Source of the DNA: Phlebopus portentosus
Taxonomy: Eukaryota > Basidiomycota > Agaricomycetes > Boletales > Boletinellaceae
Reading direction: 5' to 3'
Assembly: GCA_037892935.1 (NCBI GenBank)
Contig: JAYXKI010000010.1
Coordinates: forward strand, 558,001 to 622,000
DNA: 64,000 bases
Shown here in pieces: positions 1 through 64,000 of the stretch. Below the pieces are notes generated by a model. The model searched no databases. It saw only the letters and a program-made list of their open reading frames with translations, and was not told the DNA's origin. Made by a program: the position numbers and the translations under genes. Positions within the stretch are counted from its first letter, which is position 1. Each line of letters starts with the position of its first letter.

Positions 1-1096
1 GCATCGTGGTACTGTACATACTACATACTGTGCATCGGGTCGTCTCGTCACGTCTCTAACCCAACGCCGAATGGTAATCATGTCATATACCGTAGAGATA
101 CAGGACTTTGTGGTTCCCAGCAGATATCATCCCGAGTTGAGGCCCGATCTCAACTGGTCAAGAAAGCGCGTTTAGTAAGAACTCGTATGTATACAAATTC
201 TTTCTTTGGGCTTCGAAGAGACGTGATATGAGCGCGAGAGCGCTAGAGTGCACGAGTTGTCACTGACACTGGCGCATGATGTGTTAGTATGATGTATGTA
301 TCTGCACAAACAAATTCGGAGACAAGACATTCCCTTCCTGTTGAATTTAGTATGAGTGTATTTCAGATGCCAGTGCAAATGGCTGCTTTGCTGTACAGTA
401 GTTCTGCCTGTACATTTGATAACCGGACATGCTCCTATCGTTTTGTAGGAGGATTCCACGACGTTCATATGCCCGGCATTACACATAGATGTCGTGCGTC
501 ATGATTGATTTTGATATCCAGTGTTCCAACGAGGATAGCTTCTGCAGATCACCATGGACTGTAAGGTAAGGCGCCAATTCTTGAGGGAATCAAGTATCCC
601 ATTCTGTTTATAAGCATGTCTGACCTGTAGACTCTTGAGAATGTACACGGTGAAGGAGATATGGAACAGTACAGTACACAAATTGTACATACAATTGATG
701 GAAAACCTCGAGAAAGAAAATGACCCAGCTGAGGAAAGGTGTAGCGAGTTGGACGTTTGTGACAAGATACCGGAAAAGGAAGAAGATATGCGAGTGTGAA
801 AAAAAAGTCCACAGAAAAGGTAGAAGAAAAATGGCGAACGAATGAGGTGAGACCGTGTGACGCATTGGAAAACGACTAGGCTCAGAGGTAAGTCAAGAAA
901 TTACAATGCATTCTAGCAAGAACGAAACGAGGCGCTAGAACCAGAGCAGTGGACAAGTCATGGGTAGATAGGCATTAAACCGTGTAATCAAGTAGAACGA
1001 AGAGCTATAACTCTGTAACGCGGGATTATTGGCGGAAGCCAGGAGAGGGGGAAGACTAGAATATAGCAGAAGCATCAGTTCTCGGTTCGCAGTAGT
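1..1096. other. Left-edge stretch without a supportable gene
   Basis: Only short open frames are present, all without recognisable domains and without a consistent exon series. The right part probably includes the 3' untranslated region of the minus-strand serine-rich gene that ends at 1097. Nothing else is called here. Confidence 0.5.
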
Positions 1097-2960
1097 TCAG
1101 GCAGCACAAGAAACCTCGAACAGGCTTCGCCAGCTGTCGCTGCGACTATCCGTCTCAAGGTTCTCATCACGCATGTCAATGAAACTCGGCCCATCAATAG
1201 GAACCAAATCAAGACGCAGTTCGAGACGAGCAGGTTTCTTCTGCCGGTGACGCCCTGCTCGGGATTTTTGGTGATGATGATGATGATGACCATGATGGTG
1301 ACCGCAAGACTCGTGCTGCACAAGAGTATGTGGGTTGCTACTCCCGAAGTCAGAGACGGTGCGTAAACGGATGTAAGTCTCGCGATTGGAATTTGAAACT
1401 AGGGGGCCCAGTGGATGCTGTGGCGATTTTGAAGAACGCGATGAAGCTTGAACTTCAGAATGCGGTCCTGAGCGAGTAGAAGACGATGTGGACGCCGACG
1501 TAGAAGCGTCCAGTGGATGCAAGTGCGCCGGAGATCGGGCGACAATCGAAGCGTGTTTTGATGGGAATGGAACAGGAGCAAGAGAAATATCGCCTCCTCT
1601 TTGATCTTTCTGGCGAGGCGACCGAGGACTGTAGGAACGTTTCGAGCGCTTAGGTTTTCGCGGCGCACTGTCATCCGACTGAGGCGAATCCAATTGTGGC
1701 TGAGCCAACCTGTCAAGACCGAAGATCTTGTCGACTTCGACGTCGATGTCTCCATCTACTTCACCACCGAAAAGGACACCCCAAGCACTCTGGCGAGGCG
1801 TCAGGTTGTACCAAGGCTGACCATTGATGGACACGGAAAGACCACGGCTCCTCAACTGGTCACTTTTACTTGACTGTCGTGACTGACCCTCGTTCTCGCC
1901 CGCTAGATCCTCAACAATAACGTTCATGCCATGGACTGCAGGCGCAGGACCAGCAACTTCTTCTTCTTCTTCGTCGTCAGATAGGTGCATAAAGTTCTGC
2001 GACAAGCGTGGCTTGAGCCGTCCAACGGCACCATCCGCCCCTCGGCCCTCCAACCGTTTCAACGCATCCCAACGTTGTGCCTTCCGGTATCCAGACGACA
2101 CGGTCGACGACCGGCTAAGGACTTCGGCGGACCTCAATGACCTTTCCGAAATTACGTCGATCTCGGACGTGTCGGTGTGGAAGGGTGGTGGAGACGGATC
2201 TGCAAATCGCATAGGCGATAACTCCCTTTGGATCTGAGTATGAATTGAAGAAGTTGGAGACGTTGGGAAGGCATAGCTGCCGCGTCTTGGTGAAGGTGAG
2301 AATATGATGGACGGCGGCCGCCCTGGTCCAGAGACAGAGGACTTGGATGTGATCGGAAGGCTCGGGTCCGGAATGTTGCGCGCTGATTTTGGACTGTCTG
2401 GAGGAGACACCAATGCGGGAGGCGAGAACATCGGCACAAAGCTACTGCGACGGTTTAGGCGCGGGTGCAAAGAGAGAAAAAGACAAGCACACGTACGAAT
2501 GACTGAAAGTTGGCGAGAAAAATGATGATTCCGTCTGCTGCCTTCGATTGCTCGTGGCAGTCGCCTTATCTTTGCCCTTTGTGCTTACAGATCGCAATGA
2601 TTGAGATTCAGCGAGATCGAGAGACAAGAACGAGCGGTGTTCAGCGGGATTGCGTTTCTTTTTGAAGGTAAAATAAAAGGACCCGTCATTACTCGCGCTT
2701 GCGGTGGATTCGGAAGTGCCAGATGAGCTTGGGGGTGGCAAAGGATGCGCAGAAAAGTCAGAATAGTCCGAGAACGCGTCGATGCTGGGTAAGCTTCCTC
2801 GACGCGGACCACAATACTCCGTTGCCCATGGCGCGGTCGCGTAGGATGGTGAGGTGCCCTCTGAGAGGAGACCACATTTGAATAAATTTGAATAGTTTGA
2901 GAATGCCATCGCTTGAACGGACGACGGCGAGGAAAGCACGACTAATGTTGACGCTGGCAA
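1097..2960 (-). CDS. Serine-rich low-complexity protein with His cluster, function unknown
   Basis: Two exons, 2960-2491 and 2444-1097, separated by a 46-nt intron (GTGCTT..CAG). The joined length is 1,818 nt, giving 605 residues in frame (checked). No family is recognised. The protein is rich in Ser, Pro and Arg. Short proline-directed motifs (SPP, SPR, SPK) are scattered through it, an acidic DDEEEEE stretch lies near the middle, and a His-rich run (CGHHHGHHHHHHQK) followed by basic residues lies near the C-terminus. It has no signal peptide or clear membrane segment. This composition suggests a disordered, phosphorylated regulatory protein. That is inference only. The start at 2960 is the most upstream Met; MAFSNYSN about 17 residues further in is an alternative. 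Coding potential is well supported by the long in-frame exon pair. Confidence 0.7.
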
Positions 2961-5542
2961 GCTGTGGTATGAGGCCCGCAGTCATAGGTATACATTTTAT
3001 ATAAAGAAGAGACGTCGGCTAGGGCGATCAACGGGGAGTCACACCTAGTCACGGCTATTTACAGCGTTAGCCATTTTTGGTTTTTACACCTATTTCCTGG
3101 TCGGTTACATCCGGTTACATCTTGCCATTGCCGGCATTCTTTCCGGCTATTCCATCCGTTGCCTACGGATCGGTCCCGTCAATGGTTTCATCTCTCAACG
3201 CGACGGTCAAGAAGTCGAGGAAGACGAGCGCCGCCTTGGGCGCGAGGCAGGGCGCAAGACAGCGATTGTTATTCACAAAGCTCTGGGCCTTCTTTTGCGC
3301 ATTCACCCTCAATTCTAGTCTCATGCAAACATTCTCCATTTTTTTCTCATTTGCTTCTTACCAACTTGCCCGTCTCTATCCACTGCCACGACTTTACTCT
3401 TTAGCCTCCCTCCGTTCGTGCCTTCTTGATCAACTGATGGTGATGAAACCGGTGCACTCTGATCACACTCACTGCTCGTCCAAACGAACGATCACCTGAG
3501 TTCGCCTCGCTTTCCCGCCCCGCCCAGCTGAGTCGAGGGCTGTCCGTATAAGTCGCCGCCCTGCACATGCTCCCGCGCCGCGCGGATTTGCGCAAAAATA
3601 AATCAAATATCGTCGATATTTACTCCTTTTGTCATAGTGTGGCAAAAATTGCGCTAGCGTTTTACTTCTAGCGTGTCTCTCCGATCGCCCGCCGTTGTAT
3701 AGTCGACGTCGTTGTGGATGACATCGTTGATTGATCTTCATGTTTGCGGAGCATGTCCATCCGTGGTTCTTTGGGGTCGCAAATCACCCCATCATGCCAA
3801 GCTTCGAGGTGTTGTATTTCCTATTCTCCTCATCGCCTCCCTATGCTCTTCAATGAGTATTCTCTGTGTTGCCTCCGTGATGTGCCTAGTGTCGAATTTG
3901 AGGAAACCTCAACAGGTTCCATAACCGTTGGTCCAGTCTTATCAAAGGTTCGTTCATGTGATCCAATCGACTGTTGTTCATTTGATTTGAGATATAGTAT
4001 GCTGTCTAGGAGAGGTCAAGCCCCGCAAGTATCAATCAAATATGACCCTTCGTCAACTGACTCCGATAATCTAATCAAAATATCCGCGAATTTAATTGTT
4101 CAAGAGTCGGGTTACATATCGAAATAGAAATAGATTCGTTATTATTCCGCATTCCGAAAGATCTCGGTCCGATTCTCTGCTTTTCATTTATCGAGAAACT
4201 TTAGGGCCAGATCTGTGTCGAAATGCAGGTATAACTATATAATGCTGCGGGACTAAGGAGTACACCGCCATCGGCATGCCTCTTTTCCCGTACGAAGGCG
4301 GCTGAAAAGACATGTTCTCGCTCGGCTCGGACGATCACGATGCCGGGCAATTCTCCATCAGTGCGTTTTACTTATTGATAGTCAAAACCATGGAGAAGAG
4401 ATTCTCATTCATACTTATTGCTCTTATTGCTAGTTCCTGTGCTTGTGCGTCGATACTGCGTCGATTCGTCAGCCGGCGGGGGATCTATCTCACTGATACT
4501 ATCGGTCAAATCTACGCTTTGGTGCTTTCACTTCTTTCATCACATCTAAGTGCTTGATCAATCAGAAGCAACTGAAAACTTGGACGACGAACGCCGGCAC
4601 CACCGAAGAACTAACATACCAGCGCGTCCCAGGGTTAAGTTCTCACTAAATCCGAGCCAGGATTTCGTCCATGTGATGCTTCTTCTTTGCCCTTTGGAAC
4701 GACTCGGCTTGGCGGTGTGGAGAAGCAAACCCGTTTGTTTTTCTGAACGCATGGATTTTTTTGTCGTGCCACGCGTGAAGCTCCATGCTGTGCGGAATTA
4801 CCCTGCACGCCAAATGTACTCATGGCTTTTCTGGACCGCCCTACCCTCAGTAACTATCCATTGTTGTTGTGAAAAACCCCGAGCCGGGGGCGAAGTTTGC
4901 GTCAAGCAGACTGCTGGGTTATTGGGCTTGGTGACCGACCACATGTAAGTCACAAAAGAAGTAAAACATGCTAGACGATTTCATTCAATATTATAATATA
5001 AATGACATCAGATTACGTTGGATGGCACCACATGGCCTTGGCCAATATCAATCGTCGCAATGAAAGATTCGCACGTGTTGTGTGTTTTACCATAACCATA
5101 ACAGTGACGATGATGGCCGGAATTGCGGAGATGGACAAGGACAAGATGACCATTACCATCACAACCTCTGGATCGATTTTCGATTTTCTTCTCTCATCCT
5201 CATCCTCATGCTCTTTACTAGACTTGGAAAATCTCCCAGGAACTTACAAAGCTTGTCCCGGGCCGAGAGCGAACCTTCTGCCGGTGCAACCATGGACGGG
5301 GAGGACTTGCCGTGAATGACCTAGCTCGTTCATATTGGCACGGCTTGCTATCAGCTCCGCGGATCGTTCACTGAAAGAGCTTCAGAAGACCCTTATCGGA
5401 ACCACAATTCCAAGAACCCATCCGAGCTGGTGTTCTTTTGGCATCGCACGATATATGATTCACCGCATATGTAAGGAATAATAAGCGCATTATAAGCGAT
5501 TATTGACGCCCATCATCTCGAAGAGGCCTCTGTGTCGTGAAG
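2961..5542. other. Intergenic stretch, no confident gene
   Basis: About 2.6 kb between the serine-rich gene, which reads leftward, and the GH128 pseudogene. Short open frames occur, for example around 5002-5319. None carries a recognisable domain, and none can be joined into a longer exon chain. It should contain the divergent promoters of the two flanking loci. Confidence 0.5.
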
Positions 5543-7047
5543 ATGCCGCATCGAACATCGGCAGTAATGCTCTTTATCTGTTTCATCCTAGCCCAAATAG
5601 TATCTTCGCAAAGGCTGGTTTGGGCTGGGCACATGGAAATACCAGCATCATTCGCCAATATCTTACTACGGGCAAAGTAACATGGTTCGTAACACAAAAG
5701 ACTTTCACGGAGGTTTGTATATTCTTCGATTAAGGTATTATACGTGGCAACCAGATCCTCGACGCGATGAAATCGAATTTGTTCCAATATTCTGGGGAAA
5801 GATTCAGATTCACAACTTCGCAACCACGACCATCAGGACGATCGAGAGTTATGGTGCCACTTATGTGCTAGGCTTCAACGAGTACAGCGCGTTTGTTTCC
5901 ATTTTTCTTGTTTCTTCTTATCATTCGTTAACTGATTGCATTTGAACTTTGCTTCGTTGTGATTCCGTTCTACAACTACTTCGACGAATTACAAAACATG
6001 GATCGAAAAGACCGCAGGAACCTGGACAATCGAACCTCACCGCCGAAGAAGGAGCAGAGCTCTGGAAGACATATCTCGCAGGCTCAAGGAATTCGTCTTG
6101 GTTTACCTGCTCCTTCCGGAGCGTTTAATGGAAAAACCTGGCTTCATGACTGGTTGGCTGCATGTGCTGGAGGTTGTAATGCAGATTTAGAGGCTCTTCG
6201 TAAGTTTACTCTCACTACGGGTCAATTTGAACTAATCCCTTGTCATTTTTATTGTGTGTGGCCTCTGCCTAGATTGGTACGGAGTCAACGCAACGCAGTT
6301 CCAGCTCTATCTCGAGGAAGACCATGATACGTCCCAACTCCCTCTTTGGGTTACAGAATGGGCTGATATTGTAAGTCCCTGATTCTAAACTATTAAATCG
6401 TCTGCTTTCTTTATGCTCTTCGACCGATTCAAAATACCGGCTAATCGTGCAGTACTTCACTGACCAACCGTCACTCGACGAGGTATCCTTATTCCTCAAT
6501 CAGACACAGAGCTCTATAGATAAGACGGACTGGATATAGAGGTACGCCTGGTTTGGAATCATGAAGAAAAGGCCGGACATCGGTTCTGTGAGTATATGGT
6601 ATCATGCTCTCTTCTCAAGACGTTTGAATAATTTCTTTACTAATCTCATCCGTGACCTAGAATAACGCCATGATGGATCCTCAAGGACAGATTACGAATC
6701 TTGGGAGACAGTACATCGACGAAAGTCCGGGAGAGAATGGGACAGATGGTGGATCAAAAGATGAGTCGGGCGGTGAGTCAGAGAATGGCTTTGATGCTGG
6801 CTCAGCGTCTTCGGTCGCCGACTCATCCATCTCTTCCAAGCCGGCATTCGACGTCAGTGTGGCGCTTCTTGTTATCGTCCGTGCCGCATTTATGAAGCTT
6901 ACGGACGAACTTACATACTATGATAAACTAGATAGAATACACTCATACACGGCATACATAAACTTGTCAATTTTTCACAGAGTTATTCTATTGGATGGAT
7001 CTAAGAGAGCCCTCGCAAAGTTTCACGCGCTTGTTCTCCCGAGCTGA
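5543..7047 (+). pseudogene. GH128 (Asl1-like) glycoside hydrolase, degenerate copy
   Basis: This is a paralogue of the intact gene at 7559-8923, with the same exon order. Recognisable pieces are the signal peptide (FICFILAQIVSSQ), KAGLGWAHGN, GFNE followed by PQEPGQSNLTAEEGAELW, GIRLGLPAPSGAF, CAGGCNADLEAL, LPLWVTEWAD and RYAWFGIM. Compared with the intact copy it has three lesions. One base is missing near 5610, just after the signal peptide. Eight bases are missing near 6070-6090, between the LW..TYL and GIRLG segments. A TAG stands at 6537-6539 where the paralogue has GAG (DW-V-E-RYAW). Three independent breaks make a sequencing error unlikely as the whole explanation. The 3' end is set by the open frame that follows NNAMMD, with a Ser/Gly-rich tail and a hydrophobic stretch. 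Confidence 0.8.
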
Positions 7048-7558
7048 AGACCGATTCGAAGCTCGTTGTGAGATTATAACTATTGATATTGATCTACAGC
7101 GCCATGGTATAAGAAAACAGAAAGTGATAGAGATTCGCGCACGTGTTGCAAGGTTTTCTATAATTAGCAACTACGTGGGATCGTCTCTGAATGCCGTATG
7201 GGCGGAACCGTTCTCACGCCCACAACACGATCGTTGGGTCGCTTTCTGCTTTCTTGCGGATACACTTCATGCAGGCATCGGTTCATAAAGCTTCTGCAGC
7301 CCCTAGCCCAGACGGGCCAGACCTATCGCCAAGGTTCCCTTGGGAGGACTTGCCTGCCGTAAACTACGTCATCCCAATGCTGTGCAGCTTTATCGTCGTA
7401 GGTGGAGTTCAGGCCACTTTTAAAAAACTTGCTTGGTCGAAGCTCATGCGGGCTTTACAAATCTTCTTGAGGTCATCCATCCAAGACCCTCCGTGAAATA
7501 ACTCTGTACCGCCGTTTATTCATACACGGTCCAGGTAGTATCCGAGCTTATCGCGAAG
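7048..7558 (+). other. Spacer between the tandem GH128 copies
   Basis: About 0.5 kb that must hold the promoter of the downstream intact GH128 gene. A short open frame in 7191-7496 has no recognisable domain. Nothing else is seen. Confidence 0.45.
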
Positions 7559-8923
7559 ATGCCGAAGCGAACTCAAGCAGGCCTTCTGTTCGCCTGTTTC
7601 ATCTTATTCCAGACCGCGAACTCGCAGAAAGCAGGGCTGGCGTGGCCAAATGGAAATTTTAATGATATTAGGCAGTATACAAGTACAGGGAAGGTAACAT
7701 GGTCTGTATCGCAAAACTCTTGGCCGGATAAGTTTTTCTGGGAAATTTGCTCTGATTCTCAAATATTTGTCTATGAAGGTACTATACATGGTCGCCGAAT
7801 CCCGTACGCTCGGATCTCGAGTTCGTTTCCATGCTTTGGGGCAGAGATCAAATTGATACGTTCACGTCCATGATTAACAAGACGATTAGTCAAAATGGTG
7901 TTACTCATGTACTGGGTTTTAACGAGTTCGTCTTTAGTTTTCTTTCACAACTGATTGTTAGCTGCTGACTACCATGATTCCATCCCAATCGAAATTCATC
8001 CCGACTGCAAATATCAAGACCACAGCAACCTGGTCAATCAAACCTCACTGCTGAAGAAGGAGCAGAGCTCTGGAGGACATATCTCGAACCACTAAAGTCG
8101 CAAGGTATTCGTCTTGGTACACCTGCTCCATCGAGCGCACCAAGTGGAAAGACCTGGCTTCAAGACTGGCTCACCGCATGTGCTGGAGGTTGTAATCCGG
8201 ACTTTGTCGCTCTTCGTGAGTCCTATCTCGTTTTACATGGTGTATTCTAGCGAACGGTTGAGTTATTATTGTTTCTTTGTTTACGTTGCCGATGTCTAGA
8301 CTGGTACGACGTCAATGCGACCCAGTTCCAGCTCTACCTCGAGGATTTCCACGATACTTTCCAACTCCCTATCTGGGTTACAGAATGGGCGGACCATGTA
8401 CGTACATAGTCTTCCTATTTCTAGGTCTTGCATATGGATATCTCCTGATGACTGAATTTCTAGAACTTCAACGGCGATGACCAGCCATCTTTTGATGAGG
8501 TGGTCTCCTTTCTAAATCAAACACAGAGCTTCATGGATGCGACTGACTGGGTAGAGAGATACGCGTGGTTCGGCGTCATGGAGAATATGCAAGATGTGGG
8601 CTACGTGCGTATCCGAACTTGCTTATTCTCATTTCATTCTTTTATTCTCGAGTCCTTCATATCCACGCTAATCTGTAACATTCTTTGTATGCCCGTAACC
8701 ACAGAACAATGCCATGATGGACTCACAAGGAGACATCACAGATCTCGGGAGACAGTATATCGGCGGGGGCTCAGCAGAAGGTGGTTCAGCTCCTTCGGCC
8801 GTTAGCTCTGCATCGTCTCGGAGATTCCGAACACAGTTCAGCGCATTACAACCCAGAATTTTGTCTGCTATCATGGCCCTGACAGCATTACCGGGTCTTC
8901 TACAAGAACTCATATTTTTGTAA
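7559..8923 (+). CDS. Secreted GH128-type glycoside hydrolase (Asl1-like, putative beta-1,3-glucanase)
   Basis: Six exons: 7559-7701, 7779-7925, 8019-8215, 8300-8397, 8464-8604 and 8705-8923. They total 945 nt, 314 residues (checked in frame). The N-terminus is a signal peptide (LLFACFILFQTANSQ). The GH128 catalytic core follows: WPNGN, YYTWSP, the GFNEP motif that carries the acid/base Glu, HWYD, and PIWVTEWAD with the candidate nucleophile Glu, then RYAWFGVM. The C-terminus is a Gly/Ser-rich linker and a hydrophobic tail, which could be a GPI-anchor signal (inference). Family members cleave beta-1,3-glucan and act at the fungal cell wall. The gene sits 0.5 kb downstream of a broken paralogue, so this is a tandem duplication with one survivor. 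Confidence 0.88.
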
Positions 8924-9251
8924 CTCTGGACGCCCCATTTATACCCTGACGAGCTTGATAGAACGTACTGATGTCCTGCGTATACCCGTCCCCAGTTCGG
9001 ACTGATATACGGACTTTATGCGCCTTCGCCAGATCGAAAGATGCTGTAGTTGTATCCCTTTTCATTGTGAATTGCATAATAAACGAAAGTTGTCATATAT
9101 CTAGCATTGATCGAAAGCGTAACGGAATCCAAAAGGCCTGGACTTGCGAAACTAGGCGGATGAAAGGAATCTAGGAAGTATTATACTATACTGAATACCA
9201 CAGAGAAAGTGAAACGAGCCAAACGATATGAAAGTGTCGAACCATAGTAAG
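8924..9251. other. Convergent intergenic region
   Basis: About 330 bp between the 3' ends of the GH128 gene (plus) and the VPS9-domain gene (minus). It is probably the 3' untranslated regions of both. No other signal is seen. Confidence 0.5.
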
Positions 9252-12200
9252 TCAAGAATGCTCGTCAAAAGCACCCATATTGCGTACGCCTTCGACAAGT
9301 CGCCGATATTCACGCAGGAGCTCTGGAATCTCGGACATCTTGAGATCTTCTGCGGTGCACTCAAGGAAGCGACGACTTGGTGGGGCTAAAGGCGTGAAGG
9401 ATGTCCGATGAGCACTAGGCACGGGAGAAGATGTCCTCGAGGAAACGGGTGTGTCGAAACGTGCTGGTTCCTTCGCGGCGAGGAGACTTGATGTGCGTGG
9501 CGGTGGAGGTGGTGAGCCCTTTGAGTCATTGGTGAGATTAGGAAAACGTGGACATCAAGATAGAAAAATGCATAGGACATACCTGATTAGCGGACGGTTC
9601 ATTAGAGTGAAATGGTGATCCTTTCGACAAACGCGACCGGGACATATTCGCCAAACGATCCGTAATGCTCATGCGTTCCTTCTTGTTCGCCTTGTCTACC
9701 TTGCGTTTTCTGCGTGCGCGACTTCGGTCGCTCATCATACTCTCAAAGCTGCGAATACTGCGCGTGTCGTGTCTAGTTTCTTCCTCCTCATCTTCATCTT
9801 CCTCATCCTCTTCACTTTCCTCATCCTCATCTTCGTCTTCGTCACCTTCCTCTTCTTCATCGTCGAGCCTCACATTGCGCACTGACGAGGGTCGGCTTTC
9901 AACCATCTCTTGACCCTCTTCATCCGCGGCATGGTACGACGACGCGATTGAGCGGGCACGGTCACGACCGGGTAACGACGCCGCGAGACTCGCTATCGAG
10001 AACCCACTCTCGCGCCGTAGTAGTCCAAACCCTGGACGAGAGATATTCCACGGAGCGGCCTCGCTTCCAGGTGTTCCAGGGTGCGACTGATCGCCCGGTG
10101 GTGCAGCCGGGAGAAGCGAGCGGAGAACTCCAAAGCCAGAATCTACGACGCCTGAAAGGACTTTATTCGCCGAACCAGCGATTGCGTCGACTTGCTGCTC
10201 GACTCGGCCACGGAGCCCAGCTTGCCCACCTGGTGTGGAGGCAGGCGTCTTATCTGCAGCTATCCCCAGAGGTATTGGTGTGAGGTCGGCAGTGCTGTTG
10301 AAAGGCACAGTAAGAATTGTAATTTTCCTTGGAGAAAGCGAGAGTCTACTAACCTTCGAATATCCCTTTCGCTCTCTTTGAGACCCAGAGCTGCCAAGTC
10401 CACATTCTCCAAGAACTCAACCACCGCCATAAGGTTTATAAGGCAATAGCTTTCCTCTCCTCCAATAGATTGATTGCGGAAGCGTTGAGTGAACAGAAGA
10501 TGAGAAACAAGCTGAGACGGATTTGCTTTCACCACCGAGAAAATAATCAGAGGAAGCAAAATGTCCCCAGACACCGGAGTAGGCGTCTTGAGAGGAGAGA
10601 CGGAAAGTAGTGGCGTCGATGGCTCTTCGGCTGCAGGGGACAAAGTGAACGAAGGAACTGAGTCAACGGAGGCGCCATCTTCCAATAACGGAATCTTGAT
10701 CGTCTCATTTGTTTTGCTCTGCTCAAGCGTCTTTTCCGTCTCAGTTATTTTGATCTCTTCAAGTTCCTTCTCTGGAGCGGTTGAGTTGGCCAAAGGAGAG
10801 AGACGATCAGAAGTTGCCTTTATCGGTTTGACAGGGCTTTTGCTTCGGCCACTCGTTTCGTCCTCCCCCTTGGAATGGACGTCGCCACCGAAAGTGGGAC
10901 CCCGCGGGGTCTTCTCATCTTCCAAGAGCTCTTCTGACGTCAGATGTAGTGGTGGAAGTCTCGAAAGACCATCTTTGAAAAGAGAAGACATCGGCAACTA
11001 CGTAGCGAAAGACATAGAGTGAACTGACCAACGATGATCCTATGAGATGCTACGAGAATAGCAGCCTTGTCAGCGGGACAACGTGCCACCGCGAGTTGCG
11101 AAATAGCTACATTGAAACAAGCTTCAGTAATACACTTTCTTGGGATTTGCTTACTACTTACTTTGACCACATGCTTCAACGATTCGATAGACGTCACCTT
11201 TCGTGCCGCCGGCGTCAACACCAAGATGGTCCAAGTTCAAATCCAGTTTATTAAGTGCAGCTATACGGCTTGACAGCGCCTCGTCATGCGAGGCGTCATC
11301 AGAGCTAGAAGGCCGGTATAATCTAGAATTCAGATTAGCATTCTCTAGTGACCAGTCCTATCTTGGCTCAAATAATCAATACTTACCGATCATAAAAAGT
11401 GCATGTTAGCGCACGTTCTACTTTCTCCAGTGCATGCTGTACTTTCGTATCTAGTTCGTTCTTTTCCCTCGCCTTCTCTTCTTCGCTGAGTCTATCGTCC
11501 TTCCGCCTTAATGTCGAAGGCGAACCATCAACTCTAAGTTCTTCCTCCAAGCTCTCGTAAAATTCCTGGAACCGCTCGGACAGTTCCTCAGCAACGTCAT
11601 CATAAGCAGAAACTTCTAGTATAGAGCTCTGGTCTGAAGTGGTTTGACTCCCGTTGTTCCAATCCTTCCCTTTCAGCGAAGGTCTTGGGAAAGGCAACAA
11701 GTTAGACGAGAAGTTCTGCACACGGTCGATGACCCAACTAGGTAGACCAGCGAGCGAGTCCTTGATCTCAGCCTTTATGCACTTTGTGAGAGTCTTCGAT
11801 ATGTTCCGCCGTACAAGAGCTCGATCTATCGTGTAAGCGGGAACTTCAACAGTATGATCCACAGGCGGCACGTCTGCTTGAGGATGAGACGTTGGTACAG
11901 GGGCCGCAGGAGCATTTGACTTGGAAAAGAACGATGCGAATGGGTTGGGTAGGCGCGAAACATGTGGTGCAGGCTTAACACCAGGACGTGGAGGTAAGGG
12001 AGGTTTGGGAGGAATAGTGCGTGGAGGAATTGGAAGAGAAGGTATGAAGGCCCGCGAAATGAACTTGGGATAATCGAGAGCAGAATTCGATAACTCAGGA
12101 AGGGGAGGAAGTGACGCGAGAGCAGAAGAACGTGTCGCCGCATCGGACAGAGCCTTGAACAATTTCGATGAGGTCGGTATCGAAGATTGGATTAATAGAT

Positions 12201-13100
12201 CATCTCCACTGTCAAAGTAGATCCGTAAGCATGAGAAAGTAGATTACAATTGGAAACAGCGAGCATGATTGAAAGCAACCCGAAGAAAGATTGAGCAGAT
12301 CCTGATGCTCTGATTACTCACTCGATAGTTCCCCTCAGTCCAGATAATGTTACAAAGGGAGATTTCTCCCTGGCAGAGCCTTCGCAGAAAATGATGTGGT
12401 CTTTCACAAATTCGGGCGTAATGGCCTCACGAGAGCTTGCTACCTCCGTTGGGAGTAACAGTGCAGCCTATACGACAATACCACAAGTATTAATCAATCT
12501 TCTCTTGACAAAGGACGATGGAAATGAAACACATTTGCTCACTTTACCGGTTGCGATCACGGCCCATACCTCCGTCGATGCAGCTGTCTGATCCGATCCT
12601 GCCACTAGCTCCTCTAGCATCGCCCAGCCAAGGCAACTGGCATCAAGACCATGATGCTGCGTGACGGCCTTTAGGTTTTGCAGCTGTAACCGACTTGTCG
12701 CACTCGGTGCCGTAACTCCGTCCGAGTGCTGATGCGGTTGCGGTGCTACAGATACAGGCGAGCTTGCTGTGCCTGTCGTTGCCGAGCCCGTGACAACGCG
12801 TGCTTGGCGAGGTGTATATGGAAGATATTTTGTTGCGGTCGTCGCTGCTGCGTTTTGGACCGGGTGATGCGGTGGAGCATTAGCCGTGACTGGTGATTCA
12901 GAAGAGTGCAAACTGCTGTTGCTGGATGAAGTTCCATTTGCAATTACGTTAGAAGAGCTCAAGGAAGAGGAAGGGCCGGGAGACAAAAGCGGGTGTGCGT
13001 TGAGGACTTCGCTCGATGGAACGCGGTGTAAACGGCTGCTGGCGTGTGCCGGAGACGTAGGTCGGAGATTGGGAAGTGTAGTGCCTCCCGGAGAGGACAT
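9252..13100 (-). CDS. VPS9-domain protein (putative Rab5-type guanine nucleotide exchange factor)
   Basis: One large multi-exon gene. The start is MSSPGGTTLPNLR at 13100 and the stop is at 9252, after LLREYRRLVEGVRNMGAFDE. Successive exons give a Ser/Pro-rich N-terminus, a proline-rich segment (RTIPPKPPLPPRPG), a helical region with an EEKAREKNELD coiled-coil-like stretch, and then the two halves of a VPS9 domain. The first half is CPADKAAILVASHRIIV near 11.05 kb; the second is LLPLIIFSVVKANPSQLVSH and GGEESYCLINLMAVVEFLE near 10.45-10.55 kb. A variable insert separates them. The tail is disordered, with a very acidic Glu/Asp run (9.78-9.86 kb). VPS9 proteins activate Rab5-family GTPases in endocytic and vacuolar trafficking. 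Not every splice site was fixed, so boundaries between the outer ends are approximate. Confidence 0.8.
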
Positions 13101-13390
13101 GGCGTCTTCAACCTCTTGTCTCTATACGTGCGATCTAACCCAGAAGTCTACTGAAGAAGAATGACATCCGACTGCGCCTGTTCTCCCCGCGGCAGATGAT
13201 ATTGAGAGCTAAGTGGTCGTTGGGTCGTTGGACATGCACCGTTGGGTCGCGGCTCCGTGCACGTGCCGCTAAACCCATGATTGCTGCGGACACTGCTGGA
13301 CACTGGCACTGGCAGAGCTTTGCATAGAGCTTTGATTCTAACCTCTTCTCATCATCACCAGTCGCAGTTCCGATAGAAGAACACGTAGGA

Positions 13391-13860
13391 ATGAGTGAGA
13401 ACGGTTCGATTGAAAAGCGACTTCCGCCCGAACTGCTGAAAGAAGGAGAAGCCGTAGAACTCGAAGATCAAAATATCCGGTGCTTCGTCATCAACATATT
13501 AATGAGATGAGATATTTTTTAAATTTCATTGATTTAACCATACAGCCACCTTATTGGTCTTGTTTAAACCATGATTCTTCTTGCTAAAGACTTGGAGATG
13601 CATATGGAGGGCGAAGTCAACGCGACTGAAACTGTCGAGGTTTAGTTACAATCCGGTGGCTTATTTCGGCGTCCTTTCGAGAGGAGGTCAAGGTACTCAA
13701 GGTACTTTGGAGCACTCCGATCTGGACGCAGAAAAAAGCAAGCTAAGGACGATAAGGACAAAAAGGAAGGAGGAGAACACCATGGATCCATAATATCCGA
13801 GCGGAACCATGTACTTTTGTCTCTTGGTTCTGTAATGACTTCCCCGGCAGCACTAGCTCG
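13391..13860 (+). CDS. Small hypothetical protein, exon structure uncertain
   Basis: A good-looking start, MSENGSIEKRLPPELLKEG, opens at 13391. It is followed by an intron candidate (GT near 13481, CAG near 13545) and a charged second part (DLEMHMEGEVNATETVE). Further on, the reading RRKKQAKDDKDKKEGGEHH gives a very basic/acidic tail. Several short introns are needed to connect these parts, and they could not be proved. No family is recognised. It is divergent from the VPS9-domain gene, with about 290 bp between the two starts. Confidence 0.3.
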
Positions 13861-14012
13861 GCGACGATAGCATCCTTGCCCCTTGCGGATATGTATATTT
13901 ATTCTCTATGTAATTCAGATATCCTACCTACTGGACTGGGACTGGGACACTCCGTGAGAACTGTACTTCTGACGATTCGTATTTGTGTCTCAGACCCAAA
14001 CTACCACCACCA

Positions 14013-15433
14013 TGTATATTGCTCTTGAGCCTTCCAGCAAAGAAGCTGTCTATGTCGAGGTTGAAGGCTCGTTTGCGGCTAAGGGATCGACACCATCAAA
14101 TCTGTATTTTATCGTGCGACAAAGTACGTATCTCTTAAACCCTCCCGATTGACCTCGGATTGACCATATGTTTGGCCCAGCATCCCTCTGCCTGAACAAA
14201 AACTCTTGTTATGGGGAAGTTCAGTAGAAAATAAGGATGCCCGAAAGCTTAACATACCTTCGTCTCCGGAGGTACTTGCCGTTCAGGTCAGGACTGCTTG
14301 CCTTTGTCCTAGCTATTGTCGTGATCTCATAATCAAGCACATAGAGAAAGTACCCTGGGCTCTTCACGAAATCTACCATCCATGTGAAATCGTTAGATTC
14401 TTGGAGCATGGCCGACGCATACCGTACAGAAAACAAGCTTGTTTCCTGCAGCGGTATTAGATCACCTGACGGAGAAATTGGGAGCCTGAGTCGTTGTCTT
14501 AGCAAACCTCGTCAGTTGGTACGTCCACAGGCACATCATTCCGGGGGGGGGGGGGGGGGTTTGCTGATATTTAAGTCATCAGAGCTCCTATATGCAGGAG
14601 CAATTCCTTCCTTTATGCGCAGGCATCCGAGCAGACGTATCGAATGGTTTCTTTGAGAAGGTGGACACCGGCGGTGCATCAATGGCAGAACTGAATTGTT
14701 ACGAACAGATTTTCTACTCCATCGAGGATCGTTGGGCTAGAGTCATGACGCGGCAGAACAGGTCGCCGAATTTGCTCGCTTCGCTCTTCATTTCCATGAT
14801 ACTGCAGCCTCCTTTCCTCTGGGATAGTAGTGACTTCGAGATAAACTAGTAAGTGTTTTGATTTCTTGCACGCTAGCGGTACTCACCTGCTTGTAGCGAT
14901 AGCAGCTCCCACACTCGCATGTTCGTGAAACAAACTGATTGGCCTCAGTTCTACGCATATACACCTCAGACCGACATTACCTTGCACTTCGGATCGGGGT
15001 TGGGCCCTCCTGTCTTGCTCTTGAACTTCCCTTCAGGGCCCAGGAAAGAAAGTAGAGCTAAAATGATCATGCAAGGAGCCGTGATGCATCGGCAGTGGCA
15101 AACCGTTAGCGTGAACAATATCGTGCCAATTGGACTGTGCATTCACAGCAACTTCGACGTCGATGTTTTTCTGTTCCATGCACTTGGGGATAGTGGCAAG
15201 GTGAATACAAGCCCGTAACCCCGAAATCACACTTTGATTAATTGACTGAATCTACATAGGTCGATTTTGTCGTGGAAACGTTTAGAGTTTCCAAGAAGAA
15301 AGAAGCCCTTGTGCTTGCACGATTCTTATTCAATTACAGGGATAAGTTATCGAGCCAAAAGGTTTCTCTTGACGATCGCAATGTGGAAGAGGTCGAAAAC
15401 TTCGTACAGGAAGGTGCTAGTCGAGATCATTAG
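14013..15433 (+). CDS. Unrecognised multi-exon protein
   Basis: The start MYIALEPSSKEAVYVEVEGS lies at 14013, with a GT donor shortly before 14130. Later open segments share the strand: 14592-14849 (FEKVDTGGASMAELNCYEQ, MILQPPFLWDSSDFEIN), 14919-15200 (PQTDITLHFGSGLGPPVLL) and about 15260-15433 (VDFVVETFRVSKKKEALVLA, with a TAG at 15431). No known domain is recognised. The exon chain is broken by a 17-base G run at 14543-14559 that cannot be placed confidently in intron or exon. The region may be one gene or a decayed one. Confidence 0.35.
14543..14559. repeat. Poly-G homopolymer tract (17 G)
   Basis: An uninterrupted run of 17 G on the plus strand, inside the unrecognised gene at 14.0-15.4 kb. 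Its exact length should be treated with caution because homopolymers are often miscounted. Confidence 0.9.
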
Positions 15434-16100
15434 TAGTTCTTGAAATACATGTACGAGGTGTGCTTCTCTTGCTGGTGTCCATATGGTATCAAAGAAAGCA
15501 AGATGAAAGTGAAGCGGTGCGATTGTGCAGTTCAATCTCGACTGCGACTTCAAGCTTTCTGTTGCAATCACTAGGAGGAGGAATATATCAAATAGACGCA
15601 CGGAATCTAAGAAAGGGGGGGGGGGGGTCGAAATGACACGTATGTACATCAAGCATGGGCGGAGCGGAAATGAAGAATCTCGGAGGGGTGAAATGCGTAG
15701 CTCCTCGTCCGAGTGTCGCGTTCCTTTGATCTCGGAAGAGCCAACACAGGAAATCTAACCGAATGCGGTGTCGAGTAGACCGAGCCACTGATCGGAGAGT
15801 ACACGGCTAGCTGGTGTCATTGGATACATCGCACACCAATTCCTCTGGTTGAATCATGTAGGCGACTACAGTTGATGGTGATAAATCTTTCAGCTGAAAT
15901 TCCGTTCGGAGCTGGAGGCATTTCGAAACTGTCGCGATTCGTTACTTGAAGAGATCTGCCTTGTTAGACTCGGAAATAAAAACATAAAAAATAAGCATAG
16001 ATTATACGGCCCAATAATTATTTGCTCCATGAAGAAGGCATACGTGATTTCGCTTTGAGCAGTACGTGGTGAAAAGCGTGAAAAGCAACGTGGATTCTGT
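15434..16100. other. Non-coding spacer with a 13-G tract
   Basis: No gene is supported between the two unrecognised plus-strand loci. A run of 13 G lies at 15615-15627. The stretch around 15960-16020 is AT-rich. Confidence 0.45.
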
Positions 16101-17460
16101 TTGGTGTTACGTCATCGCAGAGATATCCTAGTGATCGGCACTCAGAGCGGCACTTTGGCTTCTTTCACTTCGACTATATTCACCCGTCCTGTAGGAATTC
16201 CCTTTAGTGGTCTCATGAGGAAGGCCAATCAAAAGTACTCTGGAAGGAATGGCTTTGATGAAGCTACGAAGCGATTGCCTACTGAATCATTGAAAGAACC
16301 GGAAGCAACAGAAAACCAAGATCTCGCGCGGTTCGTCATCAGAGAGATGGGATCTTTTTTCCCTTCGTAGGTTTTGCCCCGCCAAAACTCCATCTGAGAC
16401 CAACTGACGTCTCAACTTAATACTCATATCCAATATAGCTTTGCTGAGATGAAGCAAGAAGTCAAGGCCTCTGACGCACCTGAAACGGTCGCAACACTCA
16501 CAGAGCGCATCAAAAGATCGAAGAGGGACAATCAAGAAGACGTGGCTAAACTGTCGCGGTGCTACGCGCAGGGACTGTACGATGACGCGATGGATAGATA
16601 CTGTCAGACTGATGACATCAAATACCATGACTTTGAAGATTTTGCGAGGAGTTCTTCTGACGAATGGGCACAACACTATGCGACGCTCGAGGTCGGTCAA
16701 CCACTTCAGCTCTCATCTCATTGTGTTCTGTCCATCAAAAGTTCCCCTCTTTTTTTTTCCGTCTCTTCCTGATTGAGAGTTACATACTTGAACTGACTTG
16801 CTGAAACGTGCATGACTACTACTATTGCGACTTGCGCGACCTGCAAATTGCGGCATGGGCTCTGTTACTACGTACTTATTGCCGCGAACAGAATTATTTC
16901 AGACAGTACGATAAGATCGCTGCGTCGGAGCATAACGACCTTGTGGGACGGATGCAATATGATCATCTGCGGGAGGTTCTGCCGTTGTATGCCCGGCGCC
17001 GGGAGGCAGAGAAAAAGGAAGAAATGGCGTGGCTGATCCAGGCCGCGGCGAAGGAGACGCATTTCCCGCAATCGATAAAGGAATACCGAATGATGGACGG
17101 ACGTAAGGATGCGCAGCAGCAGCTGATAGCGCGCTTCCTGATGGCGAGCGAGCCGAACCAGGGTGTGCTCCGAACGCGGTGTCGATGGACACGCATGCAG
17201 ACCGAGCCACTGATCAATGAATACAAGAACGACGTCAGTACCACCATTTTACATCACGACCTAAACTTTTGTTTGTCTGTTTAACTCCAGTTGAGTTTGA
17301 GTGCGAGCTGATGATGGATCTGTTTGGTTTTGCTGTTTTGCATTTTTTTTGTTCGTGTTTTTTTTGTTTGCAGGTATCGTTTCGAGCTGAGATTGAGGCG
17401 TTTGTGGGTGGACAAGGAAAGCAGGGACCCACGAACCCGACGGACAGGAGAGTTGTGTAG
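16101..17460 (+). CDS. Unrecognised charged helical protein
   Basis: The best-supported unknown of this block. Same-strand exons run from NGFDEATKRLPTESLKEPE through FAEMKQEVKASDAPETVATL (from 16440), then a long exon at 16808-17233 (DLQIAAWALLLRTYCREQNY, REVLPLYARRREAEKKEEMA). An intron follows, with GTCAGT near 17234 and CAG near 17373. The last exon is VSFRAEIEAFVGGQGKQG, with its stop at 17458-17460. The protein is charged and predicted helical, without a signal peptide. No domain is recognised. The 5' end is uncertain: the upstream exon could start near 16215 (MRKANQKYSG) or belong to the gene at 14.0 kb. Confidence 0.45.
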
Positions 17461-18003
17461 CGGCTAAAGGGATAGTCGCTCAGCGAACCTGGAAGTGACT
17501 AAACCATCAAAGTGCAATGATCGCTGTATGAGTGTCTCGTCTGCAGGGTTGTGGTTAGCAACGGGATCTGAGTGGCACGTGTCCGGGTCGACGTGTTTCG
17601 ATGTAAATAAAATATACTTTATTTTTGCTGTTAGAGATCAGAAAAAAAGGACGAAATTGCTGTGCTGATGGGTTTCACATCTCACTTGAGCGCGGCTGTG
17701 ATATTTGCTCTCTCCTGCCTACACAGGTTTCTTAAACCATGGCTATGACTATGGCCCTATTCACGCGTAGTGTATGTACTATATGCATGCATATGTGCTC
17801 TTACTCTTCTCAGCTCTTGTCCATTCCGTAACGGCCGTCTCTGTTTGGGTGCCTTTTCCATAAAGAAAAACATTACCATACTCAAAACACGCACTCTCCA
17901 TTTCTGCTGTATTTAAAGGCTCTGCTGCCTCCGACCTCCTCCTCATCATCACATATTCTCTCTTTCTTTACCATACAGCCAGCAGCACAGGCACGACAGC
18001 GGC
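17461..18003. other. Intergenic, promoter side of the Aip3-like gene
   Basis: About 540 bp with no gene. A pyrimidine-rich stretch (CCTCCTCCTCATCATC) lies shortly upstream of the next start codon, as is common in fungal promoters. Confidence 0.5.
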
Positions 18004-18766
18004 ATGGACGGACAGCAATCAGGATACGCGTCTCAGGTGCGCGTCTATTTTCAGTTGCGTAAACCAGGACGCGACTCACTCTCTCTCTGTCCTCGTGCCT
18101 CCTTTCCCATTTACCCTTCCTCCTTCCTTTCTTTTCTTTTTGCTTGCTTGCCTGCCTGCATTCTTCATAACAGCAGCATTCTCCGCGATCTCAGCGAGCG
18201 ATGATCCCAGACGTGCCTGCTGCCGTCTCAAACCTCCTCGACGCAACACGCAGGCTCGAAGAAGCACTCCGCCAATGGGGTGCGCTTGAAATTTCAGAGA
18301 TCGAGGTCAGCGACGTGTTTGTCACCGTTGGGAATTGCTATAACGAAATGATCGCTGCGTGAGTCTCTCCCGATTCTTCCGCAAGCGCTTTCTCGTGCTG
18401 AACCGCTAATTTTTTTGTGGCTATCTAGATTCCAAGTACACAACATCGATATGAGGTGCGTGTATTCCGCTCAAATATCCAGCGTAACCACCTCAAGCTC
18501 ACCAACAACAACAAAAATCTTCTTTCTTACCATTCAGAGACGTATCCAACTTCCTAACAGACCTGCGCGCCCTGCTCGAGGAATCCCTGAGCGAGGACCC
18601 GACGCCGCAGAACTACCAGACGCTCATGCCGCAGGTGCGCGCGCTCATAGCGAACCTCCTGGTCAGCCTGCGCAACAAGCAGCCGCTGTACTGGCGCGCG
18701 GTGAACGCGCGGCGCTCCTCCGGCGGGAGTGGCTCGCGCTCGAGCTCTGGCTCCGGGTTCCGGTGA
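18004..18766 (+). CDS. Small protein resembling the Bud6/Aip3 N-terminal domain
   Basis: Four exons: 18004-18036, 18174-18358, 18429-18455 and 18538-18766. They total 474 nt, 157 residues (checked in frame). The core reads VSNLLDATRRLEEALRQW, VSDVFVTVGNCYNEM, DVSNFLTDLRALLEESLSED, then LMPQVRALIANLLVSLRNKQ, and ends in a short Ser/Gly/Arg tail. From memory of the family this pattern matches the N-terminal region of Bud6/Aip3, the actin- and formin-associated polarity factor. The large C-terminal coiled-coil part of Bud6 is absent and no continuation is visible downstream. It is therefore either a stand-alone short family member or an unrelated helical protein with the same pattern. Confidence 0.68.
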
Positions 18767-19907
18767 ACTGGAGCGGGTGCTAGCTGCGCAAGAATTGCGC
18801 CTAATCCTTCTCTGTCCGTTGGCGACTCTGCTTTCCTTTCCTTTTTCCTTTACTCTTCCGTCCGACTACGCCGGGATGCGGGCCTTAGCGTGCGGGTTTC
18901 TCTAGGCCTACATCTCAGTTTCGAGCTTCGCGTCGCGGAGCGTCTGTCTATTCTTCCTCCTGTCATTCCATCCGTCCGTCTAACCATCCTATCCATCCGG
19001 AGCAAAGCCAATAAATGCGCAGGCCGTCAAGCCTCACTCCCTCCTAATCCCGATAACTACCCCACTCGCCGGTCGAGCGTCAAACGTCAAATATAAAGGG
19101 ACCAACTATTCCACCACCATCCATATCCATATATATATACATACACATCTTGAACGACTTTACGAAAATCCCTTGAACGATCCGAAGAACATCGATATCT
19201 ATAATTAATCGAATCGAGCGGAATAATCTTAATAGAATTAATCTACGCCGATCACGGACGGCTGGGTAACCCTGCGGTGACAACGGAGAAGGGTGTCGGA
19301 GAAGGTGAAGGTGGACGATTACGGTGATGGTGCCGAGGTGAAGAGTGAACAGGATGAATGAAACGCGGGTGGCGGAGGGACGTAGTACTAGTGGTGGTGC
19401 AAATAGGCAGGCAGGCAGGACGAAAGAAGGAACATGCATACTACGTAGGCACCTAGCCGAATTGGAAAGTGGACTGTATAATTTATCATATCGAATAGTA
19501 CTCGTCCTGTCTTGTCCTGTAGAATTCCGTGCTTTCTTTTTTCGCCTTTCTTTTCGCCTTTCTTTCTTCACTTCCTTTTTTATTTTACTTGAATGTTGCT
19601 TTCTAGCTCGTTTTTCTGTTCGTCTCCCATAATTGCACGTACGGTCATATCTATGTCATATTTATTGTGTCAAACTGCTATACAAAGACAAATATGTATA
19701 CACCGGATAGATCAGAGTGAGGAACAGTACTAGCTAGTGAAACGGTAGGCCGTCGTTATTCGGGAGAAACGTATAAAGCAGATAATCAAAGCAAAATAAA
19801 TGAAACAAGGAAGAAAATTAGTATAAGTGGCGTTAATTGCGCAATAAAAAATGGACAAAGAATAAACGAGAAGAAAGAGAGCACCATGAATCAGATACCC
19901 CATCAAA
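18767..19907. other. Convergent intergenic region
   Basis: About 1.1 kb between the 3' ends of the Aip3-like gene and the NTF2-fold gene. It holds pyrimidine-rich and AT-rich low-complexity sequence, for example around 19500-19600. The only open frames lie in low-complexity DNA. It probably holds both 3' untranslated regions. Confidence 0.5.
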
Positions 19908-21522
19908 TCAAAGTAGTAATAAAGGCCTGAGTGACAGGTCCCGCACGGTCAGTTGGTGGTCGATAGCAACCAGCGGCCACTCCGCGTTCGAGTCTCTGGG
20001 ATAATGAATAGTGAGTGATAGAAGAAGTAATCACAAGTGTCAGCGATACACCCTCATCAACACATGCAGGCAATTATTGTTTCACTTACTGATTGTTTCC
20101 AGACTCCTCACTATCTGGCGTTTCTCCAGACCCTATAGGCCCTTTTCCCTTGGACCCGTGAGGACTTTGGAGAAGGAAGCACTGATCAAAGGAAAGCTTT
20201 TTCTCGCTGCTTGTGCTCTTTCCTTTCCTTTTTCCCTCTACCAGTGTCAAGTATCCATGGCTTGATAAAAAGACGAAGGGTTCTGATATTTGGGATTTAC
20301 CAGATCGACTTGGGCTCGAACTTGAACTTGAACTTGCTCTTGCCGTTGGACCGAGTCGAAGTGCTAACACGTCCCAATGTAATTCAGTCGGCGATCGTGC
20401 ACAGAACTTGTGTGGCCCAAGGGATTGAAGCGCTTTGACGATCTCTGACGGCCCTGAGTGAAGATTCCCCGGACTCTTCGAGCCTGAGTGGACTTCCCGC
20501 ATAACCAAACGTAATCAGGACGCGAACAAGCGACGAATACAAAGTTAGAAATTGGAATAAAAATAGATGTAAAAGGAAGGGATAAGAAAATGAATACATA
20601 TGTGCACATAACGCAAAACAATGACATGAGGTTTACTCACGCAAGTTTCGTGAACCCTTTCGCGGCGCGAAGCGATGTACGGCAGCTGCACTTGGGTTCG
20701 TAAAAGCCGCAGCGACGGAGTTGCACGGTACATTGGTGTGCTCGTGCACACTGTATGAAAATAACGCGTTGTGGGCGTATGCACCTGAGAGTTCCGCGCG
20801 GTTCGTGTCAAAAGTCCGCACGTATCTGTTAGGTAGATAGAGAGGGAAGTGAGAATGAGGGACAAAGGCTACGCAAGGCAACAATCTGTGGACTCCGCTT
20901 ACTTTCTGAGGAACTCGATCGCGAGATCTTCAAGCTCGGTGGCTTGCCTTTCCAGTTCCTCTTTTTCTGAGATTGGTCGCATAGATTCCGGCTCGATCTG
21001 CATTGGGACATCTTCTTGCGTCGTAAGCTGCGGTGTGGAAGAAGAGGGCGATGGAAAGTTTGCTGGTTTCAGAGAATCGGGCCATACGGGTACTGGACTC
21101 TCCCTTTGTTTATGATGCAAAAACGAGCGCGTATTGATAAGTATGAGCGCCACTCTGTTCATGTCAGGACCAGAGTACAGACCTTACCACTCAAGCGATA
21201 GTCCATCATCTCTATGTTCCAGATATTGACGTGTACTTTTTAGGTTTCAAAATTAACCTCGGAGAACTCACCGAACGAATTTGTTCGTCACAGTTAACCC
21301 AAGAGCGTTTAGAGCTTTAATTTCCTCCCAGACCCATTGTTTTCGGGCTTTATGGTAGTTGGGAGAAGATATTTTGCAGGCTATTGGGAGAGGGGCGACG
21401 AGTTTGACGCCTGACGTTCTTGGTTCGAGCGTTGTTGTTAAAGGTGGTGTAGGCGATCGTTCGTGTTTTGGAATGATTGGTGAACTAGTAGACATTCTCT
21501 TCACGAGACTTTTTGAGAGCAA
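19908..21522 (-). CDS. NTF2-fold protein resembling the Mex67/NXF mRNA export factor
   Basis: A multi-exon gene that starts at 21522 (MLSKSLVKR) or at the Met 27 nt further on (MSTSSPII), and stops at 19908. Exons read KQWVWEEIKALNALGLTVTN, QYLEHRDDGLSLEW, NRVALILINTRSF, ISEKEELERQATELEDLAIE-FLRK, YVRTFDTNRAELSGAYAHNA, LHWDVLALRLGPT, HGYLTLVEG, FDQCFLLQSP and finally DSNAEWPLVAIDHQLTVRDL. The FLRKY..FD..R..L...Y pattern and the closing WPLVAIDHQLTVR pattern are those of the NTF2-like domain of Mex67/NXF1. Clear RRM, leucine-rich-repeat and UBA parts were not seen. It may therefore be a shortened or divergent relative rather than Mex67 itself. It is divergent from CWC27, about 150 bp apart, and may share that promoter region. 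Internal splice sites are approximate. Confidence 0.6.
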
Positions 21523-21674
21523 ACCTGATGTCCAGAGGTCTTAAACAAGCCTAAGTTGTGCAACGGTGAGAAGTATGAGCATGATATGATATGATAGAAA
21601 CAGTCCAAGTCGTGTCGCGTCGTCTCGAAAGTTGGCGCGCGTGTCCGTTCGTCACTTGACTTCCGAACACGATC

Positions 21675-23878
21675 ATGGCTCTACCAACCAAAGGACGTGT
21701 CATCATCGACACCACAGTCGGCGAACTTGACATCGAACTCTGGTCAAAGGTGTGTTCGTAGCATATCTCCTCCGCATGGAGGCAAAACTGACTTAAAAGC
21801 AGGAAACACCGAAAACATGTCGGAACTTCATCGCACTGGCTATGGAAGGTTAGTGCGCCTTGCAAGTATTCGATAACACGAGTTTCAGTCGCTGAACGAT
21901 TACGATTATGGTACAGGTTACTATGATGGAGTAATATTCCATCGGTACGTCCCTTGTAGAAAGCCCGCGGTTGAGATGAAATAACACTGACGAGCGGACT
22001 GTAGTGTTGTACCAGGCTTCCTCGTGCAGACGGGTGACAAGACCGGTACGGGTGCTGGTGGAGAGTCATTCTACGGAGGTACGTCTTTCTTCAACTTTAT
22101 TGAATATACGGGAGCCCAACAGTCAGTCGTGCAACAGAACCATTTGAGGATGAGATACACCCACGACTACGTTACGTCCATCGAGGTCTTGTCGGTATGG
22201 CGAATAATGGGACCAAGGACTCCAATGATTCGCAGTTCTTTATCACCCTCGGTTCGTCTTGTGTATTCTTCGTTCAGAGTCTTATTGTTAATACTGCTCT
22301 TTGGGCGCCTTTGAACAGACCGAGCGGATGAGCTACACGGGAAGCACACATTATTTGGGAGATGTGTTGGAGATACTATCTTCAGTGAGTATCCGTTTAT
22401 CTGTGCTTCTGTTGGTGCTCTTAGGCTTATGAATGTGGAAATTATCGTGTAGATGTAATGAAAATCGGGGAAATGGGTGAGCAATCCCGGAATTGGGTAT
22501 ACTGCGTAAATGGACTGAGGTCCTGCTGTGCTAAGAGCTGGACGATGAGGGTAGACCATTATAGTACGTTATATTTTTCCTTCTGTTGTAGACTGATTAG
22601 ACTGTTTTCGTGTCTTCCCCCTCCAGTCCGCCGAAGATAAAAAGTATACGACTCATCGACAATCCGTTCGACGATATTGTTCCTCGTATCACCGCTGCAG
22701 AGAAGAGAGCGCAGCAACGAGCTCGTGAACAGTCTCAGAGAGAGCGGGAAGAGGAGATACGGCAAAAGGGCGCGAAGAAGTAAGTTGATCCTCCAAACTT
22801 GAGGGTTTGGTGATCCTTATTATTTGTCTAGGAACACGAAGTTATTAAGCTTCCAGGACGATGAAGCTGCTGAAGAAGAACCGGTTTCTTTCAAGAAGAA
22901 AGCTATTGTCCGTCCTGATTGTGAGTCATTTCCGATCGCCATTCCTGAATACTCAGCTTGATAACATTGTACTTTGTTGGTAGTAATTGACAATTCTGAG
23001 CAGCTTGCAGTCAGCATTCCGCAAGACCTCATGGGTCCGTCGTCCAGTAAACCTTCAAAATCTCATGATGAGTCCGACCATAAGAAGAACGGAGAAGCGA
23101 AAGATGACAAAGTAAGTTGATAAATAATCCATATTCAGTGTAGTGATTTAATCTTTTATGATTCTTATGATTTGCGATTGAAGAAGAGAAAGGAGAAGGA
23201 CGAGTCAAGCGATATTATCGGTCTTCGAGAGAAGCACGCCAAAGAAATGAATAGCGCAGAGTGCGTTCTTATACGTTGTATACAGACTGTTTTACCAATC
23301 AGTTCATCTCTTCTTTTCTTAGGACGGAACGACAAAAGCAAATTGCAAAGCTTGAAAAAGATATCCGAAAACTCGAGTCCAGACGCGGAGGCAGCTCAGA
23401 CTCGGACTCAGAGGAAGAGAGAAAGAAGAAGAAAGTGAAGCACTCGTATTTGGAAGAGGAGCTTTCGAAATACGAGAAAGCTCGGGGATTGAAAGGCAGA
23501 AGAGATGGTAAAGGCAGGAAGGTGAAAGATGAAGGCGATGTCCTCGCGAAAATGAATACTTTCAAGAAGAAGTTACAGGTGACGTTGTCATATGGCGAGG
23601 AAGATCAGGAGACTGAAGAAAAGGAGCAAAATGGTGAATCTGGAGTTGGGAACGAAGGCGACGGCAACGGCGAAGAGAGTATAGAAGTCGACAAGGACAC
23701 GGACTTCCTTTCACATACGCTCTTCTTCCCGAAGGGCAACGACGAAGAAGTGGCAAAGGCGGAACGCGAGTACGAGGTAATCGATCCTCGGAAACGCAGC
23801 GCACAGGCGAAAGAGGAGGAACGAGAACGAAAGAGGAGGACGAAACCTCGTGATGGAGGACGCGGTTATCGGCGGTAA
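21675..23878 (+). CDS. CWC27: Spliceosomal cyclophilin Cwc27 (peptidyl-prolyl isomerase family)
   Basis: The start is MALPTKGRVIIDTTVGELDI at 21675. The gene has many exons with short introns, the first at 21750-21802, and stops at 23876-23878. The N-terminal cyclophilin fold is complete: ETPKTCRNFIALAMEGYY, IFHRVVPGFLVQTGD, GEPFEDEIHPRLR, GLVGMANNGTKDSNDSQFF and HTLFGRCVGDT. The C-terminal half is a long charged, coiled-coil-like tail (EKRAQQRAREQSQREREEE, KQIAKLEKDIRKLE) that ends in an Arg-rich GGRGYRR. This architecture, including the QTGD variant in the catalytic loop, is that of Cwc27, a component of the activated spliceosome acting in the nucleus. Its Arg/Lys- and Glu-rich end is usual for the family. 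An adjacent divergent gene starts about 150 bp upstream. Confidence 0.9.
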
Positions 23879-24414
23879 TCTGTAACATGCTAATCGAGCT
23901 ATCTCGTCTACTTAGCCGTGTTCCTGCATTGGCCTCAGGTTGCTCACGCCGAACCTAGGCCTGTCTTTCATTTGTTGTATTGTGTTTAAACTCGCAATTA
24001 TCGTAAATTTGCATTTAACTATGTGATCGGAACGGAGTGATTTACAATTTCATTGGTTAAGCAAGGATTGCCGATGCATGGACGACCTGCAGATACATCC
24101 TTTGCACCATCGTATACCCATGCCGTTTTTGTCTTTCTGTTTTGCTCGACTCGAAGACGAGAGGTTGCAAACTTTGCTGCACTGCCCTGCCTGTGATTGT
24201 GGGATCAGTGCCTGATGATGATTACATCAGCGCTCGGGTACGCCCCTCCGCACTGGCCCATCGGTGGTGGCACGGCACTGGCACTGGCCGGGGCACAGAC
24301 AGACAGACTCCGCTGGTACACCTTCCTCTGCAACCGCCCATCGCTCTCATCTCCCTCCCTTCCCGCCCTCCCTTTCATCTGCTTCACCACCATCTCCATC
24401 TATCACACTATCAA
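23879..24414. other. Intergenic, upstream of UBC6
   Basis: About 535 bp. The right half is strongly pyrimidine-rich (CCCTTCCCGCCCTCCC and similar runs) just upstream of the UBC6 start codon, a common feature of fungal promoters. No gene is seen. Confidence 0.5.
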
Positions 24415-25592
24415 ATGGCCTCAAAGGCGGCTTTCAGACGCGTGAGTACAACACTTGAAACGTTTTCCTTTATCTCTCTTCTCTTTCTCTTGCGTCTCCG
24501 TCTGTTTCTTGATCATCGCGTCTGACACTGCTCTCTCCCCTTCCCATCGCAGTTGACGAAAGAGTATGTCTCGATGCAACAGGACCCGCCTCCCTTCGTC
24601 TGGGCTGCGCCCGATGAGAAGAACATCTTGCACTGTAAGTACAATCATCGAGCCGCCACCTCGTGAACACGTTAACTGATCCTTTATCCCTTCTTACACA
24701 GGGAACTACATCATCGTGCGTTTTCATTCACTCGAGCGACTTGCTGTGTAACCTGGTGTTGATTTTATGTGCGTGTTTTATAGCGAGGTCCTCCGGACAG
24801 CCCGTATACTGGCGGAGAATACTATGGCGTCGTGATGTTCCCGTCTGAATACCCCTTCAAGCCGCCTGGGATCAAGATGCTCACACCTTCCGGTCGCTTT
24901 CAACCTGACAAGAAGATCTGCTTCTCGATGTCAGACTTCCATCCCGGTTCATGGAACCCAGCGTGGAGTGTGGCGACGATGTACGTGCTGCTTCTTTTGG
25001 CACAGATATATCAACTTGTCTTGCTGATTGATTGTTTTCTTGGACAGCCTGACTGGTTTACTCTCCTTCATGCTCGCAGATGAGCTCACGACGGGATCGA
25101 TCACGACTACGGATGCTGACAAACGAGTCTATGCTGCACGATCACACGCTTGGAATATTCAGAATAAAAAATTCAAGGAGGGATTTCCTGAGGTATGCTT
25201 CAAGATGTTATCGTGGAACTGATTGACTTCATTTATCATCTTAACAGTATAGTGGACCCGTTATGAAAGATCTACCAAACATGGCACAGAAGGAGCTCGC
25301 TCTGCAGAAGGCGGCTGCTCCAGCATTATCACCTACGTCATCGCGGAATAGCGCCACCTCCAGCCCGATCACACCTCAGTCCGCTGGCTCGATCCCAAAT
25401 GGCGGCAGCAATTCAAGCCAGGCAGGTGCAGCATCTGTCTCAGGCGCCGCTGTACCGAAAACTAAAGAAACTGACGCTTCCAAAGGACGCGGTGCTTTCT
25501 CCTGGGGCCAGCTAATGTTGCAGAAATGGTATTGGGGGATATTTTTCGCCGTGGCCTGGGCGGTGTCGAGTCGTTTGACGGGCAGTCCATAA
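24415..25592 (+). CDS. UBC6: Ubc6-type ER tail-anchored ubiquitin-conjugating enzyme E2
   Basis: Six exons: 24415-24441, 24553-24634, 24702-24715, 24784-24980, 25048-25192 and 25248-25592. They total 810 nt, 269 residues (checked). The E2 fold reads LTKEYVSMQQDPPPFVWAAP, RGPPDSPYTGGEYYGVVMFP, EYPFKPPGIKMLTPSGRF, KKICFSMSDFHPGSWNPAW and GFPEYSGPVMKDLPNM. The catalytic cysteine is Cys87 in KKICFSM, the same position as in yeast Ubc6. As in the Ubc6/UBE2J group, the usual HPN tripeptide is not seen. A Ser/Ala/Thr-rich linker leads to one C-terminal membrane segment (WGIFFAVAWAVS). Ubc6 works in ER-associated degradation, with its catalytic domain facing the cytosol. One exon is only 14 nt long. 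Confidence 0.93.
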
Positions 25593-26187
25593 GGAGCCCC
25601 TTTGTAAAGCTCGAAGCGGACCGTAGATGAGCTTGTGAATGGACGGACGTTGGTTTATCCGAACTCGACGCTCATCGCCGCGGCTTTCGTTAGTTTTACT
25701 TTTCCCTCGTTTCTCCTATCTCTGCCATCTCATCTCTAGTGACTTCTCCCTCTCTTCTTTTTATATCCTTGGGTCTTCCCCTAGTGGACCTATTAGATGC
25801 ACAGTTGATCGGCCGTTGCAGGTTTCTCTCTCCCTCTCCTCTTTTCTCTCTTCTTTCTTAATTTACACCACCACGTACACGCTCCCTTGAAGTCTCCGTC
25901 TCTTTCCTCTTTATCTCTTATTTTCCCTCCTCGGCCTTGTGTTCTCTTTCCGCTTCATTACGTTCCTGCTATTTTTGCTCTTTCTTTCTTTATTTGTTCT
26001 TAGGTGTAATGTGTACGTACTAAAACATGGCTAGCGGAAGAAGCGATTGAAGTACCACTCAAAATCTGATGGCGTGCGTGAGGATCTGAGAAAGTGAATG
26101 TCGGCTAGTAGATTTAGAAGCATTGTGGAAGAATTGTTAGGCTGCATGGTAGGTAGAGTCAATCACTGCTCACTATTAGTGCTAGTG
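25593..26187. other. Convergent intergenic region UBC6/CDC8
   Basis: About 600 bp between two convergent genes. It is very pyrimidine-rich at 25680-25990 and is presumably the two 3' untranslated regions. No gene is supported. Confidence 0.5.
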
Positions 26188-27297
26188 TTAGTGCGAAACC
26201 CATAGTCTGCGGAGAGGTCTCCTAGGAGCGTCGTCGAGAACACGCTGAACTTCGCGCCAGATGCTTTCCTTCACATCCTCAAGACTCCTCCCAGCGTCGA
26301 TCTGTACCCAAGTGACATCATCCTTACCAGCATCCTCCTCACGAACGACGAACTTCCTAAACAGCTCTCTCACGCGCTTCTGCATCTCCTCCTTCTCGTA
26401 GCGCTCTTCCCCGTACCCTCCGCGCTCGCGGGCCTTCTCGGGCGAGACGTCGAGGAAGAGCGCGAGGTCCGGTGCGGGGAGGCCGATGTCTGGGCTCTTG
26501 CACCAAGAGAAGGGAAGGCCCTTTGAGACGGAGTAGACGACGCCGGAGAAGGCGTATCGGTCACATATGATTGTCGTTCCTTCTGAGAGAATGCGTTCAA
26601 TGCTCGTGCTGCATGGAAGTTGATTCCGCGTCCGGAGGTTCGGGGATTTGGACACAAACGAGGACGGCGAGAAGAGCAAATTTGTGATTAATCGTCAAGC
26701 CATAAGCCACGAGTCATTCATCCCATTTGAGCCATTGCATGGAACGAAATGTGGACGTGCCATCGTTGCATATGGAAGGGAATTGACGTGAGAAACGGTG
26801 CAAAAAGGAGTATATGGCTGTCTGTATGCAGGCCGAATACGACAAAGAAGAACACGCAGGACTCACGCGAGCTCCCAGCGATTTGCAGAGAAGAGAAGGT
26901 GGATCGCGCGGTCGTCGAGGTCAGATTGCGAACGGAGGTATGCGTCAATCATCTTCCCAATTGGCGTCGTCCTGTCTTGTGGTCCCGAAGGAACGAAGAC
27001 GTGACGACCATGAGGAGTCGAGGACCGGAGAAAGAGAGAGAATCGCCGACACCGACAGGACGCGGGATTAACGGAACCGAAAGAATGTCAGAGTTAAACT
27101 CAATGCGAAAGAGTGCCATGAAGAGAATGAGAAAGAGAGCGCGCCTGACCAGGAAACTTGATGAGCTTGGCTGGGACATTCGACTGTGCTAATCGAGCTG
27201 CCAAAGCTCCAGCTTGTGTGCTCTTGCCGGACCTATCAAGTCCTTCGATGACTATGAGCACGCCGCGTTTCTTATTGGTGTCGACATGAGATGCCAT
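26188..27297 (-). CDS. CDC8: Thymidylate kinase (dTMP kinase)
   Basis: Three exons: 27297-27150, 26975-26867 and 26608-26188. They total 678 nt, 225 residues (checked), close to the 216 of yeast Cdc8. The P-loop is GLDRSGKST. It is followed by PAKLIKFPDRTTPIGKMIDA, then DDRAIHLLFSANRWELA, the DRYAFSG motif, SPDIGLPAPDLALFLDVSPE and a lid-type RGGYGEERYE. The enzyme phosphorylates dTMP to dTDP for DNA synthesis. The first intron splits the Asp codon of the FPDRTT motif, which supports the splice choice. Introns are 174 and 258 nt, long for this window. The gene converges on UBC6. Confidence 0.93.
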
Positions 27298-30200
27298 GTT
27301 GAAGAATCAAGAGGAGGTCGAGGTGGGTACCAAACGAGGCAGCGAAGGCGCGTGTGGTCTCTCGCGTCGTGGTCCATGAGACCTCCTTTCCCAGGATCGG
27401 ACTGCCCGATTCTGATGAGTCACGATAGACTCCGACCCGACCAATTCAATTCAACACACAACGCCTGGGATCCATATAATTCAAACCTTGCCGTCTCCGA
27501 TGGACGTCGCTCTGACAAATCTCTACCAGACGGATAGAGACTCTCCCGAAAACCGGCCACCGAAATGAAGTTTCCTTTGGACTTTCGGCGGCCCTCTTTT
27601 CATTTTCAGGTGCAGCGCCAGGACCCACATGTCCTGCACGCGTCTGCTAGATTTCATCATGCGTTCATCTGTCGCGCCTCTCACGCTCGACGGGCCCCGA
27701 GCTGCGACCTTGTCGACCTCGCAAATTATATCAAGTTCTCGAAATCATAGTTCTCCAAGCGACACCCCAAACGGGCGAAACTCACGCTTAATTATCCGGT
27801 AGAAGACCCGAGGCCGGCGCATGATATTCGTTCTGAACCCCGGTCTCTATCTTCTCCCTTCTTCCCTTATATGACGAGCCCAGAAGGCTAAACCTTTTGT
27901 TTGATGCGGCTCGAGTTAATTATATGGATGATATACGGAAGAAGAAGCAAATCGCAGCACGTCGCAGCCGTATGTTTTACCGAAGTCGTGGAGGACTCGC
28001 ACGAAGCCTCGCACAGTCGCCTTTTACAGGGCAAAGACCATTGGTGTTAGGCTTCAGAGAAGAAGTTCTGGGCTAAGGCTCTCCGAATTCGCATTTCACG
28101 GCTAAGTGTTGTGATATGTCGTTGGTGCCGAGATTGCTTGTTCTTTGCAAACCTTTTGTTTTTCCGGTCTGACCGGCAAGGGTCGACCTGGTCGAGTATC
28201 TCGTGCAATGGCTGCGGAATCTATCTGTCTGCGCGCCGACGACATCGTCATGAAAATGACCTGAGGGATTGTTTACTGACCCGAAATCGGATGGTTTGAC
28301 TGGGTTGGATGGGTGGCTCTGCCTATGAGACGTGTTTTCTCATCTCATGCTCTCTCCAGCTTCCACCCCTGTCTTTGCAAGCTCTCCATTCCACATGAAG
28401 TGAGGACTAGACCGACTTCTGTCTTATCAGACAAGTGGCGGCCTCAATCCCTGTTCGGAACTCTCGTGTTTGTGCGCACCACCATTCTCCCGCGCTCTGT
28501 CGGCTTCCAGTATTTCTTGAATCGCTCACCGAGTCCTTGGGCTAGAATGGGTGCTTCTTCTTCACATTGGCAACCACACATATCTCCTTTTACCGTGCTT
28601 ATTTTACCGATAGATTCTCACATATTCTTCTTGGCGGCCGTCATATGGTGAAAACACGCCTAGCGAACCTGCGCGAAAGAATTGTAGGCACATCTTGCGC
28701 AATCCCCATCAATCGTTGGTTCGGTCAGACACGGTGGTGAAGTTCTTTCTGCCCTGTCGCGGTCTGTTGCGGTTCATCCATTCTGTTGGTTCCTTGAAAG
28801 GTTGCGGTCTTTAGTCGTTGATGATCCGCCCGGAACCGATGTCCCTGCTCTCCTTGATGCGCGGATGTTGCCGCCTGCAAGACCCTGGTGCTCCTGGTCC
28901 TGAGAGATAAGATCGAATAACCAGATCTGCTCCTCGACATGTACATGTTCTGTCAACTATAGGCAGCACTTCTCCCGCGAACCTCTGGAATGCAACTGTC
29001 TTTCGGTATTCTCTGAGCCACATTCGAAATCCTGGACCATTCGGAAGAACACTTGGTGGTTATGCCTATGCTCGGGCAGTGGAAACAAGCCGATTATCAC
29101 TTTGTGGGAGTGGAATTACGGAACGAATAGCAGGTGATTACACCTTGATGGGAGGCCAGCTAAAATTCCGAAAATGGTAAGTCAGACGGCATCAGTATCC
29201 GGGATCATTACCACACCGCCAAAGCTCTGACAAATACAGTAGGTGACCGTATCCATTCACCATCACCTCTTTGGCCGATTGTAACTCCTTCTAAACAAGG
29301 GCAGACCCAGTTATAGAAAACCCGTAGTCTAAGTGCAGAGGTCCAGAATGCCCGACAGTCCGACCGGTAACTTCATGAACGATTAAGTTAGACGCCGACA
29401 GGAATAAGTTACTTGGCCTGCATCCAGCCTCGTTCTGGTCGTCACTCCTTATTGGCATTATAGCTATACCGGTCCGTGAGCGCCAATGTCTCCAGTCACA
29501 TAAAGCTACGGAACTGCTTGGTTTTCCGGTGTGCTATGCCTAATCCAGAGCACCGATACCCATGGACACGTCCTTTGTTTGATCACCAGATTGTTCGCGC
29601 AGATAAGATGCGTGTTGTTCCTCTTATTTAATTATAGGAGCAGAGGTAATTCAGGACCGAGAGCCGCTGAGCCGCTCCCGTGATAAGGGCTCCCTAATGC
29701 GGACACCTTCCCGGCGGCAATGAGAATACTGTATCCTTCTCTTGCCCTCCTGGGCCCGAATCCAAATCAATCGCTACAAGAGGACGGATACGGATACCGG
29801 ATTACTCGGAAACTTTTCACCTCCTTGATACGTCACCTTATTGGTAGCACTGGAAGGCAAAACGTGGGATCGAGCAGGATTGACGCTAAGTCCGAATCTA
29901 TATGTGAACGCACCGGAGCCGGAGAGATACATACATCAGCTGTTTGGACTAAGCTTCCATTCAAGTTTGCAGCGCCTCCTTCCCAAGCTATTCACTGACG
30001 AAGTTACAGTTTTGCCCAAAAGTGAGTCTTGCGATGACTACCAACGAACTATATCAAACGAACAAATTCATCGAACAGCTTCTCTACCACACACTCACCC
30101 TGATGGGGCCCAGTCCCCAGTACACTGTTTCTTCTCCCTCGAATTGAATTTTGAGCAGGTGAACGCGGGGGCGTTCACTCGCCCGGGGATCATCGTGGTT

Positions 30201-33200
30201 TCTTCGGAGATGAAGACAAAACATATCCCACATGTGAATCGAAGTTAGTTTACCCGCAGACAGGCAGGCAGGTGTTACTATTTCCGGCGACGGAGTTTCG
30301 GATACATAGGGTCCGCTGCAGCGCGAAGGGACGGGATGGGTGGTTGCGGAGCCTTTGGGCTATTCTTCATGTATCACAGCGCGAAGCCGAGGGATACGGC
30401 GCTACGGAAGCGTAAGAAAAGTCAAATTTGGTCGAGATGTTCACATGAAAATTTAACGCACGCTTCATATCTTGCACCCCGCCGTGTTGGGGAGTTGGAT
30501 TAACACTATCCTTCGCAGCCTAAACCTTCTAACAGTCAAAGTGTGTGTTTCACGAGATTTGGTTTGACTTAGACATACTGTAGCAATAGCTTGAAAAGGC
30601 TGAGAAAATGAAGAGAGTTGTTTCATGCGAAGCTTTAATCGCATATGCAGAGAACTCTTCTCTCTTATTGGCGAAACATCTGACTAAAAGGTTTTCGAAC
30701 ATCAATTTGCCCATTCCGCAGCAGATGGAGTGGTCGAAAATGATTGGTCAATATAAATTCCGAGACGATTTGCGTGGTAAAATTGTACGCCGCTGGAGCC
30801 AATGTTCGCACTCGCCGCTCCGTCGGTGGCGACCGTCGACTCCCTATCGCCTGCTCCCTCAAGTCGCGGGAGCGTTTAACTTCCGAGAATGGTAGAGGAA
30901 AGCGGACTTCCGAAATAAGTCAGAAGTCGGTCCTTGTCGATCGTCTGCTTCTTGAGTATGTGAATAATTCAGCAAGATGAGATGAGTAAGTGTGTGCGGC
31001 TATTCATGCATAACTATCTTGTCGCCAAAAGCCGAAATTTGATTCGATGCACGTTATTCCGTTACTGTGCTAAAAGCATACGAGTGCATATCAGCAGAAC
31101 ATAAGTTTTATGCGCAGCCTTTGGTCTAAAACTTCCATTAGCGCCCTTTTACTAAACCGGAGGGGCAATGCGTACTTTCTTGACAAATTGAAAGCGTAAG
31201 GGCTCTTACAGGGAGCATAGCCTACGCAGGGGCAGGAGCACTGGAGACGGTCACCGGGAAAAGACCATAGATGTGCTTGAAGAAAGTGGTGTCCATATGG
31301 ATACTGATTGCGTACGAATCCATTCGACTAAATCCATGGTTGAGTGTGGAGCACATCGATGCCAGTTTGCATGGATCATTACTCGCAAAGCATTCAGATA
31401 GCCTTTGAACAGTAACAGTATGAGCACCTAGCTAAAGCAGTAATAAACTTTGAAGATATGCGCAGGCGGCAACTAAGCGTGGGTAGGCAAGGACGGACGC
31501 TTCGCGCCGTAGGGACAAGACTAGATGAGAGCAATGATAAAGATAACAAGCGAGAACCACAAACACCGACGATTGCTGACCTGAGAATATGTAGCATCCG
31601 CACGACAATAAATCTTGCTTTGCTGACATGCATCGTATTTCCCAGTATGTGTGGCAAATTCAGCAAGAAGTCCGAGGCAGTTGCAAAGGTCGTGAGGATC
31701 TAATATCATCCTGTAACTTCTATGGCCTCCGTGGCTAGTCGCATTGCGAAAGAAATGGGTCGAAGCAGATATAGGACCGGGCATTCCTCAGAATTAGCGA
31801 AACCAGTCTAAAAATGAAGCGGATCCGCAGCAAACCTGTCCGACCGCACTCCTTCGAACCATATAGTACATTCTTGCCGACACAAGATAAGAGGGTATAC
31901 ATTATAAAATGTGAGTTGCGTCCGAAAGCCGGTGCTTTTTTTCCAGCGCGTGAACCATCCGTTGCGCCGGTGCGTCAAGAAACTTGCTCATTTTCCTCCC
32001 TTCGAGGGAGATTGCAGAACAGTAGTAGGTTGAGAATAACCATATAGGTGCACTTCTCGAGCTTATCGTAATAGTGACGAACAAGCCCCGCCACTTCACA
32101 AAGACCGACGCGTACCCTTGACTTCACCAGGATCACCGCTGGCCGAAAAAGATAGACATTGCCTGGACTCTATTCGAACACCAGTTATGATTATTACGGC
32201 GGAGACATGCGGTTGTTAAATGAAGGGACGAGAAGGGAGGAGGAGGACTTGGTTTACCGACGTACCCGGCGTTATTTGGTTGTGTTTGTTATTTGTGGGA
32301 TAATAATGGCACGTGCCTCATATTCATCTCATCTATTTCGTCGTCTTGCGAACTTGGGTCTCACCTTCTTCATCCACTCTGCAAATGTGCTCAGTGGGTG
32401 CTGCTCACCGACTGTTACATGATGATCGGTTGATTACGTGCAGTCCATTTTCGTGCCTTCTGCTGCCTGAGAAACGAGGGTGCCCGGATGTCCAGGATGA
32501 TAGTTCATCTTGTCGGATCCAGCTCTCAAGGATAGTCTGATGGACAAGGTCGTATTGCCACCCGCTGGTCTAAGTATTCTCCTAACATGATGATCAAGAT
32601 TGATTGCAGGCAAGATCTTAGCAAAGTCCCAGCAAAAGTACTTCTGAAGCTATTTTCGGGTCTTCTTACCCAGGCATCTTGCGACAGCGGTTCTGCCTCT
32701 GATAAGCATCATTGTTTGCGTCTTCTTTACTTGTTCCAAGTCAACTAAAGGAAAAGATCGCCAAGATGGCTGTACCACCGAGATCGCGCCGTTGCACCCC
32801 TTGTACGCACGCCGGGCGACCGTAACTTCGTATCCTGGTTCCGACTTTCTCATGATCGTGTCCTCGGTTTAAGACATGGTTGCGGTGGTTGCTGAAAAAA
32901 GAAGTAATGGTAGGGCGCAAACTCACGCCCACAACGTTGTCATCCTCCGGCCTTCACCGTGCCCTGTCGAAGCTGCTGGGCATTCTGATTGTCTGGCTCG
33001 GAGAGACCACAGTTGGGCTAAGCGCCTATATCACCTCGATGCACCTTACGCACTAGAACGCGATGCAAGTTGGGACTTCGTTCATTTATCTCTCCATCTT
33101 ATTACCTCGAGAATAATGGAAGGATCTCGAGGCGCTCATCGATCTGTCATAAGACATCATAAGAAAATTTCAGCCTGCGAAAGTTACTCTTGGAGGACGT

Positions 33201-36200
33201 ATTCGTGCTTCTGGTCGCTGTGCGTACAGCAAAACATGTTCCATTATGGGTTGAACACTGAGGATCCGGTCCGTACTAGCTCGGCACAGCTCTTCTTGGA
33301 TGTACGGTTATGTTGCTCATAGGGAGAACGGCGCAGAAGGTGCACTTCACCTAGGTTTCTCCGACGAGCCAGGTATGACGATACTAAACATGCCATTGCG
33401 CTGTGACTTTTCGCCAATAATACAATGCTTGTCTGTCTTGGGAGATCATGGAAGTCTCAGTTGTTGTCTGCGGAATCTGTCAAACGGTCCGGACGTCCTT
33501 CGAGGATAGCCAGTCTTTTGACACACGTCGGTGTTATGACTGCTCGTTTGGAAGCTCTGCTCCGGGATTCCCCCAGTCTCAATAATAGAGCATCGGATCT
33601 GCCTTCTTAGTTCACCAATCCGTTGAAAGACGGGAACAAATTTCGCTCGGATTTGGTCAAACGAACTGAGAATTTCTCATTGTAGAGTAAGATCCCTAGG
33701 AGCTTCTTGTTTCGCAGCAGGCAGGTCCCGCCGGATGAGGGGGAGCACCGATTCAGGAGTCTCATCAAAAGATGGCCAAGAAGCCAGCTTGAGAATGTCA
33801 CCCTTTATTAAAATTGCAAGTGTCACAGACGTTAATCTGCGCGGGTACTTCGCGTTGTTTGCGGGGAAACCAGAATAAGATCTTCTTCCAGACCACTCAC
33901 ACGGACCTACAGCATAGTGCTTGAGAAACTGTCATCGATCCGTCCGCCGCGCACTAGCTTGGCAAGCAGGACTTGTGGTGAGAATTTGTGGCAAGAAGAA
34001 CTACGCTGGTCGGATTTTCTGCGGGGACAAATCGCGCCTTATATCCGAAAGGCGCTATTTTCGTCGGGAGGAGCGCTCGATTTTCGCACACAATCTTCGC
34101 GAGGGCGGACCGGATGGCGGGATTGCACTGGTCACACTGTTTGGCTCAAGTCCATGAGACCTTGCTCAATTTCTGACTCTCCCGCCCAACCCGAAGGAGA
34201 TTACGTTCCTAGCCTTACTTGCTTCAGTAGAAAGTCTCGTATCGAAATCTGCGGCAAAGTTGATACAATGGACTGGGCGCTGCTCGGCTGTGCTTACTTG
34301 TTTTCGCGGTCCCGGAGACGGCGCCATATCGCGTGAGAAAATCTCGGGCTCCGCCGTCCCCCAATTTCCTCATCTCGTTCATCTTGGTCGGTAGATGCAC
34401 ATATTCATGTGCCCAGGCTTATTTCGTCGATGACAACATGTGTGAAATAGTGTTGCTCCGAAAGACGGTCGCATACCACATCGCAGCAGCAACGAGGCAG
34501 TAAGGAAGTTGTTCGTATTGAACTATGGCAAAACCAGGAGGATAAAATACGATTGAATTTGCAAAGCAACGCCGGGTGTTACAGAATTGCTGAGGAAAGA
34601 AAAGTAATGGGAATCAATTTAGGTGCCGTTTGAGAGATGTCTGGGCATCATTGCAATCTTGCAGGAGGCCTCGTGCGTTCCCACCGATGGCGCAGGCGAG
34701 AACCGCCTTTGGCAATTTGCCGATACGTCGTGTGAGCTTCAGATGTCTAGCCTTTTTCTTCCACTCCCTGCCCTTCAGGTCTCCTAGAGAAGAACAGACA
34801 TCTGCGCCAAATTTTCGTGCTGACTTTCCCATTGTGATCGATTAGGCGTTAGTGCTCTGTGGGGTAATGGAAAGAATCTGGTAGAGCGCGATGCGGGAGA
34901 TGCCATTGCATGCTGACGTCGTTCGCTATTCTCTTCCGTCTCCAGCCTGTATAACTGGTCAGTCCGTAAGTGTTATTATTGGTGCGTTATTGAAGGTCCA
35001 GTCATCAACGTTCTCTGCCCAAATCACGGCTTAGCCCGAACGTATAGCACGAAAAAATCCATTCAATGAAATAGCTTGTGATAAATTTAGTTCGAAAACG
35101 CTCCAGTCCTCGATTCATCATTGGATAAAGTTGGCCTGAGACTCGGATGCGGATGCGGATTCACGGATGCAAGACAAGTGCGACGAAGAGAAGGACGTTA
35201 GATGCGACAAAGGTCTCAAATTCGATGCATTCGGCGTTATGGCATCCCCCAAGGGCAATCTACAATCTACCTGCAAAAGGGCTGAGAAGCTCCCTAACCA
35301 TTGAAAAGAATGAATTCTTCAACTTCGTGCTCTGCGGGTAAAGCCGAATCTGTTGAGCGCTGTACGAACTTCGTCTTTTGAATAGACTTTGAATAAACCC
35401 GTTGTTTTCCAGCGCGTGTGCCTCAACTTCAAGTAAGTAGATTCAATTTCCTTTACATTCCTTCCTCCTTCCTCCTGGCGTCAGGCCCAACTCACGGCAG
35501 AAACAGGTGAAACGAAACGGGTGGGCGGACAGTATGGGAAAATGGGAACAATTCTCAGCGACTTGAGTTCACCCGCAATACACACCATATGAATTTATCT
35601 GCGATTCGGGCACGCGGATATTTCCTATGTTCAATTGTCAACGAGTGCCGCCATGCATAAGGATCGGAGTTACGAGCTCACGTCGAAAATTCAAGGGTAA
35701 GCGATATCTATTCTCAGTCCCTGGCCAGGGAATCCTCAGGCCAGGAATCCTGAAACCACGGTCACCGCACCACGACGCAATCCTGGTGCAGGCACTCACT
35801 GGGGGGCAATATCATCGGAAGGCAAGGCAAAGGGGCATCGTCGCTTCGGAATGTAAGACGCAGAAGACAGGGCCAAAAATACCTCATACATAATTCCGAG
35901 TCGTCCGTACGTTCGCGCGGTTGCTTGCTGCCCTTGTTCAGCGATGCAAGGGCTTGCTTCGTAGACGACAAGCGATGAGAAAAACATGTGAAAATATATT
36001 GCTGGTGTGCTTCGTGAAGGCACATAAATATGCCTCATCAGGAAAAACCGGATGAGCATAATCCAATCCTGCCGGCAGCCGAATCCTGATGGAAATATCC
36101 AATGATCGGAATGTTGGGTGAATGCAACTGAAATCATGCCGAGAGACACTTTGATAGATAATTGATAAGAAATTAAAGATGACACGGGCAGCTGTGGAAT

Positions 36201-36420
36201 CACCATGGGAGATGAAATTTCAAATATCCAAAAGCATCTCGATGGTGTGGATATGCAGCTAATATAGTAATGAATACTTGTGATATCCCAAAAGGCATGG
36301 GAGGCTCGGATACATAGCATGGACACCATAATATATATTTTAGTCATCCAGTTGGGTATCAAAGGATTAGATATCCATTTTGGATACACTTATGGTCACT
36401 TTAAAGATCCAAAATGCACA
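27298..36420. other. Gene desert of about 9 kb
   Basis: No gene can be supported over this span. Open frames are all short (mostly under 150 codons), lie on both strands, and share no domain or exon logic. The longest, 35796-36389 on the minus strand, lies in sequence with repeated GATATCC/ATATCCAAA-like words and looks like chance coding in a repeat. This is probably decayed mobile DNA or a pericentromeric-like or intergenic island. No intact reverse transcriptase or transposase was found. Confidence 0.55.
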
Positions 36421-36611
36421 GTTATTTAGACCTCTGGAATAAATTCATAACTAAACAAAATTTGAAATTACAAGTAAAGTCATGTGAGAAATGATTAAAG
36501 AAATTCGAAATCTCATAAAGGAAAAGATGCTTGCATTTCTCACATGACTTTACTTGTAATTTCAAATTTTGTTTGTCATCTAGTTATGAATTTATTCCAG
36601 GTCTAAATAAC
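36421..36611. repeat. Foldback (inverted) repeat, MITE-like hairpin
   Basis: The left arm (36421-36493) and right arm (36534-36611) are reverse complements over more than 70 bp. Both share GTTATTTAGACCT...GGAATAAATTCATAACT and AAACAAAATTTGAAATTAC, and both end in the word CATTTCTCACATGAC on one strand. The only differences noticed are a 2-base insertion in the left arm and about 5 extra bases in the right arm. A 40-nt spacer separates them. No protein is encoded. The structure fits a small foldback/MITE element or a hairpin RNA source. Confidence 0.85.
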
Positions 36612-36658
36612 AGTTGAGATCAGAGCTCAAAATCACTTATGTAATATGTACGTGAGAT

Positions 36659-36858
36659 GGGTAAGTCTTCGGGCCCCCTCCTTTAGGACGGAGGATTTGC
36701 ATGCTCTATATGGTATTATAAGCGTCGGATAACGGATAGCACTCGCCAACTTTCATATCGGCAAAGGTGAGGGATCTCCCTCGTTTCGCTGTTGTTTGTT
36801 TCCCGAGAAGCATGCAAATCACCTTCTATAAACGGGGGCCCGAAGACTTTTTGTACCC
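36659..36858. mobile_element. Non-autonomous terminal-inverted-repeat element (MITE-like), about 200 bp
   Basis: The left end GGGTAAGTCTTCGGGCCCCC and the reverse complement of the right end, GGGTACAAAAAGTCTTCGGG, match apart from a short insertion. The match extends inward to a shared GATTTGCATGCT, so each terminal repeat is about 45-50 bp. The internal part is short and non-coding. No target-site duplication was recognised at the edges. The element starts 47 bp after the foldback repeat, so this corner of the gene desert is a cluster of small non-coding repeats. Confidence 0.65.
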
Positions 36859-39603
36859 ACCTGTGTGACGCCGCCGATAGAAAGGAGCTGAAGATTCAAA
36901 ATAAATGAATAAATAAATAACAGGGACACCTGAGCATGCATTCCCCAATCACCAAATTATTAGGATTTTTCTCGGGCGGTGCTTGGCATCTTCGCATACC
37001 ATACTCGTCCTATACCAATTCGCCTCGAAAAACGTCTAGCTAAGTAGCTAAGACGGCCCATGAGGTCCAGAACGTTATGATAACGGCCTCCGAGCTCTAT
37101 CAAAGTTTCAGCCCAAGGAAGGACAAAGACAAGAACGTATGCGTGTGCATTCCACGCGCCCGCCGAAGCATGCACCGAAATGAAATACATCATCAGAACA
37201 TGCATATGCGTACGCGCTAGCCAAGTATTGGAAGCAGATGAAGAATCGCTGCGCAGCATGTGTCCTCCGAGTCGGAAGAGAAACTCGGAGTCGAGAACTT
37301 TGTTCGTTAGTCGGTTATGATGACTATTGGCGACATATCGCGGGGGGGGGGGGGGGGGGGGGCCGTGTTAATAAATACGAGGCCATATGCGTCTGCGAGC
37401 GTGCTGCGACCGGTCGGCCAGATCTTGGATAAGAATAAAAATAAAAATAGAAATAAGTTACTGGCGAACCAGCCGCCAGCCTGAGAGTCAAAAGGGTTCT
37501 TATTAAATAAAATAAATAAAAATAAAAATAAAATAAAACCAATCAGAACCTTCGTAAGCTTGCGGGTGCGCAGCTCTTGTTGAGTCGCAGTACAGTACTA
37601 CTGTACCAATACAGTTTATCCACTCATGACTCACTCGGAGTAAGTAGCGGCGTATCAGAAAGGCGATAATACTAATATTAACCTTAATGAAAAGGAAAGA
37701 ATTAATCTCCGAACATTAGTACTAACAGTGTCGGACGAACCTTTTATCAGAACGCAAGGTACGCCCTGAGCGAGGACCGAGGAGACGCACCGCTAGAAGA
37801 ACCAGGGCTAGCGAGAGTACTGTGCAGTATGGCTGAATGTGAGGACTAGTACTTGGTTAGAGGGAAAGGCAGCAGAACGCCGCTATAGCCGAGTCGAGAC
37901 CGAACAAGACAACACGAGAGGACCTAAAGACACGCGCGTCAGGAACGACTGACATACATAAACGCATACGGGAGAAGAAAACGTATTCACCATATTCGAA
38001 GATTCACCAAGAATCCCGTCTTACTGTGTCATACAAGTCTCCCGAGTATGTACATATTGTATCAACTTGACCGATGCGACAACGAATAGATGCGCATTGT
38101 TAGATTGCAAAGATTAATGTAATTTCATATTACTATCGACTATCGACTAACATAGCTTTGATATTGTATTGATATCGTCTTGTGGTGAGGGCCTCGACTC
38201 GTTCGCAAGGAGTAGTCGGGACTCGGACGCGGGAGTAAGGCGGGCGGGATGATGATAATGATGAAAGGTGAGTTGGATACGATGGGTTAATGAAGAGAAG
38301 TCAAGAAGCTCAATTCGGTAAAGGTGAAAGGCGGAAGTAGGGCGGCAGGCACCGAAAAGATTAAAAAATGAGGGAAAGGGAAGGATGGCAAAGTAACAAT
38401 ACAAGATCGAGAAGCCTTTGCAAGTGACACGAGGACGTACACGGTATACAAGTACGTCTTTGCTACCAAAGAGAAAAAAGAAAAAGAGGTATCAAAAGAG
38501 ATAAAGACGGATGATGATACAGGTTTGACGTTGGCAATTATTATTGCGTTCGATTATTATTAGTTTGCGTCGTACAACTGAAGAGTTGAAAGGAAACAAT
38601 GAAGGAAGAGCAGAAGAAGACATTGCGAAGGATAAACTATGAACATTGCAAGAAGTGATATGAGAGAGAAGAAAAAACATGATCGTTGAGATGGGAAAGA
38701 GAGGTAGCGGGTAACGTAAGACAAGACCATGACCACTCGACACAACATTTTGAAAATGAGGGATGATACGATGTTGGCGATGATGTTGCACTGCATCCCC
38801 GACCAAACAAATGCCAGGATGGGAGGCGGCCGGTTGCTGTGATGACGACTTTCTTTTCAACTCCCTCCCATCATTATCACAAATGAGATAACAAATCGCG
38901 AGCTGGCATCATCCGGTCGATCGCGCTCTCACGCCGACTGGGGATTCGGATGTCGGGCTCGGGAGGTATATTCGCTTCAAGCACCAAGCGACGAATGAAT
39001 GAAGTCACTTTCCCCGTCTTCTACGCGCAACCCAAATTGGGAAGAAAGAAGAGCATGCACGTTGCTGGCGTTCGTGTACGCGAGTCGCCGCCATTCCATA
39101 GATATCGCGCCCCGCCCCACTCGAGGAAGGAGGGCGAGGAAAAAAAACAAGGCAATACTCCCGATCCTTCTTCTTCCTTGTTGGCATAATAGTGCGCTAG
39201 CGTCGGCGTACGTGGATACGAAGAGAAAAAAATGTTTGTCAGGCCACGTCGTGGGGAAGAGAGGAGGGGAGTAAGGGTAGAGCGCGCGTCGGCGGGAAAA
39301 AGAAGGCATGGGCATCTTGTTGTGTCGCCGAATTAATGAAGGAGGAAAAAATATGAAAAATGTAACACGCTCTGTGTACGCGGAGGAGAGCGGCGGCGCG
39401 AGAAGACCAGCTGAACGACAGGGCTGTCCGCGATGAGAAGGTCAGATAACACGCGCTGCTTGTCGTTCGCCATAAGTGGGTGAGTGTGCCGAGAAAAGCT
39501 GCCAAGAATGTGTTGTGTATATGCTGGGAAGAGACCGCTCTCCCTTGTCCTTCCAGGTCTGCCCATCCATATCGGGGTGAATCGGGCGGACAGGACAGGG
39601 CAT
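36859..39603. other. Non-coding stretch with low-complexity DNA
   Basis: About 2.7 kb without a supportable gene. It includes the 21-G tract (37342-37362), A/T-rich AAATAAAA-type runs at 37430-37540, and purine-rich sequence at 38300-38750. The right part probably includes the 3' untranslated region of the minus-strand gene that ends at 39604. Confidence 0.5.
37342..37362. repeat. Poly-G homopolymer tract (21 G)
   Basis: The longest G run in the window, in non-coding DNA. It could fold into G-quadruplexes, and its true length may be miscounted. Confidence 0.9.
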
Positions 39604-40662
39604 TCATTGCTCAAAGTCGTATTCGACAGCAGCACGGCACGCCTCGTTCGTGCGCGGGCTGAACCCATGTCTGTGAAGGCTACCACGGTCGGGGAACCAA
39701 GCGTCGCACGCTGAGCAGCTGTGTACGCTCACACTGCGGACCGAGGCAGCGGAGGTGGAGGCCGCAGATCCCGTAATGGAAGCAGGTTGAGTAGGAGCGT
39801 GTCGTGAACGCTTTGAGGAGTGCGAGAGCTGTAAAGGCGCGAGAAGAACGGAGTCAGCCAAATGAGACTGGAAGTTGTTCACACGAAGAGGGAAGAAGAC
39901 TGGGGTGCTGGGTGTATGCGTGGGTAAAGATTAAAATAGCGGGTGCTAGCGTACAGTAGTTGTGTTTAGACGGAACTGGCACGTCCCAGGAAGGAAATAG
40001 AAGGGAAGTCATGACGAGAATGATACAGTACAGTACATACCCTCTCACTCGATTCATCCTCGACAACTTTTCGTTTAGAACGCAAAGGCGATGGTGCTGT
40101 CCGTCGATTAGAACATATCTGAAATCATAAGGGCATACAACGTACCGAATTGTGCACCGACGGCCTTGGCATATGCGTCCCGCCATTGCTCGATCCGTCG
40201 CATACGCGCGGAATACGAGTCCGCGGGAGCAGCGCGTCGAGGTTCAGGTTCTTCTTCTTCCGAGCATTCCTCATCATCCTCTACCGATTGCTCCTCCGAT
40301 GAGCAATACGATTCGCTCGCAGCTTCTTCCTCTTCCTCTTCTTCTTCTTCATCATCCTCGGAAGAATATGCAGATGAGGACGCGTAGCTTGACGATGACG
40401 CCCATGAGCTGGATCCTGGTACGGAGATGTGCTCACGCTTCGACGGTGGAGGGACCTCCTCGAGCTGGATGATCTCGATGGTACGTCGTTGGTGGAGGTA
40501 ATAGTCGTGCTGCGGGCGCGGTGCAAGACGAGGGTCGGCGAGATGGTTGAAAGCGGCTGTCACGCCCGGACTAGCTGGTTTGTATGCAGCGAGCCCTTGG
40601 TGGGCGTGGTGGTAAGGACCTCCGACCATGACGAGGGAGGTGTTCGAGTCGTTGTTGAACAT
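39604..40662 (-). CDS. Acidic-stretch protein with C-terminal C2HC-like cysteine/histidine motif
   Basis: Three exons: 40662-40146, 40096-40041 and 39867-39604. They total 837 nt, 278 residues (checked in frame). The start is MFNNDSNTSLVMVGG. A Ser-rich segment is followed by a long acidic run (EDDEEEEEEEEE and EEEPEPR), then SARMRRIEQWRDAYAKAVGA, a basic SKRKVVEDE patch, and a C-terminal segment HSCSACDAWFPDRGSLHRHG with a further Cys in NEACRAAVEY. The Cys-X2-Cys and His/His/Cys spacing suggests a small zinc site. It is not a canonical C2H2 finger. No family is recognised. The overall character (acidic, basic patch, zinc-like end) suggests a nuclear protein, which is inference. Confidence 0.72.
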
Positions 40663-41639
40663 GATTGCGAGGACTATGCAACGCAAGAGCCGGCCTTATA
40701 AAGGGAAGGGGCAGAGAAGGGAGAGAAGAAGAGTTGGAGAGAAACGGTGGCCGGGGCGGGATATGGGGCTATAAAGAAAGACAGCAGACAGATCGAGATT
40801 TTTATTTATTTATTTATTTACCCGATTCTTTTCGGTGTCTCACAGCCACGGACCCGGTCGATTGGCCACATCTCCCGGCCCAACCCCAACAGGGCTCCGG
40901 GTCCGCGGTCCAGTCCATGGTCCATCCCTGTCCATGGGCCATGGGAATTCGATCTATTCAAATGCATCGCGTGGCTTCGGTCCCGCCTTCGCTCTCACCT
41001 CCCACTCTTGGCGCCGACATCTCCCCGCTGCGCTACACACGCACACACCGTGCTGTACATACAACACATTGACATATCATATCATTCATCATATCCGCAG
41101 GCAACTCATTACTATTAGCCTGTCTACGTAACACAACGTTTATAAATATTGCGTTTACACGTAAGACAGACAGCGCTGTGAGTATGTGCGTATGTACAGC
41201 TCAACCGACAGGTATAGCGCGAAATTCGAAAATAGCTTTTTTGCCTTCTTTTCCGCTCTCCCGCCGTAAGTGGACCCGCCAGCTCAAACATTTTCCCTTC
41301 CAGAACCCACGCCAGAAACTCACCCGCCACACCATACATCCGGCATCACCTCGTTCCAATCCAATCATCACAGCAAGAGAAACTATCAACGACACGACAT
41401 CACCTGTTCACATTGTCCCCATCATCGTGACCACGTCTCCCAGAGCACGGGAACAGAACAGAATAGAATAGAACACGAACAGAACGACGACGACGACAAC
41501 AGGAACAGCGACAGAATAGAATCTCATCAGAAATAAACGCCCAGCCGTCTCCCAAGCTACCTTTCAACTGAGTCGTTACCCCAGTCTAGGACCCCAACAG
41601 GGAAGATCACTGCCATCCCCCGTCACGAGTTCACCAAAT
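40663..41639. other. Intergenic, low-complexity
   Basis: About 1 kb with a TTTA microsatellite near 40800-40820 and an AGAACAGAAT/GACGAC-rich stretch at 41450-41520. It holds the promoter of the gene that starts at 40662 and the 3' region of MKT1. No gene is seen. Confidence 0.5.
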
Positions 41640-44600
41640 TCAAGGTCTCATGGGTCGCAGCCACGCTTCTGCAGCCTCGAATTGCTCGGCGAGTTCAGGT
41701 AGGACCGCCTTCTCGCTGTGCATCAGCCTCATCGCCGTGAGCGCCTAAAGTCCCCCCGTGCCGAACATGTGTTTTGCGTTAGTTGGAAATGATATGTGCA
41801 TCGCGAGGCAAGATCCAAGAACAAGAAAGATGGCATTCCCATGAGAAAAACCCACGGCGGCCCAAGATCCATTCGTGTTTGATGCATGAGAAGACAAGCA
41901 GGCAGGGAAACGTTTTTCAATACACCTTCCAAACTGGGAAATTAGGCTGTAGAAAGCACTCACGCAGTCCCAGAACCGGAATCCCCGCTCGACTTCGCCC
42001 TTCGGATTCTTGATTCCAGGGAACGTCTCCTCGCAGATTTCCAGTGCGAGTTGTTTCGCCTCCTTCACACCTTCTGCATTCGCATCCCGCACGCACTGGC
42101 GGCCGTTGATGTGCGTCAACGCGTCCAAGTATACTTTCGCAAGGATGCCGAATCCCGTGTTGACATCAACCTGGAAGGGAAGTGACAATGCAATATCAAG
42201 GTAGTCGTCCCGGACGCGCTTGGCGTCTCCGCGGAGCAGCATGTTCAACGACGTAACCTCAAGCAGTATTCGAAGAGCGCGCGTGAGTGATTTCACGAAC
42301 GAGTTGAACACGAGAAGTTCCCGTGACAATGGCGCGGACCAGGCTTGTGGCTACCAGAAGGGGAAGGTTTTTTTTTGTCGGCAAGGGTCATGATATGGAA
42401 CCATGGGCAGACGGGACGAACGGAATGTGATGAACGGAACCGAAGGGCATATTAATAGATTCATCGTCAGTACTGTTCGTTGGGAAAATGCGGGAAAGCC
42501 TCCCAACGATCGAGCTCAAAGTAGCTCGGCCAGTTGGGTCCGCTTGCCGAACAGAACGCACCTTGGCATTCAACGGCACGATACTGAGGACTCGCATCAC
42601 CAAAAGCATGCATTGCTTCTCATCGTCTACACCGGCAGTTGGGTAAGAATAGACGGACGGAACTCAAGAATAGACGAGGAAATCCAATGAGCTTACCGGT
42701 ACCGAAACTTGGCCCACCACTGAATGCTCGGTTGGTCCAGAGGTGGCCATGCATTACCCCTGCCCTGACCAGCTCAAGGAACAAATACAATGGATCTTGG
42801 AATTTATCATTTACTCTTGCGGTTTTGATCGCGGCGTGCATCGCGCGAGCCAGAGCACCATGAGTGTGGGAGGTCTGAAGGAATCTGCGATTTACGATCC
42901 AAGGGAAAGAAAGCACGAAACGGTACACGGGATAAATGAGCATCCTTTGCAAATACGTCGCGTAGAGGGAGCAGAAGGAAAAACGTTTTTACGTACCCAC
43001 GCAGTTCAAGGAACCGCCATATTACGTTGGCAACCACTTCGTCCTTTTTCTCCAAGGGTGGATGATCCGGGTTGTGATGATTCTTGTCAATTTTGTCCTT
43101 CCGTATCCTCGTACGAGCTGCAAGTTTCTCGGTTGCGGTTGCGCCCAGGCACAGGGCGAAATCGATCGTAGAAGACTGAAGTTTCAGATGAATTACGATT
43201 CTGGGAAATAAGTTTTCGATAGATCCCAGACACTCACGTTCTGTCGCCGCAATTCTTCCTCAACAATGGCATACGGAACAAGCCAACCAGCCACTCGCTC
43301 CGCCAACTGACCAGTCTGTGTTGAGTTGTGATTAATGGTTTTTTGACCGTGGTTGCTTGGTCCCTGAGGTCCCTGTGGAGGTTCAAACCAAAAGCATCCA
43401 GCAACTCGCCGACCGTTCCAGAAGTTGTTGAGTACATTGCTGATCAGCGCAAGAGCGGTCGCACGCGGACCCGTCTGGTAGTCCGTCACAACTTCTTTAA
43501 CAAATCGTCTATACTCAGTCGTCTCTCCATTATCAAGTGGCGGCGGTTCCAGTATCTGGCCTGATGTCAACCATACCAACGGTTGAGGGGTGATCAAGCC
43601 GCGCGAAAGATAGAGATAGACTTCATCGGGCAAACGGTTCGTAAAGATCTCGTGTAGATCTTGTGGCACATCACTCATGGAGGGGTGATGAGGCGGATGG
43701 TGCGGAGAGGATCCTGAGGGCGAAGGCCCGTTAGTTGCCAGTGGGAGAGGCTGTACTGTGCCTTCAGAAGACAGGATCAAGGAATACTTGATCATACAAC
43801 GCGTCCTAGCGAAGTGCTCGAGGTAGTAAGTCATCTTAACTGCAGGATGCTCGGCAAACGCGCTAACAGCGGCATGACCGGACTTGTAGTACTTAACCAT
43901 GTCCACAATTGCTTTCAGTGTGACCTCATGTGCAGTTGGAGGGAAGGGCGGGCTGTGCTCACAGCCGACAAGAATTCCGGTGTCAAGGAATTGCTCCTCG
44001 TTGAGCTGCAAATCGGTCAGAAATGCTCGTTTGGAGATGAAGGAAAAGGTCGGCGAGGAAGACGCTGGGTCAATACTCGTGATGAGCTTGTCAACTCCAG
44101 GATATAGCAAGGTCTCGGTCGGACCAAAGATGGCATGGATATATGACTTCGAGTGTCGTTGCAAGTAAATTAACTGTCGCATAAAAATTAAACGAATTTG
44201 GCTGTCATTCAATAGGCTTACGCAGACATAATTGCAGAACACACCTGAGCCCATGATACGTAGGGAGCAACAAGATACTCGACATTACGATGCCTGAAAA
44301 TACGCAAGACTATCCTCCAAATATCCCATTGTATGATGTTGGCACGTCCTTCAAATAGTTTCGTAGCCGCATCTTCTTGGCCATTTTCATACTTTCCCCA
44401 AGCAGCCTGTCGGTCACGTATAGATTCTGCGTATTCTTGTTGCAACTGAGGTCTAATTTTTTTGTTCGGGATAAGTCCAGGGAAGACGAAAACAGGCTTG
44501 ATGCGAAGCTTTTCGAGTACACGTAGATCGGATTCCAAGCGCGACACCAGTGCAAGAGGTGCACCGCCTGTAGCAGCGAGCAGAGGCTCTCTAGAGGGCG

Positions 44601-44779
44601 GAGTATCAAGAAGATGCTGTAAGTAATGTGCAGCATCGATGCCTAGACGAGAATCCGAAAGTGTTGAGAGCGGCAACGTCTGAACGTGCTTGCGCTCTGA
44701 CAGGTAAGCTGCAGATTAAATCAGTCGCAATGCAAGCATCAGTAACAAGCCTCCCACCATCCAAATGCTTGATTGGCAT
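41640..44779 (-). CDS. MKT1: Mkt1-like post-transcriptional regulator (XPG/FEN1-like fold)
   Basis: A multi-exon gene. Exon 1 (44779-44758) gives MPIKHLD. Exon 2 (44708-44245) gives YLSERKHVQTLPLSTLSDSR, then LGIDAAHYLQHLL and the end WAQ. Exon 3 starts at 44173 with LIYLQRHSKSYIHAIFGPTE and runs to about 43238. Exons 1 and 2 total 162 codons in frame (checked). Later exons give SSTIDFALCLGATATEKLAA, NVIWRFLELRG, and a C-terminal domain ending FWDC-ALTAMRLMHSEKAVLPEL with a TGA at 41640-41642. The XPG-N-like GID segment and the Mkt1 central and C-terminal domains are in the usual order. In yeast Mkt1 acts with Pbp1 on mRNA translation and stability. The protein is not expected to be an active nuclease, because family members lack catalytic acids (known of the family; not verified residue by residue here). 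Confidence 0.87.
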
Positions 44780-45914
44780 TGTGGCCTTGCGTCGTGCGTT
44801 CGTCCGTCGTGAACGGTGAAGAATGTACAGGACGTGCGGTGTGCAGCGCGCTTGCTGAAACTCGTTGAGCGAGCTGTGAACTTCTTGCTTACATAACCAG
44901 ATGATCGTCCTTTCCGATTTTATCCGCGACTGCAGACACTTTTTGATGTCTTCTACAACACGTCAATTCAGCATCCTTGAAGCAAGAATTCGCTTTGAGT
45001 ACTGGCTTAGTGAATTTAATAAACCACTTTCAGAGCCGTGCATTCTATGCCTCCGTCTTCACGGAATACCTTCATACTGTATACTATCCAATCCCAGTGA
45101 CCCTCCTGGAGACCTGGACTTAGCACGAAAATCGCCTCTGACGACATGCTCTCATAGCTTATCGCCCTTCGGAACTACTTACGGGCTATCTTAAATAAGA
45201 AGCAGCCATGCTTCATTTACTATCGCGTTCGCGGGGCTTGTACTAAGACGATTTCTTGTGCGTGCAAAACCTCCGTTAATTGTGGATCTCTGTCTCTACG
45301 TGATTCAATTCTCTTCCATCTCTTATGGAGGCTTTGAGCCTTATAGTCTGGAATACAACCCTGTCAAGTGCATTGGGGACGAAGAGACTCGTTGTCGCTC
45401 GACTTGACTACATCTCCCGGTGGTCCATGAGCCCGGGTTCTTCCCAGCTGAAGGCGAATTTTACATCATGATTATTTCCAAGATGTCTTCACTCATTTGA
45501 ATACGATCATACTTGGAGAACAATTGATTCTTCGCAACCGCATCTCAAGTATATTCAGGTACATGTGGCATTTACCATCTGAATTCTCCTATTGAGTCGA
45601 CATTCTTTGCCTCTTCAGTGAGCGTACCTACCTCCGTCTTTTCGCTTGAATTTTCCCAAAGCGCAGCTCGTGGCAAAATTCTGGCAAACAATGATGTGAA
45701 ATTCTGAGGCACCTGTCGCTGTTTTTTCAAAGAATTGGAAACGCGTGGACCGGCGTTGCCACTTTGCATCTCCGAATTCTCTATTAATCCTGGAATTGTG
45801 GCTTTCAAGGACATTGTAAATGGAGACCGATCTCACGAAAGACGTGGAAGTCGCACGATTTTGCGGCCTGTTCCTTCATTTTGAAATCCTCGGAACCTAT
45901 TGGTAGTTAGTGAT
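44780..45914. other. MKT1 upstream region up to the retrotransposon
   Basis: About 1.1 kb without a supportable gene. It holds the MKT1 promoter side. The LTR element is inserted at its right end, 1.1 kb upstream of the MKT1 start. Confidence 0.5.
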
Positions 45915-45918
45915 ACGG
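45915..45918. repeat. Target-site duplication, left copy (ACGG)
   Basis: ACGG directly precedes the TG of the left LTR and is repeated directly after the CA of the right LTR (57404-57407). The next base on the right is T, equal to the first base of the left LTR. The duplication is therefore 4 bp, or 5 bp (ACGGT) if the LTR is taken to start one base later. Confidence 0.8.
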
Positions 45919-47261
45919 TGAAACTCCTGTGCACTGTCTGATAGCTGAGGAGTGTCACAGTTCTTGGGGGCTGTTCGGTAAGATTAAAACGAGTGGGAAA
46001 GAGAAGGGTGATCTTTGGGGGGAAAACTAGAGAAGGGCTGATGCGTCGATCTGGGTTCCGGAGCAGTTCCGGAAGGGATGGAGGAGAAATGGGATTGAAG
46101 GCTGCTGGATGTATGCGAGGGGGGGGGTTGGATTAAAGGAGATAGGCGAAGAAGCAAGGCGGGAGAAGTCGAAGCAAGGGGGGATCGGCGGTGGCGGTGC
46201 GAAGGTAATCGATGTCCTCACAGGTAATCCCTCGATGGATTCGAACCCTGAAGGCGGAAGACGATGAGACGAAGCTTAGAGAAGGACTTCCCCTAAGCGC
46301 TGACGATTCGAAGGTGATCCTTTCGAGGATCCGACACGATATAACGGGTTACGACGAGTTACGACGGGTTTCGGTGGGTTACGAAGCGAAACGGAGCGAT
46401 ACGACGCGGAACGAAGCGATACGCAAGGGACTCAAGTGAGACCTCGCGTAGAGGCGTAGGGAGGAGAGATGAGGGTCTCCGACTTCAACACGGGTTGAAC
46501 TGATCACACTGGGCTCGGGTACGACTGCAGAGCAGGAGACTCGAGGCGTATGAGACAGAACTATCGTGTATTTGTGGGAGATAGAGTCGAGGAGAGTACA
46601 GGAAGAGTCGAATTGGTCTCGACTGTAGCTAAAGTGGGTTCAAGCCCGAGCTAAACTGTTTTCTGCTAAAACTCTCGGGCTAAAAACTGGGCTCCTACTA
46701 CAAGTTGCTCGCCTATTTATAACTTTGTCCGAACCTGAGCCATCGGAGCGTCAGGGAGCATAACGAAAGGAAATCGGAAGTGAAAATCATAAGGGAACGC
46801 ACGGGAACAAAGTACGAGGTGAGCATTTCTGGAAGGTGGCGAGATAATGACCATAGAGCATAACACAAAATGTGAGCGCACACGGAATAATGAGCATAAG
46901 AATCATAAGGAACAAAACAAAATATGAACGCATATGGGACTCAAAAGGGGAAAAGCCGGAGTGCGTCGCGTCGGGTCGAAATTTGGGAGGTGTCGGGGGC
47001 CGATTGCGGATCCTTCAATTTACCTCTCGTGCCTGGGTTTAGTAAGACGAGCTAGCTAAGTCAGCCTTTGTAAGTTTTCGACTGGGTGGCTCGAGCGTCC
47101 GAAGGTTCTTCCTACGCAGCGGTCGAGTGCGAGAGGCTACAGTAGTCCGTTCCACTTCGAATCGAATCGATCCGCACTGAGTTCCGCTGTTGCGATGCGG
47201 ATCACCGCGGAACACGTGTCACGTGCGCGATCCCGGACCTAGCGTGTCGATGCTTCTTACA
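45919..47261 (-). repeat. 3' long terminal repeat
   Basis: 1,343 bp, TG...CA, matching 56061-57403 base for base as far as read. It contains a degenerate tandem run built on ACGA/GTTACGA words (about 46339-46430), a TATA-like site in element sense at 46712-46723, and a perfect pol III B-box-like word (GGTTCGAATCC) on the minus strand at 46237-46247. Its inner edge lies 134 nt from the start codon of the plus-strand cargo gene, so it probably also supplies that gene's promoter. Confidence 0.95.
46712..46723 (-). promoter_or_regulatory. TATA-like box in the 3' LTR (element sense)
   Basis: The minus strand reads GTTATAAATAGG, a good TATA element for transcription in the element's direction. The same site in the 5' LTR (56854-56865) would drive the genomic transcript. 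No equally clear TATA was seen on the plus strand. Confidence 0.6.
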
Positions 47262-47275
47262 TCTCCCGGTTTCTT
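47262..47275 (-). other. Putative polypurine tract
   Basis: Read on the minus strand, AAGAAACCGGGAGA lies directly before the TG of the 3' LTR. It is purine-rich with a CC interruption. Its position fits the plus-strand primer of LTR elements. Confidence 0.55.
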
Positions 47276-47395
47276 GAAATCGTGACTGTCCGCAGTCACT
47301 CTCCCAATAGGGTTAGACTCGGCGTCTCTAGATTCTTGACGCGTAAAACGCGGTTCGCGACGCGTTCCGTTCATCTATCCTCTCTTCTCTCCGTC

Positions 47396-49316
47396 ATGTC
47401 CCAACAACAGCAACAGCAACAGCGACAACAGCAACAACAGCAACAGCAGCAACAACAGCCGCTGTTCGACGAGATCCCTGTCTCAGCGGAGGGCTTCGTG
47501 TTCAGCGACACGTGGCTTTACGGTGTCGGAAACCAGGTCCAGGTCATCGAGCGTTTGCACGAGGACGTGGATCAGAGACGGTTCGTGAGGATGACCGTTG
47601 CGCAGTCCGTTGAGAGGGCGGAGGAAATGCGTGAGATCCAGGTGCGCTTTCTTTTCTGTCTTCATCTATTCTCTTCGTTCCGTTCCGACTTCCTGAACTT
47701 CACAGACCGCGAGAAAGAGACTCGAGGACCTTCGGCCCGAGTGGGTGCCCATCGATTTGATGTGGCCGCCGTATGCCGCGCGTTTCTGGGCGGAAAGCGT
47801 GGTTGCGCTTGCGGATCGTTGCGCAACCCTCAACATCAACTGCGACCAGCTCGATGCGCTCAAGGCTTCGTACCTCGAGGACGAAAAGCGTTCGAAGCCG
47901 GACACCGAAGTCTACGTTCAGCAATGGCGCGCGGGTTTGACCGGTCTAGAAGGGGCGATCGGTCGTCACCGCGATCTGCTACGGCCACTGGTTGGCCATT
48001 TCGACGAAAGGAAGGACGAGCTGGAGAACACGGTCATGAAGATCGATCTGGACCAGGTGAGTGCTCATTCTCGCTTCTTCTTCAAATCTTGCTAACTGTT
48101 GAACTTCTAGCTATGGCGGATGTTTTGGGTCGGTCGTCGTCCTCCCGGCACGGAGATTGACGACGTCTGGACCGAATTCGGGTGGCTCGCTTGGGCGGAG
48201 ATCCGGGGAATCCTCCTCTCAGCGCCGCTGAAGAGTCACGTCCACGAGGCCCTGCGGTGCTGGACTGCGTATGAGGAGAAGTGCTGCCCGTGCTCGGTCA
48301 AAGCCGCAGACGCCCTCGTTGCGCTGCGTTCCGACGCGCATCTCGGCGGATCGGGCCCCTTTTCGTCGGGTATATCCGAATTGACCGAGTCTGCCCTCAG
48401 GACGCTGCTGGGTCGTCAAGACTTGAGTCAGGTGGAGCGGGAGTCCGTCATCAGCGAGCTGGAAGATCGTGCGGACCGAGTTTCGTACTTGAGCGAGCTG
48501 GAGAAGATGGCAAGCGCGGTCAGGGTTCCGTCGCCGTCTTCGGATCGCGAGAGAGATGAGAGGCCCACGAAGCGGCCTCGGATTGTCGATTATTCGAGCG
48601 ACGAGGAGTCGGTAGAGGGGAACTGCAACAACAGCAGCAGCAACATTCCTTCTGCTGCCAACGGTTTCTCTTCTGGGGGTCCGGCTGGAGATGACGACTT
48701 TGGGGCTTTTGACGAAGCGCCCCTCTTTCTTCCGGACGGTGCTGTCAGCGAGAGCAACAGCAGCAACAGCAATCCTCCGGCTGCGAGCGAGTCTCCGAGT
48801 GCAGAACGAATGGAAGAGGATGAGGGAAGCCAAGGCGATGGCGGGGACGGCAGCAGCAGTAGCAGCAGCAGCAGCAATTCGTCTGCTGGTGGCTGGGTCG
48901 TGCATGATGAGGGGTGTGAGAGGTGCGCGAGGACAGGCCGGGTCTGTGAGGGTTTCCCTGGGCAGGCCTGTGATTACTGCCGCACGAAGGCCAGGCGGCG
49001 ATGCGAGCTGGCTACGCACGGGAGGGCTGCGCGTCGCCTGCGGAACGAGCAGGTGGAACGCGAGACGCGCGAAGCTCGTCAGCGCGCAACGGCGCAGGTG
49101 CTGAGGATGCCGGTTGCGCCTGTCCTCGAGGTGAGTGACATCGAGGAGTTGGTCGCCGGGACGGACGAGAGCGCCGTCCATTTCCGGATGGCGGCCTTGG
49201 AGAGGCGCGCGCGCGTGTTGTTCCGCGCTGCGGATCAACTGCGCAACCTAGCGGAGGAGATGCTGGCCGAGACCAGTGCGCTAGGAAGGGTGGTAAGGGG
49301 TGAGGAGGAAGAGTAA
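47396..49316 (+). CDS. Antisense retrotransposon cargo protein: polyglutamine N-terminus and Zn2Cys6-type cluster
   Basis: Three exons: 47396-47641, 47706-48056 and 48111-49316. They total 1,803 nt, 600 residues, and all lengths are multiples of three (checked). Introns of 64 and 54 nt have GT..AG ends. The protein starts MSQQQQQQQRQQQQ. A mostly helical region follows (YGVGNQVQVIERLHEDVD, LEDLRPEWVPIDLMWPPYAA, LWRMFWVGRRPPGTEIDDVW), then a Ser/Asn/Asp-rich acidic linker with an RPTKRPR basic patch. Near residues 469-498 lies CERCARTGRVC...ACDYCRTKARRRC. Its spacing, C-X2-C-X6-C-X7-C-X2-C-X7-C, fits the fungal Zn(II)2Cys6 DNA-binding pattern. A coiled-coil-like tail ends at EEEE. The gene lies between integrase and the 3' LTR on the opposite strand to gag-pol. 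An in-frame Met upstream at 47282 is possible. Function is unknown; a DNA-binding regulator or a targeting factor is inference. Confidence 0.85.
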
Positions 49317-49889
49317 GGAGTAAGAGGAGTGAGGAGAGGGGGTAGAGTGCGTCAAAAACGACGCTTTTCGTCTAGTGTCCCCTCATGGGACGAAAAAAAC
49401 AAAGAAAAAGAAGAAAAAGAAAAAAATAATTTGAACTTTTGTATATATAGTTTTTGTGCGTTTTTGAATGTTATGAATTTTTGTTTGCGGTTTTGACGTT
49501 TGGGGTGAAGGTAAATGAGGCGAGGTCGAAGAATAATGGAAGAATGAGGATTGAGATATGAGAAAATGAGAGATTAGAGAAAACAAGCGGTGATTATTGA
49601 GTCGAAAGGACTGAGAGAAAAATAAGCTAGTTGCGCTGTTTTGCGCAGCGCTACGCCGGGTTGCGATTCGCAACTAAGCGCATGAAGGTGAACACGCGGT
49701 TGAACGCGTATCTCGGTTTGCGCGAACACTTTTCCGAGGGTCTAAATGCGGTTGAGCGCGAATAATTCGAAGGAAGGAAAAATTGAGAGGAAAATCGGGA
49801 GAGGAATGAAATGAAACGAATAATCGAAAGGATCTAATAGAAGAAGAATGTCAGTGGTTTGCATGGAAGGTATCAGAACTGAATGGTGT
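49317..49889. other. Convergent spacer between cargo gene and pol
   Basis: About 570 bp inside the element, between the 3' ends of two convergent reading frames. It is A/G-rich on the plus strand (GAAAAAGAAGAAAAAG near 49400). It may hold polyadenylation signals for the cargo gene. No open frame of note is present. Confidence 0.5.
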
Positions 49890-51122
49890 TTATAAGTTGA
49901 GGTTTTGAGATTCCGACTGGGCGTCGGAAACGTCGTCTTCTTCTGGTTCGATTGGGGGGTTGGCGTCGTCCTCGAGTTCGTCATCTGCTGCGTTTACGAG
50001 TTTAGTAACGGGTACAGAGAGATTCGAACGAGGAAAGTAAGGAATCAGGCGAAACGCAGCTACTCGGATCTTCGAGACTGATCCGTCGAGTTCCGCAATG
50101 ACATATGAACCGGCCTTTGTTTTGCGTACTACCACGTAGGGTCCTAGGTATCGGGGCTTCGTCTTGCGATTAAGTTCCATTTTGATGCGCGTATTTCGCA
50201 ACAATACGAGTCGTCCTGGCTGGAAATCGTAGTCTTTGATTTTGGCCTTGTTGATCTCTTCGAATTGCCGCGCGTATGCATGCCGGGCATCGGAAACTAA
50301 TCTGGCGATTCGATCCAGTTCCTCAGGACGCTTCTGGAGCTGCTTCGCGCGAGTTGCGATGAGTTCCGCAGTCGGAACAGGCGTATCGACCGGGGGGGCT
50401 AAGTACGTGGCTTCGGCGAGGTCGAAAGGTAGAATAGGCTCTACTCCGTGTACCATGTAATACGGGGACATTCCGGTCGCCTTCTGGATGGTGATTCTTT
50501 CTGCCCAAAATACTGAGTAAGCTTGGTCGCTCCATCGTTTGTCATTACCGTCTACAGCCTTTATCAGGGCTTCCTGCACATCGTAGTGGCGTCTTTCTAC
50601 AATTCCATTAGCGCGAGAGTTGTATGCTGAGATGCGTATGTGATTGATGTGATATCGATTCTTGAGGTAATCGAGTGCTGCGATGAACGGTTTCCCATTA
50701 TCTGTTACGAGCTCGGGACAAGCGCCGTATCTGCAAAGGAGGTCTTGGAAAATGAACTGGGCTATCGCTTTGCCGGTTTCTTCGCGCAAGAGTCGAAATT
50801 CGGGGTAACCGGATAAAGCGCATCGGGCTTGTACGATGTACCGGTATCCTCCAGACTTCGGCATTACCTTGGTGTCGATGTGTATGCGCTGGAAAATCGA
50901 TGGTATTGTTGGTACGACCGGGGGAATTAGAATGTTCTTCGTCTGGCGAACTTGGCACTCATGACAGGTGCGCACGTAGTATTTGACGTCTGGACCGAGG
51001 GTAGGCCACCAAAATCGTTCCAGGAGTCGAATTCGAACAGAGTATACTCCCTTGTGGCCTAGATCGTCATGCGCTTGCTTTACGAGGTTCCATCTGCGTT
51101 CCGGTTCGATTACGACCTGGTG
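49890..51122 (-). CDS. pol: Retrotransposon pol, integrase part (after the in-frame TGA)
   Basis: This is open from directly after the TGA at 51123-51125, in the same frame as RT-RNase H, to the stop at 49890. The HHCC zinc-binding domain comes first (QAHDDLGHKGVYS, then RTCHECQVRQ). The catalytic core is next: IHIDT, TDNGKPFIAA and NGIVERRHYD supply the D, D and E. A C-terminal domain follows with FQPGRLVLLRN and YLGPYVVVRKTKAGSYVIAE, which fits the SH3-like/GPY/F type. The first internal Met (50975) lies after the HHCC zinc domain, so re-initiation there would lose that domain. Integrase inserts the cDNA into the host genome. The tail is acidic (DDELEDDANPPIEPEEDDVS), without a recognisable chromodomain. 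Confidence 0.9.
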   Translation of the reverse strand, partial: HQVVIEPERRWNLVKQAHDDLGHKGVYSVRIRLLERFWWPTLGPDVKYYVRTCHECQVRQTKNILIPPVVPTIPSIFQRIHIDTKVMPKSGGYRYIVQARCALSGYPEFRLLREETGKAIAQFIFQDLLCRYGACPELVTDNGKPFIAALDYLKNRYHINHIRISAYNSRANGIVERRHYDVQEALIKAVDGNDKRWSDQAYSVFWAERITIQKATGMSPYYMVHGVEPILPFDLAEATYLAPPVDTPVPTAELIATRAKQLQKRPEELDRIARLVSDARHAYARQFEEINKAKIKDYDFQPGRLVLLRNTRIKMELNRKTKPRYLGPYVVVRKTKAGSYVIAELDGSVSKIRVAAFRLIPYFPRSNLSVPVTKLVNAADDELEDDANPPIEPEEDDVSDAQSESQNLNL

Positions 51123-51125
51123 TCA
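51123..51125 (-). other. In-frame TGA within pol, between RNase H and integrase
   Basis: The TGA follows the RLWKKVRNG segment, and the frame continues without another stop into the HHCC domain. The context is TGA followed by C, a comparatively leaky tetranucleotide, but not the strong CTA readthrough context. A CpG transition from CGA would produce exactly this codon. It can be a single inactivating mutation or a programmed readthrough site. Confidence 0.85.
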
Positions 51126-53475
51126 TCCGTTCCGCACCTTCTTCCACAAACGTCCGTCTCTAGCGAAGAAATTTGCCGCGTACCTGATCAGCGCTGCATA
51201 GCCACGATCGTCTAACTGATCCGGTCGCTTCTGGCCGATCAAGAAGCTCTTGACGCGATCCAAGCGAGCATCTTTCGGGTTAGCTCTCTCGGAGCTGGGA
51301 AACAAGGTCAACGCGATGTCAGTCATCTTCGGGAAGTCAGAGCTGCCGTTTCCCTTCCGGCGTTTACTGTTCGAGCCCTCGAGGTATCCTACTGATCCGA
51401 GAGTTGCTTGCGCATTTCCAGGGCTCGATGGGAGTCGTTTCGCTTGGTTGCGCGCACGTAAGTCTGCGCAATACGTCGTAACTGGGTTTTCGATGTAGAA
51501 TCCATACGTGTCGTCTATCCACTCTTCGTATCCTTTGTCCGGAGGTGGATCTTCGGGTGCCGGGGGTCGTCGAGAAAGTCCGTCGGTGCATTTGAAGTTT
51601 GCCGCCGGGATGTGGCGAATCTCGAAGTCGAATAGAAGTATCCCGGCGATCCAGCGGTTGATCGTAGCGTTAGGTTGTAAGTCCGGGTTGTTAATCATGC
51701 CTTTAATGTATGCTGCGTCCATTTCTACGACAAGCTTGCGCACTCCGATGAGATATAGTCGCATGGCGTGTAACGTACGAAATAGTCCGTAAAGTTCGAT
51801 TTTCGGTTGGGAGTATGTTGCTTGCGTGGCATTCCAGTTTATGGAACCGAAGCGATTAATCCTTCTCCGTCCATCTACGTGTTCTTGACCCAAATACCAT
51901 CCTACTCCGATAATCGATGAATCCACCGCAAGTACGACTTCGAGTTGCGATTGATAGTCTATTGCGCATAGAGCTGGACACCTAATGACCGCTTCTTTCA
52001 ACTCGTTCATTGATTCCTGTTCTTCGTCTGTCCAATCGAAAATGTTGTTCTTCCGAGTGAGTCGATTGAGGGGGCGTGCGATCTTGGCGAAGTCCTTAAT
52101 GAAAATTCGCAGGACTCCCACCGTTCCGAGGAATCCTTTGACTTCGGTTACCGATCGGCACGGCGGCCAGTCCCTGACCTTCTGGACTTTCGATTCGTCT
52201 GGCTCTCGTCCGTAATATGTCAGTTTGTGTCCGAGAAATACGATTGACTCAACGCCGATCTCCATTTTCTTTCCTGAGTACGTTCCTCCCACTGCCTTGA
52301 CTCGCTGCAAAATTCGATTTACGTCGCATATATGCTCGTAAATAAATCGCCTAATCCCTGGATTCTCTGGCAGGGTTTCGTAAGAGCCATCCGGGAGTTC
52401 GTAGCGCGTTTTGGGACCTAATCCGGGCGAATCGTCTGCATACGGATCGGTACAGTGCGGAATCTCGTCTTGTAGGATGAAAGCGACGTCATTGTGCATA
52501 ATCTGAAGGGAATTCGTGTATCCCATCGGGAGAACCGTCATTCTGAACGTTCCCAAGGGAGTCTGAAATGTCGTGAGATCTCGAGAGCGTTCGTCTAGAA
52601 CTCGCTGGTCAAAAGCCACATAGAAATCGAGGCTCGAATAACAACTTCGTCCGCCGCAACGCTCCGCAATGGTCTCTATATTCGGCGGAACGGCTGAGTC
52701 TCGGACGGAAACGCCATTCATGTCTTGCAGGTCGAGTATAAATCGAAGGGAGACTCCATCTTTCTTGACTAGGCAAAACCATCGTGATCGGTACGAGGAG
52801 TTAGACGGTTCAATGGCTCCATTCTTGATTTTCTTGCGAATCAGGTTGATGGTACGCTCGAGAATACCCGGAGGAATAGGTATGTTCTTGTGTACCCACG
52901 GTACATGCGGTACCGTCGGGATGCGAATCGGATCGAAGTATTGCGCATCGAAACTACCCCGTTCCGCTTCCGTCCACGCTAGTGCTCCTTCCTGCAGCAT
53001 AAGTAGGTTAGCCACTAGCAGCCTTTCTTCGGGCCATAAGAACTGATTCTCGTCAATCCTGAGGGCTTCAAACCGCTCCTTCGTAAGTCTGCCTATGGGC
53101 GTAAACGGTTTCGGTTTCTTTGGTATTTCGGACAGTCCTTCGAGCGGGTTCGGATGCCTCCTTCGAACGATCCGAAATTCTTCTGGTAGTACCCCGGGGA
53201 CGGGCCGTACTTTCTGAGCGACGCGTTTGTACATGAGTACCGCCGGGTCGTCGTCGTCCGGGGTCTCTAGAATACATGATCTATAAGGTCGATTTGAATA
53301 GTCAGTAGCGAAACGCATTGGGTCTTTCATCAGCTTCCGAAGCTGGTTACTAAATAGAGAGGTGAAAGCGTCGGAAACATCAATAGAATAGATAGAAAAC
53401 GTATTGTTGAGGCTTGAACATGAATAATCGCCTACGTCTCGCTGACGTCTTAGTATCAGTTCCTCGACGTCTGCT
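51126..53475 (-). CDS. pol: Retrotransposon pol, reverse transcriptase and RNase H part
   Basis: The frame is open from the -1 frameshift region (53475) to the TGA at 51123. The first Met is at 53330. The reverse transcriptase spans roughly residues 165-340 counted from that Met: RWFCLVKKDG, LRFILDLQDMN, SSLDFYVAFDQ, TPLGTFRMTVLPMG and the YADD box near residue 297, a variant of the usual YxDD. The RNase H has AVDSSIIGVGWYL near residue 467, IELYGL, VEMDAAY and TDGLSRRP, so the D-E-D-D set is present. It synthesises and processes the cDNA of the element. Most likely it is made as a Gag-Pol fusion through frameshifting, because the open frame overlaps the end of gag. Confidence 0.92.
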
Positions 53476-53483
53476 GAAAACCC
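53444..53483 (-). promoter_or_regulatory. Putative -1 programmed ribosomal frameshift site (Gag/Pol)
   Basis: On the minus strand the heptamer GGGTTTT (53477-53483) stands in the gag frame as G GGT TTT, the X XXY YYZ arrangement. The seventh sense codon after it is gag's last. Five nt downstream begins GACGTC (53466-53471). A second GACGTC (53444-53449) can pair with it across a 16-nt loop, and two more pairs are possible beyond an A-A mismatch. The -1 frame is open from the heptamer to the pol Met without a stop. Confidence 0.72.
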
Positions 53484-56059
53484 TGTTGCGCAACGTTGCG
53501 CAACACGTTCCGAATTCCAGTCGCGACCTTGCTATGTCGATTCCTGTCGTTGGGGTCTGATAGCGTTATATGCTGGTCTCCCGAGGTATAATCCTTGGTT
53601 TCGCATTCGGTTACTGCGAAGAAGGGTCGTCCGAGTAGCGCCTGAAACGGCGCCTGACGAACGACATGCACTTGCAGGGAAAGATCAATCCCGGCTATCG
53701 TAAACTTGGCGTTCGGGATTAGTCCTACGGTGGCCGACTTCGCTGTGTCCGCCATCTCGATGGTCGTGCTCTGGTCCGGTGATAGGGGCACTTGAAGTTT
53801 TTCCCAAACGTCTTCCCTAATCAGACACACTGCTGCGCCTTGATCGAGTACGCACTCCACTTCCATCGCGTCCTCCACTACGGCTGTAATCATACGAAGG
53901 GGGAGAGTTGCTTCCGCGGTCACTCCCGACGTTCCGATGGACAGAATCGAGTCCTCAGGTTGTTGCGATGCGGTTCCGCACAGTTGCATGGCGTAACTCG
54001 GCGATTCGACGAGATTCACATCGGCAGCGTTATATCTCTTTGCGGTAGTGAGTTCCTTTAGTTGCTTTCGTAGTTCGGGGGCGATCGATAACAGTTCCCT
54101 TTGGCTAAGCGTAATGCTCGTGTCGAGCGTCCGAGTGAGCACGTTAGAGACAGCGTTAGAATCTTCAACGGGGACTACGTAGCGGTATTGGGGTTGGGGG
54201 TTCGAGGGTTTTCTAATATCATCCCGCTGCGGTGACAAACGTGAAACCGCCGGGGACTTAGGAATAGGGGGTGGCGACTGCTGCGCCTTCGAAGCCCCTC
54301 TTCCCGGCGGTCCCACTTTTGTCGGAATGACTACTCCGTCGAACTTCTGCCTTTTACCAGTCGCCGCTTTCTTCTTTGCCTCGTTGAGCAAGATTTCTAA
54401 ACGTTCTACTTCGTAATCGGTCTCTTCTGTCTGATCCTCGCCGATTTCCTGGAGCATAGCTGATGCTATCGGCTCGGCCGGGGTTTCCGGGTGCTCGGCG
54501 ACTTCGATGATGTTGACTGGATGTGACGGGTTCGGCTTTAGCAAGTTGTCAATTCGCTCCATCAGGTTCCGGCCCGAAACCCTACTCGATACGAAGGCTC
54601 CGTTTGGCATGACTACTCGTCCGTTCGAGTCACGTAGACACTTTCCGGCCTGGATATACTCGAGTACCTTCGGGCACGACCTTATAAAGTGGCCGGGATC
54701 GCTGCAGAACGCACATCCGGGCGTGCGAGCCAATGGGGCCGGTTGCGGACCTGTTGCGATTCGAGGGCCCTGGCCTCTAGTGAGCGATTCCAGTGTTACC
54801 TGAAAACCCTTCAGCGTTTCCCAAACTTTACTCAAGTCCGTTTCTTCCTTCTTGACGGTCATTCCATGTCCTCCCGACGACGCGCTCATCGTTGCGCTCG
54901 TTCCGCCGCTCATCGGGTCGGATCCGATCTGATCGACTGCGGATCCCGAAAGAATGTACATAGCTGCGTTTGCTACTTTCTCGATGTCGTAGGGGTCGCC
55001 CCTCTCGTGGTCCGGGTCCTTGATTTCGAGCCTTTGCAGGATATCCTTCCTAGTCTGGCCCGAAATGCCTCGAAGAAACGCGAATTTCGAGTCGTTCTCG
55101 GTAAGTTTGTTGCTGGTAACTAGATACCTGGCTCTGCGTAGGAACTCGCGATGATAAGTGCCGAATTCATCTCTGGTGTGAATACCTTTTTCGGCCCATT
55201 CGGCGATGAACTGCTCCAATTCGCCCCTAGAGTATCTCTTGCCGTCTGCCAAACTTGGATAAAGCTTCTTGACGGCCGTTTTGAAATCTCCGACGCTCGC
55301 AGGGGCGGCAGAAACTTCGGGGAGGGTCTCCCATACTTCTGCAACGTCAGTCTTCGCATAGTACAGGTACCCACGTCTGATGGTAGTCGACGCATCCCAG
55401 TTGGAATCTATTGCGATCGCATCCACGTCGTCGAAGAAGCGGAACAGTTCCTTCGGATCGGAACCGTCGAATACTGGTGCTCTCTTGTCACCTCGAAGAG
55501 GTGGTCTAACTGCAGCCATCTGGTTCGATATACGCTGCAACTGCTGATAATTGGTCTGAAGTTGGTTAAGGATCTGCAGGTTACTTCCCAGTCCTTGGAG
55601 GTGGTGAGCGAGAGTTAATCCGCTTGGTTGCGACTGTTGCGCAAGCGGATCGACTTGGATCGCTTGATTGGAGGTTTGAGGCTGTCTGAGCCTAGCGGGG
55701 TCTGGGTAATCGAGTCGAACAGTGATATCCTCAGGCGACGAGGATTCTTGCTCGGAGAATTCGGTAGGTAGATCGGTTTCTTGGAAACTAAAAGGAGACG
55801 ATTCGGCCGACGGCTCGAACGATGGTAGGGTACTGGACTCGGTCAGAGGTGAAGGTTGAATTACTGAAGAACTTAGCGACGATGCTGTGGTGCTTCTAGC
55901 GCTTGCCCTCTGCCTAGGTGTCCGAGGTGTGACTTGGGGTAAGGCTTGGTGAACTACGGGGATACGGGCTGATTGGCTTCGGGTAGTCCGAGTACTACCT
56001 GGAGTTTGGTTACTCGTTTTGGACGAACAGTGAATTTCCCCCCTCGCCGTGGGCTCCAC
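53456..56059 (-). CDS. gag: Retrotransposon gag with zinc knuckle and aspartic protease
   Basis: An open frame of 867 codons that ends in TGA at 53456-53458. Order: a Ser/Thr/Pro/Gln-rich N-terminal 180 residues; a capsid-like helical region (APVFDGSDPKELFRFFDDVD, VEQF-type helices, FAFLRGISGQTRKDIL); a CCHC knuckle (CAFCSDPGHFIRSC); a Pro-rich linker; and an aspartic protease with VECVLDQGAAVCLI and LGRPFFAVTECE. The frame begins at a GTG right at the primer-binding site. The first ATG is only at residue 181 (55519), just before the capsid-like part. Translation may therefore start at 55519 and give about 687 residues, or start upstream in an unusual way. The protease active site is DQG instead of the usual DTG or DSG. 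Confidence 0.9.
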   Translation of the reverse strand: MEPTARGEIHCSSKTSNQTPGSTRTTRSQSARIPVVHQALPQVTPRTPRQRASARSTTASSLSSSVIQPSPLTESSTLPSFEPSAESSPFSFQETDLPTEFSEQESSSPEDITVRLDYPDPARLRQPQTSNQAIQVDPLAQQSQPSGLTLAHHLQGLGSNLQILNQLQTNYQQLQRISNQMAAVRPPLRGDKRAPVFDGSDPKELFRFFDDVDAIAIDSNWDASTTIRRGYLYYAKTDVAEVWETLPEVSAAPASVGDFKTAVKKLYPSLADGKRYSRGELEQFIAEWAEKGIHTRDEFGTYHREFLRRARYLVTSNKLTENDSKFAFLRGISGQTRKDILQRLEIKDPDHERGDPYDIEKVANAAMYILSGSAVDQIGSDPMSGGTSATMSASSGGHGMTVKKEETDLSKVWETLKGFQVTLESLTRGQGPRIATGPQPAPLARTPGCAFCSDPGHFIRSCPKVLEYIQAGKCLRDSNGRVVMPNGAFVSSRVSGRNLMERIDNLLKPNPSHPVNIIEVAEHPETPAEPIASAMLQEIGEDQTEETDYEVERLEILLNEAKKKAATGKRQKFDGVVIPTKVGPPGRGASKAQQSPPPIPKSPAVSRLSPQRDDIRKPSNPQPQYRYVVPVEDSNAVSNVLTRTLDTSITLSQRELLSIAPELRKQLKELTTAKRYNAADVNLVESPSYAMQLCGTASQQPEDSILSIGTSGVTAEATLPLRMITAVVEDAMEVECVLDQGAAVCLIREDVWEKLQVPLSPDQSTTIEMADTAKSATVGLIPNAKFTIAGIDLSLQVHVVRQAPFQALLGRPFFAVTECETKDYTSGDQHITLSDPNDRNRHSKVATGIRNVLRNVAQQGFQQTSRN
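56042..56058 (-). other. Putative primer-binding site
   Basis: Two nt inside the 5' LTR the minus strand reads TGGAGCCCACGGCGAGG. It begins with the TGG that pairs with a tRNA CCA end. The tRNA was not identified. The site lies at the very start of the gag open frame. Confidence 0.5.
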
Positions 56060-56060
56060 T

Positions 56061-57403
56061 TGAAACTCCTGTGCACTGTCTGATAGCTGAGGAGTGTCAC
56101 AGTTCTTGGGGGCTGTTCGGTAAGATTAAAACGAGTGGGAAAGAGAAGGGTGATCTTTGGGGGGAAAACTAGAGAAGGGCTGATGCGTCGATCTGGGTTC
56201 CGGAGCAGTTCCGGAAGGGATGGAGGAGAAATGGGATTGAAGGCTGCTGGATGTATGCGAGGGGGGGGGTTGGATTAAAGGAGATAGGCGAAGAAGCAAG
56301 GCGGGAGAAGTCGAAGCAAGGGGGGATCGGCGGTGGCGGTGCGAAGGTAATCGATGTCCTCACAGGTAATCCCTCGATGGATTCGAACCCTGAAGGCGGA
56401 AGACGATGAGACGAAGCTTAGAGAAGGACTTCCCCTAAGCGCTGACGATTCGAAGGTGATCCTTTCGAGGATCCGACACGATATAACGGGTTACGACGAG
56501 TTACGACGGGTTTCGGTGGGTTACGAAGCGAAACGGAGCGATACGACGCGGAACGAAGCGATACGCAAGGGACTCAAGTGAGACCTCGCGTAGAGGCGTA
56601 GGGAGGAGAGATGAGGGTCTCCGACTTCAACACGGGTTGAACTGATCACACTGGGCTCGGGTACGACTGCAGAGCAGGAGACTCGAGGCGTATGAGACAG
56701 AACTATCGTGTATTTGTGGGAGATAGAGTCGAGGAGAGTACAGGAAGAGTCGAATTGGTCTCGACTGTAGCTAAAGTGGGTTCAAGCCCGAGCTAAACTG
56801 TTTTCTGCTAAAACTCTCGGGCTAAAAACTGGGCTCCTACTACAAGTTGCTCGCCTATTTATAACTTTGTCCGAACCTGAGCCATCGGAGCGTCAGGGAG
56901 CATAACGAAAGGAAATCGGAAGTGAAAATCATAAGGGAACGCACGGGAACAAAGTACGAGGTGAGCATTTCTGGAAGGTGGCGAGATAATGACCATAGAG
57001 CATAACACAAAATGTGAGCGCACACGGAATAATGAGCATAAGAATCATAAGGAACAAAACAAAATATGAACGCATATGGGACTCAAAAGGGGAAAAGCCG
57101 GAGTGCGTCGCGTCGGGTCGAAATTTGGGAGGTGTCGGGGGCCGATTGCGGATCCTTCAATTTACCTCTCGTGCCTGGGTTTAGTAAGACGAGCTAGCTA
57201 AGTCAGCCTTTGTAAGTTTTCGACTGGGTGGCTCGAGCGTCCGAAGGTTCTTCCTACGCAGCGGTCGAGTGCGAGAGGCTACAGTAGTCCGTTCCACTTC
57301 GAATCGAATCGATCCGCACTGAGTTCCGCTGTTGCGATGCGGATCACCGCGGAACACGTGTCACGTGCGCGATCCCGGACCTAGCGTGTCGATGCTTCTT
57401 ACA
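56061..57403 (-). repeat. 5' long terminal repeat
   Basis: 1,343 bp, TG...CA, the same as 45919-47261 as far as read. In this copy the TATA-like GTTATAAATAGG (56854-56865, minus strand) would promote the genomic transcript. Confidence 0.95.
56854..56865 (-). promoter_or_regulatory. TATA-like box of the 5' LTR promoter
   Basis: The minus strand reads GTTATAAATAGG. It is the best match to a TATA element in the LTR and is placed to start transcription toward gag-pol. Confidence 0.6.
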
Positions 57404-57407
57404 ACGG
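57404..57407. repeat. Target-site duplication, right copy (ACGG)
   Basis: ACGG follows the CA end of the right LTR and matches the four bases before the left LTR. Confidence 0.8.
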
Positions 57408-59929
57408 TGCATACAAGGTGTAGGTTGATATACCGCGGAAGCCAAGTAGGAGAAGCGTAGGTACCGATCTCATGCACAGCTTAGATAGTAACTTGCGGGA
57501 AATATCACGAATGCAAACAGGGGCCACTTTTCTGCATCTTGATTTACTCACGGTTACTAAGAATAGATTCCCTGGTTCAACCGCCTTCCGCCGCATTACC
57601 GCAAACCTCAGCAGAAACGGTCGTTCCACCTATTAGGATAAATGAACGGGTTCTGGTCTAACGAAGAGTCTGATTCAATGCAAATAACGGAAGAAAGAAC
57701 GTTCCGCTCGCCAATTTCCTTGACTCGTGGAATACATGAAGTTTGGCTAGCGTATTCAGCGCTATTCAACGTACACTCCTAGATCGTGCAAATAATCTCA
57801 CGTGCGACATCTGGCTCAGTCTGGGCGGGGCCAAGAACATTGCAGAAGATAATACAATACAAGATGACACTGAACCCATTGTAGACGGACGTTGCGGGAG
57901 TCTGGGAATGTATCAGATAGCTTGGGCAAACAGATGTTCAAGGAAGGTTTTCAGGAGAGATTTGACCTCGGTAAAGACTTCACGCCCGCGGGTACACATC
58001 TGATGACACGAAGGTGACTATCTGCTGGCCTGACTATAGGCGGTAACGTCAATAGCTCCGACGGTACCGCTAATGAATTGAAAATGAGCAACTATCTTTA
58101 AAGCGCACTCCTCTTTGTCCAACTCAAGGCTGTATAGCAATGTTGCATGACAAGTCTCTAACGCCGTCGATACTGTCATTTTTTTTGGTGTTGAATCTGA
58201 ACATTGGAAGGCGCGGCACAGATGTGGAACAAAATAATGCCAAATGAATATTGTAGACTTTAGATTATTAGAATGATGCCCATAGACCAACGAGGATACC
58301 CACTTGATCTACCATTCTCTAGAGTTTTCGGACTTTGAGCGTCTCGGAGCCGCCGGAGCGTCGTGGCTTTGCGACAAGGGAAACATGATGATCAAGTGAT
58401 TGAGAATGCCGCTGCGTGGGGATGTAGGCACAAGAGAATAGTACAACCCATTCATCCAAGCGGGCTCGTAAAGCCTATCCTGTTACTTGATTGAATGGTA
58501 AACGACTTGAAGATAGAATATTACTAAAGCGGAACCGGGTAGGATTGAAAAGAGTCACAGCAGAAGCATTGGAATAGTAATCGTATTCAACAGCGTGAGG
58601 GCAGCTGATGAACGATTCCTTGGCTTGAGCACACGTCTATCAGTCGACACGGCCTCATTGAAGCTCGTGGTGATACGCCTGAAGGACTCTGCATTGGTGA
58701 AGATTTCTTCTACGACCACGGGACACCAAGTCAACAAATATGGGAATCATTCATACGCTTGAGAATCCGTTCGGCATCACGTTCAAAAGTACTTGAAGCA
58801 GCGTACGGCACACATCTTGTAAACATCCAGTGCGACTCTCGGCGCGTCGGATGCCCAAATGGAATGACGACCTGGACGGTGTCCGGCTCGGAACGAATAG
58901 AGAAAGTGCACCGATTGAGCTTCAGGAAAATCTGGGAGTGCAATGGAAGACCAGACGCAGTGTCCGGATTCCGACCAGATGAAGTCCGTCTGGGCAGCAC
59001 TTAGATTCCACAGACGCCGGTATTGAATGGGTTTGTCCGCGAGGATACCACAAGGGTTAACCTTCCAGAAGGAAATACAGCAAGCAGCGCGAAAAAATGG
59101 TCGCTCTAGTGCCGACATTTGGACAAAGTCCTACGAAAAAAGAGATGCCATTGAGTGTCGCACATGCCGAGAACCCATTGAAAGATCTACAATGCGTGCA
59201 ATGGAAACGATCTTCGTTCGCCTGTAACACTGGGCGAAGGCCTCGCATTGCCGGTTTCTTATCCGTATTGTAGCTGTCCCATACACAGCAATGGAAGCAA
59301 GGCCCGTGCCTAGTCAGTAATCGAGTCAAATACGAGCAAGTAAAGGTCAGGGAAAACTAGAATGCAATGAATGTTACTTACTTCTCCTTCAGACCATCCC
59401 AGATGTAATAAATCCGTAAAGAGCCTTCTACAATTTCGGCGAAAGTGAATCACTGTAGTGCAATGAGATGAGTACCAAGAAATCTGCGGGAGCTCTTCGG
59501 GTAAGACACCATAGTTCTATCGTGTCTGATATGAGTTGCTCCCGAAAGCTTTGTTGACTCTGCTAAATATGAAATGCATGATTTGTTTAACAAACAAGAA
59601 ATGCTTTAATCTCGCCAGATCCAACGGCATGCCATTCGAATAGTATTTGTTAGATAGACAACAGAGGAGTGATATAGAAAAGCAGTTGCAGAAGACCATC
59701 TGACTGAGCTGAGGTTTTCATTCAAAAGAAGAAGACTGTTTGTGTTTGTGTTTATTTTGTCACTATTTTGTTTCTCACGGTCTACAGCCACAACTCCACC
59801 GAGGATGCCGCATTGTCTTGGCTTTACACGTCAGTCGGAGTCTTCAGCAAGCATCTCGAAGTTATGAACGATATCGGAAACAACGCGACATCTCAGACTC
59901 TATGGAAGAATCAGAATGGTCGTGAGACT
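57408..59929. other. Intergenic stretch, no confident gene
   Basis: About 2.5 kb without a recognisable gene. Overlapping short open frames on both strands at 58730-59330 (minus reading WNLSAAQTDFIWSESGHCVW) have a protein-like look. They carry stops and frame changes and no known domain. A decayed gene is possible. The end near 59700-59930 is the promoter side of the DHHC gene. Confidence 0.45.
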
Positions 59930-61257
59930 ATGGCATCTAAGTCATCAAGAGTAGGGCTGTATCGTCGGCTTGATTTGCTTTTGCCTGCTGCAATAATCTC
60001 CTTCATCTTGTACGTGGACTTGCCTCTCACTGGTGCTATCGCTGACTGTTCTCAAGGAACGGCTGGTATTTGAGTCTTATAGAGGTCGGAAGTTAGTCCT
60101 ATATCTTGTAATCCCTTCGCTTCCCGAATAACACCACGGCTTTTAGTTCGGTTTCTAATCCAAAGGAATGGCTCAGTATGGTTTGGATGTAAACAGGTTT
60201 GCGATTGTTTCTAGTGTGAATGATTCTGAAGATTTTTTTGTAGCGCTATACATCCTCGTCACGGGAATTATGTTCGGTACTTTGGCGGCTCTGATTATCT
60301 ACGTTGTTTCGACGAGGTTTTACCAAGGCTCAGGAATTGCCTACCACTCGGACCCGCCCGAGCCATTGCTCCTTACGGAACCTTATGAATGTGTAAACGC
60401 TCAAGGTGACCTTCGTTGCTGTGCGAAAAGTGAAGGTCCCTGTTATGGGAAATGGAAACCACCGCGGACTCACCATTGTTCGACGTGCGGAGTCTGTCGT
60501 CCAGGATTTGATCACCACTGCCCTTGGGTACGGGGGATTTACGTCTTCAGCTTACAGTAACTTACTATGTGTCAAGTTAGGGGCATGCATTAGATCCTCT
60601 AATATGCCGGCCTTTCTCTTGATTCTCATTATCACGCCTATTCTTTTTCTTGCGGCTGTCTTCCCTATAATGCCTATTCTTCCAGCTCGTATTTCCCATG
60701 CTTTTTGGGTTTCCAGACAGACGCTCTGGATCAGAGAGCAATGGTGGGATAGATGGTATTCGTGGGTTTTCATCGGAGGTCCTCCCGGCAGATATATGGT
60801 CGGTACCCTCATGGGCTTGAAGCAAATGCAAGACACGGAGTGTCAGGTCTACGAATGCGAAAGTCCCGGCACTGCTATCGCTAAGCCAGGAATCAGGCTA
60901 ATTCTGACGATCTTTTTTGCAGTCTTTCTAAGCATAGCTGCTGGTGTGAGTCTCGATCCGGTGGAGGAAGTTGTCGTACTGAAACCGTCATTCTAGATTA
61001 TGACTTTGGCGACGATACGAGATATCACTTTTGGCCGAACTACTTTGGAAACGTTCGGGAAGAAAGGGGCTTCCGGGGCCGAGAGAAGAGGTCCCTCGAG
61101 CTTCTTATGTATCCCTGCAACTTCATCGTTAATCCAGCGAAAAGTTTACAAAGTCCTTCCCGGTGATAGACTATATGACCTCGGCTGGAGGGCAAACTGG
61201 CGGAAGTTCTTCCTTCACGTAAAGAGGAACAGCATCTTCGGGATCGATGAAAGGTAG
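59930..61257 (+). CDS. DHHC-type protein S-palmitoyltransferase
   Basis: The start is MASKSSRVGLYRRLDLLLPA at 59930. An intron of uncertain ends lies between about 60050 and 60170. A membrane segment follows (YILVTGIMFGTLAALIIYVV), then the Cys-rich domain RTHHCSTCGVCRPGFDHHCP. Intron 60528-60576 (49 nt) joins CPW to LGACI, restoring the family's usual CPW-[LV]-G-x-C pattern. Further membrane segments (FLLILIITPILFLAAVFPIM and LILTIFFAVFLSIAAG) come next, then intron 60946-60996 (51 nt), the family-typical TTxE-like segment (GRTTLETF) and LYDLGWRANWRKFF near the C-terminus. DHHC enzymes attach palmitate to cysteines of membrane proteins, with the DHHC cysteine as acyl carrier. The 5' exon junction and the last codons are not fixed. 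Confidence 0.82.
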
Positions 61258-61428
61258 TTGCTGATGGTGCCTTCGCGGTCGGACCATACTCACATCCGTC
61301 GACCTTTTGCAGATTCACATGGCCGAAGATTAATCCTTCAGTCCTCAGACGCTGTCGAGATGCGGCACCGAAACCATAGGAGGCTCAAAAAGGTAATTTG
61401 TCATTGCATTACAAGAGAAGCAATAGTC

Positions 61429-62264
61429 TCATGGTGCTGTGCCTGAAGGGGAATCAGTCCGATCCGCGCTTGTGCGTATGTCGGTGATGAGATACTCACC
61501 TTGGTTCCCGCACCCAACAGCGGGCCAAATGCCAGCAGATTCTCCGGCAAGACAAGCTCCGTTCCAGAGGTCCGCTCCATCCGAACCACTCCACTCGCTG
61601 CATGACACCTCCGTGAACGAGCCGGTGAGTGCGCCATGCCCTGCAGGGTGTCAATTATCGCGGGAGGAATTGTCAGCGGAATAGCTTACCTGAAGGGAAG
61701 AATGCAGCGGCTGCGCCATTGTCCTCGCAAAGATCGAAGCTATGTGATGTAAATAGTCTCAATTGACGATGCAAAGCCTTCTTGGCGATACCGAGACGTA
61801 CTGAGCAGACATTCCGTGTTCGTTTGTAGTACTCGACGTCGTCTGTCCGCACCACTCCTCATTTCCATCTTTCGGGCAGAGATCTGTAACCTTTACGACG
61901 ATACTGTTGAATGGTCCTGTAAATGCTGGAGAGTATGGATCGGCATTCGCCGTGAGCGCAAAGCATCTTCCGCAGGCATCACCCGGTCCGAGCCCGGGAG
62001 AGGACCCGAAGGAGAGTTGGTTCAATGCTGCGGTGTATCCTGTCGCCGTCTTACCGCAAGCTATCCACCTGAATGAGCCGGGTCTGTAGTGCTTATCCGT
62101 ATTGTCTTGGACTTGCCTGGCTGGTTGCATCCCGAATACATAGTGAACGAAGCTGTCCCGCTTGGATTCTGAATGTATCCTCCTTCAGCACACATCTCAA
62201 GGCGAGCTGCTGCGACGAGAGCGAAGAAGCTTGAGAGCAGACCTAACGATACTACAGACGTCAT
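61429..62264 (-). CDS. Secreted GH45 endo-beta-1,4-glucanase (basidiomycete short type)
   Basis: Five exons: 62264-62117, 62060-61802, 61739-61690, 61640-61500 and 61442-61429. They total 612 nt, 203 residues (checked). Signal peptide LGLLSSFFALVAAA. The mature part reads ASFTMYSGCNQPACGKTATG, YTAALNQLSFGSSPGLGPGD, ACGRCFALTAN, IVVKVTDLCP, EEWCGQT, HFDLCEDNGAAAAFFPS, GALTGSFTEVSCSEWSGSDG, LWNGACLAGESAGIWP and GCGNQGTAP. These are hallmarks of small cellulose-acting GH45 enzymes with many disulphides. No cellulose-binding module is present. The first intron (62116-62061) has a GC donor (G|GCAAGT) and ends in TAG; only this choice restores PACGK. The last exon encodes just the final four residues and the stop. 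Confidence 0.92.
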
Positions 62265-62786
62265 GATGGACAGAAAATCGGATGGGGGATAGTGGTCAAT
62301 GTAGAGCCTTTCGTTCAACGATTTGTTTTATATTGTCAAATCTGGCGGCCGTTCACGGATATATCGAAGATATTGCACTCCAGACCGGTCGGGGCAACCA
62401 TGGCGCCTACGGTTATATGAGACAACGACAATATTCCTAGAGCAAATCGGCGTCTCGTAGAAATCTAACGACGCAGTTTCATCTGACCGTCTTTCGGAAA
62501 TTTATGAATCGGATGAACCTTGGAAATAAATAAAACTCGCTACTGTTGTGGAGCTTTCCAGGCTGACTTTGAGAGCATCGGTCGATGCGAAAGCGAACAA
62601 CACGCAGTGAATAGAGGCACATTATCAAATCTAGAAGCGACTTTTAATACCAGTCCCTTCAAGATACATCTGAACGCCATAGTGAGCGAGGAAACGCGTG
62701 AGAGCTTTCCATGGTCCCGGCTGTATTTTATATCAATTGACAATAGTATTCACGAAGTCCGACCGAGGCATTCATCTCCGGCCACG
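62265..62786. other. Intergenic between the GH45 and M20 genes
   Basis: About 520 bp. It holds the GH45 promoter side and the 3' region of the carboxypeptidase gene. No gene or other signal is seen. Confidence 0.5.
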
Positions 62787-64000
62787 TTAATCAAGCAAAT
62801 CCGTCTTGTCTGAATTCAAGATGAGCACGGTAAAGAATCGGATCAACTCCACAAAGCCTTCTGCGCGAACGGCTATAGCCACCGTCAGCTACACATATAT
62901 TCAATTGAAATCGCAGCAGATCTGCATACCTTCGTTGACGGTGTGTGCTCCATTGTTCCTGTCCGAGGCGCCCAGGTGACCATATCGGAATATATGTTTC
63001 GTCAGATTCCAATAATATCTCGTGTCTATAAATAAACCATTTTAGTGGAAATATATTGAGGAATAAACTAAATTGAGATACCTGTATTCCCTAAACATAA
63101 TGAGTAATCAGCATGGAACATTCAGAATACGTAATAGATTCCTACCTAACGAAAGACCGGGAGCCACAAAATAAGTCTCATCTGATTTCGCGCATCTTTG
63201 ATTAGTCGTAAATGTGAAAAGAATACTCCCGGAGAGTAACTCCCAGGGACCATTCCCGAAGGTTGGGGTTACAGGAGCAGGATCGAGCGCACTGTCAAAC
63301 GCATCTGAGAGCACGAGTTGACCGAATGAATTTTTCAAAGGGTATGAGAGTCTGTCGTTTCCGAAGGCATCTACTGAAAGGTTGAACTTCTTTGCAAGAG
63401 GTGAGACGATGCTGGCAAATCTATCTTCCAGAATGGATACAGAACTTGGCGCGGAGCATCAGCGACCGGGGTATCGGGAAAGGATATCAACTGAAGTTAC
63501 TGACCTATAATCAGCTATGCGATGATTCACAATAGCATGCACCTGTTCTGGGAGCGCATTACTCTTAACTCCTCCATGAATGATGTCGACAGCTTGGGTA
63601 GTTCCTGTGCTAGGTCCATACTCAGGAAAGACCTTCTCCAGTTTAGTTTCCAGCTCGGCGAGTGCCTTGTCGTCGTTCAAAGAGGTCTTGACTAGCTTCC
63701 GAAGCGATGGAGATATTGACGGTGAGTGCTCGGCGAGGCACTGGACCTGTTGGTAGAAGGTGCCGTTTCTTCTCAAGTTTGTCGGATGCGGGTTCGCTTC
63801 GAGCTCAGTGATGAGACGAGAAAGCATTCCGATACTCTATAAAACACGATGTTCAATTTTGTATTTCTGCAATTCGGAAGGGAAGGGATCAATACTGTAT
63901 GCTTAGGAGGTCTACTTGAATGTCCACCGGGTGTAGACACCTGCATCCGGACATCCAGTTTTCCTTTCTCAGCCACTGCTGGAGTTGAGACTATCGCACC
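62787..64000 (-). CDS. Vacuolar carboxypeptidase S-like peptidase M20, 3' part
   Basis: The gene enters from beyond the right edge, so its N-terminus and most metal ligands lie outside. Visible exons read EKGKLDVRMQVSTPGGHSSR, IGMLSRLITELEANPHPTNL, FPEYGPSTGTTQAVDIIHGG, VKSNALPEQVHAIVNHRIAD, SPLAKKFNLSVDAFG, YWNLTKHIFRYGHLG and NNGAHTVNEAVRAEGFVELI, with the stop at 62787-62789. GGHSS and the VKSNALPE...VNHRIA stretch mark the dimerisation domain of M20A peptidases of the yeast Cps1 type. The HTVNE near the end carries a late catalytic-domain His. The enzyme releases C-terminal amino acids, usually in the vacuole. Introns are short and several small exons lie at 63010-63460. Confidence 0.87.

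Follow-up and report, generated by a model that had tools for sequence, protein, structure and literature searches.

A spliced antisense gene encoding a zinc-cluster-like protein in a lineage of fungal Ty3/gypsy retrotransposons

The window, the whole 64-kb stretch of DNA analysed here, contains a Ty3/gypsy element (45919-57403, gag-pol on the minus strand) which carries on its opposite strand, between integrase and the 3' LTR, a three-exon gene for a protein of 600 amino acids (47396-49316, plus strand). Three related element families in the genome of this mushroom-forming fungus (A, to which the window copy belongs, B and C) share the layout, which makes it probable that the gene belongs to the element as an accessory gene and was not captured as a passenger on a single occasion. 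We favour, with moderate confidence, the reading that it is the accessory gene of one fungal Ty3/gypsy lineage and encodes a spliced antisense DNA-binding regulator of its own element, in the manner of HBZ.

The host element appears to have been inserted recently, as its 3' LTR (45919-47261) and 5' LTR (56061-57403), both 1343 bp long and in minus-strand orientation, are identical and the tetranucleotide ACGG is found directly outside both of them (45915-45918 and 57404-57407). On the minus strand, an open frame of 880 codons between stops (53459-56098) covers gag and protease, and Pfam placed reverse transcriptase and RNase H at 51123-53531 and the integrase reading frame at 49890-51122; the domains recognised on this strand were a zinc knuckle (weak), an aspartyl protease, reverse transcriptase, RNase H and integrase H2C2. 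In the window copy, with its identical LTRs and intact antisense gene, RNase H is split from integrase by an in-frame stop at 51122/51123. This junction is open in other family A copies, with frames of 1212-1262 amino acids.

Splicing of exon 1 (47396-47641, with the ATG at 47396), exon 2 (47706-48056, based on the gene model and the alignment of copies) and exon 3 (48111-49316, stop codon included) yielded the antisense frame described in the initial annotation of this DNA. Intron 1 (47642-47705, 64 nt) and intron 2 (48057-48110, 54 nt) are both GT-AG introns of phase 0 and thus keep the frame as had been claimed, the N-terminal polyglutamine was confirmed at residues 2-21, and the distance from the end of the LTR (47261) to the ATG is indeed 134 nt. 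The cysteine cluster (48915-49004, residues 468-497) has the spacing given earlier, C-X2-C-X6-C-X7-C-X2-C-X7-C, with cysteines at 468, 471, 478, 486, 489 and 497; the earlier residue numbers (469-498) were off by one. Across the six frames of the window this cysteine pattern occurs once. It is followed by a basic and helical C-terminal part (49005-49313) in which a model of modest confidence suggests a possible dimerisation helix. As an open frame antisense to gag-pol and located from pol to the 3' LTR, the gene is an additional antisense ORF, and at the level of the gene model it is predicted to be a spliced antisense gene adjoining the 3' LTR, as HBZ is.

A DNA search of the genome (38.4 Mb in 23 contigs) with the antisense gene returned 50 matching pieces, which, the window itself apart, are together covered by the 34 loci that we fetched. 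Each of the 34 loci was bordered by LTR or spacer sequence at one end or by sequence from the integrase side of the element at the other, and no free-standing DNA copy of the gene was present among them. Among the 20 long copies that were aligned (window included), 13 retain the start, both pairs of splice sites and the frame, and a frameshift, a stop or truncation disrupts the other seven. The lengths of intron 1 (64 nt) and intron 2 (54 nt) are constant in all 20.

Six loci (L029 and L031-L035) lack the middle of the gene and are joined between CAG/CAA tracts (gene positions 1-62 to 1226-1358), probably by copy-choice or slippage events. We considered these short forms as a separate functional version and rejected it: they are deletions between CAR tracts, and in the copies that were read, including L031, the frame set by the start codon either differs from that of the zinc cluster or is closed by stops before reaching it. 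Nested or rearranged copies were also seen: L024 has a second LTR piece joined to a gene start on the opposite strand, and in L030 and L037/L038 an LTR is inserted inside the antisense gene. CpG transitions dominate the differences between copies (363 of 593 when the copies are compared pairwise with that of the window over 47396-49316; codon-model kappa for family A copies of 40), and their excess is a methylation or RIP-like pattern.

To find more distant relatives, we used the C-terminal 142 amino acids, which matched 105 places in the genome, including a second group (about 32% identical) whose open frames reach about 540 amino acids; the middle of the protein matched family A only (28 places). 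With the integrase of family A as query, 114 of 510 candidate places were scored, and these were assigned to A (29), B (56, about 70-81% identity) and C (29, 52-55%). Linkage was accepted when a zinc exon lay on the opposite strand, on the 3' side of the integrase and at most 4 kb away. This was found for 111 of the 114 scored integrases (27/29 in A, 55/56 in B and 29/29 in C), as compared with two of the 150 scored integrases (of 482 candidates) from other gypsy families, a control which is sequence-based, so that a quite different antisense gene in those families would escape it. Conversely, a listed integrase accompanied 27 of 33 zinc exons of family A, 55 of 67 of B and 29 of 33 of C. Zinc exons free of internal stops number 22/33 in A, 57/67 in B and 32/33 in C. 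The 34 element-flanked loci and the 111 integrases together support the spliced antisense gene as one that travels with the element, and make the alternative of a single captured host gene, which the initial annotation had also raised, unlikely.

The antisense gene of family B encodes 724-747 amino acids in three exons, with phase-0 introns of 52 and 47 nt; its exons 1 and 2 measure 261 and 375 nt, versus 246 and 351 nt in A, and its intron 1 has the corresponding position, ahead of an ARK-E-L--RP stretch like that of A. Element order and strands are the same as in A. This gene structure was seen in three of three fetched loci, which had been chosen for long open frames. In a family C locus, the antisense gene occupies the same place and orientation, has at least five exons and ends with a cluster spaced C-X2-C-X6-C-X8-C-X2-C-X6-C. 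Neither of the two family C loci that were fetched held an intact gene, both losing frame at a G run in exon 1, a part of the model that may be misjudged; one of them, L048, loses frame again in exon 5 of the model.

We also observed a single locus, L047 (C3:2959485-2960129), with a six-cysteine cluster of the form C-X2-C-X6-C-X7-C-X2-C-X6-C on a contig without a listed gypsy integrase. The antisense protein of A finds B with an E value of 6e-12, L047 with 7.6e-5 and C with 0.002-0.003 (computed with the database size set to 1000), so that L047 is closer to A than C is. L047 may be a host source of the gene, or else an element gene that the host has since adopted.

Outside this genome, the nearest named relative is P0001 of Sanghuangporus sanghuang, with 93% identity to the antisense protein. 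It continues across both exon junctions, which indicates that its annotators removed the same intron sequence; close to the N-terminus it is shorter by another 23 residues. The search with the 600-residue protein proposed in the initial annotation was swamped by low-complexity words and gave one match, and residues 22-350 gave the same match; the alignment A1 gave four matches (P0001-P0004), all of them from Sanghuangporus (sanghuang, vaninii and baumii). A scan of viral contigs with the integrase gave no matches.

Families A, B and C, L047 and P0001-P0004 all retain the six cysteines without exception, although most of the rest of the sequence is divergent. Between A and B, where synonymous sites are saturated, dN (NG86) was 0.80 for the C-terminal antisense part (identity 0.32) versus 0.15 for integrase (identity 0.77). 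For 15 frame-keeping copies of family A, the codon model gave an omega of 0.57. Changes common to at least two copies comprised 22 nonsynonymous and 23 synonymous ones (spectrum-corrected omega 0.63), with 8 versus 1 in the C-terminal part alone, and singleton changes gave an omega of 0.95. A CpG-aware pooled estimate over 25 copies, which are not independent of each other, gave a dN/dS of 0.79 for the antisense gene (0.91 for the C-terminal part, 0.69 for the rest) versus 0.50 for integrase. Pairwise values ranged from 0.74 to 1.35 for the antisense gene versus 0.45-0.69 for integrase, and in two comparisons the antisense gene exceeded 1 by more than 0.05 (L028 1.08, L042 1.35, with L039 1.07).

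Since old copies have decayed after their insertion, such values are drawn toward 1; integrase is clearly lower than the antisense gene under the same decay. The initial annotation had taken a dN/dS near 1 as an argument against the gene, and in this respect our result is ambiguous, being below 1 but not far from it (0.79, with integrase at 0.50). From these sequence comparisons, we conclude that constraint on the antisense protein is weaker or more variable than that on pol, but not absent.

The consensus of Zn2Cys6 proteins is C-X2-C-X6-C-X5-12-C-X2-C-X6-9-C, and its spacing is found in A, B, C and L047. In fungal Zn2Cys6 factors the cluster is usually N-terminal, whereas in the window protein it is close to the C-terminus (residues 468-497 of 600). 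The Pfam model Zn_clus (PF00172) had no match in the family A protein and remained below its cut-off of 21 in family C (13.5 bits) and L047 (12.5 bits); as the gathering score was not reached, we call the antisense protein Zn2Cys6-like and do not file it as a member. A weak similarity to DUF7283 (12.7-15.9 bits, and 21.9 bits for P0002) was also below the cut-off of 27, no Pfam match on the antisense protein was accepted, and neither PF04195 (TRP28) nor a bZIP domain was matched in it.

A profile of four C-termini (A2) gave six sub-threshold matches among PDB sequences at E values up to 10. Five of these (E 0.17-3.7) were Put3 (two chains), Pho7, C27B12.11c and AlcR, which we take to be zinc-cluster regulators, Pho7 and C27B12.11c presumably being one protein. 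The window protein has its cysteine spacing in common with Put3, Pho7 and AlcR (PF00172), but unlike such factors it is below the Pfam cut-off and encoded by a retrotransposon. NDC1, found in the first PDB search, was rejected as a relative because only the polyglutamine (residues 2-50) was matched. An AlphaFold model of P0001 at full length was poor (pLDDT 41.6). In the modelling of the cysteine cluster, which the initial annotation had suggested, the C-terminal part reached modest confidence (pLDDT 73.2, pTM 0.32), and two helix starts are predicted at the C-X2-C pairs with long helices behind them. Foldseek gave no match at E 10 or better. Zinc-cluster-like DNA binding may fairly be inferred for the antisense protein.

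A candidate target is located in the spacer between the 3' LTR and the gene. Beside the LTR is a polypurine-tract-like stretch (47262-47280, minus strand), named so by position and composition and kept in A and B, and next to it the spacer alignment revealed a hyphenated palindrome, GTGACTGTCCGCAGTCAC (47282-47299), the sole such sequence in the window. In family B the palindrome GTGACCGTCCGCGGTCAC is found at the same place, and the rest of the A/B spacer is mostly different, the polypurine-like block excepted. A joint pattern for the palindromes had 77 matches in the genome and the reversed-pattern control had none; in 68 of the 77 cases a zinc exon of family A or B follows within 2.6 kb and with matching orientation, and several of the remaining nine lie in interrupted or cut copies. 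The palindrome was not seen upstream of the family C gene.

The T-A to C-G change of the palindrome pair could be two CpG transitions, given that 6 of the 77 sites carry just one of the two changes and that CpG transitions dominate in these copies. It therefore says little about pairing, and more weight falls on the conserved position. An outer base pair was rejected as a compensatory change: it is unpaired in the window, and the family A copies in which it does pair carry a probable CpG change. The palindrome may serve as a binding site for a protein, or it may form an RNA hairpin close to the plus-strand primer site. The spacing C[CT]G-N4-C[AG]G presumably resembles an everted Leu3 site.

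For the antisense gene, we infer transcription, zinc and DNA binding, dimerisation, a target site and a regulatory role as follows. Plus-strand transcription of the proviral DNA would begin within the 3' LTR or beside it, and the two short introns would be spliced out of the antisense mRNA. The protein would consist of a low-complexity and helical N-terminal part, the C-terminal Zn2Cys6-like cluster and then a long helix, probably dimerising, and would be a nuclear DNA-binding regulator of its own element. Its target would most likely be the palindrome between the polypurine tract and the gene, or the LTR, and sense versus antisense transcription would be tuned, as by HBZ in HTLV-1. The introns survive reverse transcription because they lie opposite the genomic RNA strand and are not spliced from it; genomic RNA holds them as their reverse complement, which splicing cannot remove, and this explains the constant intron lengths among copies.

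The motif scan of the LTR found TATAAAT on the gag-pol strand (46715-46721, minus) and none on the plus strand, so the antisense start would be TATA-poor. This is no obstacle in principle, since antisense transcription of HTLV-1 is described as starting in R and U5 of the 3' LTR (PMC3185765). A more specific version, which we put forward tentatively and hold to be rather doubtful, is that of a Gal4-type dimeric antisense regulator recognising C[CT]G-N4-C[AG]G next to the 3' LTR, both in its own copy and in sister copies, as an independently arisen counterpart of HBZ, with regulator and site co-diverging between A and B. If this is true, the element sets its own balance of sense and antisense transcription.

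Among the explanations considered, we rank a self-regulating DNA-binding protein as the most likely, followed by targeting or anti-silencing, an effect of the RNA, and a passenger gene. The protein might guide the pre-integration complex to chromatin or block host silencing (RNAi, methylation), with its cluster binding host promoters or partners. The same anatomy would be expected, no relatives of the N-terminal part or of the middle were detected in B or C, and the C-terminal part has changed faster than integrase (dN 0.80 versus 0.15), as in host conflict; however, the fast change also fits weak constraint, and we regard such a role as possible but somewhat unlikely. Alternatively, the antisense RNA could matter and not the protein, through double-stranded RNA or interference with sense transcription, the frame being mostly a relic. 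A dN/dS near 1 within the family, the seven broken copies of the 20 long ones and the copies at six loci that lost the middle between CAR-repeat tracts are compatible with this. On the other hand, families whose synonymous sites are saturated still have the splice sites, the intron phase and the six cysteines in common, and the middle of the protein is short of stop-making changes (33 seen versus 55.9 expected, the expectation being rough), which makes an RNA effect alone unlikely.

Still less probable is a single capture of a host zinc-cluster gene by the common ancestor of A, B and C, with the gene riding along since then as a passenger of no benefit. L047, with its similar cluster outside the listed elements and nearer to A than C is (E 7.6e-5), would suit such a history, but it could equally be an element gene taken over by the host, and useless cargo should have vanished from some families, whereas 111 of 114 integrases keep the zinc exon. 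A further candidate is the ORF of 342 amino acids on the gag-pol strand (48219-49247, minus), which overlaps exon 3 and might be the real gene, for example an env-like one, the antisense frame being a chance product of G+C-rich sequence. This ORF is open in 14 of the 20 copies, so that openness alone does not discriminate between the two frames. However, in the same search in which the antisense frame finds B, C and L047, it had no match in any of the three, and it gains stops in 6 of the 20 copies, in four of which the antisense gene is intact. We therefore consider this explanation highly improbable.

Some plant gypsy elements have antisense extra frames, as the initial annotation had stated: antisense ORFs from pol to the 3' LTR are described for the Ty3/gypsy elements Grande (gene23), RIRE2 and Retand (PMC7264820, PMC11963269). 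They are similar to the window gene in their place, antisense orientation and presence in most copies of a family (27 of 29 integrases of family A here), and also in a possible nuclear or DNA-binding role. The Retand ORFs, however, have a TRP28 domain (PF04195), which was not matched in the window protein. In the available text on the plant ORFs, a zinc cluster is not mentioned in PMC7264820 and introns are mentioned in neither PMC7264820 nor PMC11963269. Boty-like elements of Botrytis cinerea carry an additional antisense gene, brtn, likewise in a fungal gypsy element (PMC7264820, PMC8365987, PMC4227169), a likeness that we draw by description; Boty pol is reported to have a chromodomain (PMC4227169), whereas Pfam found none in the pol of the window element.

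HBZ of HTLV-1 and APH-2 of HTLV-2 are described as products of spliced antisense transcripts from the 3' LTR, which are nuclear, have a DNA-binding-type domain and damp sense transcription (PMC3185765). HBZ is a bZIP protein, whereas the window protein is zinc-cluster-like and has no sequence relation to it; the HBZ transcript starts in the 3' LTR, and the start codon in the window, known from the gene model, lies outside the LTR. Searches of open-access literature brought up no report of an antisense gene in a fungal gypsy element that is spliced or encodes a zinc cluster. Antisense accessory ORFs as such are already known, from plants and Botrytis; the spliced fungal form with a zinc cluster appears to be new.

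Most of the antisense accessory genes described for LTR retrotransposons come from plants. The fungal lineage offers more than 100 loci in one 38-Mb genome, many intact copies, culturable hosts and a candidate binding site, and the C-terminus of the protein hints at its function, so that the role of an antisense gene can be tested directly. The lineage also illustrates that a spliced gene can ride a retroelement, as introns opposite the genomic RNA strand are not lost. Two further features of the window were noticed in passing: a perfect 41-nt inverted repeat with a 40-nt spacer at 36453-36574, and, downstream of the element on the plus strand, a DHHC-type palmitoyltransferase motif, read by eye, at about 60500-60530.
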